Shown: one piece after another, positions 1 through 64,000 of the stretch | Numbering within the stretch: the first letter of the stretch is position 1 | Layout of the letters: each line of letters opens with the position of its first letter | DNA from: Candidatus Aminicenantota bacterium | GTDB taxonomy: Bacteria; Acidobacteriota; Aminicenantia; Aminicenantales; Saccharicenantaceae | Length of the DNA stretch: 64,000 nucleotides | NCBI GenBank assembly: GCA_026393975.1 | Contig: JAPKZD010000003.1 | Span: forward strand, 81,481-145,480 | Direction: 5' to 3' | Translations under genes and position numbers: made by a program | The notes under the pieces: model-generated | The model's database searches: none | What the model saw: the letters and a program-made list of their open reading frames with translations, nothing else | Told to the model about the DNA's origin: nothing

Positions 1-1272
<1,272 letters not shown>

Positions 1273-1291
1273 GATCTATTCGCTCCTTTAG

Positions 1292-1321
1292 ACACTACAG
1301 GAATCGCGGAACGGCTGTCAA
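1292..1321 (-). promoter_or_regulatory. Candidate promoter of the kinase gene
   Basis: TTGACA (1316-1321) is separated by 18 bases from TAGTGT (1292-1297) on the minus strand. The -35 is perfect and the -10 is weak (3 of 6). The start site would fall near 1285, giving a short leader that carries AAAGGAG. Confidence 0.4.
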
Positions 1322-1606
1322 TATCGGCCTCGGGGATTGTCTTCGTCCGCTGCAGTGATTCTTAACGCCTTCCCGGTCCGGATCCGATGGGAGCGGCAGG
1401 GAGCGGACTCTGAGGAGCGACCGGCAGAAATGCGGCGGAGTGGCTCGGAGCCGCATTTTTGGGAAATATCTGAGGCGAGTCCTGGATCTTACGGGCATCG
1501 CCCCTGTACCACTGATCCTTAAGCGCGCGGAAGGGGATGCTTCCCAAACCGGTTGTGAAGTGCTAAAATAATGCCACAGAGAATAATCGAACAGAAGGAG
1601 ATCCCC
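1322..1606. other. Intergenic region without a recognised gene
   Basis: No convincing coding sequence is seen here; the short open frames lack ribosome sites and recognisable products. Near the right end, TGC followed by TAAAAT (1561-1569) on the plus strand could be an extended -10 for the small gene at 1607. Confidence 0.4.
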
Positions 1607-1801
1607 ATGGCTCAAATGACATATACGTGTTCGGTGTGCGGCAAGAAGGTCGAGGCCGAGAAGGGCAAACCCGTTCCCCTCTGTTGCCATAAAGAGATGG
1701 AACCGTTGCCGTTCTGCACGACAGCCCCCAACGCCGAGATGGCCCGTAACGACAATGAGGACCTGCCGTGCGACGACGGGACGCAGACCAAGAAGAAATA
1801 G
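1607..1801 (+). CDS. Small zinc-ribbon-like protein
   Basis: A 64-residue protein of unknown role. It has a CSVCGKK motif near the N-terminus and a CC pair about 20 residues later, an arrangement typical of small metal-binding ribbons, although a clear four-cysteine site cannot be assigned with certainty. The C-terminus is acidic and then ends in a lysine run. The start at ATG 1607 is preferred over the in-frame ATG at 1571 because AAGGAG lies about six bases before it. It stands alone, convergent with the peptide transporter that ends 12 bases downstream on the other strand. It could be a redox or metal-binding accessory protein, but nothing in the context fixes the function. Confidence 0.7.
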   Translation: MAQMTYTCSVCGKKVEAEKGKPVPLCCHKEMEPLPFCTTAPNAEMARNDNEDLPCDDGTQTKKK

Positions 1802-1813
1802 CCTTCCGGCGGA

Positions 1814-3178
1814 TCAGACTTTCTTTTCCTTGACGACCATCCGGTCGTAAATCCACAGCCCGACAATCGAGGCGACGCCGATCACCACGATGATGAGCCA
1901 CATGCTCACCGTGTCGACCGGCCGGCCCTCCTTGAGCGGCGTGTTGATGTAGCGCTCGAAGAGCCGGCCGCCGATCGGCCCGCCGACGATGCTGGCCAGG
2001 GCGATAGGCAGGCTCTGATAGCCCAGGTAGAGCCCTTCCTGCCCCTTGGGGGCGATGGCCCCGATGTACTCGTAGACGCGCGGCGAGGCCATCATCTCGC
2101 CGACGGCCATCGAGGCGATCGAGATGATCATGAAGATCCCGGCGATGGGCAGGCTCAGGCCGAGCACGCCGGTTTTCTGCGTGGCGTCGGCGAAAAGGAG
2201 GGGCGGCAGGACGTTGACGAGCATGCCCAGGGTGACGACGATGGCCCCGAGCATGATCGTCTTGATGGGCAGCCACCGCTTGACGAGGCGCGTGATCAGA
2301 AGCTGGAAGCAGACGATCATGATGGGGTTGGCCAGCGTGTAGAGCTCCATGGGGGCTTCGGGGTCGACGTAGCGCATGAACAGGGGCATAAGATTGTAGA
2401 GCTGAATGTAGAGGAACCAGAACATGCTCAGGACGAGGATGAGGAAGAGGAACCGGACGTTGCGGAGGACGACGAAAATGCCCAGCAGGGCCTGGCTCAG
2501 AGTCCGCTTTTGGACCTTTTGGCCGTCCTTGATGCCGTCGCTGACGAATTGCGGCTCCTTGTAGACGAGGAGCGTAATGACGAGGCCGACCAGGGCGAAG
2601 GCGGTCGCGGCGTAGGTGAAGATGGCCGGGATGCCCAGGCTCGTCCGGATGAAGTAGGACACGCTACGGCCCGTGATCGACCCGATGTTGATGACCATGT
2701 AGAAGATCCCGAAGGCCAGGGTCGCCCGCGTCCCGGCCGTCTTCTGGACGGTGCCCGCGATGCAGGGCTTGACGATCGAGCCGCCGAGGCCGATGAGGAC
2801 GATGCCCAGGACGACGGGCGCGGTGAAGTCGACGGTCTCGGCCGCGCCCTTGCCGATGAGGCCGGGCCAGAGCCGCTGCAGGTTGCCCATGACGAAATAG
2901 CCGAGCGAGATCAGGACGAACGAAACCGAGAGGGAGCGCTTGAAGCCGAACCTGTCGGCCAGCGTCCCCGAGAGGATGGGCATGAAATAGATGATGCCCC
3001 AGAGGAGGGAGCCGTTGAGGAAGGTCGCGGCGCTGGGGGTCATCCCCAGGGATTCTTTCAGGTAGATGACCATGAAGGAGGCTATGGAATAGTAGGCGGC
3101 CCGCTCGAAGAGCTCGATCGTGTTGGCCGTCCAGAACGTGGCCGGGAACTTCGGCTTGGCGGTCAGTTCGTCGGTCAT
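1814..3178 (-). CDS. POT-family proton-dependent peptide transporter
   Basis: A 454-residue inner-membrane transporter of the major facilitator superfamily that should import di- and tripeptides with protons. The N-terminal segment carries the POT signature ExxER (E22, E25, R26) followed by AAYYS, and a later helix carries GGSIVKPCIAG, matching the second POT/PTR2 signature region. Multiple long hydrophobic segments span the whole protein. The length is near the lower end of the family. GGGAGG stands nine bases before the ATG. It lies 46 bases downstream of the phosphate-transport genes on the same strand and may be the last gene of that transcript, which would be a loose functional grouping at best. 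Confidence 0.9.
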   Translation of the reverse strand: MTDELTAKPKFPATFWTANTIELFERAAYYSIASFMVIYLKESLGMTPSAATFLNGSLLWGIIYFMPILSGTLADRFGFKRSLSVSFVLISLGYFVMGNLQRLWPGLIGKGAAETVDFTAPVVLGIVLIGLGGSIVKPCIAGTVQKTAGTRATLAFGIFYMVINIGSITGRSVSYFIRTSLGIPAIFTYAATAFALVGLVITLLVYKEPQFVSDGIKDGQKVQKRTLSQALLGIFVVLRNVRFLFLILVLSMFWFLYIQLYNLMPLFMRYVDPEAPMELYTLANPIMIVCFQLLITRLVKRWLPIKTIMLGAIVVTLGMLVNVLPPLLFADATQKTGVLGLSLPIAGIFMIISIASMAVGEMMASPRVYEYIGAIAPKGQEGLYLGYQSLPIALASIVGGPIGGRLFERYINTPLKEGRPVDTVSMWLIIVVIGVASIVGLWIYDRMVVKEKKV

Positions 3179-3224
3179 GGTCGGTGTCCTCCCGGATCAA
3201 ATTGTGTATCGAGGCGGGAAATCC

Positions 3225-3728
3225 CTAAAAAAGGGCGAGCGCCCGCTCTTCCGCCCGGCGGGCGAGATCGTCGCAGCTTTTCCGGTCCGGCGCTTCCAGG
3301 ACGACGACGAGGACGGACCGGGCCAGGACGGCGGCGGCGTAATCGCCCGTTTCGAGCTTCTCGAGCGTCCGCGGATTCTTCCCATCGAACTTCTTCGAAA
3401 AGAAATCGCGGCCGAACCTTTCGTACACGCGGCGGGCCTCTTCGTCCGAAGGATAGGCGACGACGAGAAGGAGGGCCACTCCCGGGCCCGTCCGGTACCG
3501 CGCGAATACGGCTTCCGTTTTTTTGCTGAATCCCAGGACGGTCTCGTCGGCCAGGTAATAATGGGCGTTGAGGGCCGCCTGATCGCGCAAGACGACGACG
3601 CTCGACTTGTCCAGATCCTCGGCCGGCAGGACGTCGCGGAGACGGCCCCTTTCCGGAACCTGGCCCGGACCGGCGGTGGGCGAGAGGAGAACGGCGGCGA
3701 TCGTGAGAAGCAAGATGGTTTTTCGCAT
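3225..3728 (-). CDS. Secreted protein of unknown function
   Basis: A 167-residue protein with a clear signal peptide (MRKTILLLTIAAVLL, cleavage probably near residue 22), so it should be periplasmic or secreted. The mature part is mixed alpha/beta without cysteines after the signal and ends in a charged helix. I do not recognise a catalytic motif or named family. It starts three bases after the stop of the phosphate transporter with no strong ribosome site, which suggests translational coupling in the order DUF47 protein, PiT transporter, this protein. A role in phosphate uptake is only guilt by position. Confidence 0.7.
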   Translation of the reverse strand: MRKTILLLTIAAVLLSPTAGPGQVPERGRLRDVLPAEDLDKSSVVVLRDQAALNAHYYLADETVLGFSKKTEAVFARYRTGPGVALLLVVAYPSDEEARRVYERFGRDFFSKKFDGKNPRTLEKLETGDYAAAVLARSVLVVVLEAPDRKSCDDLARRAEERALALF

Positions 3729-3731
3729 GGT

Positions 3732-4742
3732 TTACACCAGATACTTGTCGACGAGGTTTATGAGGAAATAGGCGAGGCCGGCCGTCAGGCCGGCGCCGGG
3801 GATGGTGAAGACCCAGGCCCAGACGATCCTGATCGTGACTCCCCAGCGGACGGCGGAGAGCCGCTTGGCCGCCCCCACTCCCGATATGGCCCCGGTGATG
3901 ACGTGGGTCGTGCTGACCGGGACGCCGGCATGGGTAGCGAAGAAAATGCTGATGGCACTGGCCGTCTCGGCGCAGAAGCCGTCGATCGGGCGGAGCTTAG
4001 TGATCTTCTGGCCCATGGTCTTGACGATCCGCCATCCCCCGGAGAGGGTGCCCATGGCGATCGCGGCGTGGGCGGAGAGGACGACCCACAGGGGGATATG
4101 GAAGGTTTTGGTCCAGCCGGCCGCGTAGACCAGGCTGGCGATGATGCCCATCGTCTTCTGGGCGTCGTTGCCGCCGTGCCCCAGGCTGTAGAGGGCGGCT
4201 GAGATGAGCTGGAGACGGCGGGCCGCCCTGTTGATGCGGGCTGGATTTTTCTTATGGACGATCCAGGTCGTGACCGTGATGAAGACGGCGCCGAGGACGA
4301 GGCCGAGGATGGGCGCGATGAAGATGAACATGACCGTCTTGACCCAGCCGTTAGCGATGATGACGCCGGGGCCCGCCTTGAGGATGGCTGCTCCCGCGTA
4401 CCCGCCGATCAGGGCGTGGGACGAGCTCGTGGGCAGGCCGAGGACCCAAGTGAAGAGGTTCCAACCGATAGCCCCCAAGAGGGCGGCGAAGATGACCTGC
4501 GGCGTGACGATGCGGATGTCGATCATCCCGGCGCCGATCGTGTGGGCGACGCCCGTGCCGAAGACGAGGAAGGCGACGAAGTTGAAGAAGGCCGCCCAGA
4601 TGACGGCCTGCCGGGGCGTCAGCACCCGGGTCGAGACGACGGTGGCGATGGAGTTCGCGGCATCGTGCATGCCGTTGGTGAAATCGAAGGCCAGGGCGAC
4701 GAGGATGATGAAGACGACGAAGAGGAAGCCGGCGCTGGGCAT
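3732..4742 (-). CDS. pit: PiT-family inorganic phosphate transporter
   Basis: A 336-residue inner-membrane permease that imports phosphate (or metal phosphate) using an ion gradient. The inverted-repeat signatures of the family are both present: FDFTNGMHDAANS near residues 19-31 and GHGGNDAQKTMG in the second half. About ten hydrophobic segments are visible. It starts five bases after the DUF47 gene ends, the standard pairing in which the DUF47 protein modulates the transporter. The protein is shorter than E. coli PitA because the large central cytoplasmic loop is nearly absent, as in many bacterial and archaeal PiT proteins. Confidence 0.93.
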   Translation of the reverse strand: MPSAGFLFVVFIILVALAFDFTNGMHDAANSIATVVSTRVLTPRQAVIWAAFFNFVAFLVFGTGVAHTIGAGMIDIRIVTPQVIFAALLGAIGWNLFTWVLGLPTSSSHALIGGYAGAAILKAGPGVIIANGWVKTVMFIFIAPILGLVLGAVFITVTTWIVHKKNPARINRAARRLQLISAALYSLGHGGNDAQKTMGIIASLVYAAGWTKTFHIPLWVVLSAHAAIAMGTLSGGWRIVKTMGQKITKLRPIDGFCAETASAISIFFATHAGVPVSTTHVITGAISGVGAAKRLSAVRWGVTIRIVWAWVFTIPGAGLTAGLAYFLINLVDKYLV

Positions 4743-4747
4743 GAAAC

Positions 4748-5374
4748 TCAGGTGGACTTGACGATGATTCCTTCGATGACGTTGGCCACATCCTCGCAGC
4801 GGTCGGCCGCGACCTCGAGCCGGGAGTAGATCTCCTTGAGTTTGATGAGGTCCTTGATGTCCTCGACCTTCTCGGTCTTCTCGAAAAGGTCGGCGATGGC
4901 CTCGCGGCAGACGACGTCGGCCTCGTATTCGAGGATGTTGATCTGCTTGCAGAAGGCGTGGACATGCCCCAGGGACTCCAGGTTGTCGATGGCCTCGAAG
5001 ATCTGCTGGACGGCCTTGCTGATGATGTCGACGAGCTTTTTCACCTCGGACGTCGGCCGGGCGATCTTGAAATAGAACATCCGGCTGGCCACGCCCTCGA
5101 TGCAGTCGAGGACGTCGTCCAGGCCGCTGGCCAGGCCGTGGATGTCCTCCCGGTCGAGGGGCGTGATGAAGGTCTCGCGGAGCTTGGTGAAGATCTCGTG
5201 CGTGATCACGTCCCCCTGGTGCTCGATGTCCTTGATATGCTGGTACTTTTTCTCGACGTCCTCGTAGTTGTTCACGAGCTCCTGGAGGGCTAGGACGCCG
5301 GTCTTGAGGTTGGCGGCGTCTTGGCGGAACAATTCAAAGAACTTTTGTTCCTTGGGAAACAAGCGGAATTTCAT
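4748..5374 (-). CDS. DUF47/PhoU-like phosphate transport regulator
   Basis: A 208-residue all-helical protein of the DUF47 family, related in fold to PhoU. These cytoplasmic proteins pair with PiT transporters and are thought to control their activity. The sequence shows amphipathic helices rich in acidic residues, including the HIKDIEHQGD and LDREDIHGLASGLDD stretches typical of the family. It is the first gene of the phosphate transcript, immediately upstream of the PiT gene. No phosphate-box-like operator could be recognised in the short region upstream. Confidence 0.9.
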   Translation of the reverse strand: MKFRLFPKEQKFFELFRQDAANLKTGVLALQELVNNYEDVEKKYQHIKDIEHQGDVITHEIFTKLRETFITPLDREDIHGLASGLDDVLDCIEGVASRMFYFKIARPTSEVKKLVDIISKAVQQIFEAIDNLESLGHVHAFCKQINILEYEADVVCREAIADLFEKTEKVEDIKDLIKLKEIYSRLEVAADRCEDVANVIEGIIVKST

Positions 5375-5477
5375 GGCGTTTTTCTCGAGTCTTCGTGTTC
5401 CGGAAATCCCATCCTAACGAAGCCCGGAAACATTGTCAAATGCCCTCTCGGGCTCAACGTCCTCGCTCCCGATAAAG

Positions 5478-5513
5478 AAAAGCCCGCCCCGGCCGGGCCG
5501 GGGCGGGCTTTTG
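5478..5513 (-). terminator. Rho-independent terminator after the TonB-type receptor gene
   Basis: A GC-rich inverted repeat with 14-base arms (5481-5494 and 5496-5509, AGCCCGCCCCGGCC and its complement) is flanked by A/T bases. On the minus strand it is followed by TTTCTTTAT. It lies about 30 bases past the receptor stop codon and also separates that gene from the phosphate operon. Confidence 0.85.
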
Positions 5514-5540
5514 TGCTGCTTCTGCTGCGGGTGCTTCTGC

Positions 5541-8500
5541 TTAGAACTCGAACCGGGCGCCGAATCTCCAAATGCGGGGATTCAGGATCTCGTTCAGGGT
5601 GCGGTTGGTGGGGTTGACCCAGGAGTCGTACTGTGCGCCGTCGGCCATGTAGGCGTCGCCGTAGTAGGCGTCATAGGCTCTGTTGACGATGGCCGAGTTG
5701 AAGACGTTGAAGCAGTCGGCCATAAGGTAGAGCTTGCCCGCGCCGACGTTGATCTTCTTCTCGAGACGGAGCGTGACGTTCCAGAACGTGGGTAGAGAGT
5801 CCGTCGTGTACGGCTGCGTGTAGATCTGGGCCCAACTGCCGGCCGCGTAGTTGGGGGCAGAGTCGTCTTCGATCCAGTAATAGTGGGGGACCTTCCAGCC
5901 TTCGCGGGCGTTGAACGTTCCGGAGAGGTCGAAGCCCAGGGGAAGCTGGTACATGCCGCTGATCTTGAACATCCAGCGGGTGTACATGAGGACGGCCAGC
6001 TTGCCGCTGGCGCCGCCGCCCCAGTCGCCGTAGGCCTTGCCTTCGAAAGCCCACTTGTTGGTGGTATCGAAGTAGTCGGTGCCCCAGTAGTTCCTCTGGT
6101 CCTGCCAGGTGAATGAGGCGTTGGCGAACCATTTGTTGGAAAGTCTCTTGGTCAGGACGAGGTCGACGCCCATGTAGGTCTTGTAAGCGTCGGATTTCCG
6201 GTAGAGCATGTAGTTCGTGGACGTCGTGGGCCAGTTGGCGCCGGGCAGGTAGTAGGGCAGCCCGGCCGCATCCCCGGAGCTGTAGGTGACGCCGCCGATG
6301 TCGACGGTGCTGGGGATGGTGCCGGCTGCGACGTACCAGCCGCCCGCAGGCGGCGTGCGCGGATCGATGACCTCGGGACCGGTGTAGTCCGGATACTCGT
6401 CGCTGTGCGCCGTAGGATAGTAAGACATGCCGTAGTCGAACTTGTCGTACCTCCGGTAAGTACCGGCGATCGACACCGACAGGTCGGGCATGAGCTCGCG
6501 CTCGAGGGTCAGCAGGATCTCGCGGGTCCGGGTGGAGGCCTGGTCGCTGCGGTTGTTGAAGTAGTCGTACTGGACCCCGTAGGTGATGTCGGTCGGATTG
6601 TAGTAGTCGAAGCTATAGTACTGACCGCCATAATAAGCGTCGCTATTGTAGCCCCCGTCCAGCATCGCCGTGGCCGCCGACGTCAGGGAACCGTCGGTAT
6701 TGAAGACTTGGTAGGGGACATACCGGTACGGCAGGCCGGGGTTGGCCGGATCCGCGACCGGGTTCCGGGTCGAGTACATCCAGTACATCTCGGTCAGCTG
6801 CATCTTCTTGTCGGCGTTGACGTCTTTCCACCAGTAGCGCAGGCCGCCGCCCGTGCCGACGGGGGCCGCGGCCCACCAGCCAACGCCCATGACGTCGCCG
6901 TATTGGGACACGGCCAGCTTGGCCACGGTCTTGCCGTCTCCCGAGACGTCCCAGGTCAGGCCGAGGCGCGGGGAGAATGTGGACCAGGAATAGGCGTGGG
7001 CGGCGCCGTTGACGATCTGATCTTCGCCCTTGACGGCGTTGACTTGGGAGCCGGGCAGGATGCCGGCCAGCACGTCCGAAGTCGTCGAGTCGAAGACGGT
7101 GTCCCACGCTGTCTGCCCCTTATAAACTGCGGATCTTGTGTAGGCGCCTGAGCCCGGCACCTGCTTGTCGTAGCGCAGGCCGAGGAGCAAGGTGAAGTTG
7201 TTCTTGGTGATCGTGTCCTGGATGTAGCCGGCGTACTGGTCGGCGATGCTCGCGCCTTCGTTGGAGCGGAACAGGTACACGCGCTGCCAGTTGAGCATCT
7301 CGGACGCGGACCGGCTGCCGTCGGCGTTGACGTCGAGTTGCAGGCTATTGTAATTCCGGTACATGTTATAGCCCTGGTAGTTGCCCGTGTGGAAGTTCTG
7401 GGCCTTGTGGGAGTACTCGGCGCCGATCTTGATCTCGTGGGACACGTTGAGGAACGTGTCGTTGAAGTAGCTGGCGTTCAGCTGGAAGTTGTTCCGCGGC
7501 CGGGCCACCTGGTAGGACCCCCAGCTGGCGTTCATGCCGGACGTGTAGGGGATATACTTCAGGGTGGTCTGATCGTAGACGATCGGGTAGTTGACGCCCT
7601 CGTCCGTCATCGGGCGCCAGCCGAACCCGGCGTCGTTGAAAGAATACTTCAGCGACAAGTAAATGTTGTTGCCGAAGACGTGCTCGTCCTGCAGCTTGAG
7701 GATCGGGCTGCCCCAGTGGTACAAACCTTGCTGGTGGTTACCTTCGGGCGAGGCCAGGCTGGAGTCCCGGCCGAACTTTTCCTTCGCACCCGAGGTGACC
7801 AGGGCCTCGAACCGGTTGTTGGGCAGGAGCTGGGCGTTGAGCTTGAGGTTGTAGTTGTTGAGGAGGGACTTGTCCTGGTTCCCGGTGATGGTGTAGACGA
7901 AGATGTCCTGGACGCCGTAAGCGCCCCACCACCACAGCTTGTCCTTGATGATCGGGCCGCCGGCGTTGAAGCCGAAGTCCTTGATCTGCTGGATCTTGTT
8001 CGTCCGGGCGACGCCCTGGGCGATCAGATCAGCGGTGAGGTTGTCGCTCTGGAAGTAATTGTCCGTCAGGTAGAAACGGCCGGCCAGAGTCATCCGGTTG
8101 CCGCCGCGGCGGGTGACCATGTTCAGGGCGATGCCGCCGGTCTGGATCGAGACATCGGCCGCGCCACCCGTCGTGACGTTCAGCTCTTCGAACATATCGA
8201 AGTCGTAGTACAACGCGGAGCCACCGAGGGCCGCCGGGTCGGTGATATCGATGCCGTCAACCGACCAGATGTTGTTCGCGCCCTGGTTACGGCCCATGCC
8301 GCCGGTCGCGTCGCCCTTGGCCACGAAGCCCGACTGCTGGCCGGATTCGTTGCCACCGACGTTCTCGCGGTCGATCATGATGGCCGGCGCCAGCGCCATG
8401 ACGACCCAGGGGTCGCGGGCCGTCGGCAGGGACTGCATGGCTTCCTTGTCGATGTTCTGCCCGACCGTCGTCTTCTTGGTGTCGACGATGGGGGTCTGGG

Positions 8501-8852
8501 CGACGACCGTGATCTGCTCTTCGATGGTCCCGACCGCCAAGGTCAGGTTGATCTCGGCGTTGGACCCGACGGTGACGATGATGCCCGTCCGGGTCTCCTT
8601 CTTGAAGCCCGTGAGCTCGGCGGAGATGTCAAATTTGTCGCTGGGGGAGAGAGACACGAACCGGAAGATCCCCATTTCGTTCGTGACCTGCGTCATGGGC
8701 GCTATCTGGGTGCCCGTCAAGGTGACGCTCACGCCGGGGAGGGGATTGCCTTCCGTATCCACGACCTTCCCGTAGATGTTTCCGGTTCTGACCTGTGCCG
8801 TGAGCGTAACGGCGAACAACAGCACGGACAGAACGATTAAAAACCTCTTCAT
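5541..8852 (-). CDS. TonB-dependent outer-membrane receptor with carboxypeptidase regulatory domain
   Basis: An 1103-residue outer-membrane transporter of the Oar/SusC-like type that should import a large substrate, probably oligosaccharide or peptide, with TonB energy. Order: signal peptide (1-20), carboxypeptidase-D-type beta-sandwich (about 24-105, GKVVDTEGNPLPGVSV), plug domain, then a long beta-barrel ending in phenylalanine (RFEF), the usual outer-membrane targeting end. No SusD partner is adjacent. The start at 8852 is fixed by AAGGAGG eight bases upstream, rather than the in-frame ATG at 8906. The gene has its own promoter, a 157-base leader with a hairpin and a terminator, so it is probably monocistronic and independently controlled. 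Substrate unknown. Confidence 0.9.
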   Translation of the reverse strand: MKRFLIVLSVLLFAVTLTAQVRTGNIYGKVVDTEGNPLPGVSVTLTGTQIAPMTQVTNEMGIFRFVSLSPSDKFDISAELTGFKKETRTGIIVTVGSNAEINLTLAVGTIEEQITVVAQTPIVDTKKTTVGQNIDKEAMQSLPTARDPWVVMALAPAIMIDRENVGGNESGQQSGFVAKGDATGGMGRNQGANNIWSVDGIDITDPAALGGSALYYDFDMFEELNVTTGGAADVSIQTGGIALNMVTRRGGNRMTLAGRFYLTDNYFQSDNLTADLIAQGVARTNKIQQIKDFGFNAGGPIIKDKLWWWGAYGVQDIFVYTITGNQDKSLLNNYNLKLNAQLLPNNRFEALVTSGAKEKFGRDSSLASPEGNHQQGLYHWGSPILKLQDEHVFGNNIYLSLKYSFNDAGFGWRPMTDEGVNYPIVYDQTTLKYIPYTSGMNASWGSYQVARPRNNFQLNASYFNDTFLNVSHEIKIGAEYSHKAQNFHTGNYQGYNMYRNYNSLQLDVNADGSRSASEMLNWQRVYLFRSNEGASIADQYAGYIQDTITKNNFTLLLGLRYDKQVPGSGAYTRSAVYKGQTAWDTVFDSTTSDVLAGILPGSQVNAVKGEDQIVNGAAHAYSWSTFSPRLGLTWDVSGDGKTVAKLAVSQYGDVMGVGWWAAAPVGTGGGLRYWWKDVNADKKMQLTEMYWMYSTRNPVADPANPGLPYRYVPYQVFNTDGSLTSAATAMLDGGYNSDAYYGGQYYSFDYYNPTDITYGVQYDYFNNRSDQASTRTREILLTLERELMPDLSVSIAGTYRRYDKFDYGMSYYPTAHSDEYPDYTGPEVIDPRTPPAGGWYVAAGTIPSTVDIGGVTYSSGDAAGLPYYLPGANWPTTSTNYMLYRKSDAYKTYMGVDLVLTKRLSNKWFANASFTWQDQRNYWGTDYFDTTNKWAFEGKAYGDWGGGASGKLAVLMYTRWMFKISGMYQLPLGFDLSGTFNAREGWKVPHYYWIEDDSAPNYAAGSWAQIYTQPYTTDSLPTFWNVTLRLEKKINVGAGKLYLMADCFNVFNSAIVNRAYDAYYGDAYMADGAQYDSWVNPTNRTLNEILNPRIWRFGARFEF

Positions 8853-8890
8853 GAACCATACCTCCTTACGCATTAGGCCTTTCCATGCCT

Positions 8891-8910
8891 TTGAGTGGCA
8901 TCCCACTCAA
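8891..8910 (-). promoter_or_regulatory. Leader hairpin or operator upstream of receptor gene
   Basis: A perfect 8-base inverted repeat (TTGAGTGG and CCACTCAA) with a 4-base loop lies about 24 bases before the ribosome site of the receptor gene. It could act as an RNA hairpin or a dimeric repressor site; nothing in the sequence decides between them. Confidence 0.5.
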
Positions 8911-9015
8911 CCCATACCCTTCTCGTGATGTGCTCTTTTCCCTTTTCACCTCCTCCGATCGTTATTTTAATCATCGAATTGACAGTCCTATTCTTCCTTC
9001 TTTTTTGATAAATAT

Positions 9016-9044
9016 GCAATAAGCGTGCCATGGACCCAAGTCAA
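9016..9044 (-). promoter_or_regulatory. Candidate promoter of the TonB-type receptor gene
   Basis: TTGACT (9039-9044) and TATTGC (9016-9021) on the minus strand are 17 bases apart in an AT-rich stretch (8960-9075) unlike its surroundings. The predicted start near 9009 leaves a leader of about 157 bases. The -35 type (TTGACT) recurs at several other promoters in this window. Confidence 0.45.
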
Positions 9045-9169
9045 ATATTTTTTTATAAATTGTTCATTTACAGCATTATGGGCTGTCGAGTTGCAGGCTC
9101 GGGCAGGCGCTTCGTTCAAATAATTGGATTTTATTCAGAAATTTGAATGGAGAGGAGGACCGGGGTATT

Positions 9170-11266
9170 CTATTTTTTGAGCTCTTCGATGAGCTTCTTG
9201 ATCTCGCCCTGGCTGGGATCGAGCTTCAGGGACGCTTCGAGGGCGGCCAGGGCCTCCGTTTTTCGAGCCATTTTCAGGTAACACTTGCCCAGGGAGTTCA
9301 GGACGCTCGTTTCGCTGTTGTATATCTTATTGGCCTCGAGAAGGGCGGCCAGGGCCTCCTCGTATTTTTGCTGGCCGAGCAGGGCCTGGCCGCGGATGCC
9401 CTGGAAGGCGAACTGCCGCCGGTCGTCCTTCCGCAGCTCCTCGGCGATCCGCAGGGCGTCCTCGAAGGACCCGGACTTGTTGAGGAAATTCCCGTACATG
9501 ACCACGCCTTCCTTGTATTCCGGGTTGAGCCGGTAGGCCTCTTCGTACAGGGGCTTGGCCGCCTCGGAACGGTTCTCCTTCTCGTACTGCTGGGCCAGCA
9601 TGTAGCGAAACAGGAACTGATTGGCCAGAGGGATGCCCTTGGCGTTGGCGATGGGATGCCCGACGGCGGCGGCCTGCGAAACGACGAAGGTGTCTTTTTT
9701 CTCGTCGAGGATCTCGCCGCCGGCGCCGGCCAGGGTGACGCTGATCTCGTAATAGTCCGGATCGAGTTCTCCCGCGGGGATCGATTGGGGGATGCTCAGG
9801 ATCCGCGAGGACGGGTAGGCGTCCAGCCTGACTGTGTAGGATTTCCGGACCGGGTTGGCCTCCCGGAGCCCCCGGACCGCGATCCTTACCTCGCCGTCCG
9901 TCCGAAGGCCTTCCGTGGTGTTCAGGACATTGAAGAAGACGGCCACCGTGTCCGTCCTCGAAAAGGTTTTTTTCGGGTCGACGACGAGCTTTTGATCGTT
10001 GACCTTGAACGGGATGTGGACGTCCCGCTGGTACTTCTCGAACTTGTAGCCGAGGACGAGGCCGTCGATGGACGGGGCCGCGCTCGCGGCCGGCACGGTC
10101 ACGTCCTGCTCGAGGAGGCTGAACTGCTTGCCGACCGTGTTCGTCAGGAGGATATTCAGATGGTGCTTCCCCTCGGCGATGGGGAAAGAATCTTCCACGG
10201 CGAGACCGCTGGCCTTGACCCTGTTCCAGGCGTCCTCGGGGAAGTAGAGCGGAAATTCCCGGTTGTACTGGAAGATGATCTTCTCGCCGTCCCGCAGGCT
10301 GACGGTGACCTGGAAATTGCAATAGAACTGGCTTTTTGGGTCGTAATAATCGACGTTGACGTCCGTGGGGACGATGGAGAAATGGAGGAACCGCAGGCCC
10401 GTCACGGGGTCTTGGATGAGCGCCGTCAGGGCATAGCTGTCCACGTAGTTCGTCAGGTATTCGGTGGTCACGATCCCCTTGTAGTTGAGGAAATGGGTGG
10501 CGTAGGACGGGTTGACGTCCTTCTTCGGGGAATCCAGGATGTCGGCGAGGAGGATGTTGTTGCGCGGCGAGGGGGAGAAGTCGTAATTGTATTCGCCCGG
10601 GATCCGGGTGATGGCGATCTCGGCCAGGGTCGGGGAGAGATCTCTGATCTTTTCGTAGAGGGCGCTGTAATTGAAGGCGTCCTCGATATCACGCTGGTTC
10701 AGCAGGAGGCGGGTCGGTCCGTCGGAGACCGGGTCGTACAGCTTGTACTCGCCGATGCCTCCCCGCTGGTAGAACAGGAGATAGAACTGGGGGGGGAGAC
10801 CCCGCCGCGAGTCTCCGTAAAAGCTCCAGGATAGGCAGGGGACGAGCCCGATCGTCGCTTCGAAATGCTCGGTGCTCGCGGGAGGGCCGAGGACCATGTA
10901 GAAGTGCCCCATGTCGGTCCGCCAGCCCTCGCGGGTCGTCCCCCGTCCGAAGAACTGGTTGACGTACTGGAACCTCTTGAGGATCTCGTCCTTGTATTCG
11001 TTCTCGGGCGTTCCGGGCGTCGGGTCCCGCTGCTTCCAGAACGTCTCGATGAAGACATCCCGGTCCCGGTTGTTGGCGAGCTGCAGGAACACGTCCTTTT
11101 CGATGGGCTGGATGTGGTAGGCAACGAGGTTCAGCCAATCCCGATACTGCTGGGGGAGGTCCCGTTCGGATATTTTCTGGCCAGCGGCGGGCAGGGCCGC
11201 AAAAAGACAGGCCGCGGCAAGGACGAAGAGGGTCCGGAATCTTATGGCCGCGGCTCCTTTGGTCAC
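9170..11266 (-). CDS. GWxTD-domain secreted protein with C-terminal TPR repeats
   Basis: A 698-residue exported protein. A signal peptide (residues 10-30, ending AAGQ) is followed by a GWxTD domain whose name motif GWRTD is at 114-118, next to FYMVLGPP. A middle beta-rich region follows, and the last 150 residues hold about four TPR repeats. The function of GWxTD domains is not established; they are common in Acidobacteriota and relatives. The start is taken as GTG 11266, overlapping the stop of the upstream gene by four bases; there is no ATG before the signal peptide. It is the third gene of a three-gene operon. The open frame continues upstream, but that part is a shadow of the preceding gene. 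Confidence 0.85.
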   Translation of the reverse strand: MTKGAAAIRFRTLFVLAAACLFAALPAAGQKISERDLPQQYRDWLNLVAYHIQPIEKDVFLQLANNRDRDVFIETFWKQRDPTPGTPENEYKDEILKRFQYVNQFFGRGTTREGWRTDMGHFYMVLGPPASTEHFEATIGLVPCLSWSFYGDSRRGLPPQFYLLFYQRGGIGEYKLYDPVSDGPTRLLLNQRDIEDAFNYSALYEKIRDLSPTLAEIAITRIPGEYNYDFSPSPRNNILLADILDSPKKDVNPSYATHFLNYKGIVTTEYLTNYVDSYALTALIQDPVTGLRFLHFSIVPTDVNVDYYDPKSQFYCNFQVTVSLRDGEKIIFQYNREFPLYFPEDAWNRVKASGLAVEDSFPIAEGKHHLNILLTNTVGKQFSLLEQDVTVPAASAAPSIDGLVLGYKFEKYQRDVHIPFKVNDQKLVVDPKKTFSRTDTVAVFFNVLNTTEGLRTDGEVRIAVRGLREANPVRKSYTVRLDAYPSSRILSIPQSIPAGELDPDYYEISVTLAGAGGEILDEKKDTFVVSQAAAVGHPIANAKGIPLANQFLFRYMLAQQYEKENRSEAAKPLYEEAYRLNPEYKEGVVMYGNFLNKSGSFEDALRIAEELRKDDRRQFAFQGIRGQALLGQQKYEEALAALLEANKIYNSETSVLNSLGKCYLKMARKTEALAALEASLKLDPSQGEIKKLIEELKK

Positions 11267-12192
11267 AGCGTTTTTCCCGCGACCTTGATCTCGAAGATCT
11301 GCCGGATCCGGCTCGACGTCGATTTCGGGCCCTTGATCATCACGTCCACGAAGTTCGTCCCGGCCTTGAGGGCGTGGGCGAACCGGATGTCGACGGTCTT
11401 CATGCCGTCGAGCTCGGCATCCGTGGCCACGACCGACCGGGCGTCGGCAAAGCTCTCTTTGCTCGCACCCTGGTCGGCGTAGATATAGATGAGGAACCTC
11501 AGGTCCACCTGGAGGCGGCCCTGGTCGTTCTCCCGGAACATCAGGCCCTTGGTCGGGAGGCGGACCTCGATCTCCCGGGTGTCCGGGTCGTAGACCGTCT
11601 CGAACTTGACGAACTTCCTGCTGAAGACGTCGTCGGCCCGGACGTAGCGGCCGAGCTTCATGAGATCCATGGCCCCGAAGAAATCGCCCGCGGTATCGGT
11701 GATCCGGTACTTGCCGGTGCCCGTCTCGTCGGCGAACTCGACGGCCATCTTGTCGTCGTAGTAGCTCCACCAGATGACGAAGCCGCGGATCGATTGGCCG
11801 GTCCCGGGGGGGAACTCTTCGACTTTGTCAGGCGGTCCCATGAAGATGTAAATCCGGCCGCGGTCCGTGTTGTAGCCCGGGCCCCCTTCCTTGTTGAAGC
11901 GCTTGTTGACGTAGTCGACGCGGGCCTCGAACTCCTTCTTGTATTCGTTATCCGGGGTGTCGGGGTCGGGGTCCCGCTTGAGCCAGAAATCGGCGATGAA
12001 CTCCTTGCGGCTCTCGGCGTCCGGCAGTTGGAGGAAGATCTTGCTCTCCTCCTTGGTCATGATGAGCCGGGCGGTCCGGTGGAACTTCTCGCTTTCGGCG
12101 TCGAGCTTCGGCTTGGACGCGGCGAGGCCCGTCGCGGCCAGGGCCGCCAGGGCCAATAGGAGCGACGGGAGCAGTCGTTTCTGCGCGGTCAT
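11263..12192 (-). CDS. GWxTD-domain secreted protein
   Basis: A 309-residue exported protein with a signal peptide (first 25 residues, ending LAASKP) and one GWxTD-type domain. The motif here reads GYNTDRG and is followed by IYIFMGPPDK, the same context as in the next gene, so the two are paralogues. The N-terminal part (LIMTKEESKIFLQLPD, then FWLKRDPDPDTPDNEYK) matches the helical lead-in seen in the other copy. The C-terminal half is beta-rich. It sits in the middle of the operon and its stop overlaps the start of the following gene. No enzyme motif is visible; a periplasmic scaffolding or assembly role is a guess. Confidence 0.85.
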   Translation of the reverse strand: MTAQKRLLPSLLLALAALAATGLAASKPKLDAESEKFHRTARLIMTKEESKIFLQLPDAESRKEFIADFWLKRDPDPDTPDNEYKKEFEARVDYVNKRFNKEGGPGYNTDRGRIYIFMGPPDKVEEFPPGTGQSIRGFVIWWSYYDDKMAVEFADETGTGKYRITDTAGDFFGAMDLMKLGRYVRADDVFSRKFVKFETVYDPDTREIEVRLPTKGLMFRENDQGRLQVDLRFLIYIYADQGASKESFADARSVVATDAELDGMKTVDIRFAHALKAGTNFVDVMIKGPKSTSSRIRQIFEIKVAGKTL

Positions 12193-12223
12193 GGAGGCCC
12201 TTCCCCGGTCTCGAGCGCGGCGC

Positions 12224-13147
12224 TTATTTTTTCCTCAGGTATTCGAGAAAGCCCTTAACCTGCGCCGCCCGCGCGGAGTCGGCGTCGACCTTCAGGTAGT
12301 CCTCGAAGGCGGCGATGGCCTCGGCGTTCTTCTGCAGGTTCAGGCAGGTCAGGCCGAGTTGGAAGAGGGCGTCGGTCGAATCCTTCTGCTTCTCGACGGC
12401 CTTCTGGTAGAACTTCAGGGCGTCCTCGAATTTCGCGTTGTTGTAATAGTTGGTCCCCAGGTTGAACAGGACGATGGGGTCGTTGATCTTGTCGAACTCG
12501 ATCTTGCCGTACCACTCCAGCGCTTTTTCGGGATTGCCGCGGTTGGCGTAGCAGTTACCGACGGCGATGATGGCATTGGCGTTCTTCGGGTCCTTTTCGA
12601 GGAGCTTGAGGTAGCTCTCCTCGGCCAGGTCGTACTTCTCCTGGGCGAAGTAGCAGTTGCCGATGTTCATGTGGACCGGGTAGGCGTCGGGATACTTGGC
12701 GAGAATGTTCTGGTAGACGGCTATGGCCCCGGCATAATCCTTCGCGTCGAAGAGTTCGTTACCCCGGGTCAGAAGGTCCTTCATCTCGTCGGTAATGATC
12801 AGGCCCTCGATCTTGTCCAGGGCGATCTCGATGTCGGGGTTCTTTTTGTTCTCCGAGATCTCGACGGAGAGCTTCTTCGGCGCGTAGCCGATCTTCTCGA
12901 AATCAATGTTCCAGCCACCGCTCCGGATCCACGCGGCTAACCATCTTCCGGATCTGTCCGTCTTGACTTCGAGCCCTTCCTGGGCCTTGAGCGAGAATAG
13001 CTTCACCCGGACCCCCTCTAGCGGGGCGCCGGCTTCGTCGAGGACGCGTCCGCCGAGACGGCCCTTGCCCTTCCAGTCCTGGGCGCCGAGGAAGAGGGCT
13101 ACGATGAGGACCATGAAAAGTCCGCACATGAGAGCGCTTCTTTTCAT
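12224..13147 (-). CDS. Secreted TPR protein with carboxypeptidase regulatory-like domain
   Basis: A 307-residue exported protein that begins the GWxTD operon. Order: signal peptide (first 23 residues), a carboxypeptidase regulatory-like beta-sandwich (GGRVLDEAGAPLEGVRV, about 30-105), then at least five TPR repeats (from about 120 to the end) with typical W/Y/A/P spacing such as YPDAYPVHMNIGNCYF. TPR arrays bind proteins, so this may be the docking partner of the two GWxTD proteins encoded downstream. The start at 13147 is set by AGGAGG five bases upstream. A TGG-TAAAAT extended -10 (13202-13210, minus strand) is a possible promoter. Confidence 0.88.
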   Translation of the reverse strand: MKRSALMCGLFMVLIVALFLGAQDWKGKGRLGGRVLDEAGAPLEGVRVKLFSLKAQEGLEVKTDRSGRWLAAWIRSGGWNIDFEKIGYAPKKLSVEISENKKNPDIEIALDKIEGLIITDEMKDLLTRGNELFDAKDYAGAIAVYQNILAKYPDAYPVHMNIGNCYFAQEKYDLAEESYLKLLEKDPKNANAIIAVGNCYANRGNPEKALEWYGKIEFDKINDPIVLFNLGTNYYNNAKFEDALKFYQKAVEKQKDSTDALFQLGLTCLNLQKNAEAIAAFEDYLKVDADSARAAQVKGFLEYLRKK

Positions 13148-13286
13148 CGTAACCTCCTGCATCCCTCTTGGGAAGGCGGACGGTATTCCATTAGCAGGCC
13201 CATTTTACCACTTACGGAGATAAAAAGAAAATATACGAGCGCGCGGACCCTGTTTGGGCGATGGCATATTTCTTGCTGATTTTTCT

Positions 13287-13296
13287 GTGGTATACT
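13287..13296 (+). promoter_or_regulatory. Candidate extended -10 promoter of the VWFA-like gene
   Basis: TGTGG followed by TATACT (13291-13296) on the plus strand gives an extended -10 of the TGn type. No good -35 is seen, as expected for such promoters. The start would be near 13303, 21 bases before ATG 13324. Confidence 0.4.
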
Positions 13297-13323
13297 GCTA
13301 TGAGAGCGATCAAGGAGAGGGGT

Positions 13324-14559
13324 ATGGACAAGAATCTATTTTCCGGGGCCGTCCTTGCCGGAATTTTCCTTGGCGTGCCCTTCTTCGCGGCCGCGGCCCA
13401 GGACGCGAGGCCCCCGTCGCCGCCGGTCGTCGAGGTCCGGGTCCACGTCTCGACCGGGGGCCGTTTCGTCGACGGCCTCAAGCTCGAGGACTTCGAAGTC
13501 CTCGAGGACTCGAAACCGCAGGCGATCGATTCCCTCCGCCTCGTCAGGGGCCGGGACGTTGTGTTCAAGCAGGAGAACAAGCCTTACGAGCCCCGCCTGG
13601 CCCGGTCCTACACCCTCCTCTTCCAGGCCGTGGACTGGGACCCGAAGCTCGTCGAGGCCGTCGACCATCTCTTCGCCTCCGTCCTCAAGCCCGGCGACTC
13701 CATGACGCTCGTCACTCCCGTCAAGCCCTACTACCTGCAAAGTGACGTCCTGGCCACGCGGCCGGCGGCCGTGCTTTCGAAAAGCATGCAGGATGTCTTG
13801 CGTAAAGATATTTTACGGGGCGGCGGCGAGTACCGGAACCTCATCAACGAGCTCAAGCGCTTGAGCAAGGCCATCGGAGGGAACGCGACGACCTTCCAGG
13901 AAGACATGGAATCGGACCCGTCGACCGAGGCCGACGGCGGCTTCGGGCTTGAGATGCAGATCGACCGCTACAGGCAGGCCCTGATGAAGATCGAGGGCAT
14001 GCGCCTGGTGGACGAAGGCAAGCTCCTGAGCTTCGCTGCCACGCTCAGGGCGGTGCCGGGCCAGAAGACGGTCATCCTTTTCTACCAGCGGGAATACCGG
14101 CCCGAGATCAGCTCCGCGACGATGAACCGGCTGATGAGCCTCTACGAGGACAACCCCGACATATTGGGCAACCTGATGGACCTCTTTCAGTTCTTCAAGC
14201 GCGAGAAGACGTTTGACGCGAACCGTGTCAAGAGGGCCTTCGCCGACGCCGGCATCAGCTTCCATTTCATCTTCATGGAGAAGAAGTCGCAGAGGATCTT
14301 CGGCGGGACCATGAGAGAACAGTCCGAGGACATCTATCCGGGGTTCACCGAGATCGCCCGGGCGACGGGAGGCATTGCGGAAAGCTCCCAGAACCCGGCA
14401 GTTTCTTTCCGTCGCGCCGCCGCGATCTCCGAGGACTACTACCTCCTGTCCTATACGCCCGGCGCGTATTCCCCCGACGGCGGATTCCGGACGATCGCCG
14501 TCCGGGTCAAGGGGGGGAACTACACGGTATCCAACCGGCTGGGCTACTACGCGAGATAG
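13324..14559 (+). CDS. VWFA-related secreted protein, Acidobacteria type
   Basis: A 411-residue exported protein with a signal peptide (ending near AAAAQDA, residue 26) and a domain resembling the VWFA-related family frequent in Acidobacteriota. The N-terminal part has the family pattern VVEVRVHVSTGGRFVDGL followed by LEDFEVLED. The place where a metal-binding DxSxS site should stand reads SYTLLFQAVDWD, so the MIDAS motif is absent and ligand binding must differ from classic VWFA. The C-terminal part ends in the usual YYLLSYTP and YTVSNRLGYYAR strands. ATG 13324 is chosen for the GGAGAGG site. It is divergent from the GWxTD operon, a pairing that suggests a common envelope process. Confidence 0.82.
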   Translation: MDKNLFSGAVLAGIFLGVPFFAAAAQDARPPSPPVVEVRVHVSTGGRFVDGLKLEDFEVLEDSKPQAIDSLRLVRGRDVVFKQENKPYEPRLARSYTLLFQAVDWDPKLVEAVDHLFASVLKPGDSMTLVTPVKPYYLQSDVLATRPAAVLSKSMQDVLRKDILRGGGEYRNLINELKRLSKAIGGNATTFQEDMESDPSTEADGGFGLEMQIDRYRQALMKIEGMRLVDEGKLLSFAATLRAVPGQKTVILFYQREYRPEISSATMNRLMSLYEDNPDILGNLMDLFQFFKREKTFDANRVKRAFADAGISFHFIFMEKKSQRIFGGTMREQSEDIYPGFTEIARATGGIAESSQNPAVSFRRAAAISEDYYLLSYTPGAYSPDGGFRTIAVRVKGGNYTVSNRLGYYAR

Positions 14560-14592
14560 ACGGGCCTTTTCGGGCCGCCTCTGTCACGGGCT

Positions 14593-15873
14593 TCAGAGCT
14601 TGAGCATGAGCCCGGCCCGGCCGAGGAGCGTGGTCAGGATGAGGACGACTCCGGTCATGACCGCCGCGTTGAGGATGCCGGCGAGGCCCCCTGTTTCGGC
14701 GAACGGCCAGATGACCCGCCACAAGTTGATGTGCAAGACCCCGCCCAGAAGCGCGGCGGCGTTGCCGATCACCCCCGGCAGGAGGTAAGCCAGAAGCGGA
14801 TTCCTGCCGGCCGGGAGGATGAAAGCCGCCGCCTTCTTTCCTTTCTTATAGATATCCAGGACGACGAAGAAAAGAAGGAAGACGAGACAGCAGATGCCCG
14901 CCGTGGCCAGGCAATAGGACTCGGTGCCGCCGATCTTGCTGAACCCGTGGAGCGGCCTGAGGACGTACCCGGCGAGGAGGAGCGCCGTTCCCAGGACGGC
15001 CAGGAAACGGACGCGGGTCCGGGGCGCGGCGATATCTTTTTTCCCCGGCAGGAAGAGCGTTCCGGCGAGCATTCCGGCGGCGACGATGGCCGAGTGGGAC
15101 CCGAAGAGGCTGCCGACGTTGAGGACGCCGTTGACCGGCCCGAGGAAATCCAACGCGCCGTGACGGCTGCCGATGTAAAGGGCGGTCATGAGTCCGACCG
15201 CTCCGGCCAAAACGACCCTGTTGCCGCGGCTGGCCAGGTAAAGAAGGCAACCGGCCAGGTAGGTCCAGCCGATCATCCCCAGGATCCCCCACCAGGAAGT
15301 CTGAAGCCAGGTCACCCGGCCGTCCTCGCCCTGGCCGCGGAAGACGACGACCAGGGCCAGAAGCAGGACGGCGGCGGCGATCTTCAAGCCAAGATGCAGG
15401 CGCCGCTTCGCCGTCGCGGCCCCTTTCGGCACGACGGCCCAGATGGCGAAGACGGCCAGCGTGGCCAGGAAATACCAAAGGTCCTTGCCGATGCCCGCGG
15501 CGGCCGCCGAGAAACGGTCCTCGTTGACGAGCAGGACGCCGAGGAAGAGAAGGGCCAACGTACGGACGAGGACGTGGCCGACGAGAGCGAGGCCCGTCCG
15601 CCCTTCGGCCTGCCTCTTGGCCAGGGCCAGGGGGATGGACACTCCGACGATGAAGAGAAAGCCGGGGAAGACGACGTCGGTCAGCGTGAACGTGTCCATC
15701 TCCGCGGACGCGTGCCTGAGGATGAAGGGAATGGCCTTCATCCCGGCGATGTAGTTGACGAAGACCATGGTTAGGATGTCGAAGCCGCGGAACGCGTCGA
15801 GGCCGGTCAACCGTTCCTTGACGGTGGCCGGCGCGGTGGATACGACGTAGGTCGGGCCGGATGGGTTTGTCAT
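14593..15873 (-). CDS. Multipass acyltransferase, HGSNAT/DUF5009-like
   Basis: A 426-residue inner-membrane protein with about ten to twelve hydrophobic segments. The N-terminal LDAFRGFDILTMVFVN and the later DVVFPGFLFIVGVSIPLAL match the bacterial relatives of heparan-alpha-glucosaminide N-acetyltransferase (DUF5009/DUF1624 group), which move an acetyl group across the membrane onto sugars. The C-terminal GRNPLLAYLLP motif is also typical. Its ATG overlaps the stop of the TIM-barrel gene by four bases (ATGA), so the two are co-translated. Substrate is unknown; the sugar-isomerase neighbour suggests carbohydrate modification. Confidence 0.8.
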   Translation of the reverse strand: MTNPSGPTYVVSTAPATVKERLTGLDAFRGFDILTMVFVNYIAGMKAIPFILRHASAEMDTFTLTDVVFPGFLFIVGVSIPLALAKRQAEGRTGLALVGHVLVRTLALLFLGVLLVNEDRFSAAAAGIGKDLWYFLATLAVFAIWAVVPKGAATAKRRLHLGLKIAAAVLLLALVVVFRGQGEDGRVTWLQTSWWGILGMIGWTYLAGCLLYLASRGNRVVLAGAVGLMTALYIGSRHGALDFLGPVNGVLNVGSLFGSHSAIVAAGMLAGTLFLPGKKDIAAPRTRVRFLAVLGTALLLAGYVLRPLHGFSKIGGTESYCLATAGICCLVFLLFFVVLDIYKKGKKAAAFILPAGRNPLLAYLLPGVIGNAAALLGGVLHINLWRVIWPFAETGGLAGILNAAVMTGVVLILTTLLGRAGLMLKL

Positions 15874-16841
15874 GATTTTCTCCCTTGCTTCTCTTGAGCG
15901 GCGAGGACGCCCCGGACGTAGCCGACGGATTCGGCCAGTCCCGGCAGGGGGTCCCGGCCGTCCTTCTCGTATTCGAAAGCGGCCGTCCCCCGGTAATCCA
16001 TCCCGGCGAGCGTTCGCAGGAAGCGGGGGATGTCGATGACGCCCCGGCCGGCTTCGACGGCGACCAGGTCCCCGGGCTTTACCCGGGGGTCCACTTCCGC
16101 CGTACTCGCCCGTGGATATAAGTCACGGGCGAGTGGCGAGCCGAAGGCTCGGCCCTTGACCGGCCCGCCGTCTTTCGTCCGGGCCGTGACGTCCTTGAGA
16201 TGGACGTCGAGGAGGCGCGCGCCGCAGGCGACCGCCGCCTCCGAAGGGTCGATCCCCGAGCGTTGGCAATGGCCGATGTCCAGGCAGACCCCGATGCGCG
16301 GGTCCAGGTTCTTGACCCTGTCCAGGATGCTCGCCGGCGTCGGGTAGAGGAGGTCGCCCGGTCCGTGGTTGTGGACGGCGAGCTTGATGCCCAACTCGCG
16401 GACCTTCCGCTCGGCGCGGCCGAGGAGCTCGTGGCCGGGGACGCCGATAATGACCTCCATGCCGCCGGCCCGGGCATAGGCGAAGGCCTGTTCGACCTCG
16501 GCTTCGGTAGTCATATAGACGACCCCGCAACCGTAGGGGACGAGGCCGGCCGCCCTGATCTTCGCGGCCGCGGCCCGAATGTCCGTCTCGGAGCTCTCGA
16601 GCGGGAGGTGGATGCTCTTGACGGCGATCCGGACGAGGCCGACCCGCCCGGCCATGGCCAGGGCCGAGTCGAGGTCGAATTCCCGGAAGGTGTAGGAGGC
16701 GAGACCGAGTTCGAACCGCCCCATGACGCGTTCGTCCAGGCCTGTCCGACCCGCGCCGATCCCGGGCCGGCCCATGATCACCGCGCCCGCCAACGCGCCC
16801 ATGGAGCCCTGGACGAAGGCCCGCCGCGTGAATTTTTTCAT
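15870..16841 (-). CDS. Tat-exported sugar phosphate isomerase/epimerase-like TIM barrel, carrying an in-frame repeat insertion
   Basis: A 323-residue protein with a Tat-type leader (TRRAFVQGS, then a hydrophobic run to about residue 30), so it probably acts in the periplasm. The rest is a xylose-isomerase-like TIM barrel: HNHGPGD, CLDIGHCQRSG and DVHLKDV supply the usual metal-site histidines and acids. Between GGPV and VEAGRGVIDIP, where relatives run straight on, about 30 extra residues (228-257) are encoded by a palindromic repeat that also occurs outside genes. The barrel ends normally afterwards, so the gene looks intact. No ribosome site precedes the ATG; the promoter geometry suggests a leaderless message. 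Reaction unknown. Confidence 0.85.
   Translation of the reverse strand: MKKFTRRAFVQGSMGALAGAVIMGRPGIGAGRTGLDERVMGRFELGLASYTFREFDLDSALAMAGRVGLVRIAVKSIHLPLESSETDIRAAAAKIRAAGLVPYGCGVVYMTTEAEVEQAFAYARAGGMEVIIGVPGHELLGRAERKVRELGIKLAVHNHGPGDLLYPTPASILDRVKNLDPRIGVCLDIGHCQRSGIDPSEAAVACGARLLDVHLKDVTARTKDGGPVKGRAFGSPLARDLYPRASTAEVDPRVKPGDLVAVEAGRGVIDIPRFLRTLAGMDYRGTAAFEYEKDGRDPLPGLAESVGYVRGVLAAQEKQGRKS
16070..16160. repeat. Palindromic repeat, copy A, inside a coding sequence
   Basis: A segment of about 90 bases whose 79-base core (16082-16160) matches copy B at 75 positions. It contains three hairpins: CGAGCC-GAA-GGCTCG (16137-16151), an 11-base perfect stem ACTCGCCCGTG/CACGGGCGAGT with a 9-base loop (16104-16134), and CCCCGGG/CCCGGGG (16070-16088). 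It is read through in frame by the TIM-barrel gene on the minus strand, without a stop codon. Confidence 0.9.
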
Positions 16842-16849
16842 GGGACCCT

Positions 16850-16879
16850 ACTATACCGGTTTTTTCCGCCGCCGGTCAA
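16850..16879 (-). promoter_or_regulatory. Promoter of the TIM-barrel/acyltransferase operon, probably leaderless
   Basis: TTGACC (16874-16879) is 18 bases from TATAGT (16850-16855) on the minus strand. Only eight bases separate the -10 from the ATG at 16841, so transcription would begin at or within a base or two of the start codon. Confidence 0.6.
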
Positions 16880-16935
16880 TTTCGATCAGCCGCCCGCGCG
16901 TCCGAAGGCACCCGCGGGCCTCTCGCGTGTCCTTG

Positions 16936-17075
16936 ACAGCGGCCGGGGCCCCGGGTTTGCCCGCCCTCATTCGCTTCGCGCCTGAGGACTGCAAAGCCCG
17001 GGGGTCCACTTCCGCAGTACTCGCCCGTGGATATAAGCTACGGGCGAGTGGCGAGCCGAAGGCTCGTCCCTTGAC
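16936..17075. repeat. Palindromic repeat, copy B, long intergenic form
   Basis: The right 79 bases (16997-17075) match copy A with four differences. The left part adds a longer arm: CCCCGGGTTTGC (16949-16960) pairs imperfectly with GCAAAGCCCGGGG (16991-17003), enclosing a small CCTCA/TGAGG-type hairpin. CCTTGACA occurs at both ends (16931-16938 and 17069-17076). The terminal TTGACA may serve as the -35 of the gene at 17153. Confidence 0.88.
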
Positions 17076-17100
17076 ATCCGCTCCGGGCCTGAATTAGCAT
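17071..17100 (+). promoter_or_regulatory. Candidate promoter supplied partly by repeat copy B
   Basis: TTGACA (17071-17076), the terminal bases of the repeat, is 18 bases from TAGCAT (17095-17100) on the plus strand. The start near 17107 would give a 46-base leader for the isomerase-like gene. Confidence 0.4.
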
Positions 17101-17152
17101 CAGGACGAACGAGGGACAGCGCGAATCCGCGGAGAGGAAGGAGACCGGTCCA

Positions 17153-18718
17153 GTGAAGAAACAACAAGGATCGACGGGTTGTCCGACTTGCCCCTTGAGC
17201 CGCCGCCGTTTTCTGGCCGCGGCCTCGGCGGGGGCCTTGGGCGCGTTGGCGCCGAAGGGGCTTTTCCCAGGGGGCGGGCGGGGAGAGAAAACGCGCATCC
17301 GGGTCATCTACGCCCTCCACGCCGTCACCCAGCCCGGGCCGGACTGGCCGAACGTCGGCTTCAACTTCCAGCCCGTCATGGACGGGATCACCACAGCCCT
17401 GGCCAGAAGCTTCCCCGAGTGCGAGCTCATCAGCACCATGGCCAAGGGTCCTGAAGAGGCCCAGAAAATTCTGGCCGCGGACGTGGTGTCCCCCGTCGAC
17501 GGCTACGTCGTCTGCCAGCTCAACTGCTGGAACCAAGTCGTCCAGACGATCGCCGGTTCCGGCAAACCCACCCTCTATGTCGATTTCCAATACGGCGGGA
17601 GCGGCGGATTTCTCGTCTATACGGCCGCTTTCCTGCGCAAGAAAACGCCCAACCTCGGTTTCGTCGCTTCCTCCCGGATGGAGGACATCGTCGCCGCCTT
17701 CCGCGCCTTCGGACAGGCGAAGAAGGCCGGCCCGGGGAGCGATTTCGGGGCGATCGTCGCTTCCATCCGAAGGCAGGCCACACCTGGGCCCGGCAGCCTC
17801 GCCGTCAAGACCGACAACCTGTCCGTCCTCTCCGCCGGCGATTGCCTCAGGAAAATGAAGGAATCGAAGATCCTGGCTGTCGGCGGCGGCTGGCCCGGCA
17901 TCGCCCCGGCGGTCATGGAGGGGATGGGCATCGAAGTCGTCAACGTGCCCTTCGCCGAGGTCAACGAAGCCTGGGCCGCGGCCGATAAAGAGGATGCCAA
18001 AGCCATCGCCGACCGGTGGCAGAAAACGGCGGCCAAGGTCGAGGGCGTCAGCCTGCAAACGCTCGAAACCTCCGCGGCCATGTACATCGGCCAGAAGGCC
18101 GTCCTCCGCAAGCACGGCGCGAGCGCCATCACCATCAACTGCCTCGGCGGCTTCTACGGCGGCCATATCCACGCCTACCCCTGCCTGGGGTTCCACGAGC
18201 TCCTGAACGAGGGGCTCATCGGCGCCTGCGAATGCGACGTCCGGTCGACGGCGACCATGGTCACGATGACGGCCCTGACCAAGGGCCGGCCGGGCTACAT
18301 CTCCGACCCCGTCATCGACACGTCCTCGCGCCAGATCATCTACGCCCACTGCGTCGCCTCGAACAGGGCTTTCGGCCCGGGCGGCCCGGCCAACCCCATC
18401 GAGATCCTGACCCACTCGGAGGACCGCCAGGGCGCCTCGGTCCGGTCGCTCCTTCCCCTGGGCTACATGACCTCGACGCTCGAGTTCTCGCCGGAACGCA
18501 AGACCATCCTCTTCCACCAGGGCAAGACCGTCGCCAACTCCCCCGACGACCGCGCCTGCCGAACGAAGCTCGCCGTCGAGCCCGTCGGCGACATCGAGAA
18601 GCTCTTTGCCGAGTGGGACGAATGGGGCTGGCACCGGGTGACCGTCTACGGCGACCTCAAGGAGCCCGTCTTCGCCCTGGCCGACGCTCTCGGCTGGCGC
18701 GTCCTCGAAGAGGCCTGA
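17153..18718 (+). CDS. Tat-exported L-fucose/L-arabinose isomerase-like protein
   Basis: A 521-residue protein with a Tat leader (SRRRFLAAASAG, residues 17-28), preceded by an unusual CPTC pair. The remainder resembles the fucose/arabinose isomerase fold: an N-terminal Rossmann-like part (VDGYVVCQLNCWNQV) and a C-terminal part with paired metal-site candidates (INCLGGF, ACECDVRSTATMV, HSEDRQGASVRS). Classic isomerases of this fold are cytoplasmic, so export is odd and the reaction may differ. GTG 17153 is chosen because AAGGAG lies about nine bases before it. It is divergent from the TIM-barrel gene, another Tat-exported sugar protein, with repeat copy B between them. Confidence 0.78.
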   Translation: MKKQQGSTGCPTCPLSRRRFLAAASAGALGALAPKGLFPGGGRGEKTRIRVIYALHAVTQPGPDWPNVGFNFQPVMDGITTALARSFPECELISTMAKGPEEAQKILAADVVSPVDGYVVCQLNCWNQVVQTIAGSGKPTLYVDFQYGGSGGFLVYTAAFLRKKTPNLGFVASSRMEDIVAAFRAFGQAKKAGPGSDFGAIVASIRRQATPGPGSLAVKTDNLSVLSAGDCLRKMKESKILAVGGGWPGIAPAVMEGMGIEVVNVPFAEVNEAWAAADKEDAKAIADRWQKTAAKVEGVSLQTLETSAAMYIGQKAVLRKHGASAITINCLGGFYGGHIHAYPCLGFHELLNEGLIGACECDVRSTATMVTMTALTKGRPGYISDPVIDTSSRQIIYAHCVASNRAFGPGGPANPIEILTHSEDRQGASVRSLLPLGYMTSTLEFSPERKTILFHQGKTVANSPDDRACRTKLAVEPVGDIEKLFAEWDEWGWHRVTVYGDLKEPVFALADALGWRVLEEA

Positions 18719-18749
18719 GACCGGGGAGGCGAATGGGTCGATTCCTGTT
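18716..18749. repeat. Degenerate match to the 55.9-kb hairpin element
   Basis: From just after the isomerase-like stop codon, about 35 bases match the reverse complement of 55873-55907 at roughly 28 positions, with the core CCGGGGAG-CGAATGGGT-GATT shared. Only one arm of the hairpin is kept, so this looks like a decayed or truncated copy. Confidence 0.45.
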
Positions 18750-18812
18750 GAATGCGTCCCGGCAATGAGGTAGTATGAGGGGGAAATCGACGGGAAAAGA
18801 AAGGACACCGCC

Positions 18813-19613
18813 ATGGCCGAGCCGTTCATCGAAGAAAAAACGAGAAAGATCGCCCTCCTCATCGACGGCGACAACGCCCAACCCTCGCTCATCGGCCAGA
18901 TCCTGACCGAGGCGGGGAAATACGGGCTCGTGACCATCCGCCGGATCTACGGCGACTGGACGACCGTCAACATGTCCGGCTGGAAAAACGCCCTCCACGA
19001 CAGTGCCATCCAGCCCATCCAGCAGTTCCGCTACACGATCGGCAAGAACGCCACCGACAGCGCCATGATCATCGACGCCATGGACATCCTCCACGGCCAC
19101 CTCGTCGACGGCTTCTGCATCGTTTCGAGCGACAGCGACTACACCCGGCTGGCGACGCGGGTCCGGGAGATGGGCTTCTTCGTCATGGGCATCGGCAAGC
19201 GCTCGACGCCCAAGGCCTTCGTCAACGGCTGCAACATCTTCATTTATACGGAAAACCTCGTCCCCCGGGAGCGGGAGACGCGGCGGCGCGACCGGGGCGG
19301 GGCGAGGAAGGCCGAGGGCAAGGAACCGCGTGAAGAGCACGCGGACCACGAGGACAAGGGCCGCAAGTTCGACCCCGTCCCCCTGCTCAAGGGCGCCTTC
19401 GACATGGCCGTCCGGGAGGACGGCTGGGCCAACCTCGGCGAGATCGGCTTCTACCTGCGCCAGCTCGACCCGGGCTTCGACCCCCGCACCTACGGCTTCA
19501 AACAGCTGTCCCAGCTCATCAAAAGCCAACAGGCGCTCTTCGAGATCAACTCGCGGGGCGAAGAAGGCGGCGGCGCCGCGATCTACATCCGCACGCGCGA
19601 GAGCCGCGACTAG
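18813..19613 (+). CDS. NYN-domain (LabA/DUF88-like) nuclease with C-terminal LOTUS/OST-HTH domain
   Basis: A 266-residue cytoplasmic protein. Residues 11-150 form a NYN/PIN-like nuclease domain with the expected acidic residues: LLIDGDN (D18, D20), NATDSAMIIDAMD and SSDSDYTRL. After a charged linker (about 150-190) the C-terminal 75 residues match the LOTUS (OST-HTH) fold, an RNA-binding winged helix (DGWANLGEIGFYLRQLDPGFDPRTYG). The combination suggests an RNA-processing or RNA-decay enzyme; its target is unknown. The ATG is placed 21 bases after an AAAGAAAGGAC stretch that gives a weak ribosome site. Its stop overlaps the stop of the convergent small gene by four bases (CTAG). Confidence 0.88.
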   Translation: MAEPFIEEKTRKIALLIDGDNAQPSLIGQILTEAGKYGLVTIRRIYGDWTTVNMSGWKNALHDSAIQPIQQFRYTIGKNATDSAMIIDAMDILHGHLVDGFCIVSSDSDYTRLATRVREMGFFVMGIGKRSTPKAFVNGCNIFIYTENLVPRERETRRRDRGGARKAEGKEPREEHADHEDKGRKFDPVPLLKGAFDMAVREDGWANLGEIGFYLRQLDPGFDPRTYGFKQLSQLIKSQQALFEINSRGEEGGGAAIYIRTRESRD

Positions 19614-19867
19614 CGCCCGGCCCTATCCTTCTTCAAGAAGGCGGCGAGGAGGAAACCCGCGCCGATCGCGAGCATCAGGCCCCCCCAAACCACGTTGAGG
19701 TTGAAGCCGAGGGATTTCGCGTACATCTCTTTTTTCGTCACCAGGCCATAAATCCCGAGCAGGAGCCCGTAGGCGCTGAGGAGCCAGCCGATCGGGAGCT
19801 TGATGTCGAGGACATGCCCTTGGCTCATCCCCGTCTCTTGGTCTTTCATTTCGCTCTTCTCGTTCAT
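19610..19867 (-). CDS. Small two-helix membrane protein next to SSS symporter
   Basis: An 85-residue protein with two hydrophobic segments (about residues 25-43 and 57-79) separated by a short basic loop (TKKEMYAKS). A GGAG site (AAGGAGTGAACC) precedes the ATG. It starts 29 bases after the symporter gene on the same strand and is probably co-transcribed, so it could be an accessory subunit of that transporter. I do not recognise a named family. The 3' end overlaps the convergent NYN gene by four bases. Confidence 0.72.
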   Translation of the reverse strand: MNEKSEMKDQETGMSQGHVLDIKLPIGWLLSAYGLLLGIYGLVTKKEMYAKSLGFNLNVVWGGLMLAIGAGFLLAAFLKKDRAGR

Positions 19868-19896
19868 GGTTCACTCCTTGACGGGGTCAGGCTCGA

Positions 19897-21516
19897 CTAC
19901 CAGAAGATGATGTTGAGGACGATGGCGATGACGATGGCCAGGATCCCCCAGACCGCCGGCCGCGCCAGCCACCGGACCGCGGCCTTGGTCTTCGGCGTCA
20001 ATCCGAAAACGAGACCTGCCAGTTCCTCCGGCTTCCGCTTCGCGGTGAAGAGGCTGACCCCGATCGTGACGACGAAGTCGGCGAGCCAGGCCCACCAGGC
20101 CTGGTAGAAGTTGGCGGCCATGTCGCTCGCGTAATGGAGGACGCCGAGCTTGTAGAGGATATAATGGCCGGCCGCCGTCAAGATGCCGACGAGCAGGCCG
20201 AAGAACCCGCCCCAGCCCGTGGCCCCGGCCCAGAACATCCCCAGGAGGAAAGTGGCGAAGAGGGGCGCGTTGAAAAAGGAGAAGACGAGCTGCATGTAGT
20301 CCATGATGTTCGGGAACGACTGGACGATGTAAGCCGTGCCCACGCTGATGGCTACCCCGAAGACGGTGGCGTACTTGCCCATCCTCAGATAGTGGGAATC
20401 GGACTTCCCTTTCTTGATGTAGCTGCCGTAGATGTCGTAGGTCCAGATCGTGTTGAAGGCCGTGACGTTGCCGGCCATGCCGGACATGAAGCTCGCGAGC
20501 AAGGCCGTGATGGCCAGCCCCAGCAGCCCGTTCGGCAGGTAGTGCTTCATGAGGAGGATCAGCGCGGAATTGTAATCGGCCGTGGGCAGGGCGGCCTGGC
20601 TGAACTCCGGCAGGACGAGCAGGGCGACGAGGCCGGGGATGACGACGATGATCGGGACGAGCATCTTCGGGAACGCGGCGATGATCGGCGTCATTCGGGC
20701 CGAGTTGATGTTTTTCGAAGCCAGGGCTCGTTGGACGACCAGGAAGTCCGTCGTCCAGTAGCCGAAGGACAGGACGAAGCCCAGCCCGAAGACGACGCCG
20801 AACCAGTCGACGCCGAGCGGGTTCGCGCTCGTGCCGAGGTACTTCGCGGAATGGAGGAGGGGTTCCTTGAGTTTGGCCACGAACCCGGCGAACCCGCCCA
20901 CTTCCTTGAGGCCGAGGAAGACGATGGGCAGGAGGCCGAGCCAGATGAGGAAGAACTGGATGACCTCGTTGTAGATCGAAGACGACAGTCCGCCCCAAAA
21001 AACGTAGAGAAGCACGACGACCGCGCCGAAGAGGATGCTCCCGGTGAGCGACCAGCCAAGCATGAGCTTGAAGAGGAGGGCCATGGCGTAGAGGCTGATG
21101 CCGCTCATGAGGACGGTCATGATGGCGAAGGAGATGGCGTTGAGGCCGCGCGTGGCCTCGTTGTACCGGAGTTTGAGGTACTCGGGGACGGTCCGGACTC
21201 GACTGCCGTAGTAGAAGGGCATCATGAAGATGCCCAGGAAGACCATGGCCGGGATGGCCCCAACCCAGTAGAAGTGGATCGTGGCGATGCCGTATTTGGC
21301 CGAGTTGGCCACCATGCCGATGACCTCGAGCGCGCCCAGGTTGGCCGAGAGGAAGGCCAGGCCCGTGATCCAGCCGGGGAGCGACCGGCCGGAGAGGAAA
21401 AAGTCCTCGCCCGTTTTCATGTATTTCTTGAGCGAGTATCCGACGAAGATCATGACCAGGATGTAGCCGCCGATGATGGCGTAATCGACGGCGTTCAGGG
21501 TGATGACGGGGTCCAT
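19897..21516 (-). CDS. Sodium:solute symporter (SSS family), probably sugar
   Basis: A 539-residue inner-membrane protein with about 13-14 hydrophobic segments that imports a solute with sodium. The N-terminal YAIIGGYILVMIFVGY, then GEDFFLSGRSLPGWITGLAFLSANLGALEVIG, follows the SGLT-like pattern for helix 1 and the sodium site. Family resemblance is to the sugar (SglT) branch rather than proline or pantothenate carriers. ATG 21516 is selected for the AAGGAG site; the open frame upstream contains a poly-proline run encoded by the poly-C/G tract and is not likely translated. It is divergent from a GH29 fucosidase gene, so fucose or fucosylated products are plausible cargo. Confidence 0.88.
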   Translation of the reverse strand: MDPVITLNAVDYAIIGGYILVMIFVGYSLKKYMKTGEDFFLSGRSLPGWITGLAFLSANLGALEVIGMVANSAKYGIATIHFYWVGAIPAMVFLGIFMMPFYYGSRVRTVPEYLKLRYNEATRGLNAISFAIMTVLMSGISLYAMALLFKLMLGWSLTGSILFGAVVVLLYVFWGGLSSSIYNEVIQFFLIWLGLLPIVFLGLKEVGGFAGFVAKLKEPLLHSAKYLGTSANPLGVDWFGVVFGLGFVLSFGYWTTDFLVVQRALASKNINSARMTPIIAAFPKMLVPIIVVIPGLVALLVLPEFSQAALPTADYNSALILLMKHYLPNGLLGLAITALLASFMSGMAGNVTAFNTIWTYDIYGSYIKKGKSDSHYLRMGKYATVFGVAISVGTAYIVQSFPNIMDYMQLVFSFFNAPLFATFLLGMFWAGATGWGGFFGLLVGILTAAGHYILYKLGVLHYASDMAANFYQAWWAWLADFVVTIGVSLFTAKRKPEELAGLVFGLTPKTKAAVRWLARPAVWGILAIVIAIVLNIIFW

Positions 21517-21572
21517 CGCGCTCTCCTTTCCTCCGGGACGCCAAACGTCCTCTTTTTGCGAAAGGAGCATAA

Positions 21573-21591
21573 GGGGGGGGGGGGGGGGGGG
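21573..21591. repeat. Homopolymer tract of 19 G between divergent genes
   Basis: An uninterrupted run of 19 G (C on the other strand) lies 57 bases before the symporter ATG and 88 bases before the fucosidase ATG. Tracts this long are prone to slipped-strand mutation. It may also be a sequencing or assembly artefact. Confidence 0.7.
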
Positions 21592-21678
21592 AGGAAAAAT
21601 AAGGCTAGGTGCTGTCCGTCCGTTTTCTGTATATTGGAGCGGGAAATACCGCACCAAGTTCACGGCAGGGGAGAGGCC

Positions 21679-23280
21679 ATGAGACATTCATTCCAAGCGA
21701 TGAACGTCGTCATCGCGGCCGCGCTGGCCGCCGTTGTTTTTTCTTATTCCGGGTGCTCGAGGCCGGTGTTTCATGAAGAAAAGGCGCCTGTTCCGGGAAG
21801 CGTGAAAATCCTCCCGACGGACCAGGTTTTCCAGCTCGAATGGAAAGCGGCCCGTGTCGTGCCTTCAGCGCGGCAGCTCGCCTGGCAGGCTCTCGAGTTC
21901 CAGGCCTTCGTCCACTTTGGCATGAACACGTTCATCGACCGGGAATGGGGGCAGGGGACGGAGGACCCGAAGCTCTTCGACCCTACGGACTTCGACGCCG
22001 GCCAATGGGTCGAGGCCGTCAAGGCCGCAGGGATCAGGGGCCTTATCCTCACGGCTAAGCACCACGACGGATTCTGCCTCTGGCCGAGCCGGTACACGGA
22101 GCATTCGGTCAAGAGCTCGCCCTGGCGGGGCGGTAAGGGCGATGTCGTCGGCGAGGCCGCGGCGGCCTGCCGGAAGGCAGGCTTGAAATTCGGCGTCTAC
22201 CTCTCGCCGTGGGACCGCCATGAGCCAAGCTACGGCGATTCGCCGCGATATAACGAGCACTTCAAGAACCAGCTTCGCGAGCTCTTAACGAACTACGGGG
22301 AGATTTCCGAGGTCTGGTTCGACGGGGCCTGCGCCGAGGGCCCGAACGGCAAGCGCCAGGTCTACGACTGGGAGGGATATTACGCCCTCATCCGCGAGCT
22401 TCAGCCGGGAGCGGTGATCTCGATCATCGGTCCCGACGCCCGCTGGATCGGCAACGAGGCAGGGGTCACTCGGGAGAGCGAGTGGAGCGTCATTCCGGTC
22501 ACCCGGTTTGACAACCTGCCCGACGAGAAAAATCCCGGCGGCATCGCCGGCCTCGACGCCCAGGCCGAGGACCTGGGCTCGCTCGAGAGGATCGCCGCGG
22601 TCGCCAGACAGGGCGGGCGCCTGATCTGGTATCCGGGCCAGGTTGACGTCTCGATCCGGCCGGGCTGGTTCTACCACGCGGCCGAGGACGACAAGGTCAA
22701 AACCCTCGACCAACTTCTCGAAATCTATTACACCTCGGTCGGCGGGAACGCCCAGCTTCTCCTTAACATCCCGCCCGACAAGCGCGGCCGCATCCACGAG
22801 AACGACGTCCGAAGGCTCAAGGAACTTGGGGACAGGCTGCGGGCGACTTTCGCCGTCAACCTGGCCGAGCCAATGAAGATATCGGCGACCTATTCTGGCC
22901 CCACGCTCGTTGACGTGGGCGACAAACGGGGACGACTTGTCGCCGGCCATTCACTGCCGGCGCTCGGCGTCTTCGTCTGGGAGCTCGGCGGCGCGAAGCT
23001 CTTCAATGTCGCCATGATGAAAGAAGACCTCCGTGAGGGGCAGAGAATCGAGGCCTTCGCCTTCGACGTTTGGGACGGAAGGGACTGGAAAGAGACTGCC
23101 AGGGGGACGACGATCGGCTGGAAAAAGCTCTTCCGCTTCCCGGCCGTCGAAGCGACGAAAGTCCGTGTGCGTCTCTTAAAAACCAGGGGCGAGGTCTTTC
23201 CGTCCACGCCCGAGCGCTTCGGGCTCTTCTTCGACCCCTTTCGCGTCAACCCGGGCGCGAAGGGCGTCGATAACCGATAG
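21679..23280 (+). CDS. GH29 alpha-L-fucosidase lipoprotein
   Basis: A 533-residue secreted glycosidase releasing L-fucose from glycans. The N-terminus is a lipoprotein signal with lipobox SYSGC (C26), so the enzyme should be membrane anchored. The GH29 catalytic domain follows: FVHFGMNTF, AKHHDGFCLWPS, then EVWFDGA with the expected nucleophile D215. The C-terminal 100 residues are beta-rich, as in other fucosidases. ATG 21679 is preferred because it starts the signal peptide and follows GGGGAGAGG; the frame is open far upstream only because it is antisense to the symporter. The divergent symporter and nearby fucose-isomerase-like gene suggest fucose use. Confidence 0.92.
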   Translation: MRHSFQAMNVVIAAALAAVVFSYSGCSRPVFHEEKAPVPGSVKILPTDQVFQLEWKAARVVPSARQLAWQALEFQAFVHFGMNTFIDREWGQGTEDPKLFDPTDFDAGQWVEAVKAAGIRGLILTAKHHDGFCLWPSRYTEHSVKSSPWRGGKGDVVGEAAAACRKAGLKFGVYLSPWDRHEPSYGDSPRYNEHFKNQLRELLTNYGEISEVWFDGACAEGPNGKRQVYDWEGYYALIRELQPGAVISIIGPDARWIGNEAGVTRESEWSVIPVTRFDNLPDEKNPGGIAGLDAQAEDLGSLERIAAVARQGGRLIWYPGQVDVSIRPGWFYHAAEDDKVKTLDQLLEIYYTSVGGNAQLLLNIPPDKRGRIHENDVRRLKELGDRLRATFAVNLAEPMKISATYSGPTLVDVGDKRGRLVAGHSLPALGVFVWELGGAKLFNVAMMKEDLREGQRIEAFAFDVWDGRDWKETARGTTIGWKKLFRFPAVEATKVRVRLLKTRGEVFPSTPERFGLFFDPFRVNPGAKGVDNR

Positions 23281-23284
23281 GACT

Positions 23285-24835
23285 TCAGAACCGGGTGTTG
23301 CTGACGAAGGCGATCTTTTTGCCGTCGGGCGACCAAGAGGGGACGTTGATCGTGCCCTGCCCGCCGTAGACGTAGGCGATGACCTTGGGCTCTTCCGGGC
23401 CGCCCGCCGCGGGCATCATCCGGATATACGCCTGTTTGTAGAACGGGTGGTCGTCCGCCGCGACGTCCTTTTGGAACGAAAGAAGAACAACCCGCTTGCC
23501 GTCAGGAGAGACGTGCGGGAACCAATCATGGAAGACGCCGGACGTGATGGGCTCCTGCCCGCTCCCGTCGGGTGCCATCCGCCAGATGCGCATGTCGCCC
23601 GTCCGGCTGGAATTGAAATAGATGAAGCGGCCGTCGGGCCTGTACTCCGGCCCGTCGTCGAGCCCAGGGGCGTCGGTCAGACGGACCTCATCCCCGCCCT
23701 CGACCGGGATCCTGTAGATATCAAAATTGTCGTCGCGTCCGCCCGTGTAGACCAGGAACCGGCCGTCGGGCGACCAGCCGTGCAAGTAAGACGGTCCTTT
23801 GGGCGTGACTCGCTCCGGCGTACCGCCCTTGGCCGGGAGGACATAGATGATCGATTCGTCCCCATCTTCGGAACTGTGGTGGCTGATGCCGAGTTTTTTC
23901 CCATCGAACGAGAGGACGTGGTCGTTGTTGTTGGCCGTGGCGAAACCCGTCTCGAGCCGGGTCGTCTTTCCTGTGGCCAGCTCGAACCGGTTGAGAAGCC
24001 CGTCGACGTTATAGATAAGGAAGCGGCCGTCCTTCGTCCAGTTCGGCGCCTGGATGGAGCGTGGGAGGCGATAAACCACGGTCCGCTTGCCGGTTTCGAC
24101 GTCCAGGATCTCGAGCATCCCGCCGATATAGTCCTGATAAGGGATGAAACCCTCCGGAGCCGGGATGGTCAGGCGGACGTTCGTGAACCGGGCTTTCTCC
24201 GTGACCGCAGCGTTGTGGGAACAGACGAAGAGGCCGACGAGGAGCTCGTCGCCGAGAGAAAGACCGGTAATCCGCTCGCTCGCATAGGGCTCTCCGAACC
24301 GCGCCGCCGACATGATGTAGGTGTCGCCCCGGCGCTCGAGCTGGACCTGGTCGGCGCCGGAGATGGAGAGCCGGGCCTCTTCCGTTTCCTCGCCGGCCTT
24401 CTTCCTATACTGGAGGGAGGTCAGCCCGTCGCCGTGGACGACCGCGCTGGCGTGGGCGGAGCCGGGGTCGAGAGTCGACCGGGCCATCCAGCCGATCTTG
24501 CGGTGGGCCTCGACGCCCGGGCCGGGAAACTCGACCCTGGCGCTGACGATAAAGTCGCCTTTTAGGCGCTTCCACAGGAAATGGCCCTCGTCGGCCGCGA
24601 ACCACATGTTGGCCCCGGCGCCATCGATGACGATGGCCCCGTTCGCGGCGTCTTCGGATGCCGACCCGGGCCTGGCGACGTTGCCGATATCGCCATGGGC
24701 GTCGAAGAGGTCCAGGGGCTTTTCAGGGGCCGGTCCCGGTGGAGTTTGCCGGCAGCCCGCGCCGACGGCCAGGGCGGCTCCGATGAGGAGGGCCACCCAG
24801 GGGATTTTTAGCGATGAGGACGGTTTTCCGCGCAT
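23285..24835 (-). CDS. Lipoprotein with LamG-like domain and TolB-type beta-propeller
   Basis: A 516-residue exported protein. The lipobox AVGAGC places the lipid on C28. Residues about 45-220 look like a concanavalin-type beta-sandwich (FIVSARVEFPGPG, WMARSTLDPGSAHASA), and the rest is a propeller of at least five PD40/WD40-like blades (WSPDGRFLVYTGG, YRPDGRFIYFNSS, VSPDGKRVVLLS, WSPDGKKIAFVS). No peptidase domain follows. Such proteins probably bind ligands at the cell envelope. There is no ribosome site, but a good promoter ends six bases before ATG 24835, suggesting a leaderless message. It is convergent with the fucosidase gene, with four bases between stop codons. Confidence 0.82.
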   Translation of the reverse strand: MRGKPSSSLKIPWVALLIGAALAVGAGCRQTPPGPAPEKPLDLFDAHGDIGNVARPGSASEDAANGAIVIDGAGANMWFAADEGHFLWKRLKGDFIVSARVEFPGPGVEAHRKIGWMARSTLDPGSAHASAVVHGDGLTSLQYRKKAGEETEEARLSISGADQVQLERRGDTYIMSAARFGEPYASERITGLSLGDELLVGLFVCSHNAAVTEKARFTNVRLTIPAPEGFIPYQDYIGGMLEILDVETGKRTVVYRLPRSIQAPNWTKDGRFLIYNVDGLLNRFELATGKTTRLETGFATANNNDHVLSFDGKKLGISHHSSEDGDESIIYVLPAKGGTPERVTPKGPSYLHGWSPDGRFLVYTGGRDDNFDIYRIPVEGGDEVRLTDAPGLDDGPEYRPDGRFIYFNSSRTGDMRIWRMAPDGSGQEPITSGVFHDWFPHVSPDGKRVVLLSFQKDVAADDHPFYKQAYIRMMPAAGGPEEPKVIAYVYGGQGTINVPSWSPDGKKIAFVSNTRF

Positions 24836-24841
24836 GTCTGC

Positions 24842-24871
24842 ATGATAGATAAAACGTCCGGGGCGGGTCAA
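24842..24871 (-). promoter_or_regulatory. Promoter of the propeller lipoprotein gene, leaderless geometry
   Basis: TTGACC (24866-24871) and TATCAT (24842-24847) are 18 bases apart on the minus strand, and only six bases lie between the -10 and ATG 24835. The start codon would be the first transcribed triplet. Confidence 0.6.
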
Positions 24872-24924
24872 GCCGCGGACGGCCCCTTCTCTATTTATTA
24901 TTAAACCGCCGGGCCGATTTGCCG

Positions 24925-24930
24925 TATAAT
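24925..24930 (+). promoter_or_regulatory. Perfect -10 upstream of ABC transporter genes
   Basis: TATAAT at 24925-24930, with a poor -35 (TTAAAC at 24901-24906, 18 bases away). Transcription would start near 24937, 54 bases before the permease ATG. Confidence 0.4.
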
Positions 24931-24990
24931 ACGCAAGAAACCCGACCGCGGGTTCATCCGTCGATGGCGACACATTCAAGGGAGGCCGGC

Positions 24991-26397
24991 ATGCTTCGAG
25001 ACATCATCAAAAAAGAGATTCTGGACAACATCACCAGCCCGAAATTCGTCTTCACCTTCCTTCTCTGCACCATCCTCATCCTGCTCTCGATCTACACTGG
25101 GGTGACCAACTATCGGGCGGAGAAGAAGGAGTACACGGCGGCGCTCGCCCTTAACAAGAAGAACATGGAGAGCCAGCCGAACTATCAATCGCTCGCCGGC
25201 ATCGGCATCAAGATCAGCAAGCCGCCGCAGGTCCTGGGGACCGTTGTCACGGGCATCGAGGAGGCCGTCGGCCGCGTCGCCCCGGTCAACATTGCCGCCG
25301 ACCCCAACCTCATCGACTCCAAGTACAGCAGCAACCCGGTCTTCGCCGTCTTCGGCTCCCTCGACCTCATGTTCATCGTCAAGATCGTCCTCAGCCTTTT
25401 CGCCATCCTCTTCACCTACGACGCCATCGTCGGCGAGAAGGAGAAGGGGACGCTCAAGCTGGCCCTGTCGAACGACGTGCCGCGCGACCGGCTCATCCTG
25501 GGCAAGGCCATCGGCGGCTACATCAGCCTCCTCCTGCCCCTCCTCATCCCGCTCGTCTTGGGCCTCCTCATCCTCCTCATCACGCCCGACATTTCGCTCA
25601 GCGGCCAGGACTGGGCCCGGCTGCTCTTGATCTTCCTCCTGTTCTTCCTTTATCTGTCCGTCTTCTTCAGCCTGGGCCTCTTCGTCTCGGCCCGGACGTC
25701 GCGTTCGTCGACGAGCTTCCTCGTGCTTCTTTTCGTCTGGGTCGTCTTCGTCATGGTCATCCCCAAGGTCGCGGTCATCACCGCCGGGCAGATCCGGCCC
25801 ATCCCCTCGGTCCACGAGATCACCGCCAAGAAGGACGCCTTTCTCCAGCAGATCCAGAGCGAAGGCCAGAAGGGGGTCATCGAGTGGAGCAAGAAGAACG
25901 CGGCCGACGCCCAGAAGGACGTCAAGGCCTATCAGGAAAAATTCCGGAAGTTCATCCAGGACTACCAGCAGGAGCTGACCTCGAAGATCGACGAGAACAA
26001 CGCCGCGCTCGAGCGCGATTACCAGCAGAAGAAGCGCGCCCAGCAGAGCCTGGCTGTCAACCTGTCCCGGATCTCACCGGCCTCGGCCCTGACATTCGGC
26101 TCGATGACCCTGGCCCGGACGGGAATCGACGACTTCGACAGGTTCCTGGCTTCGGTCCGGGCCTACAAGCCGATCTACACCAAGTGGATCAACTCCAAGC
26201 TCGGCCAGAGCATCAACTTCCAGACGGGCGAGACGATCCAGATCAAGATCGACGACATGCCCCAGCACATCTACGAGCCGCAGTGGCTGAGCCAGTCGCT
26301 CGTCCGGACCATCCCCGACTTCGCCCTGCTCGCCGTCATGATCATCGTCTTTTTCGTCGGCGCGTACGTCTCGTTCCTGCGCTACGACGTCCGTTAA
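24991..26397 (+). CDS. ABC-2 type transporter permease
   Basis: A 468-residue inner-membrane subunit of an ABC exporter. The first helix (FVFTFLLCTILILLSIYTG) is followed by a 110-residue extracytoplasmic loop, then five or so helices, a second large loop rich in K/Q (about residues 270-370, coiled-coil like) and a last helix at the C-terminus. This layout matches ABC-2 permeases of the DUF3526/GldG-neighbour type. The segment after helix 2 (GEKEKGTLKLALSNDVPRDRLILGKAIGGY) is the usual ABC-2 coupling region. ATG 24991 follows GGGAGG. The ATPase gene starts 11 bases after it. Substrate unknown. Confidence 0.88.
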   Translation: MLRDIIKKEILDNITSPKFVFTFLLCTILILLSIYTGVTNYRAEKKEYTAALALNKKNMESQPNYQSLAGIGIKISKPPQVLGTVVTGIEEAVGRVAPVNIAADPNLIDSKYSSNPVFAVFGSLDLMFIVKIVLSLFAILFTYDAIVGEKEKGTLKLALSNDVPRDRLILGKAIGGYISLLLPLLIPLVLGLLILLITPDISLSGQDWARLLLIFLLFFLYLSVFFSLGLFVSARTSRSSTSFLVLLFVWVVFVMVIPKVAVITAGQIRPIPSVHEITAKKDAFLQQIQSEGQKGVIEWSKKNAADAQKDVKAYQEKFRKFIQDYQQELTSKIDENNAALERDYQQKKRAQQSLAVNLSRISPASALTFGSMTLARTGIDDFDRFLASVRAYKPIYTKWINSKLGQSINFQTGETIQIKIDDMPQHIYEPQWLSQSLVRTIPDFALLAVMIIVFFVGAYVSFLRYDVR

Positions 26398-26408
26398 GGA
26401 GAATCCCC

Positions 26409-27155
26409 ATGCTCGAAGCCATCAGTCTGACCAAGCGTTATGAGGACGGCGAACTCGCCCTGGACGGCCTGACCTTCAAGGTCGAACCGGGCGAGATCTT
26501 CTGCATGTTCGGGGCCAACGGGGCGGGCAAGACGACGACCATCAACTTGTTCCTGAACTTCATTCCGCCGACGTCGGGGACGGCCCTCATCGAGGGGGTC
26601 GACGTGGCCAAGGACCCGCTCAAGGCCAAACGCCACGTCTCCTTCGTTTCCGAGAACGTCATGCTCTACGGCAATTTCACGGCCGTCCAGAACCTCGACT
26701 ACTTCAGTCGTCTGGCCGGGAAGCGGAATCTCACGAAGAAAGACTACGGCGCGGTCCTGGAGCAGGTCGGCCTCCAGAAGGAGGCCTTCGACCGACGGGT
26801 CAAGAATTTCTCCAAGGGCATGCGCCAGAAGCTCGGCATCGCCATCGCCGTGGTCAAGGACGCGGCCAACGTCCTGCTCGACGAGCCGACCTCGGGCCTC
26901 GACCCCCAGTCGGGCCGGGAGTTCCTGGAGATCCTCGTCCAGATGCGCGACAAGGGCAAGTCCGTCTTCATGTCGACCCACGACATCTTCCGGGCGAAAC
27001 TCATCGCCGACCGGATCGGGTTCATGCGGAAGGGCCGGCTGGTCATGATGAAGACGGCCAAGGAACTGGCCCACGAGGACCTGACCGACCTCTATATCCA
27101 GTACATGGAGGAGCAGCCCGGCCAACCCGCCCCGACGGCCGCGCCTTCCGCCTGA
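26409..27155 (+). CDS. ABC transporter ATP-binding protein
   Basis: A 248-residue ATPase that powers the permease encoded just upstream. Walker A is GANGAGKTT, the signature reads FSKGMRQKLGIA (a KGM variant of LSGGQ common in exporter ATPases), Walker B is NVLLDEP followed by the D-loop SGLDP, and the switch histidine is in STHD. The C-terminal tail is short and proline/alanine rich. AAGGAG precedes ATG 26409, and the frame that stays open further upstream is only the permease gene read out of frame. Together they form a two-gene exporter operon. Confidence 0.95.
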   Translation: MLEAISLTKRYEDGELALDGLTFKVEPGEIFCMFGANGAGKTTTINLFLNFIPPTSGTALIEGVDVAKDPLKAKRHVSFVSENVMLYGNFTAVQNLDYFSRLAGKRNLTKKDYGAVLEQVGLQKEAFDRRVKNFSKGMRQKLGIAIAVVKDAANVLLDEPTSGLDPQSGREFLEILVQMRDKGKSVFMSTHDIFRAKLIADRIGFMRKGRLVMMKTAKELAHEDLTDLYIQYMEEQPGQPAPTAAPSA

Positions 27156-27168
27156 GAGATAGGCCCGG

Positions 27169-27474
27169 TCAGTTGTCCTGCGGGGCGGGCGCCTTTTCGA
27201 GCAGGCCCATCTTCTTCAGGGCCATGTCGCCGCGGTTCATCTCCGGCCCCTCGCCGGGGATGTAGAGCATGACGCCGCCCTTGACCGGCCTGATGACGAT
27301 CTTCCCCAAGCGGGCCAGCTCGCCCGTCGCGTCGATGGGGTTCCCGCCGTCGAAGTAGGTCTTGAAGGCGTCGTTGAACCCGCTGTAGATCGAGTGGATC
27401 CCCTTGTAGTTTTCGAGGCGCAACCTGGCGATGGCCAGCTTGACGAATTCCTCCTGGGTGAGTTTGGTTTTCAT
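27169..27474 (-). CDS. Small protein of unknown function
   Basis: A 101-residue cytoplasmic protein without cysteines or membrane segments. The N-terminal half is helical and basic (KLTQEEFVKLAIARLRLENYKGIHSIY), the second half has short beta strands (GKIVIRPVKGGVMLYIP). I do not recognise a family. ATG 27474 is favoured over an ATG 12 bases earlier because GGAGG lies five bases before it. It is convergent with the ABC ATPase gene (13 bases apart). Confidence 0.65.
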   Translation of the reverse strand: MKTKLTQEEFVKLAIARLRLENYKGIHSIYSGFNDAFKTYFDGGNPIDATGELARLGKIVIRPVKGGVMLYIPGEGPEMNRGDMALKKMGLLEKAPAPQDN

Positions 27475-27649
27475 CCGTTCCTCCATTCTGTCGGCTTCGA
27501 AGATAAAGACGATAAAAGCCCGGCCTTATTCTCAAAAAGGTCTCCCGGCTGGTAGAGATGGATGAGACAGGGGAGGAATTGAGGTATAATTCGGGAGCTG
27601 TGAGGCGAAGCCCGGCGAAGATGGTATCGGGCGCGGAAAGGAGCGAAAC

Positions 27650-27925
27650 ATGGCCAAGAAGGTCAAGGAAGTCAGGGCCAAGGTGATCAGCGTCAAGAGC
27701 ACGTGCGGCCACGGTCACAAAGTGGGAGACGTCGTCAGGTTTACCGAAGGCGGAGTCGACGGGCATATCTGCATCCATGCCATGTACAGCATGCTGCCCA
27801 AGATCTTCGCCATGATGTTCAACGCTAGCTTCCCCTGGGCCAAGGATCCTGACGTCCTGACCCACCCCTGTCCCGACGCGGACACCCCCGTCGTCTTCGA
27901 GTTGACGCGAGATTACGAGAACTAA
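27650..27925 (+). CDS. TIGR04076-family protein
   Basis: A 91-residue protein that fits the TIGR04076 pattern: a basic start (KVKEVRAKVISV), a cysteine before GHKVGDVV, an ICIHA segment, and a late CPD motif (HPCPDADTPVVFEL). These small proteins occur widely, often near redox or anaerobic enzymes, and their function is not established; the three conserved cysteines suggest metal or cluster binding. AAAGGAG lies seven bases before the ATG and a perfect TATAAT is present at 27585-27590. It stands alone. Confidence 0.8.
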   Translation: MAKKVKEVRAKVISVKSTCGHGHKVGDVVRFTEGGVDGHICIHAMYSMLPKIFAMMFNASFPWAKDPDVLTHPCPDADTPVVFELTRDYEN

Positions 27926-28004
27926 AGCGCGCCGCCGTCAGCGCGCCGGCGTGGACCGACTTCCAGAATTCGAGGGTCGTGCCCATCCTCCGGCCATCGC
28001 GGCA

Positions 28005-28562
28005 CTATTTGATCTCGACAAGCTCTTTGTTGAGGTCGAGGGGCGGCTTGGCCCGGAAATATTCGCTCGTCTCCCAGAGCGTCATGGCCAGCGTGTCGAT
28101 GCGGCCGTACCGGCCCCGAGCGTATTGGTAATGGAAAACGACCGACATGTCGCCGCCCTGCTTCCAATAGGTCTCGAGCTTGGGATAGCCGTCGTCGGAT
28201 TCCCGGCCGATGAAGACGATGGTGCCGACGACGACCCCCCGGGCGGCGCCTCTCGCCGGGTCGTAGACGAGCCACTGGTGACCGCCGGCGGCCGAGGGGA
28301 CGCCGCAGAGGACGAATTTCTCCTCTTTCCCGTCGCCGTCGAGGTCGAAGGCCACGGACCTCAACGGGCTGCCGTCGTCCTTGTCGAATTCCTTGCGGAT
28401 CTCCGGAGGCAGCGTGTTGTCTTTCTGGGCCGAGCGGACGGTGAAGAACGTCCGCAGGGAGGTGTCGGCGGCCGGCGCGGGAACCTGTCCGCCGGAGAGG
28501 AGGTTCAGCACGAGACAGGAGAAGACAGCCAGTGTCAACAGGAGCCGCGACCGCCTTGTCAT
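28005..28562 (-). CDS. Exported protein of unknown function with DxDGDG motif
   Basis: A 185-residue protein with a signal peptide (RRSRLLLTLAVFSCLVLNLL, cleavage near residue 30). The mature part contains DLDGDGKEE, an EF-hand-like calcium motif of the kind seen in FG-GAP/VCBS proteins, and then mostly beta structure. No family is recognised. ATG 28562 has no ribosome site; a strong promoter ends eight bases before it, so the message is predicted to be leaderless. The gene is divergent from the aldo/keto reductase. Confidence 0.7.
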   Translation of the reverse strand: MTRRSRLLLTLAVFSCLVLNLLSGGQVPAPAADTSLRTFFTVRSAQKDNTLPPEIRKEFDKDDGSPLRSVAFDLDGDGKEEKFVLCGVPSAAGGHQWLVYDPARGAARGVVVGTIVFIGRESDDGYPKLETYWKQGGDMSVVFHYQYARGRYGRIDTLAMTLWETSEYFRAKPPLDLNKELVEIK

Positions 28563-28570
28563 CGATAGGA

Positions 28571-28598
28571 AGTATATCGTCGGGTCCGGAAAAGTCAA
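28571..28598 (-). promoter_or_regulatory. Promoter of exported protein gene, leaderless geometry
   Basis: TTGACT (28593-28598), 16-base spacer, TATACT (28571-28576) on the minus strand. The ATG at 28562 begins nine bases after the -10, so the leader would be zero to two bases. Confidence 0.65.
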
Positions 28599-28626
28599 TT
28601 CGCCGTTTTCGCGGCGGCCGTCCCGT

Positions 28627-28654
28627 TTGACTTTCTCCGCCCTATCTATACAAT
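28627..28654 (+). promoter_or_regulatory. Promoter of the aldo/keto reductase gene
   Basis: TTGACT (28627-28632), 16-base spacer, TACAAT (28649-28654) on the plus strand. Transcription would start near 28661, giving a 90-base leader that ends in GGAGGGAGG. It is back to back with the promoter at 28571-28598. Confidence 0.6.
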
Positions 28655-28750
28655 GAATATCCTTTCTATCGACATTCCGTTAATTCGGCGCCCCCGGGAG
28701 TTCTCGGAGAGGGGCCGGACGAGGACAACATCTCTCGGAGGGAGGAATCG

Positions 28751-29992
28751 ATGACCGAAAAAAAGAACGAACTCAAAAGACGTGCGTTCCTCAGGCAAGG
28801 CCTGACCGGATTGGCTGCGGTCGGGGCCATCCCGGCCGCGGTCAAAGCGGCCGCCCTGGGCTCAACGGATACTCCCGGGACCGGCGTGGCCGAAGCCCAA
28901 AGCCAGGCGAAGCCGATCGTCCGGACCCTGGGCAAGACCGGCCTCAGGATCCCCGTCGTCAGCATGGGCGTCATGAACGCTGACAACCCCGCCGTCGTTC
29001 AGGCCGCCCTCGATTCGGGCATCTTCATGCTCGACACGGCCAACGGCTACCAGCGCGGCCGGAACGAGCAGATGATCGGCCAGGTCATCAAGGGCAGACC
29101 ACGCGATTCGTACATGATCGCGACCAAGGTCTCCGGTCCCGGCCGGGACAAGTCCATGCAGGGATTGGATTCCGCATCGGTCCAGAAGGCCTTTTTGGAC
29201 AATTTCGACATCAGCCTCGGACGTCTCGGTCTCGACCACGTCGAGATCCTCTACCTCCACAACAACACAACCAGGGAGAGTGTCCAGAATCCGGCGCTGA
29301 TGGAGGCCCTCCAGAAAGCCAAGAAGGCGGGCAAGGCCCGGTTCATCGGGATCACTACCCACGCCAACGAACCGGTCGTCATCAGGGCGACGATCGAAGC
29401 CAAGGTCTACGACGTCATCCTGACGGCCTACAATTTCCGCCAGGACTACCGTGACGAGATGCGCAAGGCCGTAGCCGAAGCGACCGCGGCCGGGATCGGC
29501 ATCGTGGCCATGAAGACCCAGGCCGGCGCCTACTGGGACAAGGAGAGGAAGCAGCCGATCAACATGCGGGCTGCTCTGAAGTGGGTCCTCAACGACCCGA
29601 ACGTCACGACGGCCATCCCGGGCTTCACCACCTTCGACCAGCTCAAGGAGGACCTGACGGTCATGACCGACCTGAATCTTACTCCGGCGGAGCTGAAGGA
29701 CCTCCGGCTCGGCGAGCAGGTGGCTGGGCTCTACTGCCAGCAGTGCGGCCAGTGCGTCTCCGGCTGTCCGCAGGGATTGCCCATCCCGGCGCTGATGAGA
29801 AGCTACATGTACGCCTACGGCTACCGGAACCTCCAGGCCGCCCACGAGCTCGTCGGCACTCTCGACGTCGCCGAAAATCCCTGCGGCTCCTGCGCTTCCT
29901 GTTCGGCCGTCTGCGCCAAGGGCTTCGACATCGCCGATCGCGTCAAAGACATCGCCCGTCTGAGGGCCGTCCCCGGCGATTTTTTCGCTTAG
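28751..29992 (+). CDS. Tat-exported aldo/keto reductase with two C-terminal 4Fe-4S motifs
   Basis: A 413-residue oxidoreductase. A Tat leader (KRRAFLRQG, then a hydrophobic run to about residue 37) precedes an aldo/keto reductase barrel with DTANGYQRGRNE (Tyr/Asp of the active site), IATKV (Lys) and LYLHNN (His). The C-terminus adds a ferredoxin-like tail with clusters C329, C332, C335, C339 and C378, C381, C384, C388. Such Fe-S aldo/keto reductases are common in anaerobes; the electron donor may be the clusters rather than NADPH, which would be unusual outside the cytoplasm. A strong ribosome site is present. Substrate unknown. Confidence 0.9.
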   Translation: MTEKKNELKRRAFLRQGLTGLAAVGAIPAAVKAAALGSTDTPGTGVAEAQSQAKPIVRTLGKTGLRIPVVSMGVMNADNPAVVQAALDSGIFMLDTANGYQRGRNEQMIGQVIKGRPRDSYMIATKVSGPGRDKSMQGLDSASVQKAFLDNFDISLGRLGLDHVEILYLHNNTTRESVQNPALMEALQKAKKAGKARFIGITTHANEPVVIRATIEAKVYDVILTAYNFRQDYRDEMRKAVAEATAAGIGIVAMKTQAGAYWDKERKQPINMRAALKWVLNDPNVTTAIPGFTTFDQLKEDLTVMTDLNLTPAELKDLRLGEQVAGLYCQQCGQCVSGCPQGLPIPALMRSYMYAYGYRNLQAAHELVGTLDVAENPCGSCASCSAVCAKGFDIADRVKDIARLRAVPGDFFA

Positions 29993-30089
29993 GCCGCGTT
30001 CTTAGCGCGCCCCTTCGCCGGTTGACTTCCCTCACGGGCTGTTTTAACTTGGAGCTGATGCGGACAGGAGTTCAGCCCGGGGGGAGATC

Positions 30090-30977
30090 GTGAAGCGGGC
30101 CATCCAGGCCGGGCTCGTCGCCGCCTTTTTGACGCTCGTCGTGCTGGCCCTCTTCGTCGGCCGCGCCGGCCGGGAAGCGGAGAACAGGATCGACCTCAGC
30201 CCCCGGCCTTCCTCCGCGACGGCCTTCTGGGCGGAGGCGACCATCAGGAACGTCACCAAGCACGACATCGTGTACACCATCAAGCCCGGACCCGGCGCGC
30301 GGGCGCCGCGCACCCGGACGCTCCGCGTTGACGCCGTGGACAGGATCGCTACCGACCTGCCGGTCGAGATCTCGTTCGACAACGGGAGAAGGACGGGCGA
30401 ATACCTCATCCATCCGGGCAAGCCCTACTCGTTCCGCTACGATGAGAACGACGTCATCAAGGTCTACCCCGGCTCGCACGGGCGGGAGGACGCGGCCGAC
30501 CTCGCCCCCTTCGTTCCCACTCCTCAGACGGTGGTCGAGCGAATGCTCGAGGTCGCGGCCGTCGGCCGGGACGACGTCGTCTACGACATCGGCTGCGGCG
30601 ACGGCCGCATGGTCATCACGGCGGCGAAGAAATACCGGGCCCGGGGCGTGGGCATCGACATCGACGCCGCCCTCATCGAGGAGTGCCGGGCCGGCGCCGC
30701 CCGGGAAGGCGTCGGAAAACTCGTCCGGTTCATCCATATGGACGCCACCAAGGCCCGGGTGACCGAGGCGACGGTCCTGGCCCTCTATCTTCTGCCGGAG
30801 TCCCTGGAAACCCTCGAACCCCTCTTCGACAAGGATCTGGCCGCCGGCGTTCGCATCGTCTCCCACAACTACAAGATCCCCGGCTGGGACGACCGGCTCG
30901 TCCGGAGCGAGGTCATGACCGACGAAAAAGGCCGGAAACACAAGATCCATCTCTATCGCATCCCTGGGGCCAAGTGA
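30090..30977 (+). CDS. Membrane-anchored class I SAM-dependent methyltransferase
   Basis: A 295-residue protein. An N-terminal hydrophobic segment (about residues 6-24) acts as an uncleaved anchor, followed by a beta-rich region (30-135) and a class I methyltransferase domain whose SAM loop is VVYDIGCGDGRMVI. The acidic end of strand 2 (VGIDID) is present. The C-terminal strands match methyltransferases annotated only generically. The start is GTG 30090 after GGGGAGA. The next gene begins either by direct overlap or 60 bases downstream, so the gene may share a transcript with the nuclease pair, although no functional link is obvious. Confidence 0.8.
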   Translation: MKRAIQAGLVAAFLTLVVLALFVGRAGREAENRIDLSPRPSSATAFWAEATIRNVTKHDIVYTIKPGPGARAPRTRTLRVDAVDRIATDLPVEISFDNGRRTGEYLIHPGKPYSFRYDENDVIKVYPGSHGREDAADLAPFVPTPQTVVERMLEVAAVGRDDVVYDIGCGDGRMVITAAKKYRARGVGIDIDAALIEECRAGAAREGVGKLVRFIHMDATKARVTEATVLALYLLPESLETLEPLFDKDLAAGVRIVSHNYKIPGWDDRLVRSEVMTDEKGRKHKIHLYRIPGAK

Positions 30978-30988
30978 AGAAGCCCGGC

Positions 30989-31009
30989 CCCGGTCTTGGT
31001 AAGACCGGG
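30989..31009. repeat. Perfect 9-base hairpin between methyltransferase and addB-like gene
   Basis: CCCGGTCTT and AAGACCGGG are separated by GGT. There is no T-run after it, so it is not a normal terminator. It lies in the region where translation of the addB-like gene could begin and may affect its initiation. Confidence 0.6.
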
Positions 31010-31036
31010 ACTGGGAAGCCCGGCAAGCCCAACGCG

Positions 31037-34000
31037 ATGATCCGTTTCCTGGCCGGCTTCTGCCGCGAGCATCCGCTCGACGAGAAGATCTTCATCGTTC
31101 CCTCCTTCATCGCCGGGCGCCAGATCGGCGAAGCCCTGGCCCGCGATACCGGGTCATGGGTCAACCTGCGCTTCGTCACCCTGGCGTCCTTGGCCCAGGA
31201 GATCCTGGAAAGCCATGGAGGGGACTCGGTGCGAAAGCCGCTGACATCTTCGGCGGCGCTCGCCCTGATGGATCGGGTGTTCAGGCGGCTCCTGGGTCAA
31301 GGCGCGCTCGAATATTTCGGCCGGGGCGGGGCTTCTCCCGGGCTCGTCCGGACGATCTTCAGGGCCGTCCGTGACCTGAGGCTCGATGGCCGGGTGAGCG
31401 CCGACCTCCGCCCTGGGCTTTTCCTCGTCGAGCGGAAGGGGCAGGAGCTCGCCCTCATTCTCGAAGGCTACGAACGGGCCCTCGAAGAGGACGGCCTCCT
31501 CGATACGGCCGGGCTCATCGGCCTCGCCCTGAGGACGGCCCCGCCGGCGCCGTCCTCGCCCGATTGGCATCTCTGCCGGATGGATGCCCGAATGAGCCGG
31601 CTCGAAGCCGACCTCGTCCGGGCCGCGGCCGGAGACCGGCTCGTCCTGGTCCCCGGAGACCCCGTATTCGGCCTCGAACGGCCGCGTCATTGCTGGCCCG
31701 CTCCCGGGCCCCTCGATGCTTCCGAAGCGGGCCGCCTGTCCTGGCTCTTCGCGCCCCGCGAGGCGCCGCCCCTAGCCGAGACCGGGGTTCCCGAAATTTT
31801 CCGGGCTCTGGGGTGCGGGAACGAATGCCGCGAGATCCTCCGCCGGCTTTATGCCGGGAAGATCCGCTTCGACAGCGTGGAAATCCTCGCCCCGCCGGGC
31901 TCGCCGTACCCGACCGTCTTCCACCTTCTATCGGTCCGGACGGGATTGCCCGTGACGTTTGGCGAGGGCCTCCCGATCTCCTTCACTTCGCCCGGCCGCC
32001 TCTTCTTCGGCCTCGCTGACTGGCTGGGCGACGACTTCTCCGTCGACCGCCTCTGCCGCCTTGTCGAAGACGGTGACCTTGTCCTGCCTTCGGGCGCGGC
32101 GGGGATCCCCCTTCCGGCTCGGACGGCTTGCCACCACCTCAGGAGCGCCATGATCGGCTGGGGCCGAGACCGCTACCTCGAGCGGCTCGGGGCCTTCCGT
32201 GACGCCCGCAAGGCCGACCTCGAGCAAGCGGGGCGGGAGGACGACGATGAGACCGGCGAATCCCGGGAAGAGCGCTTGGCCCGCGACCGGGCGGTCATCC
32301 TGGAGATCGAAGAGCTCTCTTCCGCCGTCGGCACGCTGCTGGATGTCATTCCGGAGCCCGGTCCCGCGGCCGGTCACGATTTCGGGGACCTCTGCGAGGC
32401 CTTCGCCCGGGTCACGGAGGATTTCGGACGCAGCTCTTCGGACCTCGACGGCAAGGCCCGCGACGTTCTTTTGTCGCGCCTCGCCGAGATCCTCGATGAA
32501 AGCCGGGCGCCCGAACTTCCCCTGAAAGACGCGCTGGACCTGCTGCGGGAGGCGGGTGCCTCCCTCCGTGTCGGGGCGTCGCCGCCCCAGCCCGGCCATC
32601 TCCATGTCGCCAGCTTCTCCTCGGGAGGATTCTCCGGCCGGCCGATGACGTTCGTCGTCGGCCTCGACGAGGCCTCGTTCCCCGGACGCGGCCTCCAGGA
32701 TCCTGTCCTCCTCGACGAGGAACGCGCCGCGCTCTCCGCCTCCCTTCCGACGGCGGCCGATTCTCTTCGCTCGAACCTCTTCACCCTGGCCGCCCTGCTC
32801 GCCTCCCTCAGGGGAAGCGTCACGCTGAGCTACCCTTCGTTCGACATCACCGGGGAACGGGCCTCCTTCCCGTCGTCGGTCATCCTCCAGGCGTTCCGTC
32901 TCAGCCGCGGCGACCCCGACCTCGACTATACGACCCTCGAGCGGGAGCTCCCGGAACCGGCCGGGTTCGTCCCGGGCGGGCGCGACGATGTTTTCGACGA
33001 GGTCGACTGGTGGCTGGCCCGTCTCGTCGGCGAAGGCCGGACGCCCGGGGGAGCGGCCTCCGTCGAGGCCAATTTCTCCGATCTTGCCGCCGGGCTTGCT
33101 GCCGCGGCCGCCCGAGCCGGCGAGCGGCTGACCGAATACGAGGGTATCGTTGACATCGGCCCCGTCCGCGACGAGGTCGATCCCGTGGCTGGGGGGAAGG
33201 CCGTCATGTCCGCGACGCGCCTCGAGCTCCTGGCCCGCTGTCCCTTCGGCTACTTCCTCCGTCATGTCCTGGGGATCAAGCCCCCCGAGGAGGTCGAATT
33301 CGAGCGCTCTCGCTGGCTCGACCCGCGCCGGCGCGGCAGCCTCGTCCACGAAATCCTCTGCGCGTTCATGACGAAGGTCAAAGAGAAGAAGGAATCGGTC
33401 GACCCGGCCCGCCACGGCGGGCTCATGGCCGAAGTTGGCGGCCGGCTCCTCGACCAGGCGAAGCGGAAGATCCCGCCTCCATCCGAGGCCATCTTCGAAA
33501 GCGAGCGGCGGGACATCGTCGAGGCCCTGGACATCTTCATGGCCGCCGAGGCGAAACGCGAAGAGAAGGGGGAACCGCTTGAGTTTGAGAAGGAAATCGA
33601 AAAGGAGGAGATTAGCCTCGGCGGCGGCCGCTCTTTCTTCCTTCACGGGTACATCGACAGGGTCGACAGGACCGCGGAGGACACCTACCGGATCCTGGAT
33701 TATAAGACCGGGCGCACCTCCGATTACGAGAATCTGGTCAATTTCGGGCGGGGGAGGGTCATCCAACACGCCCTCTACGCCGTCGCCGCCGAGAAGATCT
33801 TGGCGCGGGAACGTCCCGGCTCGAAGCCGCGGGTGACGGCGAGCGGCTATTTTTTTCCGTCGAGGCGCGGCGAGGGCCGGGAGATCATGGTCCGCAACTT
33901 CGACCGGGACAGACTTCGCTGTCTCCTCAACGACCTTCTGCGTCTCCTGGAGAATGGTTATTTCATCGCCGGTACCGAGGCCAAGTGCAATTTTTGCGAC

Positions 34001-34105
34001 TTTGCCCCGGTCTGCGTCTCGGGCGGGCCCGACGAAACGAAGAGGAAACGGGAGGCCAATCCCGAGGTCTTTGAAGCCTACGATAAGCTCGACGAGTACA
34101 AATAA
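31037..34105 (+). CDS. AddB-like PD-(D/E)XK exonuclease with Fe-S staple
   Basis: A 1022-residue subunit of an AddAB/RecBCD-like double-strand-break resection enzyme. The N-terminal two thirds resemble an inactive helicase; a canonical Walker A is not evident. The C-terminal nuclease has GYIDRVD and ILDYKTG, the core of the PD-(D/E)XK site. Four cysteines, C735 and C984/C987/C993 (CxxCx5C), match the iron-sulphur staple of AddB nucleases. ATG 31037 is chosen because homologues begin near FLAGFCREHP; a GTG at 30974 that overlaps the previous stop is an alternative and would add 21 low-complexity residues. The stop overlaps the start of the addA-like gene. Confidence 0.85.
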   Translation: MIRFLAGFCREHPLDEKIFIVPSFIAGRQIGEALARDTGSWVNLRFVTLASLAQEILESHGGDSVRKPLTSSAALALMDRVFRRLLGQGALEYFGRGGASPGLVRTIFRAVRDLRLDGRVSADLRPGLFLVERKGQELALILEGYERALEEDGLLDTAGLIGLALRTAPPAPSSPDWHLCRMDARMSRLEADLVRAAAGDRLVLVPGDPVFGLERPRHCWPAPGPLDASEAGRLSWLFAPREAPPLAETGVPEIFRALGCGNECREILRRLYAGKIRFDSVEILAPPGSPYPTVFHLLSVRTGLPVTFGEGLPISFTSPGRLFFGLADWLGDDFSVDRLCRLVEDGDLVLPSGAAGIPLPARTACHHLRSAMIGWGRDRYLERLGAFRDARKADLEQAGREDDDETGESREERLARDRAVILEIEELSSAVGTLLDVIPEPGPAAGHDFGDLCEAFARVTEDFGRSSSDLDGKARDVLLSRLAEILDESRAPELPLKDALDLLREAGASLRVGASPPQPGHLHVASFSSGGFSGRPMTFVVGLDEASFPGRGLQDPVLLDEERAALSASLPTAADSLRSNLFTLAALLASLRGSVTLSYPSFDITGERASFPSSVILQAFRLSRGDPDLDYTTLERELPEPAGFVPGGRDDVFDEVDWWLARLVGEGRTPGGAASVEANFSDLAAGLAAAAARAGERLTEYEGIVDIGPVRDEVDPVAGGKAVMSATRLELLARCPFGYFLRHVLGIKPPEEVEFERSRWLDPRRRGSLVHEILCAFMTKVKEKKESVDPARHGGLMAEVGGRLLDQAKRKIPPPSEAIFESERRDIVEALDIFMAAEAKREEKGEPLEFEKEIEKEEISLGGGRSFFLHGYIDRVDRTAEDTYRILDYKTGRTSDYENLVNFGRGRVIQHALYAVAAEKILARERPGSKPRVTASGYFFPSRRGEGREIMVRNFDRDRLRCLLNDLLRLLENGYFIAGTEAKCNFCDFAPVCVSGGPDETKRKREANPEVFEAYDKLDEYK

Positions 34106-37100
34106 TGAGCCCGGATAATAAGAAACCGTACGACCAGGCCGCCCGTGACCGGATCGAAAACGACCTGGGCACGACCTTTCTTGTCGAAGCCGGCGCCGGC
34201 TCGGGCAAGACCCAGAGCCTTGTCGGGCGGCTCGTCGCCGTCCTCCGTTCGGGCCGGGCGATGATCGACACCCTGGCCGCCGTGACCTTCACCCGCAAGG
34301 CCGCGGCCGAGCTCCGGGGCCGGTTCCAGGTCGGACTCGAAAAAGCGCGCATGGAGGAGAAGGACCCGGCGGCCCGGGCCCGGCTCGACGCGGCCCTCCA
34401 AAACCTCGAGCGGTCGTTCATCGGGACCATCCATTCGTTCTGCTCGCGACTGCTCCGGGAGCGTCCGGTCGAGGCCGGGATCGACCCCGAATTCCGCGAG
34501 CTCGAAGAGCACGAGGACCGCGTCCTGCTCGAGAAATGCTGGGACGAATACCTGGCCAAGGTGCGGCTGGAGAACGAAGCGGCCCTGCGTGGCCTCGAGG
34601 CGGCCGGGCTCGAGCCCGAAGACCTCGAGGCGGCCTTCACGGTGCTCGCCGGCTTCCCCGACGTCGAGGCCGTCGGCGGCCGCGACGTCCTCCCGGATTT
34701 CCGGGTGGCCCGAAAGAACCTCGAGGCGTTCCTCGACCGGGCCGATCCGCTTGTTCCGAAGGAGCGGCCGGAGAAAGGCTACGATTCCCTCCAATCCCTG
34801 ATCATCCGCTGTCTCCTGAGGCGGCGGAACATCGGCTTCTCCGGTCCCCGCCCGCTCATGGAGACGATCGAGCTCTTCGACAAGAAGCTCGGCGTGACCA
34901 AGAACCGCTGGCGGTCGAAAGAAGAGGCTGAAGGAATGCTGGCCGCGGCGGAGGCCTTCCGCGACGAGACGGCCGTTCCGGTCCTCGGCGCGTGGCGCGA
35001 GTTCCGCCACACCCGGGCCCTGGCCTTCCTCGGCCCGGCCGTCGGTTTCTACGCGGAGAGGAGGAGGGCCGAAGCGAAGCTCAACTTCCAGGACCAGCTC
35101 ATGCGCGCCGCGGCGCTCCTTCGCGACAACCCCGAGGTCCGGCGTTATTTCCGCAAGCGCTTCCATCCGGTGCTCGTCGACGAGTTCCAGGACACCGACC
35201 CCATCCAGGCCGAGATCCTGTTCTTCCTGACAGGGGCCGACGACGAGGAGCGCGACTGGACGAGGCTCGAACCCGCGCCCGGGTCCCTGTTCCTCGTCGG
35301 CGACCCCAAGCAGTCGATCTACCGCTTTCGGCGGGCGGACATCGACATCTACAACCTGGTCAAGGAACGGATCCGGGAGAGCGGCGGCGAGGTCCTCGAG
35401 CTCAGCGCCAACTTCCGCTCCCGGAGCTGCATGGCCGAATGGGTCAATCCTCTCTTCCGGGACGTCTTTCCGGCCGCCGCCGATGAATATCAGGCGGGTT
35501 TCATGCCCCTCGAGACGGTGCGCCCGGACTGTCGGCCGGCCTTCTCGGGCGTCTATAAGGCCACCGTTCCGGCCGTGAAATACCATTCGAAGGAGGCCAT
35601 CGCCGACATCGACTCGCGCCGGGTCGCCGAGTTCATTGCCCGGTCCTGCGCCGGGGACATGCGGCTCGGAGCCGAGGGCGGCGGGACGCGGACGGCTGAG
35701 CCCGGCGATTTCCTCGTCCTCTTCCGCTACAAGGACCGGATGAATATGTACGCCCGGCGGCTCGAGGAACTCGGCGTCCCCTTCGAGATCGCCGGGGGCG
35801 ACGCCTTCACGGACAACGGCGAGGTCGGCGAGATCATGAACCTCCTCCGGGCCCTCGACGACCCGGACAACCCGGTCTTCACCGTGGCCGTCCTCCGGGG
35901 CTTGTTCTTCGGCTTGAGCGACCAGGATCTCCTGGAACACCGGGCGGCCGGAGGCGCGTTTTCCTATCTCGGCGCGGCGGGCGGAGGGTCGGCGAAAGCG
36001 AGACGGGCCTTCGCGGTCCTCCGTGTCTGGCGGGACATCACGGCGAAGGTCCCGCCTTCCGCGGCCCTGGAGTCCATCCTCCAGAGCTCCGGACTTCTCA
36101 ATTACCTGGTGACGGCCGAGATGGGCAGCAGCCGGGCCGGGAACGTCTTCAAGCTCGTCGAAACCCTGCGCGGCCGGGAAGGCGAGGAAATGACCTCCTT
36201 CGCCGCCGCCGTCGAGTTCATCGAGGAATGGGTTGGCGCCCAGCCGGTCGAGGAAATGAGCCTGACTCCCGGCCGCCGGAACGCCGTGCGCCTGATGAAC
36301 CTGCACAAGGCCAAGGGGCTGGAGGCCCCGGTCGTGTGGCTGGCCAACCCGGCAGGGGTCCGCGATTTCGAGCCGGACAAACACATCCGCCGGACCGGTG
36401 GCACGCCCCGCGGCCATTTCCGTTTCTCCAAGTCCGTCGGCTTCACGGCCAGAACGGTGTCCCAGCCGGTCGGCTGGGAGGAGAGCGCCGCCGAGGAAAG
36501 GAAGTACGAAGAGGCGGAAGAGAACCGCCTCATGTACGTGGCTGCGACGCGGGCCCGGGACGTCCTCGTCATCAGCGCCTATGAAGGCGACCTGGGCGCG
36601 AGAAAAGCTTGGGGTCCCCTTGAAGGGGGGCTGGCCGGGATCGAGGAGCTCCCGCCCTTCGCTCGGGAAATGGGACCGGCGGTCGGACGCGGGGATCTGA
36701 CCCGCCGAAAACCGGCCGCTCTCAAGCCCGGCGACGTGAGGAAGGGCCGGGAAGAGCTCCGGAGGAAGATGGGGGATGCCTCACGGGCGGGCGCTCTCTT
36801 CGAAACGGTAACCTCGCTCGCCAGGCGCGACCGGGAGCCGCCCGAGTGGGCCAAGGGAGGACTGGGGTTGTGGGGATCAGAGGTCCACGTCATGCTGAAG
36901 ACCCTGGGCCAGGCGTGGGCGGCGGCCAAGCGCGGCCAGGCCGAGGCGATCGTCGGAGAGGACAGCTTGACACGGATGGCCAGGGACGTCCTGGTCGCCG
37001 CGGAACGGGATTCGACGGCGTGTCGGGAGCTCGCCGGCCTCGTCGGCGACATCGTCCGGTCCGGATTCTGGCTGAGGGCGATGCGGGCCGAACGGTGCTT

Positions 37101-37482
37101 GTTCGAAGTGCCCTTCTCGATCATGATGGGGCCGGAGGACGCCGAATACGAAGACCTCGTCGCCATGGTCGGCCTCGTCCCCCTCGCCGGGGGCAGGCCC
37201 GTAGTCCCCGTCTCCGGGGCGCCGGTTTTTCTGTCTGGGGCGGTCGACCTCCTCTTCAAAGAGAAGGACGGCTGGGTCATCGCCGATTACAAGACCGACC
37301 GGCTTCCCGAGGCCCTCTCGGCCGGCGGGGGGGAGGACAGGAACAAAGCCCTCCAAGCCTTGGTGGATTTCTACCGGCCCCAGGTCCGGCTTTATACGCG
37401 GTTCTGGGCGAAGATGACGGGGGAGCCGATCAAGGAATCGGGGCTCTACTTCACGCGGCTCGGCGAATGGTTTGAGATCTAG
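34105..37482 (+). CDS. AddA-like UvrD-family helicase/nuclease
   Basis: An 1125-residue helicase-nuclease that, with the AddB-like protein, should unwind and trim DNA ends for RecA loading. Helicase motifs in order: Walker A GAGSGKTQ near residue 32, [18 protein letters not shown], Walker [42 protein letters not shown] and YVAATRA. The C-terminal nuclease has [19 protein letters not shown] and a final [14 protein letters not shown] couples it to the preceding gene by one base. The 3' end overlaps the convergent metK stop codon by four bases (CTAG). Confidence 0.9.
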
Positions 37483-38672
37483 CTGACGCGCCGTGCCCGG
37501 TTTCCGTCGAGGCTGGTGTAGCCGAAGTAGGCCTTGAGTTCTGCGACCTTGTCGGTCTTCTCCCAGGTGAAATCGGGGAGTTCCCGGCCGAAGTGTCCGT
37601 AAGCGGCCGTCTGCTTGTAGATGGGACGGCGCAGGTCGAGCATCTTGATCATCCCCGCCGGCGTGAGCTGGAAGATCGCGCGCACGGCTTTTTCGATGGC
37701 CTCTTCGTTGACCTTCCCGCCGCTGTGGATGTTGACCATGACCGAGAAGGGCTCGACGATGCCGATGACGTAGGCCAGTTGGATCGTGCAGTGGTCGGCC
37801 AGGCCGGCCGCGACGATGTTTTTGGCGATGTAGCGGGCCGCGTAAGCCGCCGAACGGTCGACCTTGGTCGGGTCCTTGCCCGAGAAGGCCCCGCCGCCGT
37901 GGGGGCAGCTGCCGCCGTAGGTGTCGACGATGATCTTGCGGCCCGTGAGGCCGGTGTCGCCGACGGGGCCGCCGATGACGAAGCGGCCGGTCGGGTTGAC
38001 GAGGTATTCGATTGTCTTCGACCGCAGTTCGGCCGGGATGACCTTTTCGATGATCTCGGCGATGACGCCGTCGCGGAGCGTCGAGTCATCGACGTCGCGC
38101 GAGTGCTGGGTCGACAGGACGACCTTTTCGACGGCCACGGGCCGCTTATCCAGGTAGCGGACCGAGACCTGGGACTTGGCGTCGGGCCGGAGCCAGGGGA
38201 GGAGGCCGCTCTTGCGGACCTCGGCCTGTTTCTGGACGAGACGGTGGGCGAGACGGATGGGCAGGGGCATGAGTTCGGGGGTTTCGGTCGTCGCGTAGCC
38301 GAACATCAGGCCCTGGTCGCCGGCCCCGATCTCGCCGTTGGCCTTTCTGACTCCCATGTCGATATCGTCCGACTGCTGGCCGATATAAGTGAGGACCCCG
38401 CAGGAGTTCGAGTCGAACCCGTCCAAGGGGTCGTTGTATCCGATCTCCCGGGCGGTCTGGCGGACGATGGGGACCGGGTCGATCTGCGCGGTGGTCCGGA
38501 TCTCGCCGGCGACAACGGCAAAGTTCTTGGTGAGCAGTGTCTCGCAGGCGACCTTGCCGTAAGGGTCCTGCTCGAGGACCGCGTCGAGAAAAGCGTCGGA
38601 GATGAGGTCGGCCATCTTGTCGGGATGGCCCTCGGAAACCGACTCCGAGGTGAACACGAAATCCTTGGCCAT
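37479..38672 (-). CDS. metK: S-adenosylmethionine synthetase
   Basis: A 397-residue cytoplasmic enzyme making SAM from methionine and ATP. The N-terminal [21 protein letters not shown] carries the ATP and metal ligands, [12 protein letters not shown] is the first family signature, and [16 protein letters not shown] is the phosphate-binding loop. Length agrees with bacterial MetK (about 380-400). The start at 38672 is set by GGAAAGGAGG; the frame is open further upstream through the leader but has no homology there. Upstream lies a SAM-type riboswitch with its own promoter, so expression is probably repressed by the product. Confidence 0.97.
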
Positions 38673-38785
38673 CGAAGCCTCCTTTCCGGGCACGCGACGT
38701 TGTTCGGCTCGCTCAGGGGCTGGGATGGGATCCGCGAAAAAAATCTTCCGCCGTGGACACTTGGTTGCCGCTTGCGTTTTCGCGA

Positions 38786-38878
38786 CCACATCCTCGCTGC
38801 CGGCGAGTGAGCACCTCGGGTGTCCGTCCCAGGTTGCCGGGCCCGGCCGTTTAGGGTCGAGCCTCTCCTGATGCAGAT
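38786..38878 (-). ncRNA. SAM-I-clan riboswitch in the metK leader
   Basis: On the minus strand the leader reads GCATCAGGAGAGGC (38861-38874), later GGCAACC (38832-38838), then GGTGCTCACTC (38805-38815) and GGATG, the conserved blocks of the SAM-I/SAM-IV clan in the right order. P1 forms from CTGCATC with GATGTGG (two G-U pairs), P3 from CCTGGG with CCCGAGG (one bulge) and P4 from CTCG with CGAG. The promoter places the transcript start at the base of P1. No terminator is visible before the gene, so control may act on translation. Confidence 0.65.
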
Positions 38879-38882
38879 GGAA

Positions 38883-38911
38883 ATGATACGCCCAACTCAT
38901 CCGGATTTCAA
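38883..38911 (-). promoter_or_regulatory. metK promoter
   Basis: TTGAAA (38906-38911), 17-base spacer, TATCAT (38883-38888) on the minus strand. The predicted start near 38876 coincides with the first strand of the riboswitch P1 helix, leaving a leader of about 200 bases. Confidence 0.65.
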
Positions 38912-38953
38912 GTGGCAAGGCAAAAAAATCCGCACAAGGCCCGGCCGTCGCGC

Positions 38954-39835
38954 CTAGCGGATGATCCCATCGGGCGGCTGGACGTTGATCAGGGCGATCT
39001 CGGCGAACGCGGAAAAGGAGAAGGGGAATTCGACGAGCCGGTCCGCTCCCTTCTTCATGACGAAGGTGGCGTCCGTCTTGAAATCGAGGCGGTATTCGGA
39101 GAACCAACCCTTGTCGATGTGGAAATGGAGGCTGCCCGTGCCCGCGCCCTGGCCCTCGAAGACTCCCCGGGTGTCCCCGAGGTCCTTGGCCCCCGAGACG
39201 ACGACCCGGTAGACGGCGGAGACGATGGCCAGCCGTCCGTCGTCGGCGGGGATGACGTCGTCGAGGGTGTAGTCGATGACCAGGTCGACCTGGAGGTCGA
39301 GGCCCTGGAAAGGAATGGTCAGGCGCCGGCTCTCCGTCCAGGTCTCGCCGCGCCCGACCGGCTGAGCGGGGAAGGTCGGGAAATAATCGCGCAGGATCTG
39401 GGGAATGGAGATGTTGAACGGGTTTCCCGAGCCGAGGGCTTCGGGGTTGCGAATGGACTCGACCTTGCCCGTCCGGTTGAAGACGACCTCGAGGGCCTCG
39501 CCCTCCGTCGTGCCGAGTTTCTGAGCGAGGACGCGGTCGGAGAGCCGGACGTTGACCTCGATGCCGGGGCTGGTCAGGTCGGCCCGGACGGTCTCGTGGG
39601 CCGACGGCTTGGAGAACAGCCGGATCTCGCCGCTGGAATCGGCGTTGAGAGCCAGATCCTTGCCGAGAAAATTCTTGCCGTCCACGTTGACGACGCTGGT
39701 CAACGTGTAGGTCAGCCGGGTGCCTTCGGCGGGGGCGAACCGGAGAGCGACCTTCTCTTGGGCCGCGAGGGACCCGGACATCCCTGCCAGGGCCCCGACG
39801 AGCAGGATTGCGGCCATGATTTTTCGAGCTGTCAT
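38954..39835 (-). CDS. Secreted beta-rich protein of unknown function
   Basis: A 293-residue exported protein with a signal peptide ([18 protein letters not shown], cleavage near AAQ, residue 26). The mature part is almost entirely beta strand, without cysteines, and starts [14 protein letters not shown], a pattern seen in uncharacterised exported proteins that bind hydrophobic or envelope ligands. It is the third gene after two M16 peptidase genes, with 37 bases between, so it may be a partner of that proteolytic pair. ATG 39835 is set by a GGAGGAGAG site slightly further upstream than usual. No catalytic motif is seen. Confidence 0.75.
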
Positions 39836-39872
39836 GGATTCTTCTCTCCTCCGCCTCGGCTGCGTCTCCGGC

Positions 39873-41273
39873 CTAGAAATCGGGGTCGGTGATCTTCTTT
39901 TCCTGCCAGGTCCCATATTTCGCGAGCAGGGGCTGGATATCCGCCGCCTTGCCGACGACGACGAGCACGAAATCCTCCTGGGGGAGGAGCGCCGTGGCCG
40001 CGGCCTTGACCAGGGCCGGCGTGAGCCGGCCGACCTCGTTCAGGTACTTGTCGTATTGGTCGAAGCCCAGCTTGTAGAAGGCCAGCCGGACGTAGGCGCC
40101 GGCCTTGCTGGCGTTCATCTCGAGCGTCGGCGGGAACTGGCCAAGGATGTAATTGCGGCTGCTCTCGAGTTCTTCTGCGGAGAACCCCTCCTTCGCCCCC
40201 TTCCCGAGCAAGTCGAAGACGATGTCGAGCATCTCGCCGATCTTGTCGTTCTTGGTATAGGAGCTGACGGTGAACAACCCGCCGGCCGCCCAGGTACGGG
40301 CGTTGCTCCCCGCCCCGTAGGTCAGGCCTCTCTTGATCCGGAGCTCGGTGTTGAGCCAGGAGGTGAAGCGGCCGCCGAAGAGCGTATTCATGGCCGAGGC
40401 CGCGGCGGTGATCTTGTCCCCCATGGCGTAGCCCGGCGCCCCGAGCATGAAGTAAGCCTGCGTCGCGTCGGGCTTGTCGACGAGGAGGAGCTTGCGGCCC
40501 TTCGGCCGGGGGAGGGCCGGGATCGCGTCCGCGGGCGCCGCGCCCGCCGGGTTGGTCATCCGGCCGATCGTCCCTTCCAGGAGGGGGACGAGCTTCGCTT
40601 TTTCGATGTCGCCGACCACGGCCGCGATGGCCCGGTCGGGCCGGAAATGCTTCTTGTAGAAATCTTTCACCGCCTGGGCCGTCATCGTCTTGAGGGACGT
40701 CTCGGTGCCCGAGGCGAGATAACCCATCGGGTGGCCGCCGAAATAGGCCTTCTGGAAGTAATAGCGGACGGCCGACCCGGGATCGTCCTTGGCCGCCTTG
40801 AGTCCGTCGATCGTCAGGGACCGTTCTTTCTCGAACTCGTCGGCGGCGAAGGCGGGGTCGGTCAGGCAGCCGGCGGCGATCTCCATGAGGCGGGGAAAAT
40901 GCTCGGCCAGGCTGTCCCCGTAGATCTGGGCGTATTCTTCCGCCGCGGTGATGCCCAGGCTCGCCCCCATGAAGTCGAGGGCTTCGGCGATGGCGTTGGC
41001 GTCCATCTTCGAGGTCCCCTTCATCATCAGGGACGTCGTCAGGCCGGCCGCGCCTTCGGCCGAGGCCGGCTCATAGGCCGAGCCGGCGCCGCGGATGACC
41101 ATCCGGAAGCTCACGACCGGCAGGTCGGAATTCCTGAGGTGATAGACCGTGAGGCCATTCTTGAGGACGAACTTATCGGGCGCCGGCAGCTGTCGGGCCG
41201 CCCCGGGGGGGAGGGCCGCCGCGCCGAGGACGAAGAGGACGAGGACGAGAGCCGTACCGTTGAGGCGTTTCAT
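39873..41273 (-). CDS. M16-family protein without zinc site (non-catalytic partner)
   Basis: A 466-residue exported protein with the two-domain M16 fold (signal peptide ending near ARQLPAP). At the place where an active M16 enzyme has HxxEH the sequence reads GAAGLTTSLMMKGT, so the zinc-binding residues are missing. In two-subunit M16 peptidases one chain is catalytic and the partner lacks this motif, which fits the gene just upstream. The C-terminal half keeps the usual R/Y pair (LRIKRGLTYGAGSNA), which in this family lies on the substrate-binding partner. ATG overlaps the stop of the upstream gene by four bases. Confidence 0.9.
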   Translation of the reverse strand: MKRLNGTALVLVLFVLGAAALPPGAARQLPAPDKFVLKNGLTVYHLRNSDLPVVSFRMVIRGAGSAYEPASAEGAAGLTTSLMMKGTSKMDANAIAEALDFMGASLGITAAEEYAQIYGDSLAEHFPRLMEIAAGCLTDPAFAADEFEKERSLTIDGLKAAKDDPGSAVRYYFQKAYFGGHPMGYLASGTETSLKTMTAQAVKDFYKKHFRPDRAIAAVVGDIEKAKLVPLLEGTIGRMTNPAGAAPADAIPALPRPKGRKLLLVDKPDATQAYFMLGAPGYAMGDKITAAASAMNTLFGGRFTSWLNTELRIKRGLTYGAGSNARTWAAGGLFTVSSYTKNDKIGEMLDIVFDLLGKGAKEGFSAEELESSRNYILGQFPPTLEMNASKAGAYVRLAFYKLGFDQYDKYLNEVGRLTPALVKAAATALLPQEDFVLVVVGKAADIQPLLAKYGTWQEKKITDPDF

Positions 41274-42595
41274 TTCGCACCTCCCTCGGGGATGAGCTTT
41301 CCGATGGTCTTGTTGTTCGTCGTGAAATATTTCCCGGCGGCCGCCTTGATCCGGTCGATCTTGACCGCCGCGTAGTCGTCCATGACCGTGAAGAGCCTGG
41401 CGAAGTCGCCGTAGAGGAGCTCGGTCGAGCCGAGCTGGCTGGCCTTGCCGGAAATCGTCTGCAAGCTCATGTAGAAGTCGTTCCGGATGATGTTCATGGC
41501 CTTGGCGTATTCCTGCGGCGTGATGCCTTCGGCCTTGACCTTGGCCAGCTCCTCCTCGATGATCCGGTCGATTTTGTCGAGGTCGACGCCCGGCCGGGGC
41601 TTGACGTCGATCGAGAAGAGGAGCGGGTCGATCGTCTCCTGGATGCCGCCGCCGACGTCGATGGCCAGCTCTTCCTCGCGGACGAGGCGCCGGTAGAGAC
41701 GGCTGCTCTCGCCCTCGAGCAGCGGCTTGGCCAGGATAGCGAGCGGCAGGAAGTCGGCGTCCCGGGCGTTCGGGGCGTGCCAGACGGCCAAGAACGACGG
41801 GGCTTGGGCCTCCTTGCGGACGATGACGGTCTTCGTCCCCATCTGGAGCGGCTCGACCGTGCTGACCGGGGGCGGTGCCGGCGACGCCTTGATCGGCCCG
41901 TAGTATTTCTGGATGAGTCCGAGGGTCTTGGCTGGGTCGATGTCGCCGACGACGATGAGGATGGCGTTCCCCGGGGCGTAATAGGTCCGGTAGTAGGCCA
42001 TGACCTCGTCGCGGCGCCAGCTCAAAATGTCGCTCATCCAGCCGATGACGTCCCAGTGGTAGGGGTGGGCCATGATGGCCGTGGCCCGCACGTTCTCGTT
42101 GAGGATGGCGTCGTTGTCGTTCTCGACGCCGAGCCGGCGCTCGGAGGCGATGACGCCGCGTTCGGACTCGAAGACCTCGGGCACGAGGGCCAGCCCCTGG
42201 ATCCGGTCGGCTTCCATTTCGATCATAGCCTCGAGGGCGGCGGGCGGGAACCAGTCCGTATAGCCCGTCATGTCGTCCGAGGTGAAGGCGTTGTTGCGCC
42301 CGCCCTGGAACTCCATCCGCCGGTCGAACTCGCCCGGGCCGACCTGGGGCGTCCCGTTGAACATCATGTGCTCGATGAAGTGGGAGACGCCCGTCAGGCC
42401 GGGCCGTTCGTTGCGCGACCCGACGCGGAAGAAGGTGTAGAGGGCGACGCTGGGGATGTTGTGGTCTTCGACGAGCAGGACCTTGAGCCCGTTGTCGAGC
42501 TTGTGGACCTTGACGTCCTCCTTCTTGAAGGCCGCCGATAGGGACAGGGTGAAAACAGCCAGGAACAGGACCGGGAACCAGGCTTTTTTGCCCAT
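41270..42595 (-). CDS. M16-family zinc peptidase, catalytic subunit
   Basis: A 441-residue exported metallopeptidase. The signal peptide (first 22 residues) is followed by an intact inverted zinc motif HFIEH (72-76) and the downstream glutamate region (SERGVIASERR, about residues 140-155). The second half is the non-catalytic M16 C-terminal domain (RPGVDLDKIDRIIEEELAKVK). It probably degrades peptides in the periplasm with the following M16 protein. ATG 42595 follows GGAGGTGATGGC. A TGG-TATAAT extended -10 lies 30 bases upstream. Confidence 0.93.
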   Translation of the reverse strand: MGKKAWFPVLFLAVFTLSLSAAFKKEDVKVHKLDNGLKVLLVEDHNIPSVALYTFFRVGSRNERPGLTGVSHFIEHMMFNGTPQVGPGEFDRRMEFQGGRNNAFTSDDMTGYTDWFPPAALEAMIEMEADRIQGLALVPEVFESERGVIASERRLGVENDNDAILNENVRATAIMAHPYHWDVIGWMSDILSWRRDEVMAYYRTYYAPGNAILIVVGDIDPAKTLGLIQKYYGPIKASPAPPPVSTVEPLQMGTKTVIVRKEAQAPSFLAVWHAPNARDADFLPLAILAKPLLEGESSRLYRRLVREEELAIDVGGGIQETIDPLLFSIDVKPRPGVDLDKIDRIIEEELAKVKAEGITPQEYAKAMNIIRNDFYMSLQTISGKASQLGSTELLYGDFARLFTVMDDYAAVKIDRIKAAAGKYFTTNNKTIGKLIPEGGAK

Positions 42596-42624
42596 GCCAT
42601 CACCTCCGCGGAGAATAAAATACA

Positions 42625-42633
42625 ATTATACCA
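42625..42633 (-). promoter_or_regulatory. Extended -10 promoter of the M16 operon
   Basis: TGG directly precedes a perfect TATAAT (42625-42630) on the minus strand; no TTGACA-like -35 is seen. The start would be near 42618, 23 bases before the ATG. Confidence 0.5.
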
Positions 42634-42669
42634 TTATTTTCCGGGGGCGTTGGGGTCGGCCATTCCCTC

Positions 42670-42698
42670 TTGACGAGGGGAGGGGAGTGGGATATAAA
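42670..42698 (+). promoter_or_regulatory. Promoter of the CDP-alcohol phosphatidyltransferase gene
   Basis: TTGACG (42670-42675), 17-base spacer, TATAAA (42693-42698) on the plus strand. The start near 42705 leaves a 16-base leader with GAGG. Confidence 0.6.
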
Positions 42699-42720
42699 TA
42701 ACCAAAAATCCGAGGTCGAC

Positions 42721-43416
42721 ATGAGCACACCCGATTCCCAATACGATTTCCAGAAATCGATGAAAAACGTGTCCTCCTACCCCTTCATCCACAAGTACCT
42801 GCCTATCGACAGATATATCATCCGCCCGCCCGCATCGCTCCTCGTCAGGGCCGTCTTCAACACCTCCGTCACGCCCAACCAGCTGACGGTCTGCTCGTTC
42901 CTCTTAGGCCTGGCCGCCGGCATCTCCTATCTCGGCGGGACCCCGCTTTCCTTCGTTCTCGGGGGATTTCTGGTCATGTTCTCCACGATCTTCGACTGCT
43001 CTGACGGGATGCTGGCCAGGGGCAGGAACATGACCAGCCGCTACGGCGCCTATCTCGACCTGTTCCTGGACAGGATCGCGGATTTTGCCGTCCTTATGGG
43101 AGCCTCTTTCGGCTTTTACAAATACACGGGGGACATTCGCTTCCTCGTCTTCGGGCTCGTGACCGTGGGTTTCTACTTTCTCCAGGTGTCCCTGTACTAC
43201 ATCAACAACCTGTATACCCGTTCCGAAAAAAAAGGAGAAGGCGCCGAAGCGAAGAGCCTGGCGGTCTTCGTCATCTTCGTCTTCTCCCTTCTCCGCCGTC
43301 CGGACGGATTCCTGCTCGGCGTTTTCCTGATGGCCTTCCCCGGCACGATCATCAAGCTGATCAGATTTCTGAGGAAGGGCAGGGATCCGGCGGCGGCTCC
43401 GGCCCCGTCATCGTGA
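42721..43416 (+). CDS. CDP-alcohol phosphatidyltransferase
   Basis: A 231-residue inner-membrane enzyme that joins a CDP-activated lipid or polyol with an alcohol, making a phospholipid head group. The signature DG(x)2AR(x)8G(x)3D(x)3D is complete, starting SDGMLARGRN at about residue 97. About five to six hydrophobic segments are visible. The specific alcohol cannot be told. The start is ATG 42721 after GAGG, not the ATG at 42670, which lies within the promoter. The 3' end runs into tandem palindromes, and the convergent flippase-like gene stops 10 bases beyond. The neighbours (flippase-like, HAD phosphatase) suggest a lipid-synthesis cluster. Confidence 0.9.
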   Translation: MSTPDSQYDFQKSMKNVSSYPFIHKYLPIDRYIIRPPASLLVRAVFNTSVTPNQLTVCSFLLGLAAGISYLGGTPLSFVLGGFLVMFSTIFDCSDGMLARGRNMTSRYGAYLDLFLDRIADFAVLMGASFGFYKYTGDIRFLVFGLVTVGFYFLQVSLYYINNLYTRSEKKGEGAEAKSLAVFVIFVFSLLRRPDGFLLGVFLMAFPGTIIKLIRFLRKGRDPAAAPAPSS

Positions 43417-43487
43417 CGGGACTAGCTCAAGGTTTCGGCCCCGTCACGATGACGGGACTGTCGCAAGGCTCCGGCCCATTGACCCGG
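43395..43487. repeat. Tandem 36-base palindromic repeat at convergent gene ends
   Basis: Two 36-base units (43395-43430 and 43431-43466) agree at 28 positions, and a third partial unit starts at 43467. Each full unit contains CCCGTCA and TGACGGG around a 3-base centre (TCG in one, CGA in the other). They form the last codons of both convergent genes. Confidence 0.75.
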
Positions 43488-44509
43488 CCCGCCGCTTTTT
43501 TCCTGACCAGGGGGATGAGGCCGATTCCTGCCCAGACGAGCCCCACGACCCGCCGGATCAGGATGACGGCCATTCCGGCGTGCATGTCGATCCGGAGCAG
43601 GGCGAAGAGGGAGACGTAGGTCAGCTCGTAGACGCCCATCGACCCCGGCACGGGAAGGAACGTGTAGAACGAGCCCAGGGTGACGATCAGGAAGCACTTG
43701 AAGAACGTCGTGGTGTTCCCGCCAAGGAAGAGGAAGGTCAGGTAGATCTCCGTGGCCCAAAGCCAGGTCTGAGCGAAGTAGGACGCGAAGAGAAGCAGGA
43801 AGAGTCGGCGGTTCTTGCCGTAGAAATCGGAGATATGGGCGTCGGTTTCCAGGATCTGCTCGCGACGGCTCTCGAAGAAGGGGATGCGGATCTTGATCTT
43901 CCGCAGCGTGTCCAGGGCCCAGGTGAAGAGTCCCTGCTTCTGCTTGAGGACGAGGAAGATGAGGACGAGGAGGAGGGCGGCGATCGCGGCGAAGAGCCCG
44001 ATCTTCTGGCCCCGGGGGAGGGCGAACTCGGTGATGAGGAAGACGACGGCCAGGGCGATCGAGGACAGGCCGGCCAGGAACTCGATGGTCTTGTCCACGA
44101 CGACCGTGGCCAGGGCCTTGTTGCGACTGACGCAGTCGAGGACGAAGATGCGGACCGTTTCCCCGCCGATGTTCCCCGCCGGCGTCAGGTAGCTCACGGC
44201 GTAGCCGGCGATCCGGGCGCCGAGGATCTCCCGGAAGGGGACGCGTTCCCCCGAAGCCACGAGGAGGGCCCGCCAGTTCAGGGCCCTGATGAGCCAGTAG
44301 AGGAAACGGAGGCCCATAAGGGCGGCGATCTCGAGAAGGCTCAGACGGCCTAGGGCTTTCAGGATCTCCTTCGGCCCGGTCTTGACGATGAGATAGACGA
44401 AGAGAGCGAATCCGGCGTAGCCGAGAAGCCTGACGATGAGCGTCCGGAGCTTGGCCTTGCCCGTCGGCGGCGCGCCTCCGTCCCGGCCGATCTGCGACAA
44501 CCTGAACAT
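43427..44509 (-). CDS. Flippase-like membrane protein (LPG synthase TM region/UPF0104)
   Basis: A 360-residue inner-membrane protein with about eight hydrophobic segments. ARIAGYAVSYLTPAGNIGGETVRIFVL is the conserved core of the lysylphosphatidylglycerol-synthase transmembrane/UPF0104 family, which lacks the aminoacyl transferase part here; the late PVPGSMGVYELTY motif also fits. These proteins are thought to move or modify lipids across the membrane. The last 17 residues come from the tandem repeat at the 3' end, so the native C-terminus may have been rewritten. AAGGAT lies before the ATG, and the promoter spacer contains a palindrome. Confidence 0.85.
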   Translation of the reverse strand: MFRLSQIGRDGGAPPTGKAKLRTLIVRLLGYAGFALFVYLIVKTGPKEILKALGRLSLLEIAALMGLRFLYWLIRALNWRALLVASGERVPFREILGARIAGYAVSYLTPAGNIGGETVRIFVLDCVSRNKALATVVVDKTIEFLAGLSSIALAVVFLITEFALPRGQKIGLFAAIAALLLVLIFLVLKQKQGLFTWALDTLRKIKIRIPFFESRREQILETDAHISDFYGKNRRLFLLLFASYFAQTWLWATEIYLTFLFLGGNTTTFFKCFLIVTLGSFYTFLPVPGSMGVYELTYVSLFALLRIDMHAGMAVILIRRVVGLVWAGIGLIPLVRKKAAGRVNGPEPCDSPVIVTGPKP

Positions 44510-44535
44510 GGATGACTATCCTTGACGAATGGTCT

Positions 44536-44563
44536 ATTTTATTCCCTCTTCAGGGAAAAGCAA
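44536..44563 (-). promoter_or_regulatory. Promoter of flippase-like gene with palindrome filling the spacer
   Basis: TTGCTT (44558-44563) and TAAAAT (44536-44541) on the minus strand are separated by exactly 16 bases, and those 16 bases are the palindrome TTCCCT-CTTC-AGGGAA. A repressor bound there would block both promoter elements. Predicted start near 44529. Confidence 0.5.
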
Positions 44564-44644
44564 AGCTCGAAGATAGGAACGATTCGCGTGTATTTTGCCT
44601 TGGAGGGCGGCTGTTCGCCGGCCTGAGCTATCTTTTCTGACGCG

Positions 44645-45331
44645 TCAGCCGAAGATCTCCCAGCCCCGTTGCCGGGCCAGCTTACGCAGCTTGCGGTCCG
44701 AATGGACGGCGACCGGGTGGCCGACGAGTTCGAGGACGGGCAGGTCCGATTTCCGGTCGGCCAGGGCCCAGGAGCTGGGCCAGTCGATACCGCCCGGGTC
44801 GATCTTCTGGAACAGGGCCTCGACCTTCATGCGGCCGTAGGGGAAGATGCCCTTTTTCCGGCCGGTCAGCTTCCCGTCGTCCACCTCGAGGTCGGTTCCG
44901 ATCAGGATCTCCGCTTCGAGCCGCTCTTTGAGCTGGTCGACGAGGAGTTGGAGCGAGCCGGACAGGAGGACGATGCGGCAGCCCTCCTGTTTGAGACTAA
45001 GGATCTTGCCCCGGAGGTCGTCGGGGACCGCCTTCCTGAGGAAGACGCGGCCGAATTCGCGGGCCCACTGCCGGACCGCCTCGGGCGTCTCGCCGCGGAG
45101 GATCCGGGCGTTCGTGGCGATCGCCCGGCGGAAGCCCAGGCGCAAGGTGTCTCCGATGAGCGTCAGCAGGAACGCGGCCATCCGCATGACCCCGACCCGG
45201 CCGTGGACGAGAAGATGCAGATAGAACACCCGCTCCGCGTTCATCCCCTTGAGAAGCGTGCCGTCGAGGTCGATGACGGCCAGACGCGTCTTTTCCGGAA
45301 AGGAAATCCTGGCTTCTTCACTTGATGTCAT
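44645..45331 (-). CDS. HAD-family phosphatase, SerB-like (HAD-IB)
   Basis: A 228-residue cytoplasmic phosphatase. Motif I is VIDLDGTLL (two catalytic aspartates), motif II is VLLSGS, the motif III lysine is probably in GRMKVEAL, and motif IV is ADRKSDLPVL with the metal-binding aspartate. A helical cap stands between motifs I and II, as in phosphoserine phosphatases and lipid-phosphate phosphatases of subclass IB. With a CDP-alcohol transferase and flippase-like gene nearby, a lysophosphatidate or phosphatidylglycerol-phosphate type substrate is possible. The ATG at 45331 lacks a clear ribosome site, and the leader is about 29 bases. Confidence 0.85.
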   Translation of the reverse strand: MTSSEEARISFPEKTRLAVIDLDGTLLKGMNAERVFYLHLLVHGRVGVMRMAAFLLTLIGDTLRLGFRRAIATNARILRGETPEAVRQWAREFGRVFLRKAVPDDLRGKILSLKQEGCRIVLLSGSLQLLVDQLKERLEAEILIGTDLEVDDGKLTGRKKGIFPYGRMKVEALFQKIDPGGIDWPSSWALADRKSDLPVLELVGHPVAVHSDRKLRKLARQRGWEIFG

Positions 45332-45366
45332 GGCTGGCAACTGTGCGAGTGAACGTCGTGACGACA

Positions 45367-45395
45367 GATATAACACACATGCCGGAGCGAGTCAA
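45367..45395 (-). promoter_or_regulatory. Promoter of the HAD phosphatase gene
   Basis: TTGACT (45390-45395), 17-base spacer, TATATC (45367-45372) on the minus strand. The start would be near 45360. It lies just past the end of the RecA-like gene, so the HAD gene is transcribed separately. Confidence 0.55.
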
Positions 45396-45423
45396 AGCGG
45401 GCCGGTCTCGGGGAGCCGCGCCT

Positions 45424-46155
45424 CTACCGGGCCCGGGCGCGGACGTCCTTGGCGATGAGGAGCGTCGTCGGGTCGAGCTTGAGCCGGAGGTCCTTGGGGG
45501 CCAACCGGTCGTGGTCCTTGACCAGGCTGAAATGGACGTGGTCGCCGTGGAGTTGGAGGGAGATGAGGACGTCGACGATGTCCAGGTAACCCTTGAGCTC
45601 GAAAGGGATGCCGCGGTCGTCGAAGAGGGGATCGTCCTTCTTGAGCGAAGCGCTGAACCAGACCTCGAGGCCGAGGCGCCCGGCGAAGTCCTTGAATTTC
45701 CGGAGGTCTTCCGGCCCGGCCTGGGCGAAATCCAGGCCGTCGACGATGACCGTTTCGGCCCGGAAATTGGCATGGACGATCATGGCCTCGAGGCTGCGCA
45801 GGACCTGCTCCGTCCTGGCCCCGTCCTGCTTGAAATTCATGATGACCCGCTTGCGGATGAGTTCGTCGAAGGTGTCCAGGGTGGACTTCATCTTCGGCTT
45901 CTTGGCGATCTCCTTGAAGATGTCCTCGTACCAGGTGATGATGTGGTCGACCCGGCTGGCGTAGGAGACGTGGATGATCGGCTTGTCCTGGAGGAGCTTG
46001 TCGGCGGCGATGTGGACGAGGCAGGCCGTCTTCCCGACCCCCTTCCGACTGGCCAGGACGCCGATGTTGCCCTTCCCCAGCCCGCCGGAGATCGACTTCT
46101 CCAAGATCCTCAGGGGGCTGCGCTTGATGAGTTCTTCCTTGACCGTGAGCGTCAT
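45424..46155 (-). CDS. RecA-superfamily P-loop ATPase of unknown function, behind fusA
   Basis: A 243-residue protein with a RecA/KaiC-like core. Walker A reads SRKGVGKTA, with serine in place of the first glycine, and Walker B is TVIVDGLDF. The N-terminus (RSPLRILEKSISGGLGKGNIGVLA) resembles the lead-in of RadA/DnaB-type ATPases, but neither the RadA zinc finger nor DnaB's extra domains are present. I do not recognise the family. ATG 46155 follows GGAGGAG and starts 14 bases after the EF-G stop, so the two are almost certainly co-expressed. A role in translation or ribosome-linked quality control is a position-based guess. Confidence 0.75.
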   Translation of the reverse strand: MTLTVKEELIKRSPLRILEKSISGGLGKGNIGVLASRKGVGKTACLVHIAADKLLQDKPIIHVSYASRVDHIITWYEDIFKEIAKKPKMKSTLDTFDELIRKRVIMNFKQDGARTEQVLRSLEAMIVHANFRAETVIVDGLDFAQAGPEDLRKFKDFAGRLGLEVWFSASLKKDDPLFDDRGIPFELKGYLDIVDVLISLQLHGDHVHFSLVKDHDRLAPKDLRLKLDPTTLLIAKDVRARAR

Positions 46156-46169
46156 GGGTGTCTCCTCCG

Positions 46170-48260
46170 TTATTTCTGGGACTCTTTCTTCTTTTTTTCG
46201 AGGTGCTGTTCCATCAGGAGCTCGGCGATATGGGGCGGCACGCGGCCGTATTTCAGGAATTCCATGGTGAACTCGGCCTTGCCCTGGGTCAGCGAGCGCA
46301 GGACCATCGAGTAACCGAACATCTCGCTCAGCGGGACCTCGGCGTCCACCCGCGAGAACGTACCGTCCTCGACCGAGCTGACGATCGTCCCCCGCCGTTG
46401 GCTGATCGTGGCAAAGACGTTGCCGGCGAACTCGGTCGGCCCTTCGACCGAGACCTTCATGATGGGCTCGAGGATCTGGGGCTTGGCCATGGCGTAGACC
46501 TGCCGGAAGGCGCCCTGGGCGGCGGTCTGGAAGGCGATGTCGGACGAGTCCACGGGGTGGTATTGGCCGTCGGTCAGAACGACGCGGACGCCGGTCACCG
46601 GGAAGCCGATGAGCTGACCCTTTTTCATGACGGCCTTGAAGCCCTTGTCGCAGGAGGGGATGAATTCCCGGGGGATGCGGCCGCCCCTGACCTCGTTCGA
46701 GAACTCGTAGGTGCCCTTCCCCAGGGGCTCGAGGCGGCCGATGATCCGGGCGTACTGGCCCGAGCCGCCCGTCTGCTTCTTGTGCGTGTAATCGAAGTCG
46801 ACCTTCTGGCTGATGGCTTCGCGATAGGCGACCTGGGGCATGCCCGTCTTGACCTCGGCCCGGTACTCGCGCTTCATGCGCTCGACGTAGACGTCGAGGT
46901 GGAGCTCGCCCATGCCCTGGATGATGGTCTCGTTGGATTCCGGGTCGACGTGGGTCCGGAAGGTCGGGTCCTCCTTGGTGAACCGGTTGAGGGCCTTGGC
47001 CATCCGGTCGGAGGCGTTCTTGTCCACGGGCTCGATGGCCAGGGAGATGACCGGCTCGGGGACGTAGATCGCCGTCATAGCCAGGTTGAGGCCCGGACTG
47101 CAGAAGGTGTCGCCCGAAGCGCACTCGACGCCGAAGAGGGCGACGATGTCGCCGGACCCGGCCTCCTGGATCTCGGCCATGGTGTCGGCGTGCATCCGGA
47201 CGAGGCGGCCGACCTTGATCTTCTGGCCGGAGCGGGTGTTGACGAGCTCGTCGCCCTTGCGCAGACTGCCTTGGTAGATGCGGATGTAGGTCAGCTGGCC
47301 GTAGGACCCGTCCTCGAGCTTGAAGGCCAGGGCGACGGTCTTGGCCGAGGCGTCGTCGGTCAGGACGCGTTCGGCGCCCTCCCGGTCGAGGTCGATGGCC
47401 CGGTTCTCGACTTCCGAGGGGTTGGGCAGGTAATGGACGACGGCGTCGAGCAGGGGCTGGATGCCCTTGTTCCTGTAGGCCGAGCCGACGAAGACGGGAA
47501 CGAGCTTGCGGGTGACGACGCCCCGGCGCACGGCGGCCCGGACGAGCTCCTCGGTCGGACGGCCTTCGAGCACGGCTTCCATCAGGTCGTCGGAATGCAT
47601 GGACACGGCGTCGAGCATCTCCTCGCGCTTCTCTGCGGCTTCTGCGGCGAGCTCGGCCGGAATGGCCTCGACCCGGATGTCCTCGCCCTCCGGCCCGTCG
47701 AAGTAGAGGGCCTTCATGGTGACGAGGTCGACGAGGCCCCGGAAGGCGCTTTCGAGGCCGATCGGGATCTGCATGAGAACGGCGTTGTGGCCGAGCTTGT
47801 CGGCGATCTGCTCGCGGACCTTGAAGGGATTGGCTCCGACCCGGTCGAGCTTGTTGATGAAGGCGATGAACGGCACGTTGTAGCGGCGGAGCTGGCGGTC
47901 GACGGTGATCGTCTGGGATTGGACGCCCCCGACCGAGCAGAGGACGAGGATGGCCGAGTCGAGGACGCGCAGGGAGCGCTCGACCTCGATGGTGAAGTCG
48001 ACGTGGCCGGGCGTGTCGATGATGTTGATGGAGTGGTCGGCCCACTCGACATTGGTCGTGGCCGAGGTGATGGTGATGCCGCGCTCGCGCTCGAGGTCCA
48101 TGGAGTCCATGGTCGCTCCGACGCCGTCCTTGCCTTTGACCTCGTGGATCTTGTGGATCTTCTTGCAGTAGAAGAGGATCCGCTCGGTCAAGGTCGTCTT
48201 GCCGGAGTCGATGTGGGCGCTGATGCCGATGTTGCGCATTCTCGCGATGTCGGTGCTCAT
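46170..48260 (-). CDS. fusA: Elongation factor G, mitochondrial/spd-EFG1-like
   Basis: A 696-residue translational GTPase that moves tRNA and mRNA through the ribosome. G1 is AHIDSGKT (15-22), then [15 protein letters not shown] and NKLD. Domains II-V follow at normal length. The stretch [27 protein letters not shown] and the later QIPIGLE resemble mitochondrial EF-G1 and the spirochaete/planctomycete spd-EFG1 group more than E. coli FusA (family knowledge; a tree is needed). It is not in a str operon: no rpsL, rpsG or tuf flank it. Instead it is followed by a RecA-like ATPase gene. Confidence 0.95.
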
Positions 48261-48424
48261 GGAAAGCCTGCTTTCAAAGATTCACGCCTGTCGGGATGTT
48301 CGGGGTGTTGCCGGTGCGAGACCAACGGGTGTACCGAAATCGAACAGTCGAAACCTTATTATAGCGGAAATCCCGCTCGGGCTCAAGAGCTTCCCCGAAC
48401 CGCCCGCGAATCTCCCATGGAGAA

Positions 48425-49102
48425 TCAGCGGAGTGGAATGAAATAGGAGTTGGCGGGATCGAGGTCCTTGTACTTTTCCAACAGGACGTAGCCGTGCTTA
48501 GAAAAATATTCGGAGATCTGCTGTCTAACTTCCTTGTGCATCTCGACGCAAACGAGGGCCGGGCTGTACTTTTCAATGTCGAACCCCGCGAGGGCTGCCT
48601 GCTCCCCGAGCTCAACGTCCATCGAAAGGAAGTCGATCCGCTGAATCCCCTCTCTTTCGAGGAGGTCGTCCAGCCTGATTGTCGGGATTCTCGTGCGATG
48701 GGACCTTCCGTACTTTTTGGCCCAACTCTTGCGGAGAGAAGACCTGCGCATATAATTCTTCTCTGTCACGTAAAAATCGACCGACGCGCCGGACCGGTCC
48801 GACACACAGAAACAGAAGAAACGGGTATTCTTCCTGTTTCCGAGGTAACCCGCTTCGAAATCGCCGACACCGTCGACGGCGAGGCCGCTCCAGCCCAGAA
48901 AATTTTCGAGATAGAACGTCGTGCTGTCCACTCGATAGTGGTTGGCGCCGACATCGACGAAAAAGCCGTTTTTTCGGTCCTCGAAGAAATCCCGGATGAT
49001 CAACTCTTCGTCGCCGTGAGAATAGAGCTTGGGGCCATATTTCCGGACAAGCCGGTTCGGCTTCCGGAGGATCAATCTGGAGAAGTAAGCAACAAGCTTC
49101 AT
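48425..49102 (-). CDS. FkbM-family methyltransferase
   Basis: A 225-residue methyltransferase of the FkbM family, which usually O-methylates sugars in glycans or natural products. The SAM loop is FFVDVGANHYRVDSTTFYLE, and RIDFLSMDVELGEQAALAGF is the family's second motif (usually IDVEGHE; here ELGEQ). Base composition is visibly lower in GC than in neighbouring genes and the ribosome site is weak, so it may have come by transfer. It stands alone between EF-G and the M64 peptidase. The start ATG at 49102 is the first in frame with the conserved N-terminus. Confidence 0.85.
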   Translation of the reverse strand: MKLVAYFSRLILRKPNRLVRKYGPKLYSHGDEELIIRDFFEDRKNGFFVDVGANHYRVDSTTFYLENFLGWSGLAVDGVGDFEAGYLGNRKNTRFFCFCVSDRSGASVDFYVTEKNYMRRSSLRKSWAKKYGRSHRTRIPTIRLDDLLEREGIQRIDFLSMDVELGEQAALAGFDIEKYSPALVCVEMHKEVRQQISEYFSKHGYVLLEKYKDLDPANSYFIPLR

Positions 49103-49198
49103 GAGAAATGCGTATACACCTTTGACGTCTGAGGGTCAAGGCCCCACGTCCCGGGGCGAAGGGATCGATGGGTTCCCCGGGCCTGGTTCTTACTCCGG

Positions 49199-49227
49199 TT
49201 GTATCCCGCCGCCGGCTATCCTATAAT
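49199..49227 (+). promoter_or_regulatory. Promoter of the M64 peptidase gene
   Basis: TTGTAT (49199-49204), 17-base spacer, TATAAT (49222-49227) on the plus strand. Start near 49234 with a 20-base leader containing GAGGAGG. Confidence 0.55.
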
Positions 49228-49253
49228 TCCCGGGAAGATACGAGGAGGCCCGC

Positions 49254-50732
49254 ATGAAAAAAGCCCTGTTCGCCCTTTTTCTGGTGGCCCTGGCCCTTCC
49301 GGCCTTGGCCGTCGCCCAAGTTCAGCCGCCTTTCGACGAGTATTTCGTCGACAAGGCCCTGCGGGTCGACCTCTACCAGGCCGGGGACGCCAAGGACGAA
49401 ACGGTCACCGTCCATCAGGTCACCGAAGAAGGCCTTTGGCCCGAATCCAAGTCCGGCCTCCTCCCGCCATTCGAATACGGCCGCTACGTCTTGAAGCTCT
49501 ACGACGTCGCCTCGAACCGGCTCATCTTCGCCCGCGGCTTCGACACGATGTTCGCCGAGTACAAGACGACCTCCCCGGCGCTTCTCGGGACGGCGCGCGT
49601 TTTCCAACGGTCGGTCCGCGTCCCCCTGCCCAAGCGCCCGGTCCTCTTCGTCGTCGAAAAACGCGACAAGCGCCACCTCCTCCAGCCGCTCTTCAGCCAG
49701 GTCCTCGACCCGGCCGACTACCACATCGGCCGCGAGAAGCCCGCCTCGGGCGATTGGATCTATGAAGCCCAGGTCACGGGCGACCCCCACGACAAGGTCG
49801 ACTTCGTCTTCGTCGCCGAGGGGTATACCGCCGAGGACAAGGACAAGTTCAAGGCCGACGTGGACCGGATGGCGGCCTATCTCTTCACCGTCGAACCCTA
49901 CAAGGGAATGAAGGACAGGTTCAATATCCGCGCGGTCTTCAGAGCGTCGGCCGAGCGGGGCATGGACGAGCCCCGCCAGCGCATCTATAAGAAGACCGTG
50001 CTCAACGCCTCCTTCAACGCCTTCGACCTCGACCGCTACATGCTCATCGAGGACGACCACCGGATGCACGAGATCGCCGGCCAGGTCCCCTACGACGCCA
50101 TCATCGTCCTGGTCAATAGCCAACGCTACGGCGGCGGCAGCATCGGGCTCGACTACTGCGTGACGACGGTCGACAACCCCAAGAGCCCGCAGGTCTTCGT
50201 CCACGAGCTCGGGCACTCCTTCGCCTACCTGGCCGACGAGTACTACCAGTCCGAAGTCTCCTACAACGATTTCTACCCCGCGGGCGTCGAGCCGCTCGAG
50301 GCCAACATTACCGCCCTCCTCGACCCGGCCAACGTCAAGTGGAAGGACCTCCTATCGCCCGGGGTCGGCATCCCGACCGAATACGGCAAGGATAAGACCG
50401 AGGCTCTCCAGGCCGAGAGACGGGCGGGCCGGGAGGCCCAGGCCAAGGACATCGAGGCGGCGAAAAAGAAGAGCGCTCCGGAAAAGGAAATCAAAGGGAT
50501 CGAGGATAAATACAAGGCGGCCGACGCCTCCCTGGCCGCCCGGGCCGAGGCTGTCCGCAAGGAATACGCAGCGCTCGACGACAAGGTCGGCGTTTTCGAG
50601 GGCGCGGGCTACGCATCGAAGGGTCTTTATCGGCCCATGGTCTATTGCATCATGATCTTCAACCCGAAGAACGAATTCTGTCGGGTCTGCCAGAGGGCCA
50701 TCGGCCGGATGATCGATTTCTACAGCCGATGA
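49254..50732 (+). CDS. M64 (IgA peptidase-like) secreted metallopeptidase
   Basis: A 492-residue exported peptidase. Signal peptide ends near AVAQVQ (residue 22); an N-terminal beta-sandwich (about 25-165) precedes the M64 catalytic domain. The zinc motif HELGHSFAYLAD (317-328) gives H317, E318, H321 and the third ligand D328. A charged helical insertion rich in K/E/A (about 380-450) interrupts the C-terminal part. The end (CRVCQRAIGRMIDFYS) has two cysteines that may form a disulphide. M64 proteins were named for IgA cleavage but are widespread in free-living bacteria, where the substrate is unknown. A good ribosome site and promoter are present. Confidence 0.92.
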   Translation: MKKALFALFLVALALPALAVAQVQPPFDEYFVDKALRVDLYQAGDAKDETVTVHQVTEEGLWPESKSGLLPPFEYGRYVLKLYDVASNRLIFARGFDTMFAEYKTTSPALLGTARVFQRSVRVPLPKRPVLFVVEKRDKRHLLQPLFSQVLDPADYHIGREKPASGDWIYEAQVTGDPHDKVDFVFVAEGYTAEDKDKFKADVDRMAAYLFTVEPYKGMKDRFNIRAVFRASAERGMDEPRQRIYKKTVLNASFNAFDLDRYMLIEDDHRMHEIAGQVPYDAIIVLVNSQRYGGGSIGLDYCVTTVDNPKSPQVFVHELGHSFAYLADEYYQSEVSYNDFYPAGVEPLEANITALLDPANVKWKDLLSPGVGIPTEYGKDKTEALQAERRAGREAQAKDIEAAKKKSAPEKEIKGIEDKYKAADASLAARAEAVRKEYAALDDKVGVFEGAGYASKGLYRPMVYCIMIFNPKNEFCRVCQRAIGRMIDFYSR

Positions 50733-50745
50733 GCTCGAAACCGGC

Positions 50746-51816
50746 CTATTCCGCCGTTTCGATGATGCCGCCGCCGAGGACGATGTTCTCTTGATAAAAG
50801 ACCGCCGATTGGCCGGGCGCGACGGACGAGACGGGTTCGGCGAAGACGACCCGAGTCCGTCCGTCGTCGAGCGGTGAGATCGTCGCCCGGACGAGTCGGC
50901 CGCCCGAGCGGACCTTGACTTGGACTTCCGTCGGGGCGGCGAGCCTTTCGACCATGCTCCAGGCGCAATCCCGGGCCAGGCACGACCGCTCGTAGGTTTC
51001 CTCTTCCGGGCCGACCACCAGCCTGTTGTTCTTGGCGTCGATGGCGGTGACGTAGAGCGGGACGGGATGGGCGATGCCCAGCCCTCTCCGCTGTCCGATC
51101 GTATAGTTCCAGACGCCGCGGTGCTTGCCGAGGACATGCCCTTTGCGGTCGACGATGTCGCCCTCGAGGCTCTCGTACCGGAGAATGTCCTCGATGTCGC
51201 CGCCGTAGAAATCCTGGCTCTCCTTCTTGTCGTGGACGGGGAGATCCTTCTCTCGGGCGATCGTCCGGACCCGGCTTTTCGTGAGTTCCCCCAGCGGGAA
51301 AAGGGTTGCCGCGAGCTGTTCCTGGGACAGGCGGTAGAGAAAATAGGATTGGTCCTTGCGCGAATCGACGGCCTTTTTCAGCAGGAACCGCCTGAGCGCG
51401 GCGTCATATTCCACCCGGGCGTAGTGCCCCGTCGCGAAACGATCGAATGCGAGCCCCGATTCCCTGGCCGCGTCGGGGAGGATGCCGAACTTGACCAGCT
51501 GGTTGCAGCGGACACAGGGGTTCGGCGTCGTCCCGGCCAGGTATCCTTCCCGGAAATAGCGGAGGACGAGGTCCTCGTAGTTCGCCGAGCAGTCGAAGAC
51601 ATGGAGCGGAATGCCGAGCCGGCCGCAGACGTCCCCGGCCGCCCGGATATCCTCGACCTCGTCGGGGCCGTAGCAAGCGCTCCTGACGGCTCCCGGAGCG
51701 TCCGGACCGGGCCAAATCTTCATCAGGATGCCGGCGACATCGTGTCCGGCCCTGATCAGGAGGAGAGCGGCGACGGACGAATCGACCCCGCCGCTCATGC
51801 CGACGGCGACCTTCAT
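50746..51816 (-). CDS. mnmA: tRNA-specific 2-thiouridylase MnmA, CYGPDE/CxxC variant
   Basis: A 356-residue enzyme that puts sulphur on uridine 34 of Lys, Glu and Gln tRNAs. The PP-loop GMSGGVDSS is at 6-14. The sequence ACYGPDE (C48) and NPCVRCN (C101, C104) provide three cysteines. The second catalytic cysteine of E. coli-type enzymes, normally in a SQ-ICF context, is replaced: the motif reads ESQDFYGGD. This points to a variant subfamily, perhaps iron-sulphur dependent. ATG 51816 overlaps the E2 stop codon and is preferred to ATG 51819 by spacing from GGAGAG. It is the last gene of the redox/PDH operon. Confidence 0.93.
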   Translation of the reverse strand: MKVAVGMSGGVDSSVAALLLIRAGHDVAGILMKIWPGPDAPGAVRSACYGPDEVEDIRAAGDVCGRLGIPLHVFDCSANYEDLVLRYFREGYLAGTTPNPCVRCNQLVKFGILPDAARESGLAFDRFATGHYARVEYDAALRRFLLKKAVDSRKDQSYFLYRLSQEQLAATLFPLGELTKSRVRTIAREKDLPVHDKKESQDFYGGDIEDILRYESLEGDIVDRKGHVLGKHRGVWNYTIGQRRGLGIAHPVPLYVTAIDAKNNRLVVGPEEETYERSCLARDCAWSMVERLAAPTEVQVKVRSGGRLVRATISPLDDGRTRVVFAEPVSSVAPGQSAVFYQENIVLGGGIIETAE

Positions 51817-53009
51817 CATCTCTCCGGATTTTCCAGGAAACGGACGAGGTCCCGGGTGAAGCGGGCCGCCTCGGCCCCGTCGATGATCCGGTGGTCGAAC
51901 GACAGGCACAGGGGGAGGGTCTTTTTGACGACCACGGCGCCGTTCTCGACGCGGGCCCTGTCGGCGATCTTCATGGTCGCCAGGATGGCCGCTTCGGGGT
52001 AGTTGATGATCGGCGTCGCGAAGTCGCCGCCGATGACGCCAACGTTGGTGATGGAAAACGTTCCGCCCTTGAGATCGGCCAGGTCCAGGGTCCGCTCCCG
52101 GGCGGCCTTGGCCAAGGCCTGGATCTCGGCGGCGATGTCCAGCACGGATTTCTGGTCGGCCATCTTGACGACGGGAACGATCAGGCCGTCCGGGACGTCG
52201 ACGGCGATGCCGATGTTGTAGTATTTTTTGACGACGATCTCTTCCTCCTCGTCGTCAAGGGTGGCGTTGAGGGTCGGGTGGAGCCTGAGGGCTTCGATCA
52301 GGGCTTTGACGATAAACGGCAGGTAGGTCAGCTTGATCCCGGCGGCTTCGGCCTCGGGCTTCATCTTCTCGCGGAGGGTGACGAGAGCTCCGGCGTCGGC
52401 CTCGTCGCAGTGCGTCACGTGGGCGGCCTTGTCCAGGGATTCCCGCATCTTCTTGGCCGTGGCCCGGCGGATGCCCCGCAGGGGGATCCGCTCGAGCGAC
52501 CCGAAGAGGTCGTATTTCGCCTTGATCTTGATCTCAGGTTTTTTTTCGGCCGGTTTCTCCTTGGCCGAGCGAACGTCCTCCTCCGTCACCCGGCTGCCCG
52601 GGCCCGTGCCGTGGATGGCGCCGATCTCGACCCCGAGCTCCCTGGCCAGGGCGCGGACCTTGGGCGTGGCCTGGACTTTGCCGGCTAGGACTGTGGCGCC
52701 CGCCGGGAGAACGGCCGGGCGCGCCGGGGCCGGTCCGGCCGGCGCGGCCTCGCCTTCGGGCACGGCTTCGCCTTTTTCACCGATGGTCACCAGGACCTGG
52801 CCGACCTTGACCAGGTCTTTTTCCTTGAAGTGGAGCTTGAGGACCGTCCCGGAGTAAGGCGAGGGCATTTCGACGACGGCCTTGTCGGTCTCGATCTCGG
52901 CCAGCGTCTGGTCGGACTTGACCTCGTCGCCCTCCTTGACCAGCCAGCGAACGACCTCGCCCTCGGTGATGCCCTCGCCGACGTCGGGGAAGCGGAATTG
53001 TCGGGCCAT
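51816..53009 (-). CDS. Dihydrolipoamide acyltransferase (E2) of a 2-oxoacid dehydrogenase
   Basis: A 397-residue E2 subunit forming the core of a pyruvate or branched-chain 2-oxoacid dehydrogenase. Order: one lipoyl domain with the lipoylated K43 in ETDKAVVEM, an alanine/proline linker, an E1/E3-binding domain (TPKVRALARELGVEIGAIHGTG) and the catalytic acyltransferase domain ending in SFDHRIIDGAEAARF, which has the HxxxDG site. Length is normal for a one-lipoyl E2. It lies one base after the E1-beta stop codon. No E3 gene is in the window. Confidence 0.95.
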   Translation of the reverse strand: MARQFRFPDVGEGITEGEVVRWLVKEGDEVKSDQTLAEIETDKAVVEMPSPYSGTVLKLHFKEKDLVKVGQVLVTIGEKGEAVPEGEAAPAGPAPARPAVLPAGATVLAGKVQATPKVRALARELGVEIGAIHGTGPGSRVTEEDVRSAKEKPAEKKPEIKIKAKYDLFGSLERIPLRGIRRATAKKMRESLDKAAHVTHCDEADAGALVTLREKMKPEAEAAGIKLTYLPFIVKALIEALRLHPTLNATLDDEEEEIVVKKYYNIGIAVDVPDGLIVPVVKMADQKSVLDIAAEIQALAKAARERTLDLADLKGGTFSITNVGVIGGDFATPIINYPEAAILATMKIADRARVENGAVVVKKTLPLCLSFDHRIIDGAEAARFTRDLVRFLENPER

Positions 53010-53010
53010 G

Positions 53011-53985
53011 TCAATACTCCATCAATCGCCGGATGGCCCGCAAGATGCGCTCCGGGCCGGGATAATAGAGGTCCTCGCTTTTCGGCAGGGGGACGGTGAT
53101 GTCCTGCCCGGTCACGCGGAGGACGGGAGCGTCGAGGCTGAGGAGAGCGGACTCGCCGATCGTGGCCGCGATCTCCGCCCCAAGCCCGCAGGTCTTCGGT
53201 GCTTCGTGGACGACAAGGGCCCGGCCCGTCTTCCGGACGGACGCGACGAACGTTTCCCTGTCCATGGGAGAGAGCGTGCGCAGGTCGACGATCTCCGCGC
53301 CGATACCCTCGGCTTGGGCCGCCGCGGCCGCCTGCCGCGCGACGGGAATCATGGCGCCCCAAGCGATGATGGTCAGGTCCTTTCCTTCACGTACCACCGC
53401 GGCCCGTCTCAACGGGACTTCGTAGGGCTCCTCGGGGACTTCCTGCTTTTCCGCCCGGTAGAGCTTGGTCGGTTCGAGGAAGATGACCGGGTCGTCGCTG
53501 CGGAGCGAAGCGATGAGGAGCCCTTTGGCGTCATAGGGGCTCGAGGGGACGACGACGGTCAGCCCCGGGATCTGGCAGAAGAGGGCTTCCGTGCTCTCGG
53601 AATGATGTTCGAGGGCCTTGACCCCGGCGCCGTAGGGCGTCCGGATCGTCAGGGGCACCGTGAACCGGCCCCGCGTTCTGTTTCGGAGGCGGGCGACATG
53701 GGAGACGATCTGGTTGAAGGCCGGGTAGATAAAACCCATGAACTGGACTTCGGGGACAGGCCGGAGGCCGAGGGCCGTCATCCCGATCGAGGCGCCGACG
53801 ATCGCCGATTCCGAGAGGGGAGTGTCCATGACCCTCTCGGGGCCGAACCGGTCGAAGAGGCCTTCCGTCGTCCGGAAGACGCCGCCGTCGCGGCCGACGT
53901 CCTGGCCGAGGACGATGATCCGGTCGTCCCTCTCCATCTCCTGGGCGAGGGCCTGGTTGATCGCCTGGACCATGGTCATGATCAT
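53011..53985 (-). CDS. 2-oxoacid (pyruvate) dehydrogenase E1 beta subunit
   Basis: A 324-residue subunit that, with E1 alpha, decarboxylates 2-oxoacids using thiamine diphosphate. The N-terminal VQAINQALAQEMERDDRIIVLGQDVGRDGGVF and DTPLSESAIVGASIGMTALG are standard for PdhB/BkdB, as is the transketolase C-terminal domain (DLRTLSPMDRETF). ATG 53985 is chosen for GGGAGGG six bases upstream and because it overlaps the E1-alpha stop by four bases. The frame is open far into the alpha gene, but that part is out-of-frame shadow. Confidence 0.95.
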   Translation of the reverse strand: MIMTMVQAINQALAQEMERDDRIIVLGQDVGRDGGVFRTTEGLFDRFGPERVMDTPLSESAIVGASIGMTALGLRPVPEVQFMGFIYPAFNQIVSHVARLRNRTRGRFTVPLTIRTPYGAGVKALEHHSESTEALFCQIPGLTVVVPSSPYDAKGLLIASLRSDDPVIFLEPTKLYRAEKQEVPEEPYEVPLRRAAVVREGKDLTIIAWGAMIPVARQAAAAAQAEGIGAEIVDLRTLSPMDRETFVASVRKTGRALVVHEAPKTCGLGAEIAATIGESALLSLDAPVLRVTGQDITVPLPKSEDLYYPGPERILRAIRRLMEY

Positions 53986-55061
53986 CGGCGTCCCTCCCCG
54001 AGGAAGGCTTTGAGTTCGGCGAGCTGAGCCTCGAGCTCCGGCGGCATCGCGGCGTAGGTGTAAGTGAAAAGGTCCTCCGGCGTCGCGGCCGGCCGGGCCT
54101 CGGCTTCGGCGACCGCCTTCTCCACGAATTCCGCCGCCGACTCCTGGACGGTTTTTTCGTAGGCCTCGTCCCAGAGGCCCTTCTTCCCGAGGTAGAGCCG
54201 AAAGCGGAGGATCGGGTCGCGCCGCTCCCACTCCTGGACCTCCTCTTTCGACCGGTACCGGGCGGCGTCGTCCGAGGTCGTATGGTCTCCCATGCGATAG
54301 GTGTAGGCCTCGATGAGCGTCGGCCCCTGACCGCTCCGGGCGTTGGCCAGGGCCTCGCGGGCCGCGGCGTAGACGGCCAGGACGTCGTTCCCGTCCACCT
54401 GGACGCCGGGGAAGCCATAGGCGACGGCTTTCTGGGCGATGGTCGCCGCGGCCGTCTGCCGCGCCCGCGGAACGGAGATGGCGAACTGGTTGTTCAGGCA
54501 GACGAAGACGTTGGGCGTCCGGAAGACGCCGGCGAAGTTCAGGCCTTCGTGGAAGTCGCCTTCCGAGGTCGCCCCGTCGCCGAACGTCGTCACAACGGCG
54601 ATCCGGAGTTTCCGGTACTTCGCAGCCAGGCCCGCCCCGACGGCCTGCGGGATCTGCGAGCCGACGGGGATGGCGATGGGGTAAATGTTCAGTCCATCGG
54701 GCGTCCTCAGGCCGGCTTCGTTCCCCATCCAGAGATGGTAGTAATCGGCCAGGGGATAGCCGAGAGTGATGTACATGCCGAGGTCGCGAAAGTAGGGGAA
54801 GAACCAGTCGTCCCGGCCCATGGCCGAGGCCAGACCGACCTGGCAGGCCTCGTGGCCGCGGCTCGGCGGGTAGGTGCCGAGGCGGCCCTGCCGCTGGAGC
54901 TTGAGGGCCTTGGCATCGGCGGTCCGGGTCCGGAGCATGCGCTCGTAGATCGCCCGGAGTTCGGCGTCGGGAAGACCCGGATCGAGGCCGGGCGCGGCTT
55001 CGCCCGTCTCGTCGAGGACCCGGAGCCTTTCCCCCTTGAGCGGATCGAACAGTTCGATCAT
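53982..55061 (-). CDS. 2-oxoacid (pyruvate) dehydrogenase E1 alpha subunit
   Basis: A 359-residue thiamine-diphosphate-binding subunit. The cofactor motif runs from GDGATSEGDFHEGLNFAG to LNNQFAIS, with the expected spacing. GMYITLGYPLADYYHLWMGNEAG and YRMGDHTTSDDAARYR match the E1-alpha of pyruvate and branched-chain complexes of the heterotetrameric type; YRMGDHTTSDD favours either, so the substrate is left open. A GGAGGG site precedes the ATG. It begins 49 bases after the thioredoxin-like gene, within the same strand cluster. Confidence 0.95.
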   Translation of the reverse strand: MIELFDPLKGERLRVLDETGEAAPGLDPGLPDAELRAIYERMLRTRTADAKALKLQRQGRLGTYPPSRGHEACQVGLASAMGRDDWFFPYFRDLGMYITLGYPLADYYHLWMGNEAGLRTPDGLNIYPIAIPVGSQIPQAVGAGLAAKYRKLRIAVVTTFGDGATSEGDFHEGLNFAGVFRTPNVFVCLNNQFAISVPRARQTAAATIAQKAVAYGFPGVQVDGNDVLAVYAAAREALANARSGQGPTLIEAYTYRMGDHTTSDDAARYRSKEEVQEWERRDPILRFRLYLGKKGLWDEAYEKTVQESAAEFVEKAVAEAEARPAATPEDLFTYTYAAMPPELEAQLAELKAFLGEGRR

Positions 55062-55110
55062 CGGTCACCCTCCCCGATGTGGGGCCGGCCGCCGGCCAGC
55101 CCGCCGTTTC

Positions 55111-55395
55111 TTAGGATTGCTTCAGCGCCCAATCCTTGAGCTTCTCGTAGTCCATCTCGCCGCAGACGGCGTCGCTCGCGTCGGGATTGAGGAACGTCGG
55201 AACCTTGAGCTGGCCGCCGCACTTGGCCGCGATGATGGGCCGGTACGACCTCATGAGGTCCGCGTTCTTTTCTTCGTGCCAGATTTCGCGCTTGTCGAAG
55301 AGGACGCCGGTCTCCTGCTCGAGCTTCTCGACGAGGGGCATCATTCTCTTGCAGTGGGGGCATTCCCGCCCGTGGAACATGAGTAGATTGGCCAT
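55111..55395 (-). CDS. Small thioredoxin-fold protein with CPHC active site
   Basis: A 94-residue protein of the thioredoxin/glutaredoxin fold. The active site is C12-P-H-C15, right after the first strand (ANLLMFHGREC), and KVPTF supplies the cis-proline loop. There is no signal peptide, so it is cytoplasmic. The CPHC pair is typical of oxidising or small glutaredoxin-like disulphide exchangers. ATG 55395 overlaps the stop of the preceding FTR-like gene by four bases, with AGGAGGAA just before. The obvious reading is that the upstream FTR-like protein reduces this thioredoxin. Confidence 0.9.
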   Translation of the reverse strand: MANLLMFHGRECPHCKRMMPLVEKLEQETGVLFDKREIWHEEKNADLMRSYRPIIAAKCGGQLKVPTFLNPDASDAVCGEMDYEKLKDWALKQS

Positions 55396-55826
55396 CATTT
55401 CCTCCTGATGAAGAGTCCGCACCAGCATTCGCCGTCAGGGAGGCCCTTGTAGGTATCGTGGATGAGGAAATTGCAGGGGCAGACGATCCTCAAATCCTCT
55501 TCCCAATCCTTGGTGCGCAGCCGGCAGGGGCAGTACTTGAGGCCGTGATTGCGCTCGTTCTCGAAGATGCCCTTGACGAGCAGGTCGACCTTCTCGCGGT
55601 CGGGGTTGACCTGGAACTCGTTGCCGGTCGTGAACCGCTCGATGGCCGCCCGGAACTCGTCCGCCGTCTGGGAGACGCCGGGCCCGCCTCCGAGGATCTT
55701 CCGGGCCTCCTCTGCCGAGATCTCGACGTAGGCGTCGAGGACCTTGCAGGTGGGGCAAAGCTCGGGCGGGGCGATGCCGAAGTGGATGTCATTGCAGACG
55801 AAACAGCGCCAAAAGCGTTTTTTCAT
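55395..55826 (-). CDS. Rubredoxin-like/ferredoxin-thioredoxin reductase catalytic-domain protein
   Basis: A 143-residue protein in two parts. Residues 5-30 form a rubredoxin-like knuckle pair, C8xxC11 and C24xxC27. Residues 45-143 match the catalytic beta chain of ferredoxin-thioredoxin reductase: C99-P-C101, C116-P-C118 and C134-W-C136 provide the 4Fe-4S ligands and the redox disulphide. Chloroplast FTR has the same CPC-CPC-CHC order with somewhat different spacing. The rubredoxin domain may replace ferredoxin as electron donor, but that is inference. It heads the operon with the CPHC thioredoxin, PDH genes and mnmA. ATG 55826 follows GGAGGG. Confidence 0.9.
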   Translation of the reverse strand: MKKRFWRCFVCNDIHFGIAPPELCPTCKVLDAYVEISAEEARKILGGGPGVSQTADEFRAAIERFTTGNEFQVNPDREKVDLLVKGIFENERNHGLKYCPCRLRTKDWEEDLRIVCPCNFLIHDTYKGLPDGECWCGLFIRRK

Positions 55827-55854
55827 CGTGGCCCTCCGCACGTCATTCTCGACT

Positions 55855-55883
55855 ATAATACTAGGAAATTAAACGGTAATCAA
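55855..55883 (-). promoter_or_regulatory. Promoter of the FTR-thioredoxin-PDH-mnmA operon
   Basis: TTGATT (55878-55883), 17-base spacer, TATTAT (55855-55860) on the minus strand. Predicted start near 55848, 22 bases before the ATG. The -35 overlaps the first arm of the neighbouring hairpin element. Confidence 0.55.
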
Positions 55884-55970
55884 CCCATTCGACTCCCCGG
55901 CCTGAAGCCCGGGGTACGCTCAGGGTTGATACTGAGCACCACCCACTTAAAAATACGGCGTGGGTGGTGT
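55879..55970. repeat. Intergenic hairpin element (REP/IS200-like ends)
   Basis: Two structures lie side by side. The first is nested: ATCAACCC/GGGTTGAT (55879-55930) encloses CCCCGG/CCGGGG with an 8-base loop (55895-55914). The second is a perfect 10-base stem CACCACCCAC/GTGGGTGGTG with a 13-base loop (55937-55969). No transposase is adjacent. A degenerate match to the first part occurs at 18716-18749. Confidence 0.7.
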
Positions 55971-56066
55971 CGAACGTATCAAATTAATGATGAGAACCAC
56001 GGCCGACGGAATGGCGCGCCCCGTGCTAGGATGCCTCGCAAACGGGAGCCTGCCCCCGAAGCCACC

Positions 56067-56951
56067 CTAGAAATTGATGACGATCGAGGTCGTCATGAAC
56101 GTGTCGAGCTTCTTTAGGGGGACCTGGACGAAGAGGTCGGTCGGCAGGCCGCCGAGATCGAAGAGAGCAAGGCTTTGGAGAGCGGGGACGTTGGTGTAGA
56201 TCATCCGCAGGCTTATCTTCAGGGCCAGGGACTTTGAAATGGAGGCCGACACCGAATTCGTCCAATCGAACCGCCAGTCTTTCATCCGCTTCAGGTTGTC
56301 GTCGAAGACGAACTGCGTCGAGACGGAGGAGTTGTCGAGGATCTTCTGGTCGGCGAGGACGCTGAACCGGAGACCGGCGAACGAGGCCATGTCCTGGCCC
56401 ACGTATTGTCTCACCGTATAGGTCATGGCCGCAGCGGTCCTGACCTGGGTCCGTGCTTTTTCGACCCAGGCGTAGCCGACGCCGGTGGTGAACATGACCC
56501 GATCGTCGACGCCGGCGAAGCGGTTGCGGTCCCAGCTCAGGCCGGCCTGCCCGGAGAGCTTTTTGGATATCCGGCGGTCGTACTGGCCGGCCAGGAGGTA
56601 GTTTTCGGAGACAAGGCGTTCGAACTTTTCCTCGATGATGGTGAAGTCGGTCTCTGTCCCCTGTGCGGTCCGGATCGTCATTGTGGAATTGCTCCTCAGG
56701 ATGTAGGACTTGAAAAGCAACGTGTCGTTCGTCCACTTCCGGGTGAAAGACGTGCCGAGGCTGAAAGCCGAAGTCGCCGTGTTGCCTCCCGTGACCACGA
56801 AGCTGAGTTCGGCCGTGGCCTTCCACGGGCCGAGGAGGCCCTTCTTGTTTTCCTCGCCGCGAACGAGGCCGGGCCAGATGGCGAGGACCGCCAGCAGGCC
56901 GAGCGCCGCCGCCGATTTAAAACGACATTTTCCAGTTCTGTCCATGTTCAT
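56067..56951 (-). CDS. DUF481 outer-membrane protein
   Basis: A 294-residue protein of the DUF481 (YdiY-like) family, predicted outer-membrane beta-barrels of unknown role. The signal peptide is around residues 8-32 (ALGLLAVLAIWPGLVRG). The mature part begins WKATAELSFVVTGGNTATSAFSLG, the family's typical opening, and continues with alternating beta strands ending in IVINF, a C-terminal aromatic suitable for barrel assembly. The start is uncertain: ATG 56951 is taken, with ATG 56945 and 56984 as alternatives, since no strong ribosome site distinguishes them. Confidence 0.85.
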   Translation of the reverse strand: MNMDRTGKCRFKSAAALGLLAVLAIWPGLVRGEENKKGLLGPWKATAELSFVVTGGNTATSAFSLGTSFTRKWTNDTLLFKSYILRSNSTMTIRTAQGTETDFTIIEEKFERLVSENYLLAGQYDRRISKKLSGQAGLSWDRNRFAGVDDRVMFTTGVGYAWVEKARTQVRTAAAMTYTVRQYVGQDMASFAGLRFSVLADQKILDNSSVSTQFVFDDNLKRMKDWRFDWTNSVSASISKSLALKISLRMIYTNVPALQSLALFDLGGLPTDLFVQVPLKKLDTFMTTSIVINF

Positions 56952-57012
56952 TACTTCAGATCGGCGAGTTGTCATGAGTTTCATAAAATACCCGTTAGCC
57001 GGAGGGCTGTCA

Positions 57013-57074
57013 ACAGCGGCCGGGGCGGGCGGGCCGCCGCGGTCCACTTCCGCCGCGAAAGCTCGGCCCTTGAC
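57013..57074. repeat. Palindromic repeat, copy C, internally deleted
   Basis: It shares ACAGCGGCCGGGG (57013-57025) with the left end of copy B, and GGTCCACTTCCGC plus GCTCGGCCCTTGAC with copies A and B. The central stem-loop and about 40 bases are missing. It lies between the ROK and DUF481 genes. Confidence 0.75.
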
Positions 57075-57095
57075 AGAAAGGAATAATAAAGAGCG

Positions 57096-57950
57096 CTATT
57101 TCGCCAAAGCGTCGTAATAGAGGGCCGCGGCGCCGAGGATGGCGATGTTCTCGGTCTCCGAGACATCGATCTTCAGCCGTTCCTTGGTGATGGAATAGGC
57201 GAAGGACTGGAACGCCTGCCACATGGCCGCCTGGAAGAACCGGAAGGACTTGCTGACCGACCCGCCGAGGACGATGACCTCCGGGTCGACGGCGTAGCAG
57301 ATGGCCTTGACCGCTTCTCCGAGATGGCCGCCGAACTCGGCGAAGATCCGGAGGGCGCGCGCGTCGTCCCGCTCTGCCCGCCCGGAGAGCTCGCGGCCGG
57401 AAACGCCGTGGACGCGCGCGAAGAACTGGCCGCTGGCGTAGGCTTCGAAATTCCGGTCGAGGTAGGGGAGCATGCCGAACTCTCCGGCCCCGCAATTGAT
57501 ACCGGAGTAGAGCCTGCCATTGGCGATGACCCCGGCCCCGAGCCCCGTCCCGAGGATCAAGCCGACGGCATGGTCGTAGGGTTTCGCCCTGCCGAAATAT
57601 TTCTCGCCTGCGGCGAAACAGTTGGCGTCGTTGTTGACGTAGGCGGGAAGACGGTAGCGCTCCTCGAGATGGGCCTTGAGGGGGACCTTTTTCCAGGAGC
57701 GGATGTTCTGGACGTCGTAAACGATCCCGGCCTTGAGGTCGATGACCGAGGGCACCCCGGCCCCGATCCCGGCCACGTCCGGCCTCATGATCGGGTCGAT
57801 GGCGCTGAAGACGTCCTCGAGGACGTCCTGTTCCGAACCCTGACTTCGGACGGCGACGGACCGGACGTCGGTGAGACGACCGCCCTCGACGACGCCGGCC
57901 CGGACGTTCGTCCCGCCGAGGTCGACGCCGATGACCGTGTCCGCGCTCAC
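57096..57950 (-). CDS. ROK-family sugar kinase
   Basis: A 284-residue cytoplasmic kinase of the ROK family, most likely acting on glucose or another hexose. The phosphate-binding motif GVDLGGTNVRAGVV is at the N-terminus, followed by NNDANCFAAGE, which has the catalytic aspartate, and ILGTGLGAGV. The zinc-binding CxCGxxGC motif of many ROK proteins is absent: the segment reads GAGEFGMLPYLDRNFEAYASG. The start is GTG 57950, overlapping the MFS stop by four bases, after AAGGAAG. Being coupled to a sugar MFS transporter, it probably phosphorylates the imported sugar. Confidence 0.9.
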   Translation of the reverse strand: MSADTVIGVDLGGTNVRAGVVEGGRLTDVRSVAVRSQGSEQDVLEDVFSAIDPIMRPDVAGIGAGVPSVIDLKAGIVYDVQNIRSWKKVPLKAHLEERYRLPAYVNNDANCFAAGEKYFGRAKPYDHAVGLILGTGLGAGVIANGRLYSGINCGAGEFGMLPYLDRNFEAYASGQFFARVHGVSGRELSGRAERDDARALRIFAEFGGHLGEAVKAICYAVDPEVIVLGGSVSKSFRFFQAAMWQAFQSFAYSITKERLKIDVSETENIAILGAAALYYDALAK

Positions 57951-59245
57951 GCCGCTTCCTTTTTCTTCCTCATGGCGATCGTCTCGTTGGCGATGAGCGG
58001 CCGGGCCCAGAGGCCGATGCTCAGGATGTAGCCGAGGGTGAGATAGAGGAAGAACATCCCCTGGCGGAGGCCGAATGCGTCCCCCAGGCGGCCGATGACG
58101 AGGGGCACGATCGCTCCGCCGATGATCCCGGTGCAGAGGATCCCGGAGAACGAGCCGTGGTGGCTCGAGACGGAGTTCAGGGCGAGCGAGAAGATGATCG
58201 GCCACATGACCGAGGCGGCGAAACCCATGAGCGGGAACATGATCAGGGCCAGCGGTCCCGGCCCGAACAGGGCCAGGCTGAGGAAGACGATGGCCGCGAC
58301 GGCGAACCCGACCAGGACCTTCCGGCTGTCGAAAAGCTTGAGCAAGACGAGGCCGAGGATGCCGCCGACGGTCATCAGGCCCCAGAAGAGGGAGACCTTG
58401 CTGGCCCCGACGGTTTGCGGGTCGATCTTGTGGTAGGTCACCAGGAACTGCGAGATCCAGTTGGCGACGCCCTGCTCCGTCCCGACGTAGGCGAAGATCC
58501 CCAGGAAGTAGAGGAGGACGACCTTGTTCTTGAAGAGCGCCTTGTGGGTGGCCCAGGCGCCGGCCCGTTCCTCCTCTTTCTTGATCACGAGCGGGAAACG
58601 GACGGCGGCCAGGACGGCGATCATCACAATGACCAGGACGGCGAACACCCAGTAGACGGCGACCCACGGCAGTTCGGGCGGCACGAGCTTCGACATGAGG
58701 CCGATGAGCGGCTTGCCCTCGCCGCCGGGCTGTCCCAGGTTCCGGACGAAATAGGTATAGATGTAGGGGCTGAGGAAGGAGGCGCCGCCGAAAAGGAGCT
58801 GGGCCATGACCGAATTGAAGGCGAAATGTTCTTCGCCGCCGGAAACGCGCAGGAGGGGGTTAATGGCCACTTGGAGAGCGGCCATGCCGGCCCCGATAAG
58901 GAACAGCGACAGGATGGCCGTCGAGTAGCGGGGAGAGAGGGAGAAAAGCATGGCCCCGCAGAAGGCCAGGACGAAGGCGGCGATCATGACCGGCTTCTCC
59001 CGGTATTTCTCGAGGAGCATGCCGGCCGGGATGGACATGAAACCGTAGGCGATGAAGAAAGCGAAAGGGAGGAGGGCGACGAGGGTCAGGCTGAGCTTGA
59101 AGCTCTTGATGATATCGGGGACGAGCGGCCCGATGATGTTGGTCAGGAGCGAGATGACGAAGAAGGTCAGGAAAATGAGGGCGACCATCCCGTAATGACG
59201 GGCGGGCGCGGCGTGAGACGCAGGAACGGACGTGTTATCGTTCAT
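57947..59245 (-). CDS. MFS sugar transporter, FucP-like
   Basis: A 432-residue inner-membrane symporter with 12 hydrophobic segments. The overall pattern (ALIFLTFFVISLLTNIIGPLVPDI, then FFIAYGFMSIPAGMLLEKY) resembles FHS-type carriers such as FucP and glucose/galactose GluP. GAGMAALQVAINPLLRV matches the family's helix 4 region with an asparagine at the substrate site. Its gene overlaps the ROK kinase gene, a classic sugar uptake plus phosphorylation pair. The cargo could be fucose or another hexose; the GH29 fucosidase is 36 kb away, so fucose is only a suggestion. Confidence 0.9.
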   Translation of the reverse strand: MNDNTSVPASHAAPARHYGMVALIFLTFFVISLLTNIIGPLVPDIIKSFKLSLTLVALLPFAFFIAYGFMSIPAGMLLEKYREKPVMIAAFVLAFCGAMLFSLSPRYSTAILSLFLIGAGMAALQVAINPLLRVSGGEEHFAFNSVMAQLLFGGASFLSPYIYTYFVRNLGQPGGEGKPLIGLMSKLVPPELPWVAVYWVFAVLVIVMIAVLAAVRFPLVIKKEEERAGAWATHKALFKNKVVLLYFLGIFAYVGTEQGVANWISQFLVTYHKIDPQTVGASKVSLFWGLMTVGGILGLVLLKLFDSRKVLVGFAVAAIVFLSLALFGPGPLALIMFPLMGFAASVMWPIIFSLALNSVSSHHGSFSGILCTGIIGGAIVPLVIGRLGDAFGLRQGMFFLYLTLGYILSIGLWARPLIANETIAMRKKKEAA

Positions 59246-59307
59246 GGGCAGGCACCGCCTTTCGGATTCATTTGTACACCAATTCGGGGCGAATGAAAAG
59301 ATTCGTC

Positions 59308-62013
59308 CTACCGGCCCTTCTTGTCTCCCGTTTGCTCCTTATCGCGTTGGAGCTCGATGAGATCGACGGTCTGCGAGAAGTCGCCGAGGAGGTACTTGGC
59401 GAAATAGTCGGCCCGGATCCAGAACCAGTAGTCGTTCATGTCGCCGTAGCCGTGCCGCTGGCCGGGGAAGAGGAAGACGTCGAAGCGCTTGTTGGCCTTG
59501 ATCAGAGCGTTGGCCAGCCGGATCGTGTTTCCCGGGTGGACGTTGTTGTCCATGTCGCCGGTCGCCAGCAGCAGGTGGCCCTTGAGGTTCCGGGCGATCT
59601 CGGAGTTCTTGTCGATGCTGTACTCGAACTTGACGTTCCCTTCCTTGTCCGTGACTTCCTTGACGCCGTGGTGCTTCTCGCTCCACCAGCGGTTGTAGAT
59701 GTTGTTCTCGTGGTTGCCGGACGAGGACACGCCGACCTTGAAGAAGTCGGGATAGACGAGCAGGGCCGCGGCCGTCATGAACCCGCCGCCTGAGTGGCCG
59801 TAGATGCCGACCCGGTCGGTGTCGACGTAGGGATACTTGATAGCCAATTGCTCGATGGCCCGCTTCTTGTCGGCCAGGCCGTAGTCGCGGAGGTTGCCGT
59901 AACCGTAGTTGTGGTACCACTTCGAGCGCATCGGGTTGCCGCCGCGGTTGCCGACCTCGATGACGACGAAACCGAGTTGGGCCAGGGCGACGTTGCCGTT
60001 GCGGGGCGAGAACGTCTTGGTCACGCTCTCGGTCTGCGGGCCGGGGTAGACGTAGGCGATGACCGGGTACTTCACGGTGGGATCGAAGTCGAAGGGTTTG
60101 TACATGACGCCGTAGAGGTCGGTGACGCCGTCGTCGGCCTTGACCTTGAATGGCTCGGGAAACTTGTAGCCGGCTTCGACCAGGGCGGTCGTGTCGGTCG
60201 TCTCGAGCTTGAGGAGGAGGTTCCCGGCCATGTCGCGGAGTTCCGAGACGGGGGCCGTGTCGACCCGGGAGGATGTGTCGACGAACACCCGAATGTTGTC
60301 GTCGGCGTCGGCACCATGGTTGGCGTCGCCGGGATTGAGGAGCTTGAGGCCGGTGCCGTCGAGGTTGATGCGATAGAGATGGAAATAGTAGGGGTCCTCG
60401 TTCGGCTCGCGGCCGCAGGCGTTGAAGTAGAGGACGCGCGTCTTCTCATCGACACCCTCGATACCCTGGCAGGTGAACTCGCCCGAGGTGACCTGCGACT
60501 TGAGCTTGCCGTCGCTATCGTAGAGGTAATAGTGGCCCCAGCCGTCGCGTTCGGACCACCAGACCATCTCTTTTCCGCCGTTGACGAGCCGCAGGGATTC
60601 GACGTCGACGTAGGTGTTCAGGCGCTCCTCGATCAGGACTTTCACTTCGCCCGTCGCCGTGTCGGCGACGCAGACGTCATACTTGTGGAGGTCCCGGCTC
60701 TGGCGTCCGAAATAGAGCTTGTCGGACGTGTCGCTCAGCCACTGGGAAGGCGGCGGGAAGTCCTTCTCGCGGTCGACGTTGCGGCGCGGCGCGGTCTCGA
60801 CGCTCAGCGTCTGGTCCTTGAAGGCGTCGGCCTTGACCTTGATCTTCGCCTTGCCGGCGATGTCGAAGACGAGGAGTTCGGGCTGGGCCTGGTTTTCCTC
60901 GCCCGGCATGGGGTAGCGGTAGGTTTCGAGGGTTGGCCGGGGATTGGCCAGGACGTTGATGACCCAGAGGTCCCCGACCTTGCGCTCGTCGTCGCGGACG
61001 CACGCGAACTTCTTCGAGTCCTTGGACCAGTCGATGGAGCCGGCCGGGACGCGATAGTCCTTGCGGTCCTTCTCGTCCTTCTGGAACTCCTTCTTGTCCT
61101 CGTCGTTGAGGTCCCGGGCGTAGGAGAAATGCTCCTCGCCGTCGGTCGTCAACTGAACCTCCTTGATGGCCGCGTCGTCGGCCTTCTTCTGGGCCAGCTT
61201 GAAGTTCTCGGCGTCCATCATGAAAAGGTTATAGCTGCGGACAAAGACGACGACCTTCTCGTCCGGGGAGACAGAGGCCCAGCGGGGCCGCTTGGGCGGA
61301 GCTTCGTAGTCGGGGAGGAGGGTGAGCTTGCCGGAAGCGAGCTGGTATTCGAAATAGAGGGTCGTCGTCTTCTTCTCGGGCTCTTTGGCCTTGTCCGCGT
61401 CGGCGTCCTTCTTGTCCAGGTCCTTCTTTTCCAGATCTTTCTTGTCCTGCTCTTTTTTCTCCTCGTCTTTCTTTTCGCCCTGCTTGGCCGCGTCCTCCTT
61501 GGCCTTCTTGGCGTCCTCGCGCTTTTTCTCGATGTCGCCGGCCTTTACGATCTTGTCCCCGACGCGGACATCCGAGTCCTTCTGGACCTCGAGCTCCAAG
61601 CGGAGGGCCGTGTCTTTGTTGATGAATTTCACGGTCTTGAAGGGCAGGTGCTGAGAGTCGTAGGGCGTCAGGACGATCCGGGTCAGCAGAGCCGCCATTT
61701 TAGCGTTGTCGAAGAGCGGGGTCTTCGCGGCGCGCAGGGGGTCGACGATGGTGAACGACCGTCCCTTGCTCGTCTCCCAGCCGTACCAGAACCGGTCGCC
61801 CGTCTCGAGCCAGTGGGCCTGGACGGCGGTGTCGAAGACGAACTTGCCGACCTTGGCCGGCGTGAAACGCGCGGCCAGGTCGTAGTTGGCCTTGTCGGCC
61901 TTCTTCATTTCTTCGCCGGCCGCGATAGGCGGGCTGAATATCGCGAAACACAGCAAAAGAATCAATGCTGCCGCTGATCCGACGGCGTTTCGAACGCGCG
62001 CTCGATGAGACAT
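59308..62013 (-). CDS. S9 prolyl oligopeptidase-family peptidase (DPP-IV type)
   Basis: A 901-residue exported serine peptidase. Signal peptide: residues 8-31. A beta-propeller (about 35-600) precedes the alpha/beta hydrolase domain with catalytic S741 (GHSGG), D822 (DNNVH) and H854 (RHGYGD). Between about residues 155 and 212 the propeller contains a remarkable insertion made almost only of K, E, D and A. Relatives in DPP-IV/S9B usually release dipeptides from proline-containing peptides. ATG 62013 is set by AAGGAGG; the frame is open further upstream only as antisense to the methyltransferase gene. A perfect TATAAT lies at 62042-62047. Confidence 0.93.
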   Translation of the reverse strand: MSHRARVRNAVGSAAALILLLCFAIFSPPIAAGEEMKKADKANYDLAARFTPAKVGKFVFDTAVQAHWLETGDRFWYGWETSKGRSFTIVDPLRAAKTPLFDNAKMAALLTRIVLTPYDSQHLPFKTVKFINKDTALRLELEVQKDSDVRVGDKIVKAGDIEKKREDAKKAKEDAAKQGEKKDEEKKEQDKKDLEKKDLDKKDADADKAKEPEKKTTTLYFEYQLASGKLTLLPDYEAPPKRPRWASVSPDEKVVVFVRSYNLFMMDAENFKLAQKKADDAAIKEVQLTTDGEEHFSYARDLNDEDKKEFQKDEKDRKDYRVPAGSIDWSKDSKKFACVRDDERKVGDLWVINVLANPRPTLETYRYPMPGEENQAQPELLVFDIAGKAKIKVKADAFKDQTLSVETAPRRNVDREKDFPPPSQWLSDTSDKLYFGRQSRDLHKYDVCVADTATGEVKVLIEERLNTYVDVESLRLVNGGKEMVWWSERDGWGHYYLYDSDGKLKSQVTSGEFTCQGIEGVDEKTRVLYFNACGREPNEDPYYFHLYRINLDGTGLKLLNPGDANHGADADDNIRVFVDTSSRVDTAPVSELRDMAGNLLLKLETTDTTALVEAGYKFPEPFKVKADDGVTDLYGVMYKPFDFDPTVKYPVIAYVYPGPQTESVTKTFSPRNGNVALAQLGFVVIEVGNRGGNPMRSKWYHNYGYGNLRDYGLADKKRAIEQLAIKYPYVDTDRVGIYGHSGGGFMTAAALLVYPDFFKVGVSSSGNHENNIYNRWWSEKHHGVKEVTDKEGNVKFEYSIDKNSEIARNLKGHLLLATGDMDNNVHPGNTIRLANALIKANKRFDVFLFPGQRHGYGDMNDYWFWIRADYFAKYLLGDFSQTVDLIELQRDKEQTGDKKGR

Positions 62014-62041
62014 GGATAAGACCTCCTTGGGCAAGGCGCGG

Positions 62042-62047
62042 ATTATA
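62042..62047 (-). promoter_or_regulatory. -10 element of the S9 peptidase gene
   Basis: TATAAT on the minus strand, with no convincing -35 at the right distance. Start near 62035, leaving a short leader with AAGGAGG. Confidence 0.4.
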
Positions 62048-62064
62048 ACAAATCCAGGGGTTTC

Positions 62065-62093
62065 TTGACATCTTCTTGACACTTTTTTTACAA
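62065..62093 (+). promoter_or_regulatory. Possible promoter of the methyltransferase gene
   Basis: Two TTGACA hexamers (62065-62070 and 62076-62081) lie in tandem on the plus strand. The first is 17 bases from a weak -10, TTACAA (62088-62093). The -10 is poor for both. Confidence 0.3.
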
Positions 62094-62154
62094 AAGCGTG
62101 ACAACTCCCTCCGGAATGATTGCTAAATTGGCTTCGGAACGGCGAATACCTATC

Positions 62155-62880
62155 ATGAGAAATCGTAAAGATCCGATCTTCGATATCGAGCGGGCCTATG
62201 CCGATTGCCACCGGATCGTACTTTCTCTGGTCGACGGCGAGCCTTGCGGCCGCGCCCTCGACCTCGGCGCAGGCCAGGGGGCCCTTTCTCAGGCGCTGAA
62301 GGAACGCGGTTTCGAAGTGACAGCGGTGGATGTCAATGCCGAGCAGTTCCGCGCCGCCGGTGTCGAATTCGCGAAGCTCGACCTCAATAAGCTCCTCCCT
62401 TTTCCCGGCCAGAGTTTCAACGTCGTTTTGGCCGTAGAAATCCTGGAACATCTCGAAGCGCCTCGGGCTTTCGTGCGCGAGATTTTCCGGATATTGAAAC
62501 CCGGCGGCCTGGCCGTCCTCACGACGCCCAACATCACCTCGATCCCCAGCCGCATCTTCTTTCTCGCCACGGGCTTTTTCGACCTCTACGTTCCGACGAA
62601 GAAGCGGCTCAAAGACCCATTCAGCTCCGAGGCCGACGGCCATATCAGCCCGCTTCCCGGTTGGCTGGTGCGCTATTTCTTGAAAGACGCCGGATTCGAA
62701 ATTAAAAAAACGCGGTACACGATGGCTTACCTTCCGCTCGTCCCGCGTGCCTTCCTTTGGTTCTTCCGCGGACCGCTTTTGGGCCGCTGCGGAATCAATG
62801 CTGTCAGGAAGCCGGCCCGCCACCTCTTTATCGGATCGCGATGTCCATCTTTACCCACCAGGACGGGCCGGGGGGTTTAG
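62155..62880 (+). CDS. Class I SAM-dependent methyltransferase (type 11)
   Basis: A 241-residue methyltransferase. The SAM site ALDLGAGQGALSQAL is followed by VTAVDVN (acidic end of strand 2) and by VVLAVEILEHLEAPRAFVREIFRILKPGGLAVLTTPN, the type 11 core found in UbiE-like and glycan or lipid methylating enzymes. Substrate unknown. Base composition is lower in GC than the window average. The start is ambiguous: ATG 62155 or ATG 62116 (13 residues longer); neither has a ribosome site. The last 18 or so residues overlap the end of the convergent gene by 53 bases, so the C-terminal tail is probably a recent extension. Confidence 0.82.
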   Translation: MRNRKDPIFDIERAYADCHRIVLSLVDGEPCGRALDLGAGQGALSQALKERGFEVTAVDVNAEQFRAAGVEFAKLDLNKLLPFPGQSFNVVLAVEILEHLEAPRAFVREIFRILKPGGLAVLTTPNITSIPSRIFFLATGFFDLYVPTKKRLKDPFSSEADGHISPLPGWLVRYFLKDAGFEIKKTRYTMAYLPLVPRAFLWFFRGPLLGRCGINAVRKPARHLFIGSRCPSLPTRTGRGV

Positions 62881-63736
62881 GGTGTTTGGCCGAAGCAAAA
62901 AGCGGCTTGAGGCACTGAGCGACTTTAGTCAGAGGGCGGACAAGGACCTCTTCCGGTTTCCCAGAACTGCCGACTCGAACAAGGACTGTGAACGGCCCGA
63001 GGTCTGCATTGGGAAGTCCTCTCGTGCACCTGGGCAGGGCAGACGCTAACCAAGAGCCGGCTGCCTTGCGCGCGAAGGTTACATCATACCGTTCCCCATC
63101 TTTCGATTTCAAATTATCGTCGGCGGTCCTGAGTGCGGCATCGAAATCACTCGACGGCTGGCCGGAAGACCCTGCAGCATCTATGGCTAACAGGGATGAA
63201 ACCACCGTTCTAAAGGCAAGCAGTTCTGATTCGGTCGCGATCTTATCCCGCGTATTCATAGCAACGGAAAACATGTACCAATAGTCTTTCCCGGGGTTGA
63301 GATAAGCCACATATTCATGGAACTTCCCCTCGAGGCAAAATAGCTTCGGATAGCACGGATACAGAGGGTGCGAGGCCTCTAAATCTTGTAATATAATCGC
63401 CGCGAATTGCTTCCGATATCCCTCCATGTCTGCAGCCAGGTCCGCGCCCGTATCCTCATTCTTCTTATTATTGATCCGCACGCGGATGACCCCATAGGCC
63501 GTGGTCATATCGTGCCCTTTTTGATAGAAAATGATGTTCGATTTCAAATTGGAAGCCCTCTCCCAATCGCCTTGCCAACCTGCCGGCTCTTTAACTCCGA
63601 ATCTGAATCTATCTCCATGCAGAATAAGCCAATCCTTGGGTTGCTCTTGACTCGGAAGCCAAGGGCAAATAAGAACAGCTAGCAAGATCAGAGATGATGT
63701 AATTTTCTTGGGGCCCAATATTTTGCCAATAACCAT
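62828..63736 (-). CDS. Exported protein of unknown function
   Basis: A 302-residue protein with a signal peptide (ITSSLILLAVLICPWLPSQ, residues 12-30) and no recognised family. The central part has beta strands and aromatic residues (HGDRFRFGVKEPAGW, KFHEYVAYLNPGKDYWYMFSVAM), the kind of sequence seen in proteins adapting to the periplasm. The final third has a TonB-C-like flavour (LGPFTVLVRVGSSGKPEEVLV), so an energy-transfer or envelope protein is possible. GC is lower than that of its neighbours. ATG 63736 follows GGGGAGG. The 3' end overlaps the convergent methyltransferase by 53 bases. Confidence 0.75.
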   Translation of the reverse strand: MVIGKILGPKKITSSLILLAVLICPWLPSQEQPKDWLILHGDRFRFGVKEPAGWQGDWERASNLKSNIIFYQKGHDMTTAYGVIRVRINNKKNEDTGADLAADMEGYRKQFAAIILQDLEASHPLYPCYPKLFCLEGKFHEYVAYLNPGKDYWYMFSVAMNTRDKIATESELLAFRTVVSSLLAIDAAGSSGQPSSDFDAALRTADDNLKSKDGERYDVTFARKAAGSWLASALPRCTRGLPNADLGPFTVLVRVGSSGKPEEVLVRPLTKVAQCLKPLFASAKHPKPPGPSWWVKMDIAIR

Positions 63737-63785
63737 GACAAAACCTCCCCTTTGGGCCGGGATCAAAATCCGCAGACTACAGCGA

Positions 63786-63815
63786 ATGTTACTCTTTGGT
63801 ATTTAGCAAAGTCAA
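63786..63815 (-). promoter_or_regulatory. Promoter of exported protein gene
   Basis: TTGACT (63810-63815), 18-base spacer, TAACAT (63786-63791) on the minus strand. The start near 63779 gives a 43-base leader with GGGGAGG. Confidence 0.5.
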
Positions 63816-63852
63816 GCAGCCGGAAAGGAATAAAAGCACCGGCTTTTTCCCC

Positions 63853-64000
63853 TCAGAAGAGCGCCAGGGAATATTCCCGGAGCCGGGTCTGGCGGCGGCG
63901 GGCGTCCGGACAGTGCCGCCCGAGCTCGGCCCAGAACGGTCGGCCGTGGCCCCTGACGCGGGTGTGGACGAGCTCGTGGAGGATGACGTAGTCGGCCAGG
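63853..64000 (-). CDS. YgjP/SprT-like metallopeptidase, C-terminal fragment
   Basis: Only the last 49 residues are in the window; the gene continues past 64000. The visible part reads ADYVILHELVHTRVRGHGRPFWAEL in two overlapping motifs: HELVH is a zinc HExxH site, and the GHGRPFW segment with a later H completes the YgjP-like (WLM/DUF45) pattern. Such proteins are cytoplasmic metallopeptidases of unclear role, often neighbours of DNA-repair genes. It ends at TGA 63853 and is upstream of, and on the same strand as, the unknown exported protein. Confidence 0.8.
   Translation of the reverse strand, partial: LADYVILHELVHTRVRGHGRPFWAELGRHCPDARRRQTRLREYSLALF

Follow-up and report, generated by a model that had tools for sequence, protein, structure and literature searches.

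The window analysed here, a 64,000-nucleotide stretch of a Candidatus Aminicenantota genome assembled in 25 contigs (2.95 Mb; G000), contains a gene for a xylose-isomerase-like TIM-barrel protein whose reading frame harbours a palindromic element, with a second copy of the element in a nearby intergenic region (Table 1). The nearest solved structure to the isomerase is 3LMZ (profile E=1.6e-91, Foldseek E=9e-27). On the minus strand the element reads GTCAAGGG...GCCGTC, and the full-length copies of the same genome share the borders GTCAAGGGACGAG... and ...GGCCGC[C/T]GTC. The original prediction had placed an in-frame repeat at 16070-16160, encoding about 30 extra residues (228-257), with a 79-base core recurring between genes 0.8 kb away. 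The 95% match between the two cores was reproduced and the insert does lie in frame, but the element is longer than predicted (105 bp, 16056-16160) and contributes 34 residues (229-262). The intergenic copy is likewise real, but its full extent is 141 bp.

Table 1. Position of the host gene, the palindromic element, its hairpins and its second copy in the window
Feature	Position	Strand	Basis
Xylose-isomerase-like TIM-barrel gene, host of the insert, 323 aa	15870..16841	-	ORF; Pfam PF01261 E=1.7e-17
Palindromic element in full, 105 bp counting the GTC at either end; net insertion 102 bp (residues 229-262)	16056..16160	-	Alignment of own-genome copies; homologue alignment; empty sites of other copies
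Hairpin A (GGCCGAGCCTTCGGCTCGCC)	16135..16154	-	Fold; consensus fold of 33 copies
Hairpin B (ACTCGCCCGTG...CACGGGCGAGT), absent from the short form	16104..16134	-	Fold; compensatory change in L057; missing in the same gene of G004
Hairpin C (ACGGCGG...CCCCCGGG/CCCGGGG...CCGCCGT)	16057..16103	-	Fold; consensus fold
Intergenic second copy of 141 bp; its hairpin C holds about 36 bp of another repeat	16935..17075	-	Own-genome matching; copy alignment

Residues 229-262 are absent from 28 of the 30 isomerase homologues of the same order that were aligned, and both flanks continue cleanly in these proteins; 3LMZ also lacks the insert at the corresponding site. Within this alignment the insert is confined to G000 and its two closest relatives, complete in G010 (whose isomerase is ~92% identical at the protein level) and 39 bp shorter in G004, where exactly hairpin B and its neighbourhood are missing and the frame is kept. 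The distribution among these sequences dates the insertion, in all likelihood, to the period after the common lineage of G000, G010 and G004 had separated from the rest of the genus but before the three diverged from one another, and hairpin B would have been lost later from the G004 gene, leaving the frame intact. The sharing of the insert by these three genomes could also be read as a sign that the 34 residues are native to the enzyme and that the remaining copies are fragments of its gene. This reading is refuted by the insert-free homologues and by 3LMZ, by the recurrence of the same element across numerous unrelated genes and intergenic positions, and by the fact that the copies stop at the borders of the element and carry no isomerase flank, and we regard it as virtually untenable. 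The same 30 residues in homologues from unrelated genomes, named beforehand as the result that would speak for it, were not seen among the 30 homologues.

The AlphaFold2 model of the isomerase (mean pLDDT 79.9) presents a confident barrel (>90) on either side of a low-confidence segment (residues 222-254, <50), in agreement with the earlier expectation that the barrel would continue normally around the insert. The insert comes after strand 210-215 and adjoins the invariant residues G225 and E263-G265-R266-G267, so in the model it occupies a loop that follows a barrel strand, near conserved positions, and spares the fold of the chain; in such a position an effect on isomerase activity is possible. 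The G004 isomerase gene (L091, G004:C89, 300-880) also lacks residues 97-214, in frame and near the start of the contig, which may reflect either a true deletion or an assembly error. In another genome (G049), a copy (L093, C112:23338-23442) lies at the very end of the isomerase gene, and its first G completes the TAG stop codon.

Folding of the 105-bp element (-63.4 kcal/mol, z = -5.4 against shuffled sequences) yielded the run of three hairpins that had been proposed. The two termini of the element, GTCAAGGGACGAG and GGCCGCCGTC, show no complementarity and pairing is confined to the three separate hairpins, with no long terminal inverted repeats in the aligned own-genome copies. Most copies finish at the 3' end in [C/T]GTC, the C of which is paired within the hairpin C fold, while the last bases belong in part to the target. 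One compensatory change, from T-A to G-C, was found in hairpin B of copy L057, and the consensus fold of 33 copies contained only four double-change pairs and a negligible covariation term, since the copies are too alike. Short forms devoid of hairpin B occur at several loci, keeping the frame, and could have arisen by replication slippage at the palindrome. The predicted absence of stop codons in the host frame is correct but says little, given that the consensus is open in five of its six frames and that ~18% of shuffled sequences are equally open, which rules out open frames as a sign of selection.

Hairpins of this strength, together with the proximity of the insert to invariant residues, raise the question of whether the segment is removed post-transcriptionally or passed over by the ribosome, as an intron, intein or bypass element, so that a normal protein is made. 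In-gene inserts of several different lengths (102 bp, 63 bp and composite) nonetheless maintain the frame and the absence of stops, which would be needless if the segment were removed, and an Rfam search with the element returned no match up to E=1. We hence consider removal or bypass highly improbable.

A search of the genome and of its relatives with the core, as the original prediction had proposed, located it at many unrelated places. G000 itself holds ~17 near-full copies in addition to partial ones, and the E-values of 16 further own-genome copies (9e-40 to 2e-26) indicate that the repeat does not arise by chance. The element was detected in a patchy set of 11 of 99 genomes (G000 and 10 of its 98 relatives), at about 20 to more than 50 copies per genome, the two highest counts being 44 and at least 51; three of the carriers (G000, G004 and G010) belong to one genus and the others to two further families of the order. 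A sample of the phylum produced carriers in 5 of 396 genomes, all from this same order. Across 84,980 species genomes, an exact 29-base core was present in at least 110 stretches, which among the matches listed fall in Aminicenantes, in Acidobacteria bins and in one bin labelled Spirochaetes; a 27-base core had no match in viral contigs. The Spirochaetes-labelled match (L238, JAPLSM010000184.1) comes from a lake sample that also yielded a carrier genome, and the bin is probably mis-binned. Copies average 97% identity to the consensus and remain 93-97% identical across families in which the isomerases are only about 55-57% identical. This disparity between the sequences suggests a recent spread of the element, perhaps by horizontal transfer, with strong constraint as the alternative.

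The sequences on either side of copies were joined and used to search the sister genome. This identified 14 clean orthologous empty sites in close relatives, and in 14/14 the net gain is 102 bp for a copy of 105 bp. Counting back from the right flank, the third base is invariably that of the empty site, but the two bases before it often mismatch, having become GT: the target dinucleotide agrees with the empty site in 19/30 cases, compared with 693/764 in the flanks (p=8e-5). GT is found at both junctions, and the right-hand GT is usually followed by [C/G]GA. A 3-bp target-site duplication of GTC was rejected, as the dinucleotide on the left is often not the one on the right and the empty sites hold other dinucleotides. 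In G054 the element is nested in a short-form element (L134, L139), leaving a record of the target site (GAA^GTGGACC). Another copy (L015, G000:C7:51296-51405) adjoins a sequence resembling the 3' half of a tRNA (GGTTCAAGTCC...CGCCCACCA); insertion into a tRNA gene was discarded for this copy, as the joined flanks are not called as a tRNA.

This signature bears directly on the means of dispersal. The size, copy number and intergenic bias of the element are compatible with a classical MITE of a DDE insertion sequence, bounded by terminal inverted repeats and a target duplication, and at about 100-170 bp, with open frames that continue in frame into some genes, the MITE-like ERIC, Correia/NEMIS and YPAL repeats resemble it (PMC2229807). 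Those repeats, however, mostly show target duplications and often TA ends, which were not seen at the empty sites, where a dinucleotide is replaced instead. With no long terminal inverted repeats either, and no autonomous parent bearing the element's ends encountered in a non-exhaustive look, a MITE origin is very unlikely.

An affiliation with REP or CGTC-tagged repeats moved by a RAYT-type (IS200/IS605) tyrosine transposase deserves somewhat more weight, but we still judge it unlikely. The 3' CGTC or TGTC resembles the tag of CGTC-tagged palindromic repeats and of some Rickettsia elements (PMC3733652); such repeats also lie occasionally in ORFs and lack a dedicated transposase, the hairpins fit a single-strand mechanism, and Y1 transposase genes are present in most of these genomes. 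Known CGTC-tagged repeats are nevertheless single hairpins of 20-40 bp with A-T closing pairs, far below the ~102 bp and three hairpins found here, and carry the tag at the opposite end to the CGTC or TGTC of this element. Furthermore, Y1 genes were not found in three carriers (G004, G010 and G064) yet occur in non-carriers, with no correlation between the two; none of six Y1 loci examined has a copy beside the gene, and replacement of the target dinucleotide is at odds with simple IS200/IS605 insertion. No mobilising enzyme was found among the genomes analysed.

Among 91 near-full copies with sufficient flanks, 26 present coding statistics on both sides and on the same strand, and 24 of these are in frame and two out of frame (p=5e-10 against an expectation of 1/3), coding status having been set for part of this tally by codon statistics rather than annotation. 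With a gain of 102 bp, a multiple of three, any copy truly inside a gene should preserve the frame, and what the 24:2 count demonstrates is that many copies lie within genes. The same property, together with the open frames of the consensus, means that most in-gene insertions leave the frame downstream undisturbed and supply 34 extra residues.

The host proteins include LigA, phosphomannomutase, PhzF and methyltransferases, and the insert divides or is spanned by the Pfam domains DNA_ligase_aden (L154), PGM_PMM_II (L132), PhzC-PhzF (L129), PIN_2 (L136), Pyr_redox_2 (L094), Methyltransf_23 (L095, L151), LUD (L123) and GH38C (L128). For at least eight of these copies, a sister genome encodes an uninterrupted orthologue. 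Additional in-gene copies follow signal peptides or start regions (L145, L157, L034, L036, L006 in HypF, and L021/L117 in RibBA). The only LigA detected in G049 is the interrupted one, in a genome that is 86% complete, so that a second ligA is conceivable; LigA is uninterrupted in G054 and G067, and E. coli LigA (2OWO) is devoid of the inserted segment. Insertion is not always harmless: a 104-bp copy (L101, C85:74517-74619) frameshifts the rmlB-like gene of G004, constituting a natural knock-out. All the genomes appear to be metagenome assemblies, and single cases could therefore be assembly errors.

Comparison of orthologous inserts with their surroundings revealed little change within genes. 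The inserts are identical over 105/105 positions in the isomerase (803/867 in the gene) and over 105/105 in hypF (2688/2819), and match at 101/105 in an M64 peptidase (454/519) and at 57/58 in ribBA (278/293). These four in-gene pairs accumulate five differences against ~29 predicted from the flanks (CMH p=8e-6), whereas in two intergenic pairs element and flanks have diverged to a similar degree (170/185 against 502/551, p=0.88). Conversion of the isomerase insert by other copies is unlikely, since this copy has private variants in common with G010, such as the end GGGGACCTGGTCGCCGTC. The contrast, drawn from few pairs, hints that the in-gene inserts may be under constraint. It could be taken further, to an exaptation in which the in-gene inserts are retained by selection and have ceased to be neutral passengers, and both the deficit of differences and the flank-like rate of the intergenic pairs would agree with it. 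The pairs are few, however, and come partly from the same genomes, the host proteins are unrelated, which argues against a common function, and constraint at the DNA level or conversion between copies may account for part of the pattern; exaptation is accordingly a doubtful, if conceivable, extension.

Overall, these results make it very probable that the insert is a non-autonomous mobile palindromic element, dispersed through these genomes, that adds 102 bp at each insertion and resides in frame in genes, and we assign it to a new family of protein-coding palindromic elements. The inserted peptide would be translated and borne as a flexible loop, copies that break the frame or are otherwise harmful would be purged by selection, and movement would depend on an enzyme supplied in trans, probably acting on a folded strand. 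A broader proposal, which we put forward tentatively and hold to be rather improbable as a whole, combines an undescribed insertion mechanism (conversion of the target dinucleotide to GT with an exact 102-bp gain) with purifying selection on in-gene copies, so that the mobile palindrome would act as a recurrent source of 34-residue loops for conserved enzymes.

Palindromic elements residing in frame have mostly been viewed as peculiar to Rickettsia and Wolbachia, which are reduced AT-rich parasites, and in Rickettsia gmk the peptide derived from a Rickettsia palindromic element (RPE) was shown to be translated and the protein to be active. RPE (Ogata et al. 2000) are reviewed in PMC2229807 and PMC10969869, and PMC3767692 also deals with their behaviour. 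The element described here resembles them in its size (105 bp, against 100-150 bp), in its palindromic, stable stem-loop fold, in combining intergenic copies with in-frame copies in unrelated conserved genes that have insert-free orthologues, in its several open frames and in having no known mobilising enzyme. It differs in being GC-rich, in forming three separate hairpins rather than a single long stem bounded by terminal inverted repeats (given as about 12 bp for RPE in the table of Delihas, and not found here), in gaining exactly 102 bp and carrying GT at both junctions, and in its phylum, the exact core occurring outside Aminicenantes, among the matches listed, only in the one probable mis-bin. 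The anticipated likeness to RPE is thus borne out in behaviour: by this comparison the element appears to work like an RPE and is not classed as one, the analogy implying no demonstrated common ancestry. In-frame insertions of palindromes are also known for ERIC, Correia and REP repeats (PMC2229807, PMC3733652), and Rickettsia is therefore not the sole parallel. A search of the literature on Aminicenantes or Acidobacteriota, in which subscription journals were thinly covered, found no description of such an element.

In uncultured Aminicenantes, a small hairpin-rich mobile DNA is often lodged in genes and would add 34 amino acids to their products without breaking them. The same behaviour in a GC-rich and very probably free-living phylum suggests a general route from mobile DNA to added coding sequence. 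Unlike in the older cases, the copies are young enough and the empty sites numerous enough to show directly how insertion proceeds, which targets are used and how far individual proteins tolerate it, and the interrupted ligA of G049, apparently the only copy in that genome, offers a ready test of tolerance.

Other repeats accompany the element at several loci. Hairpin C of some copies, including the intergenic copy of the window, L013 and L107, encloses a second short palindromic repeat of ~36 bp (GCCCTCATTCGCTTCGCGC...GAGGACTGCAAAGCC); the L107 copy apparently lies in frame inside a gene. The G004 locus matching the intergenic copy of the window also holds a copy, with different hairpins. A further repeat (GGGGTTAACCCTGAGCC... 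CCCCGCCTTGAAAGGCGGGG) adjoins several own-genome copies, in the flanks of L007, L011 and L013.
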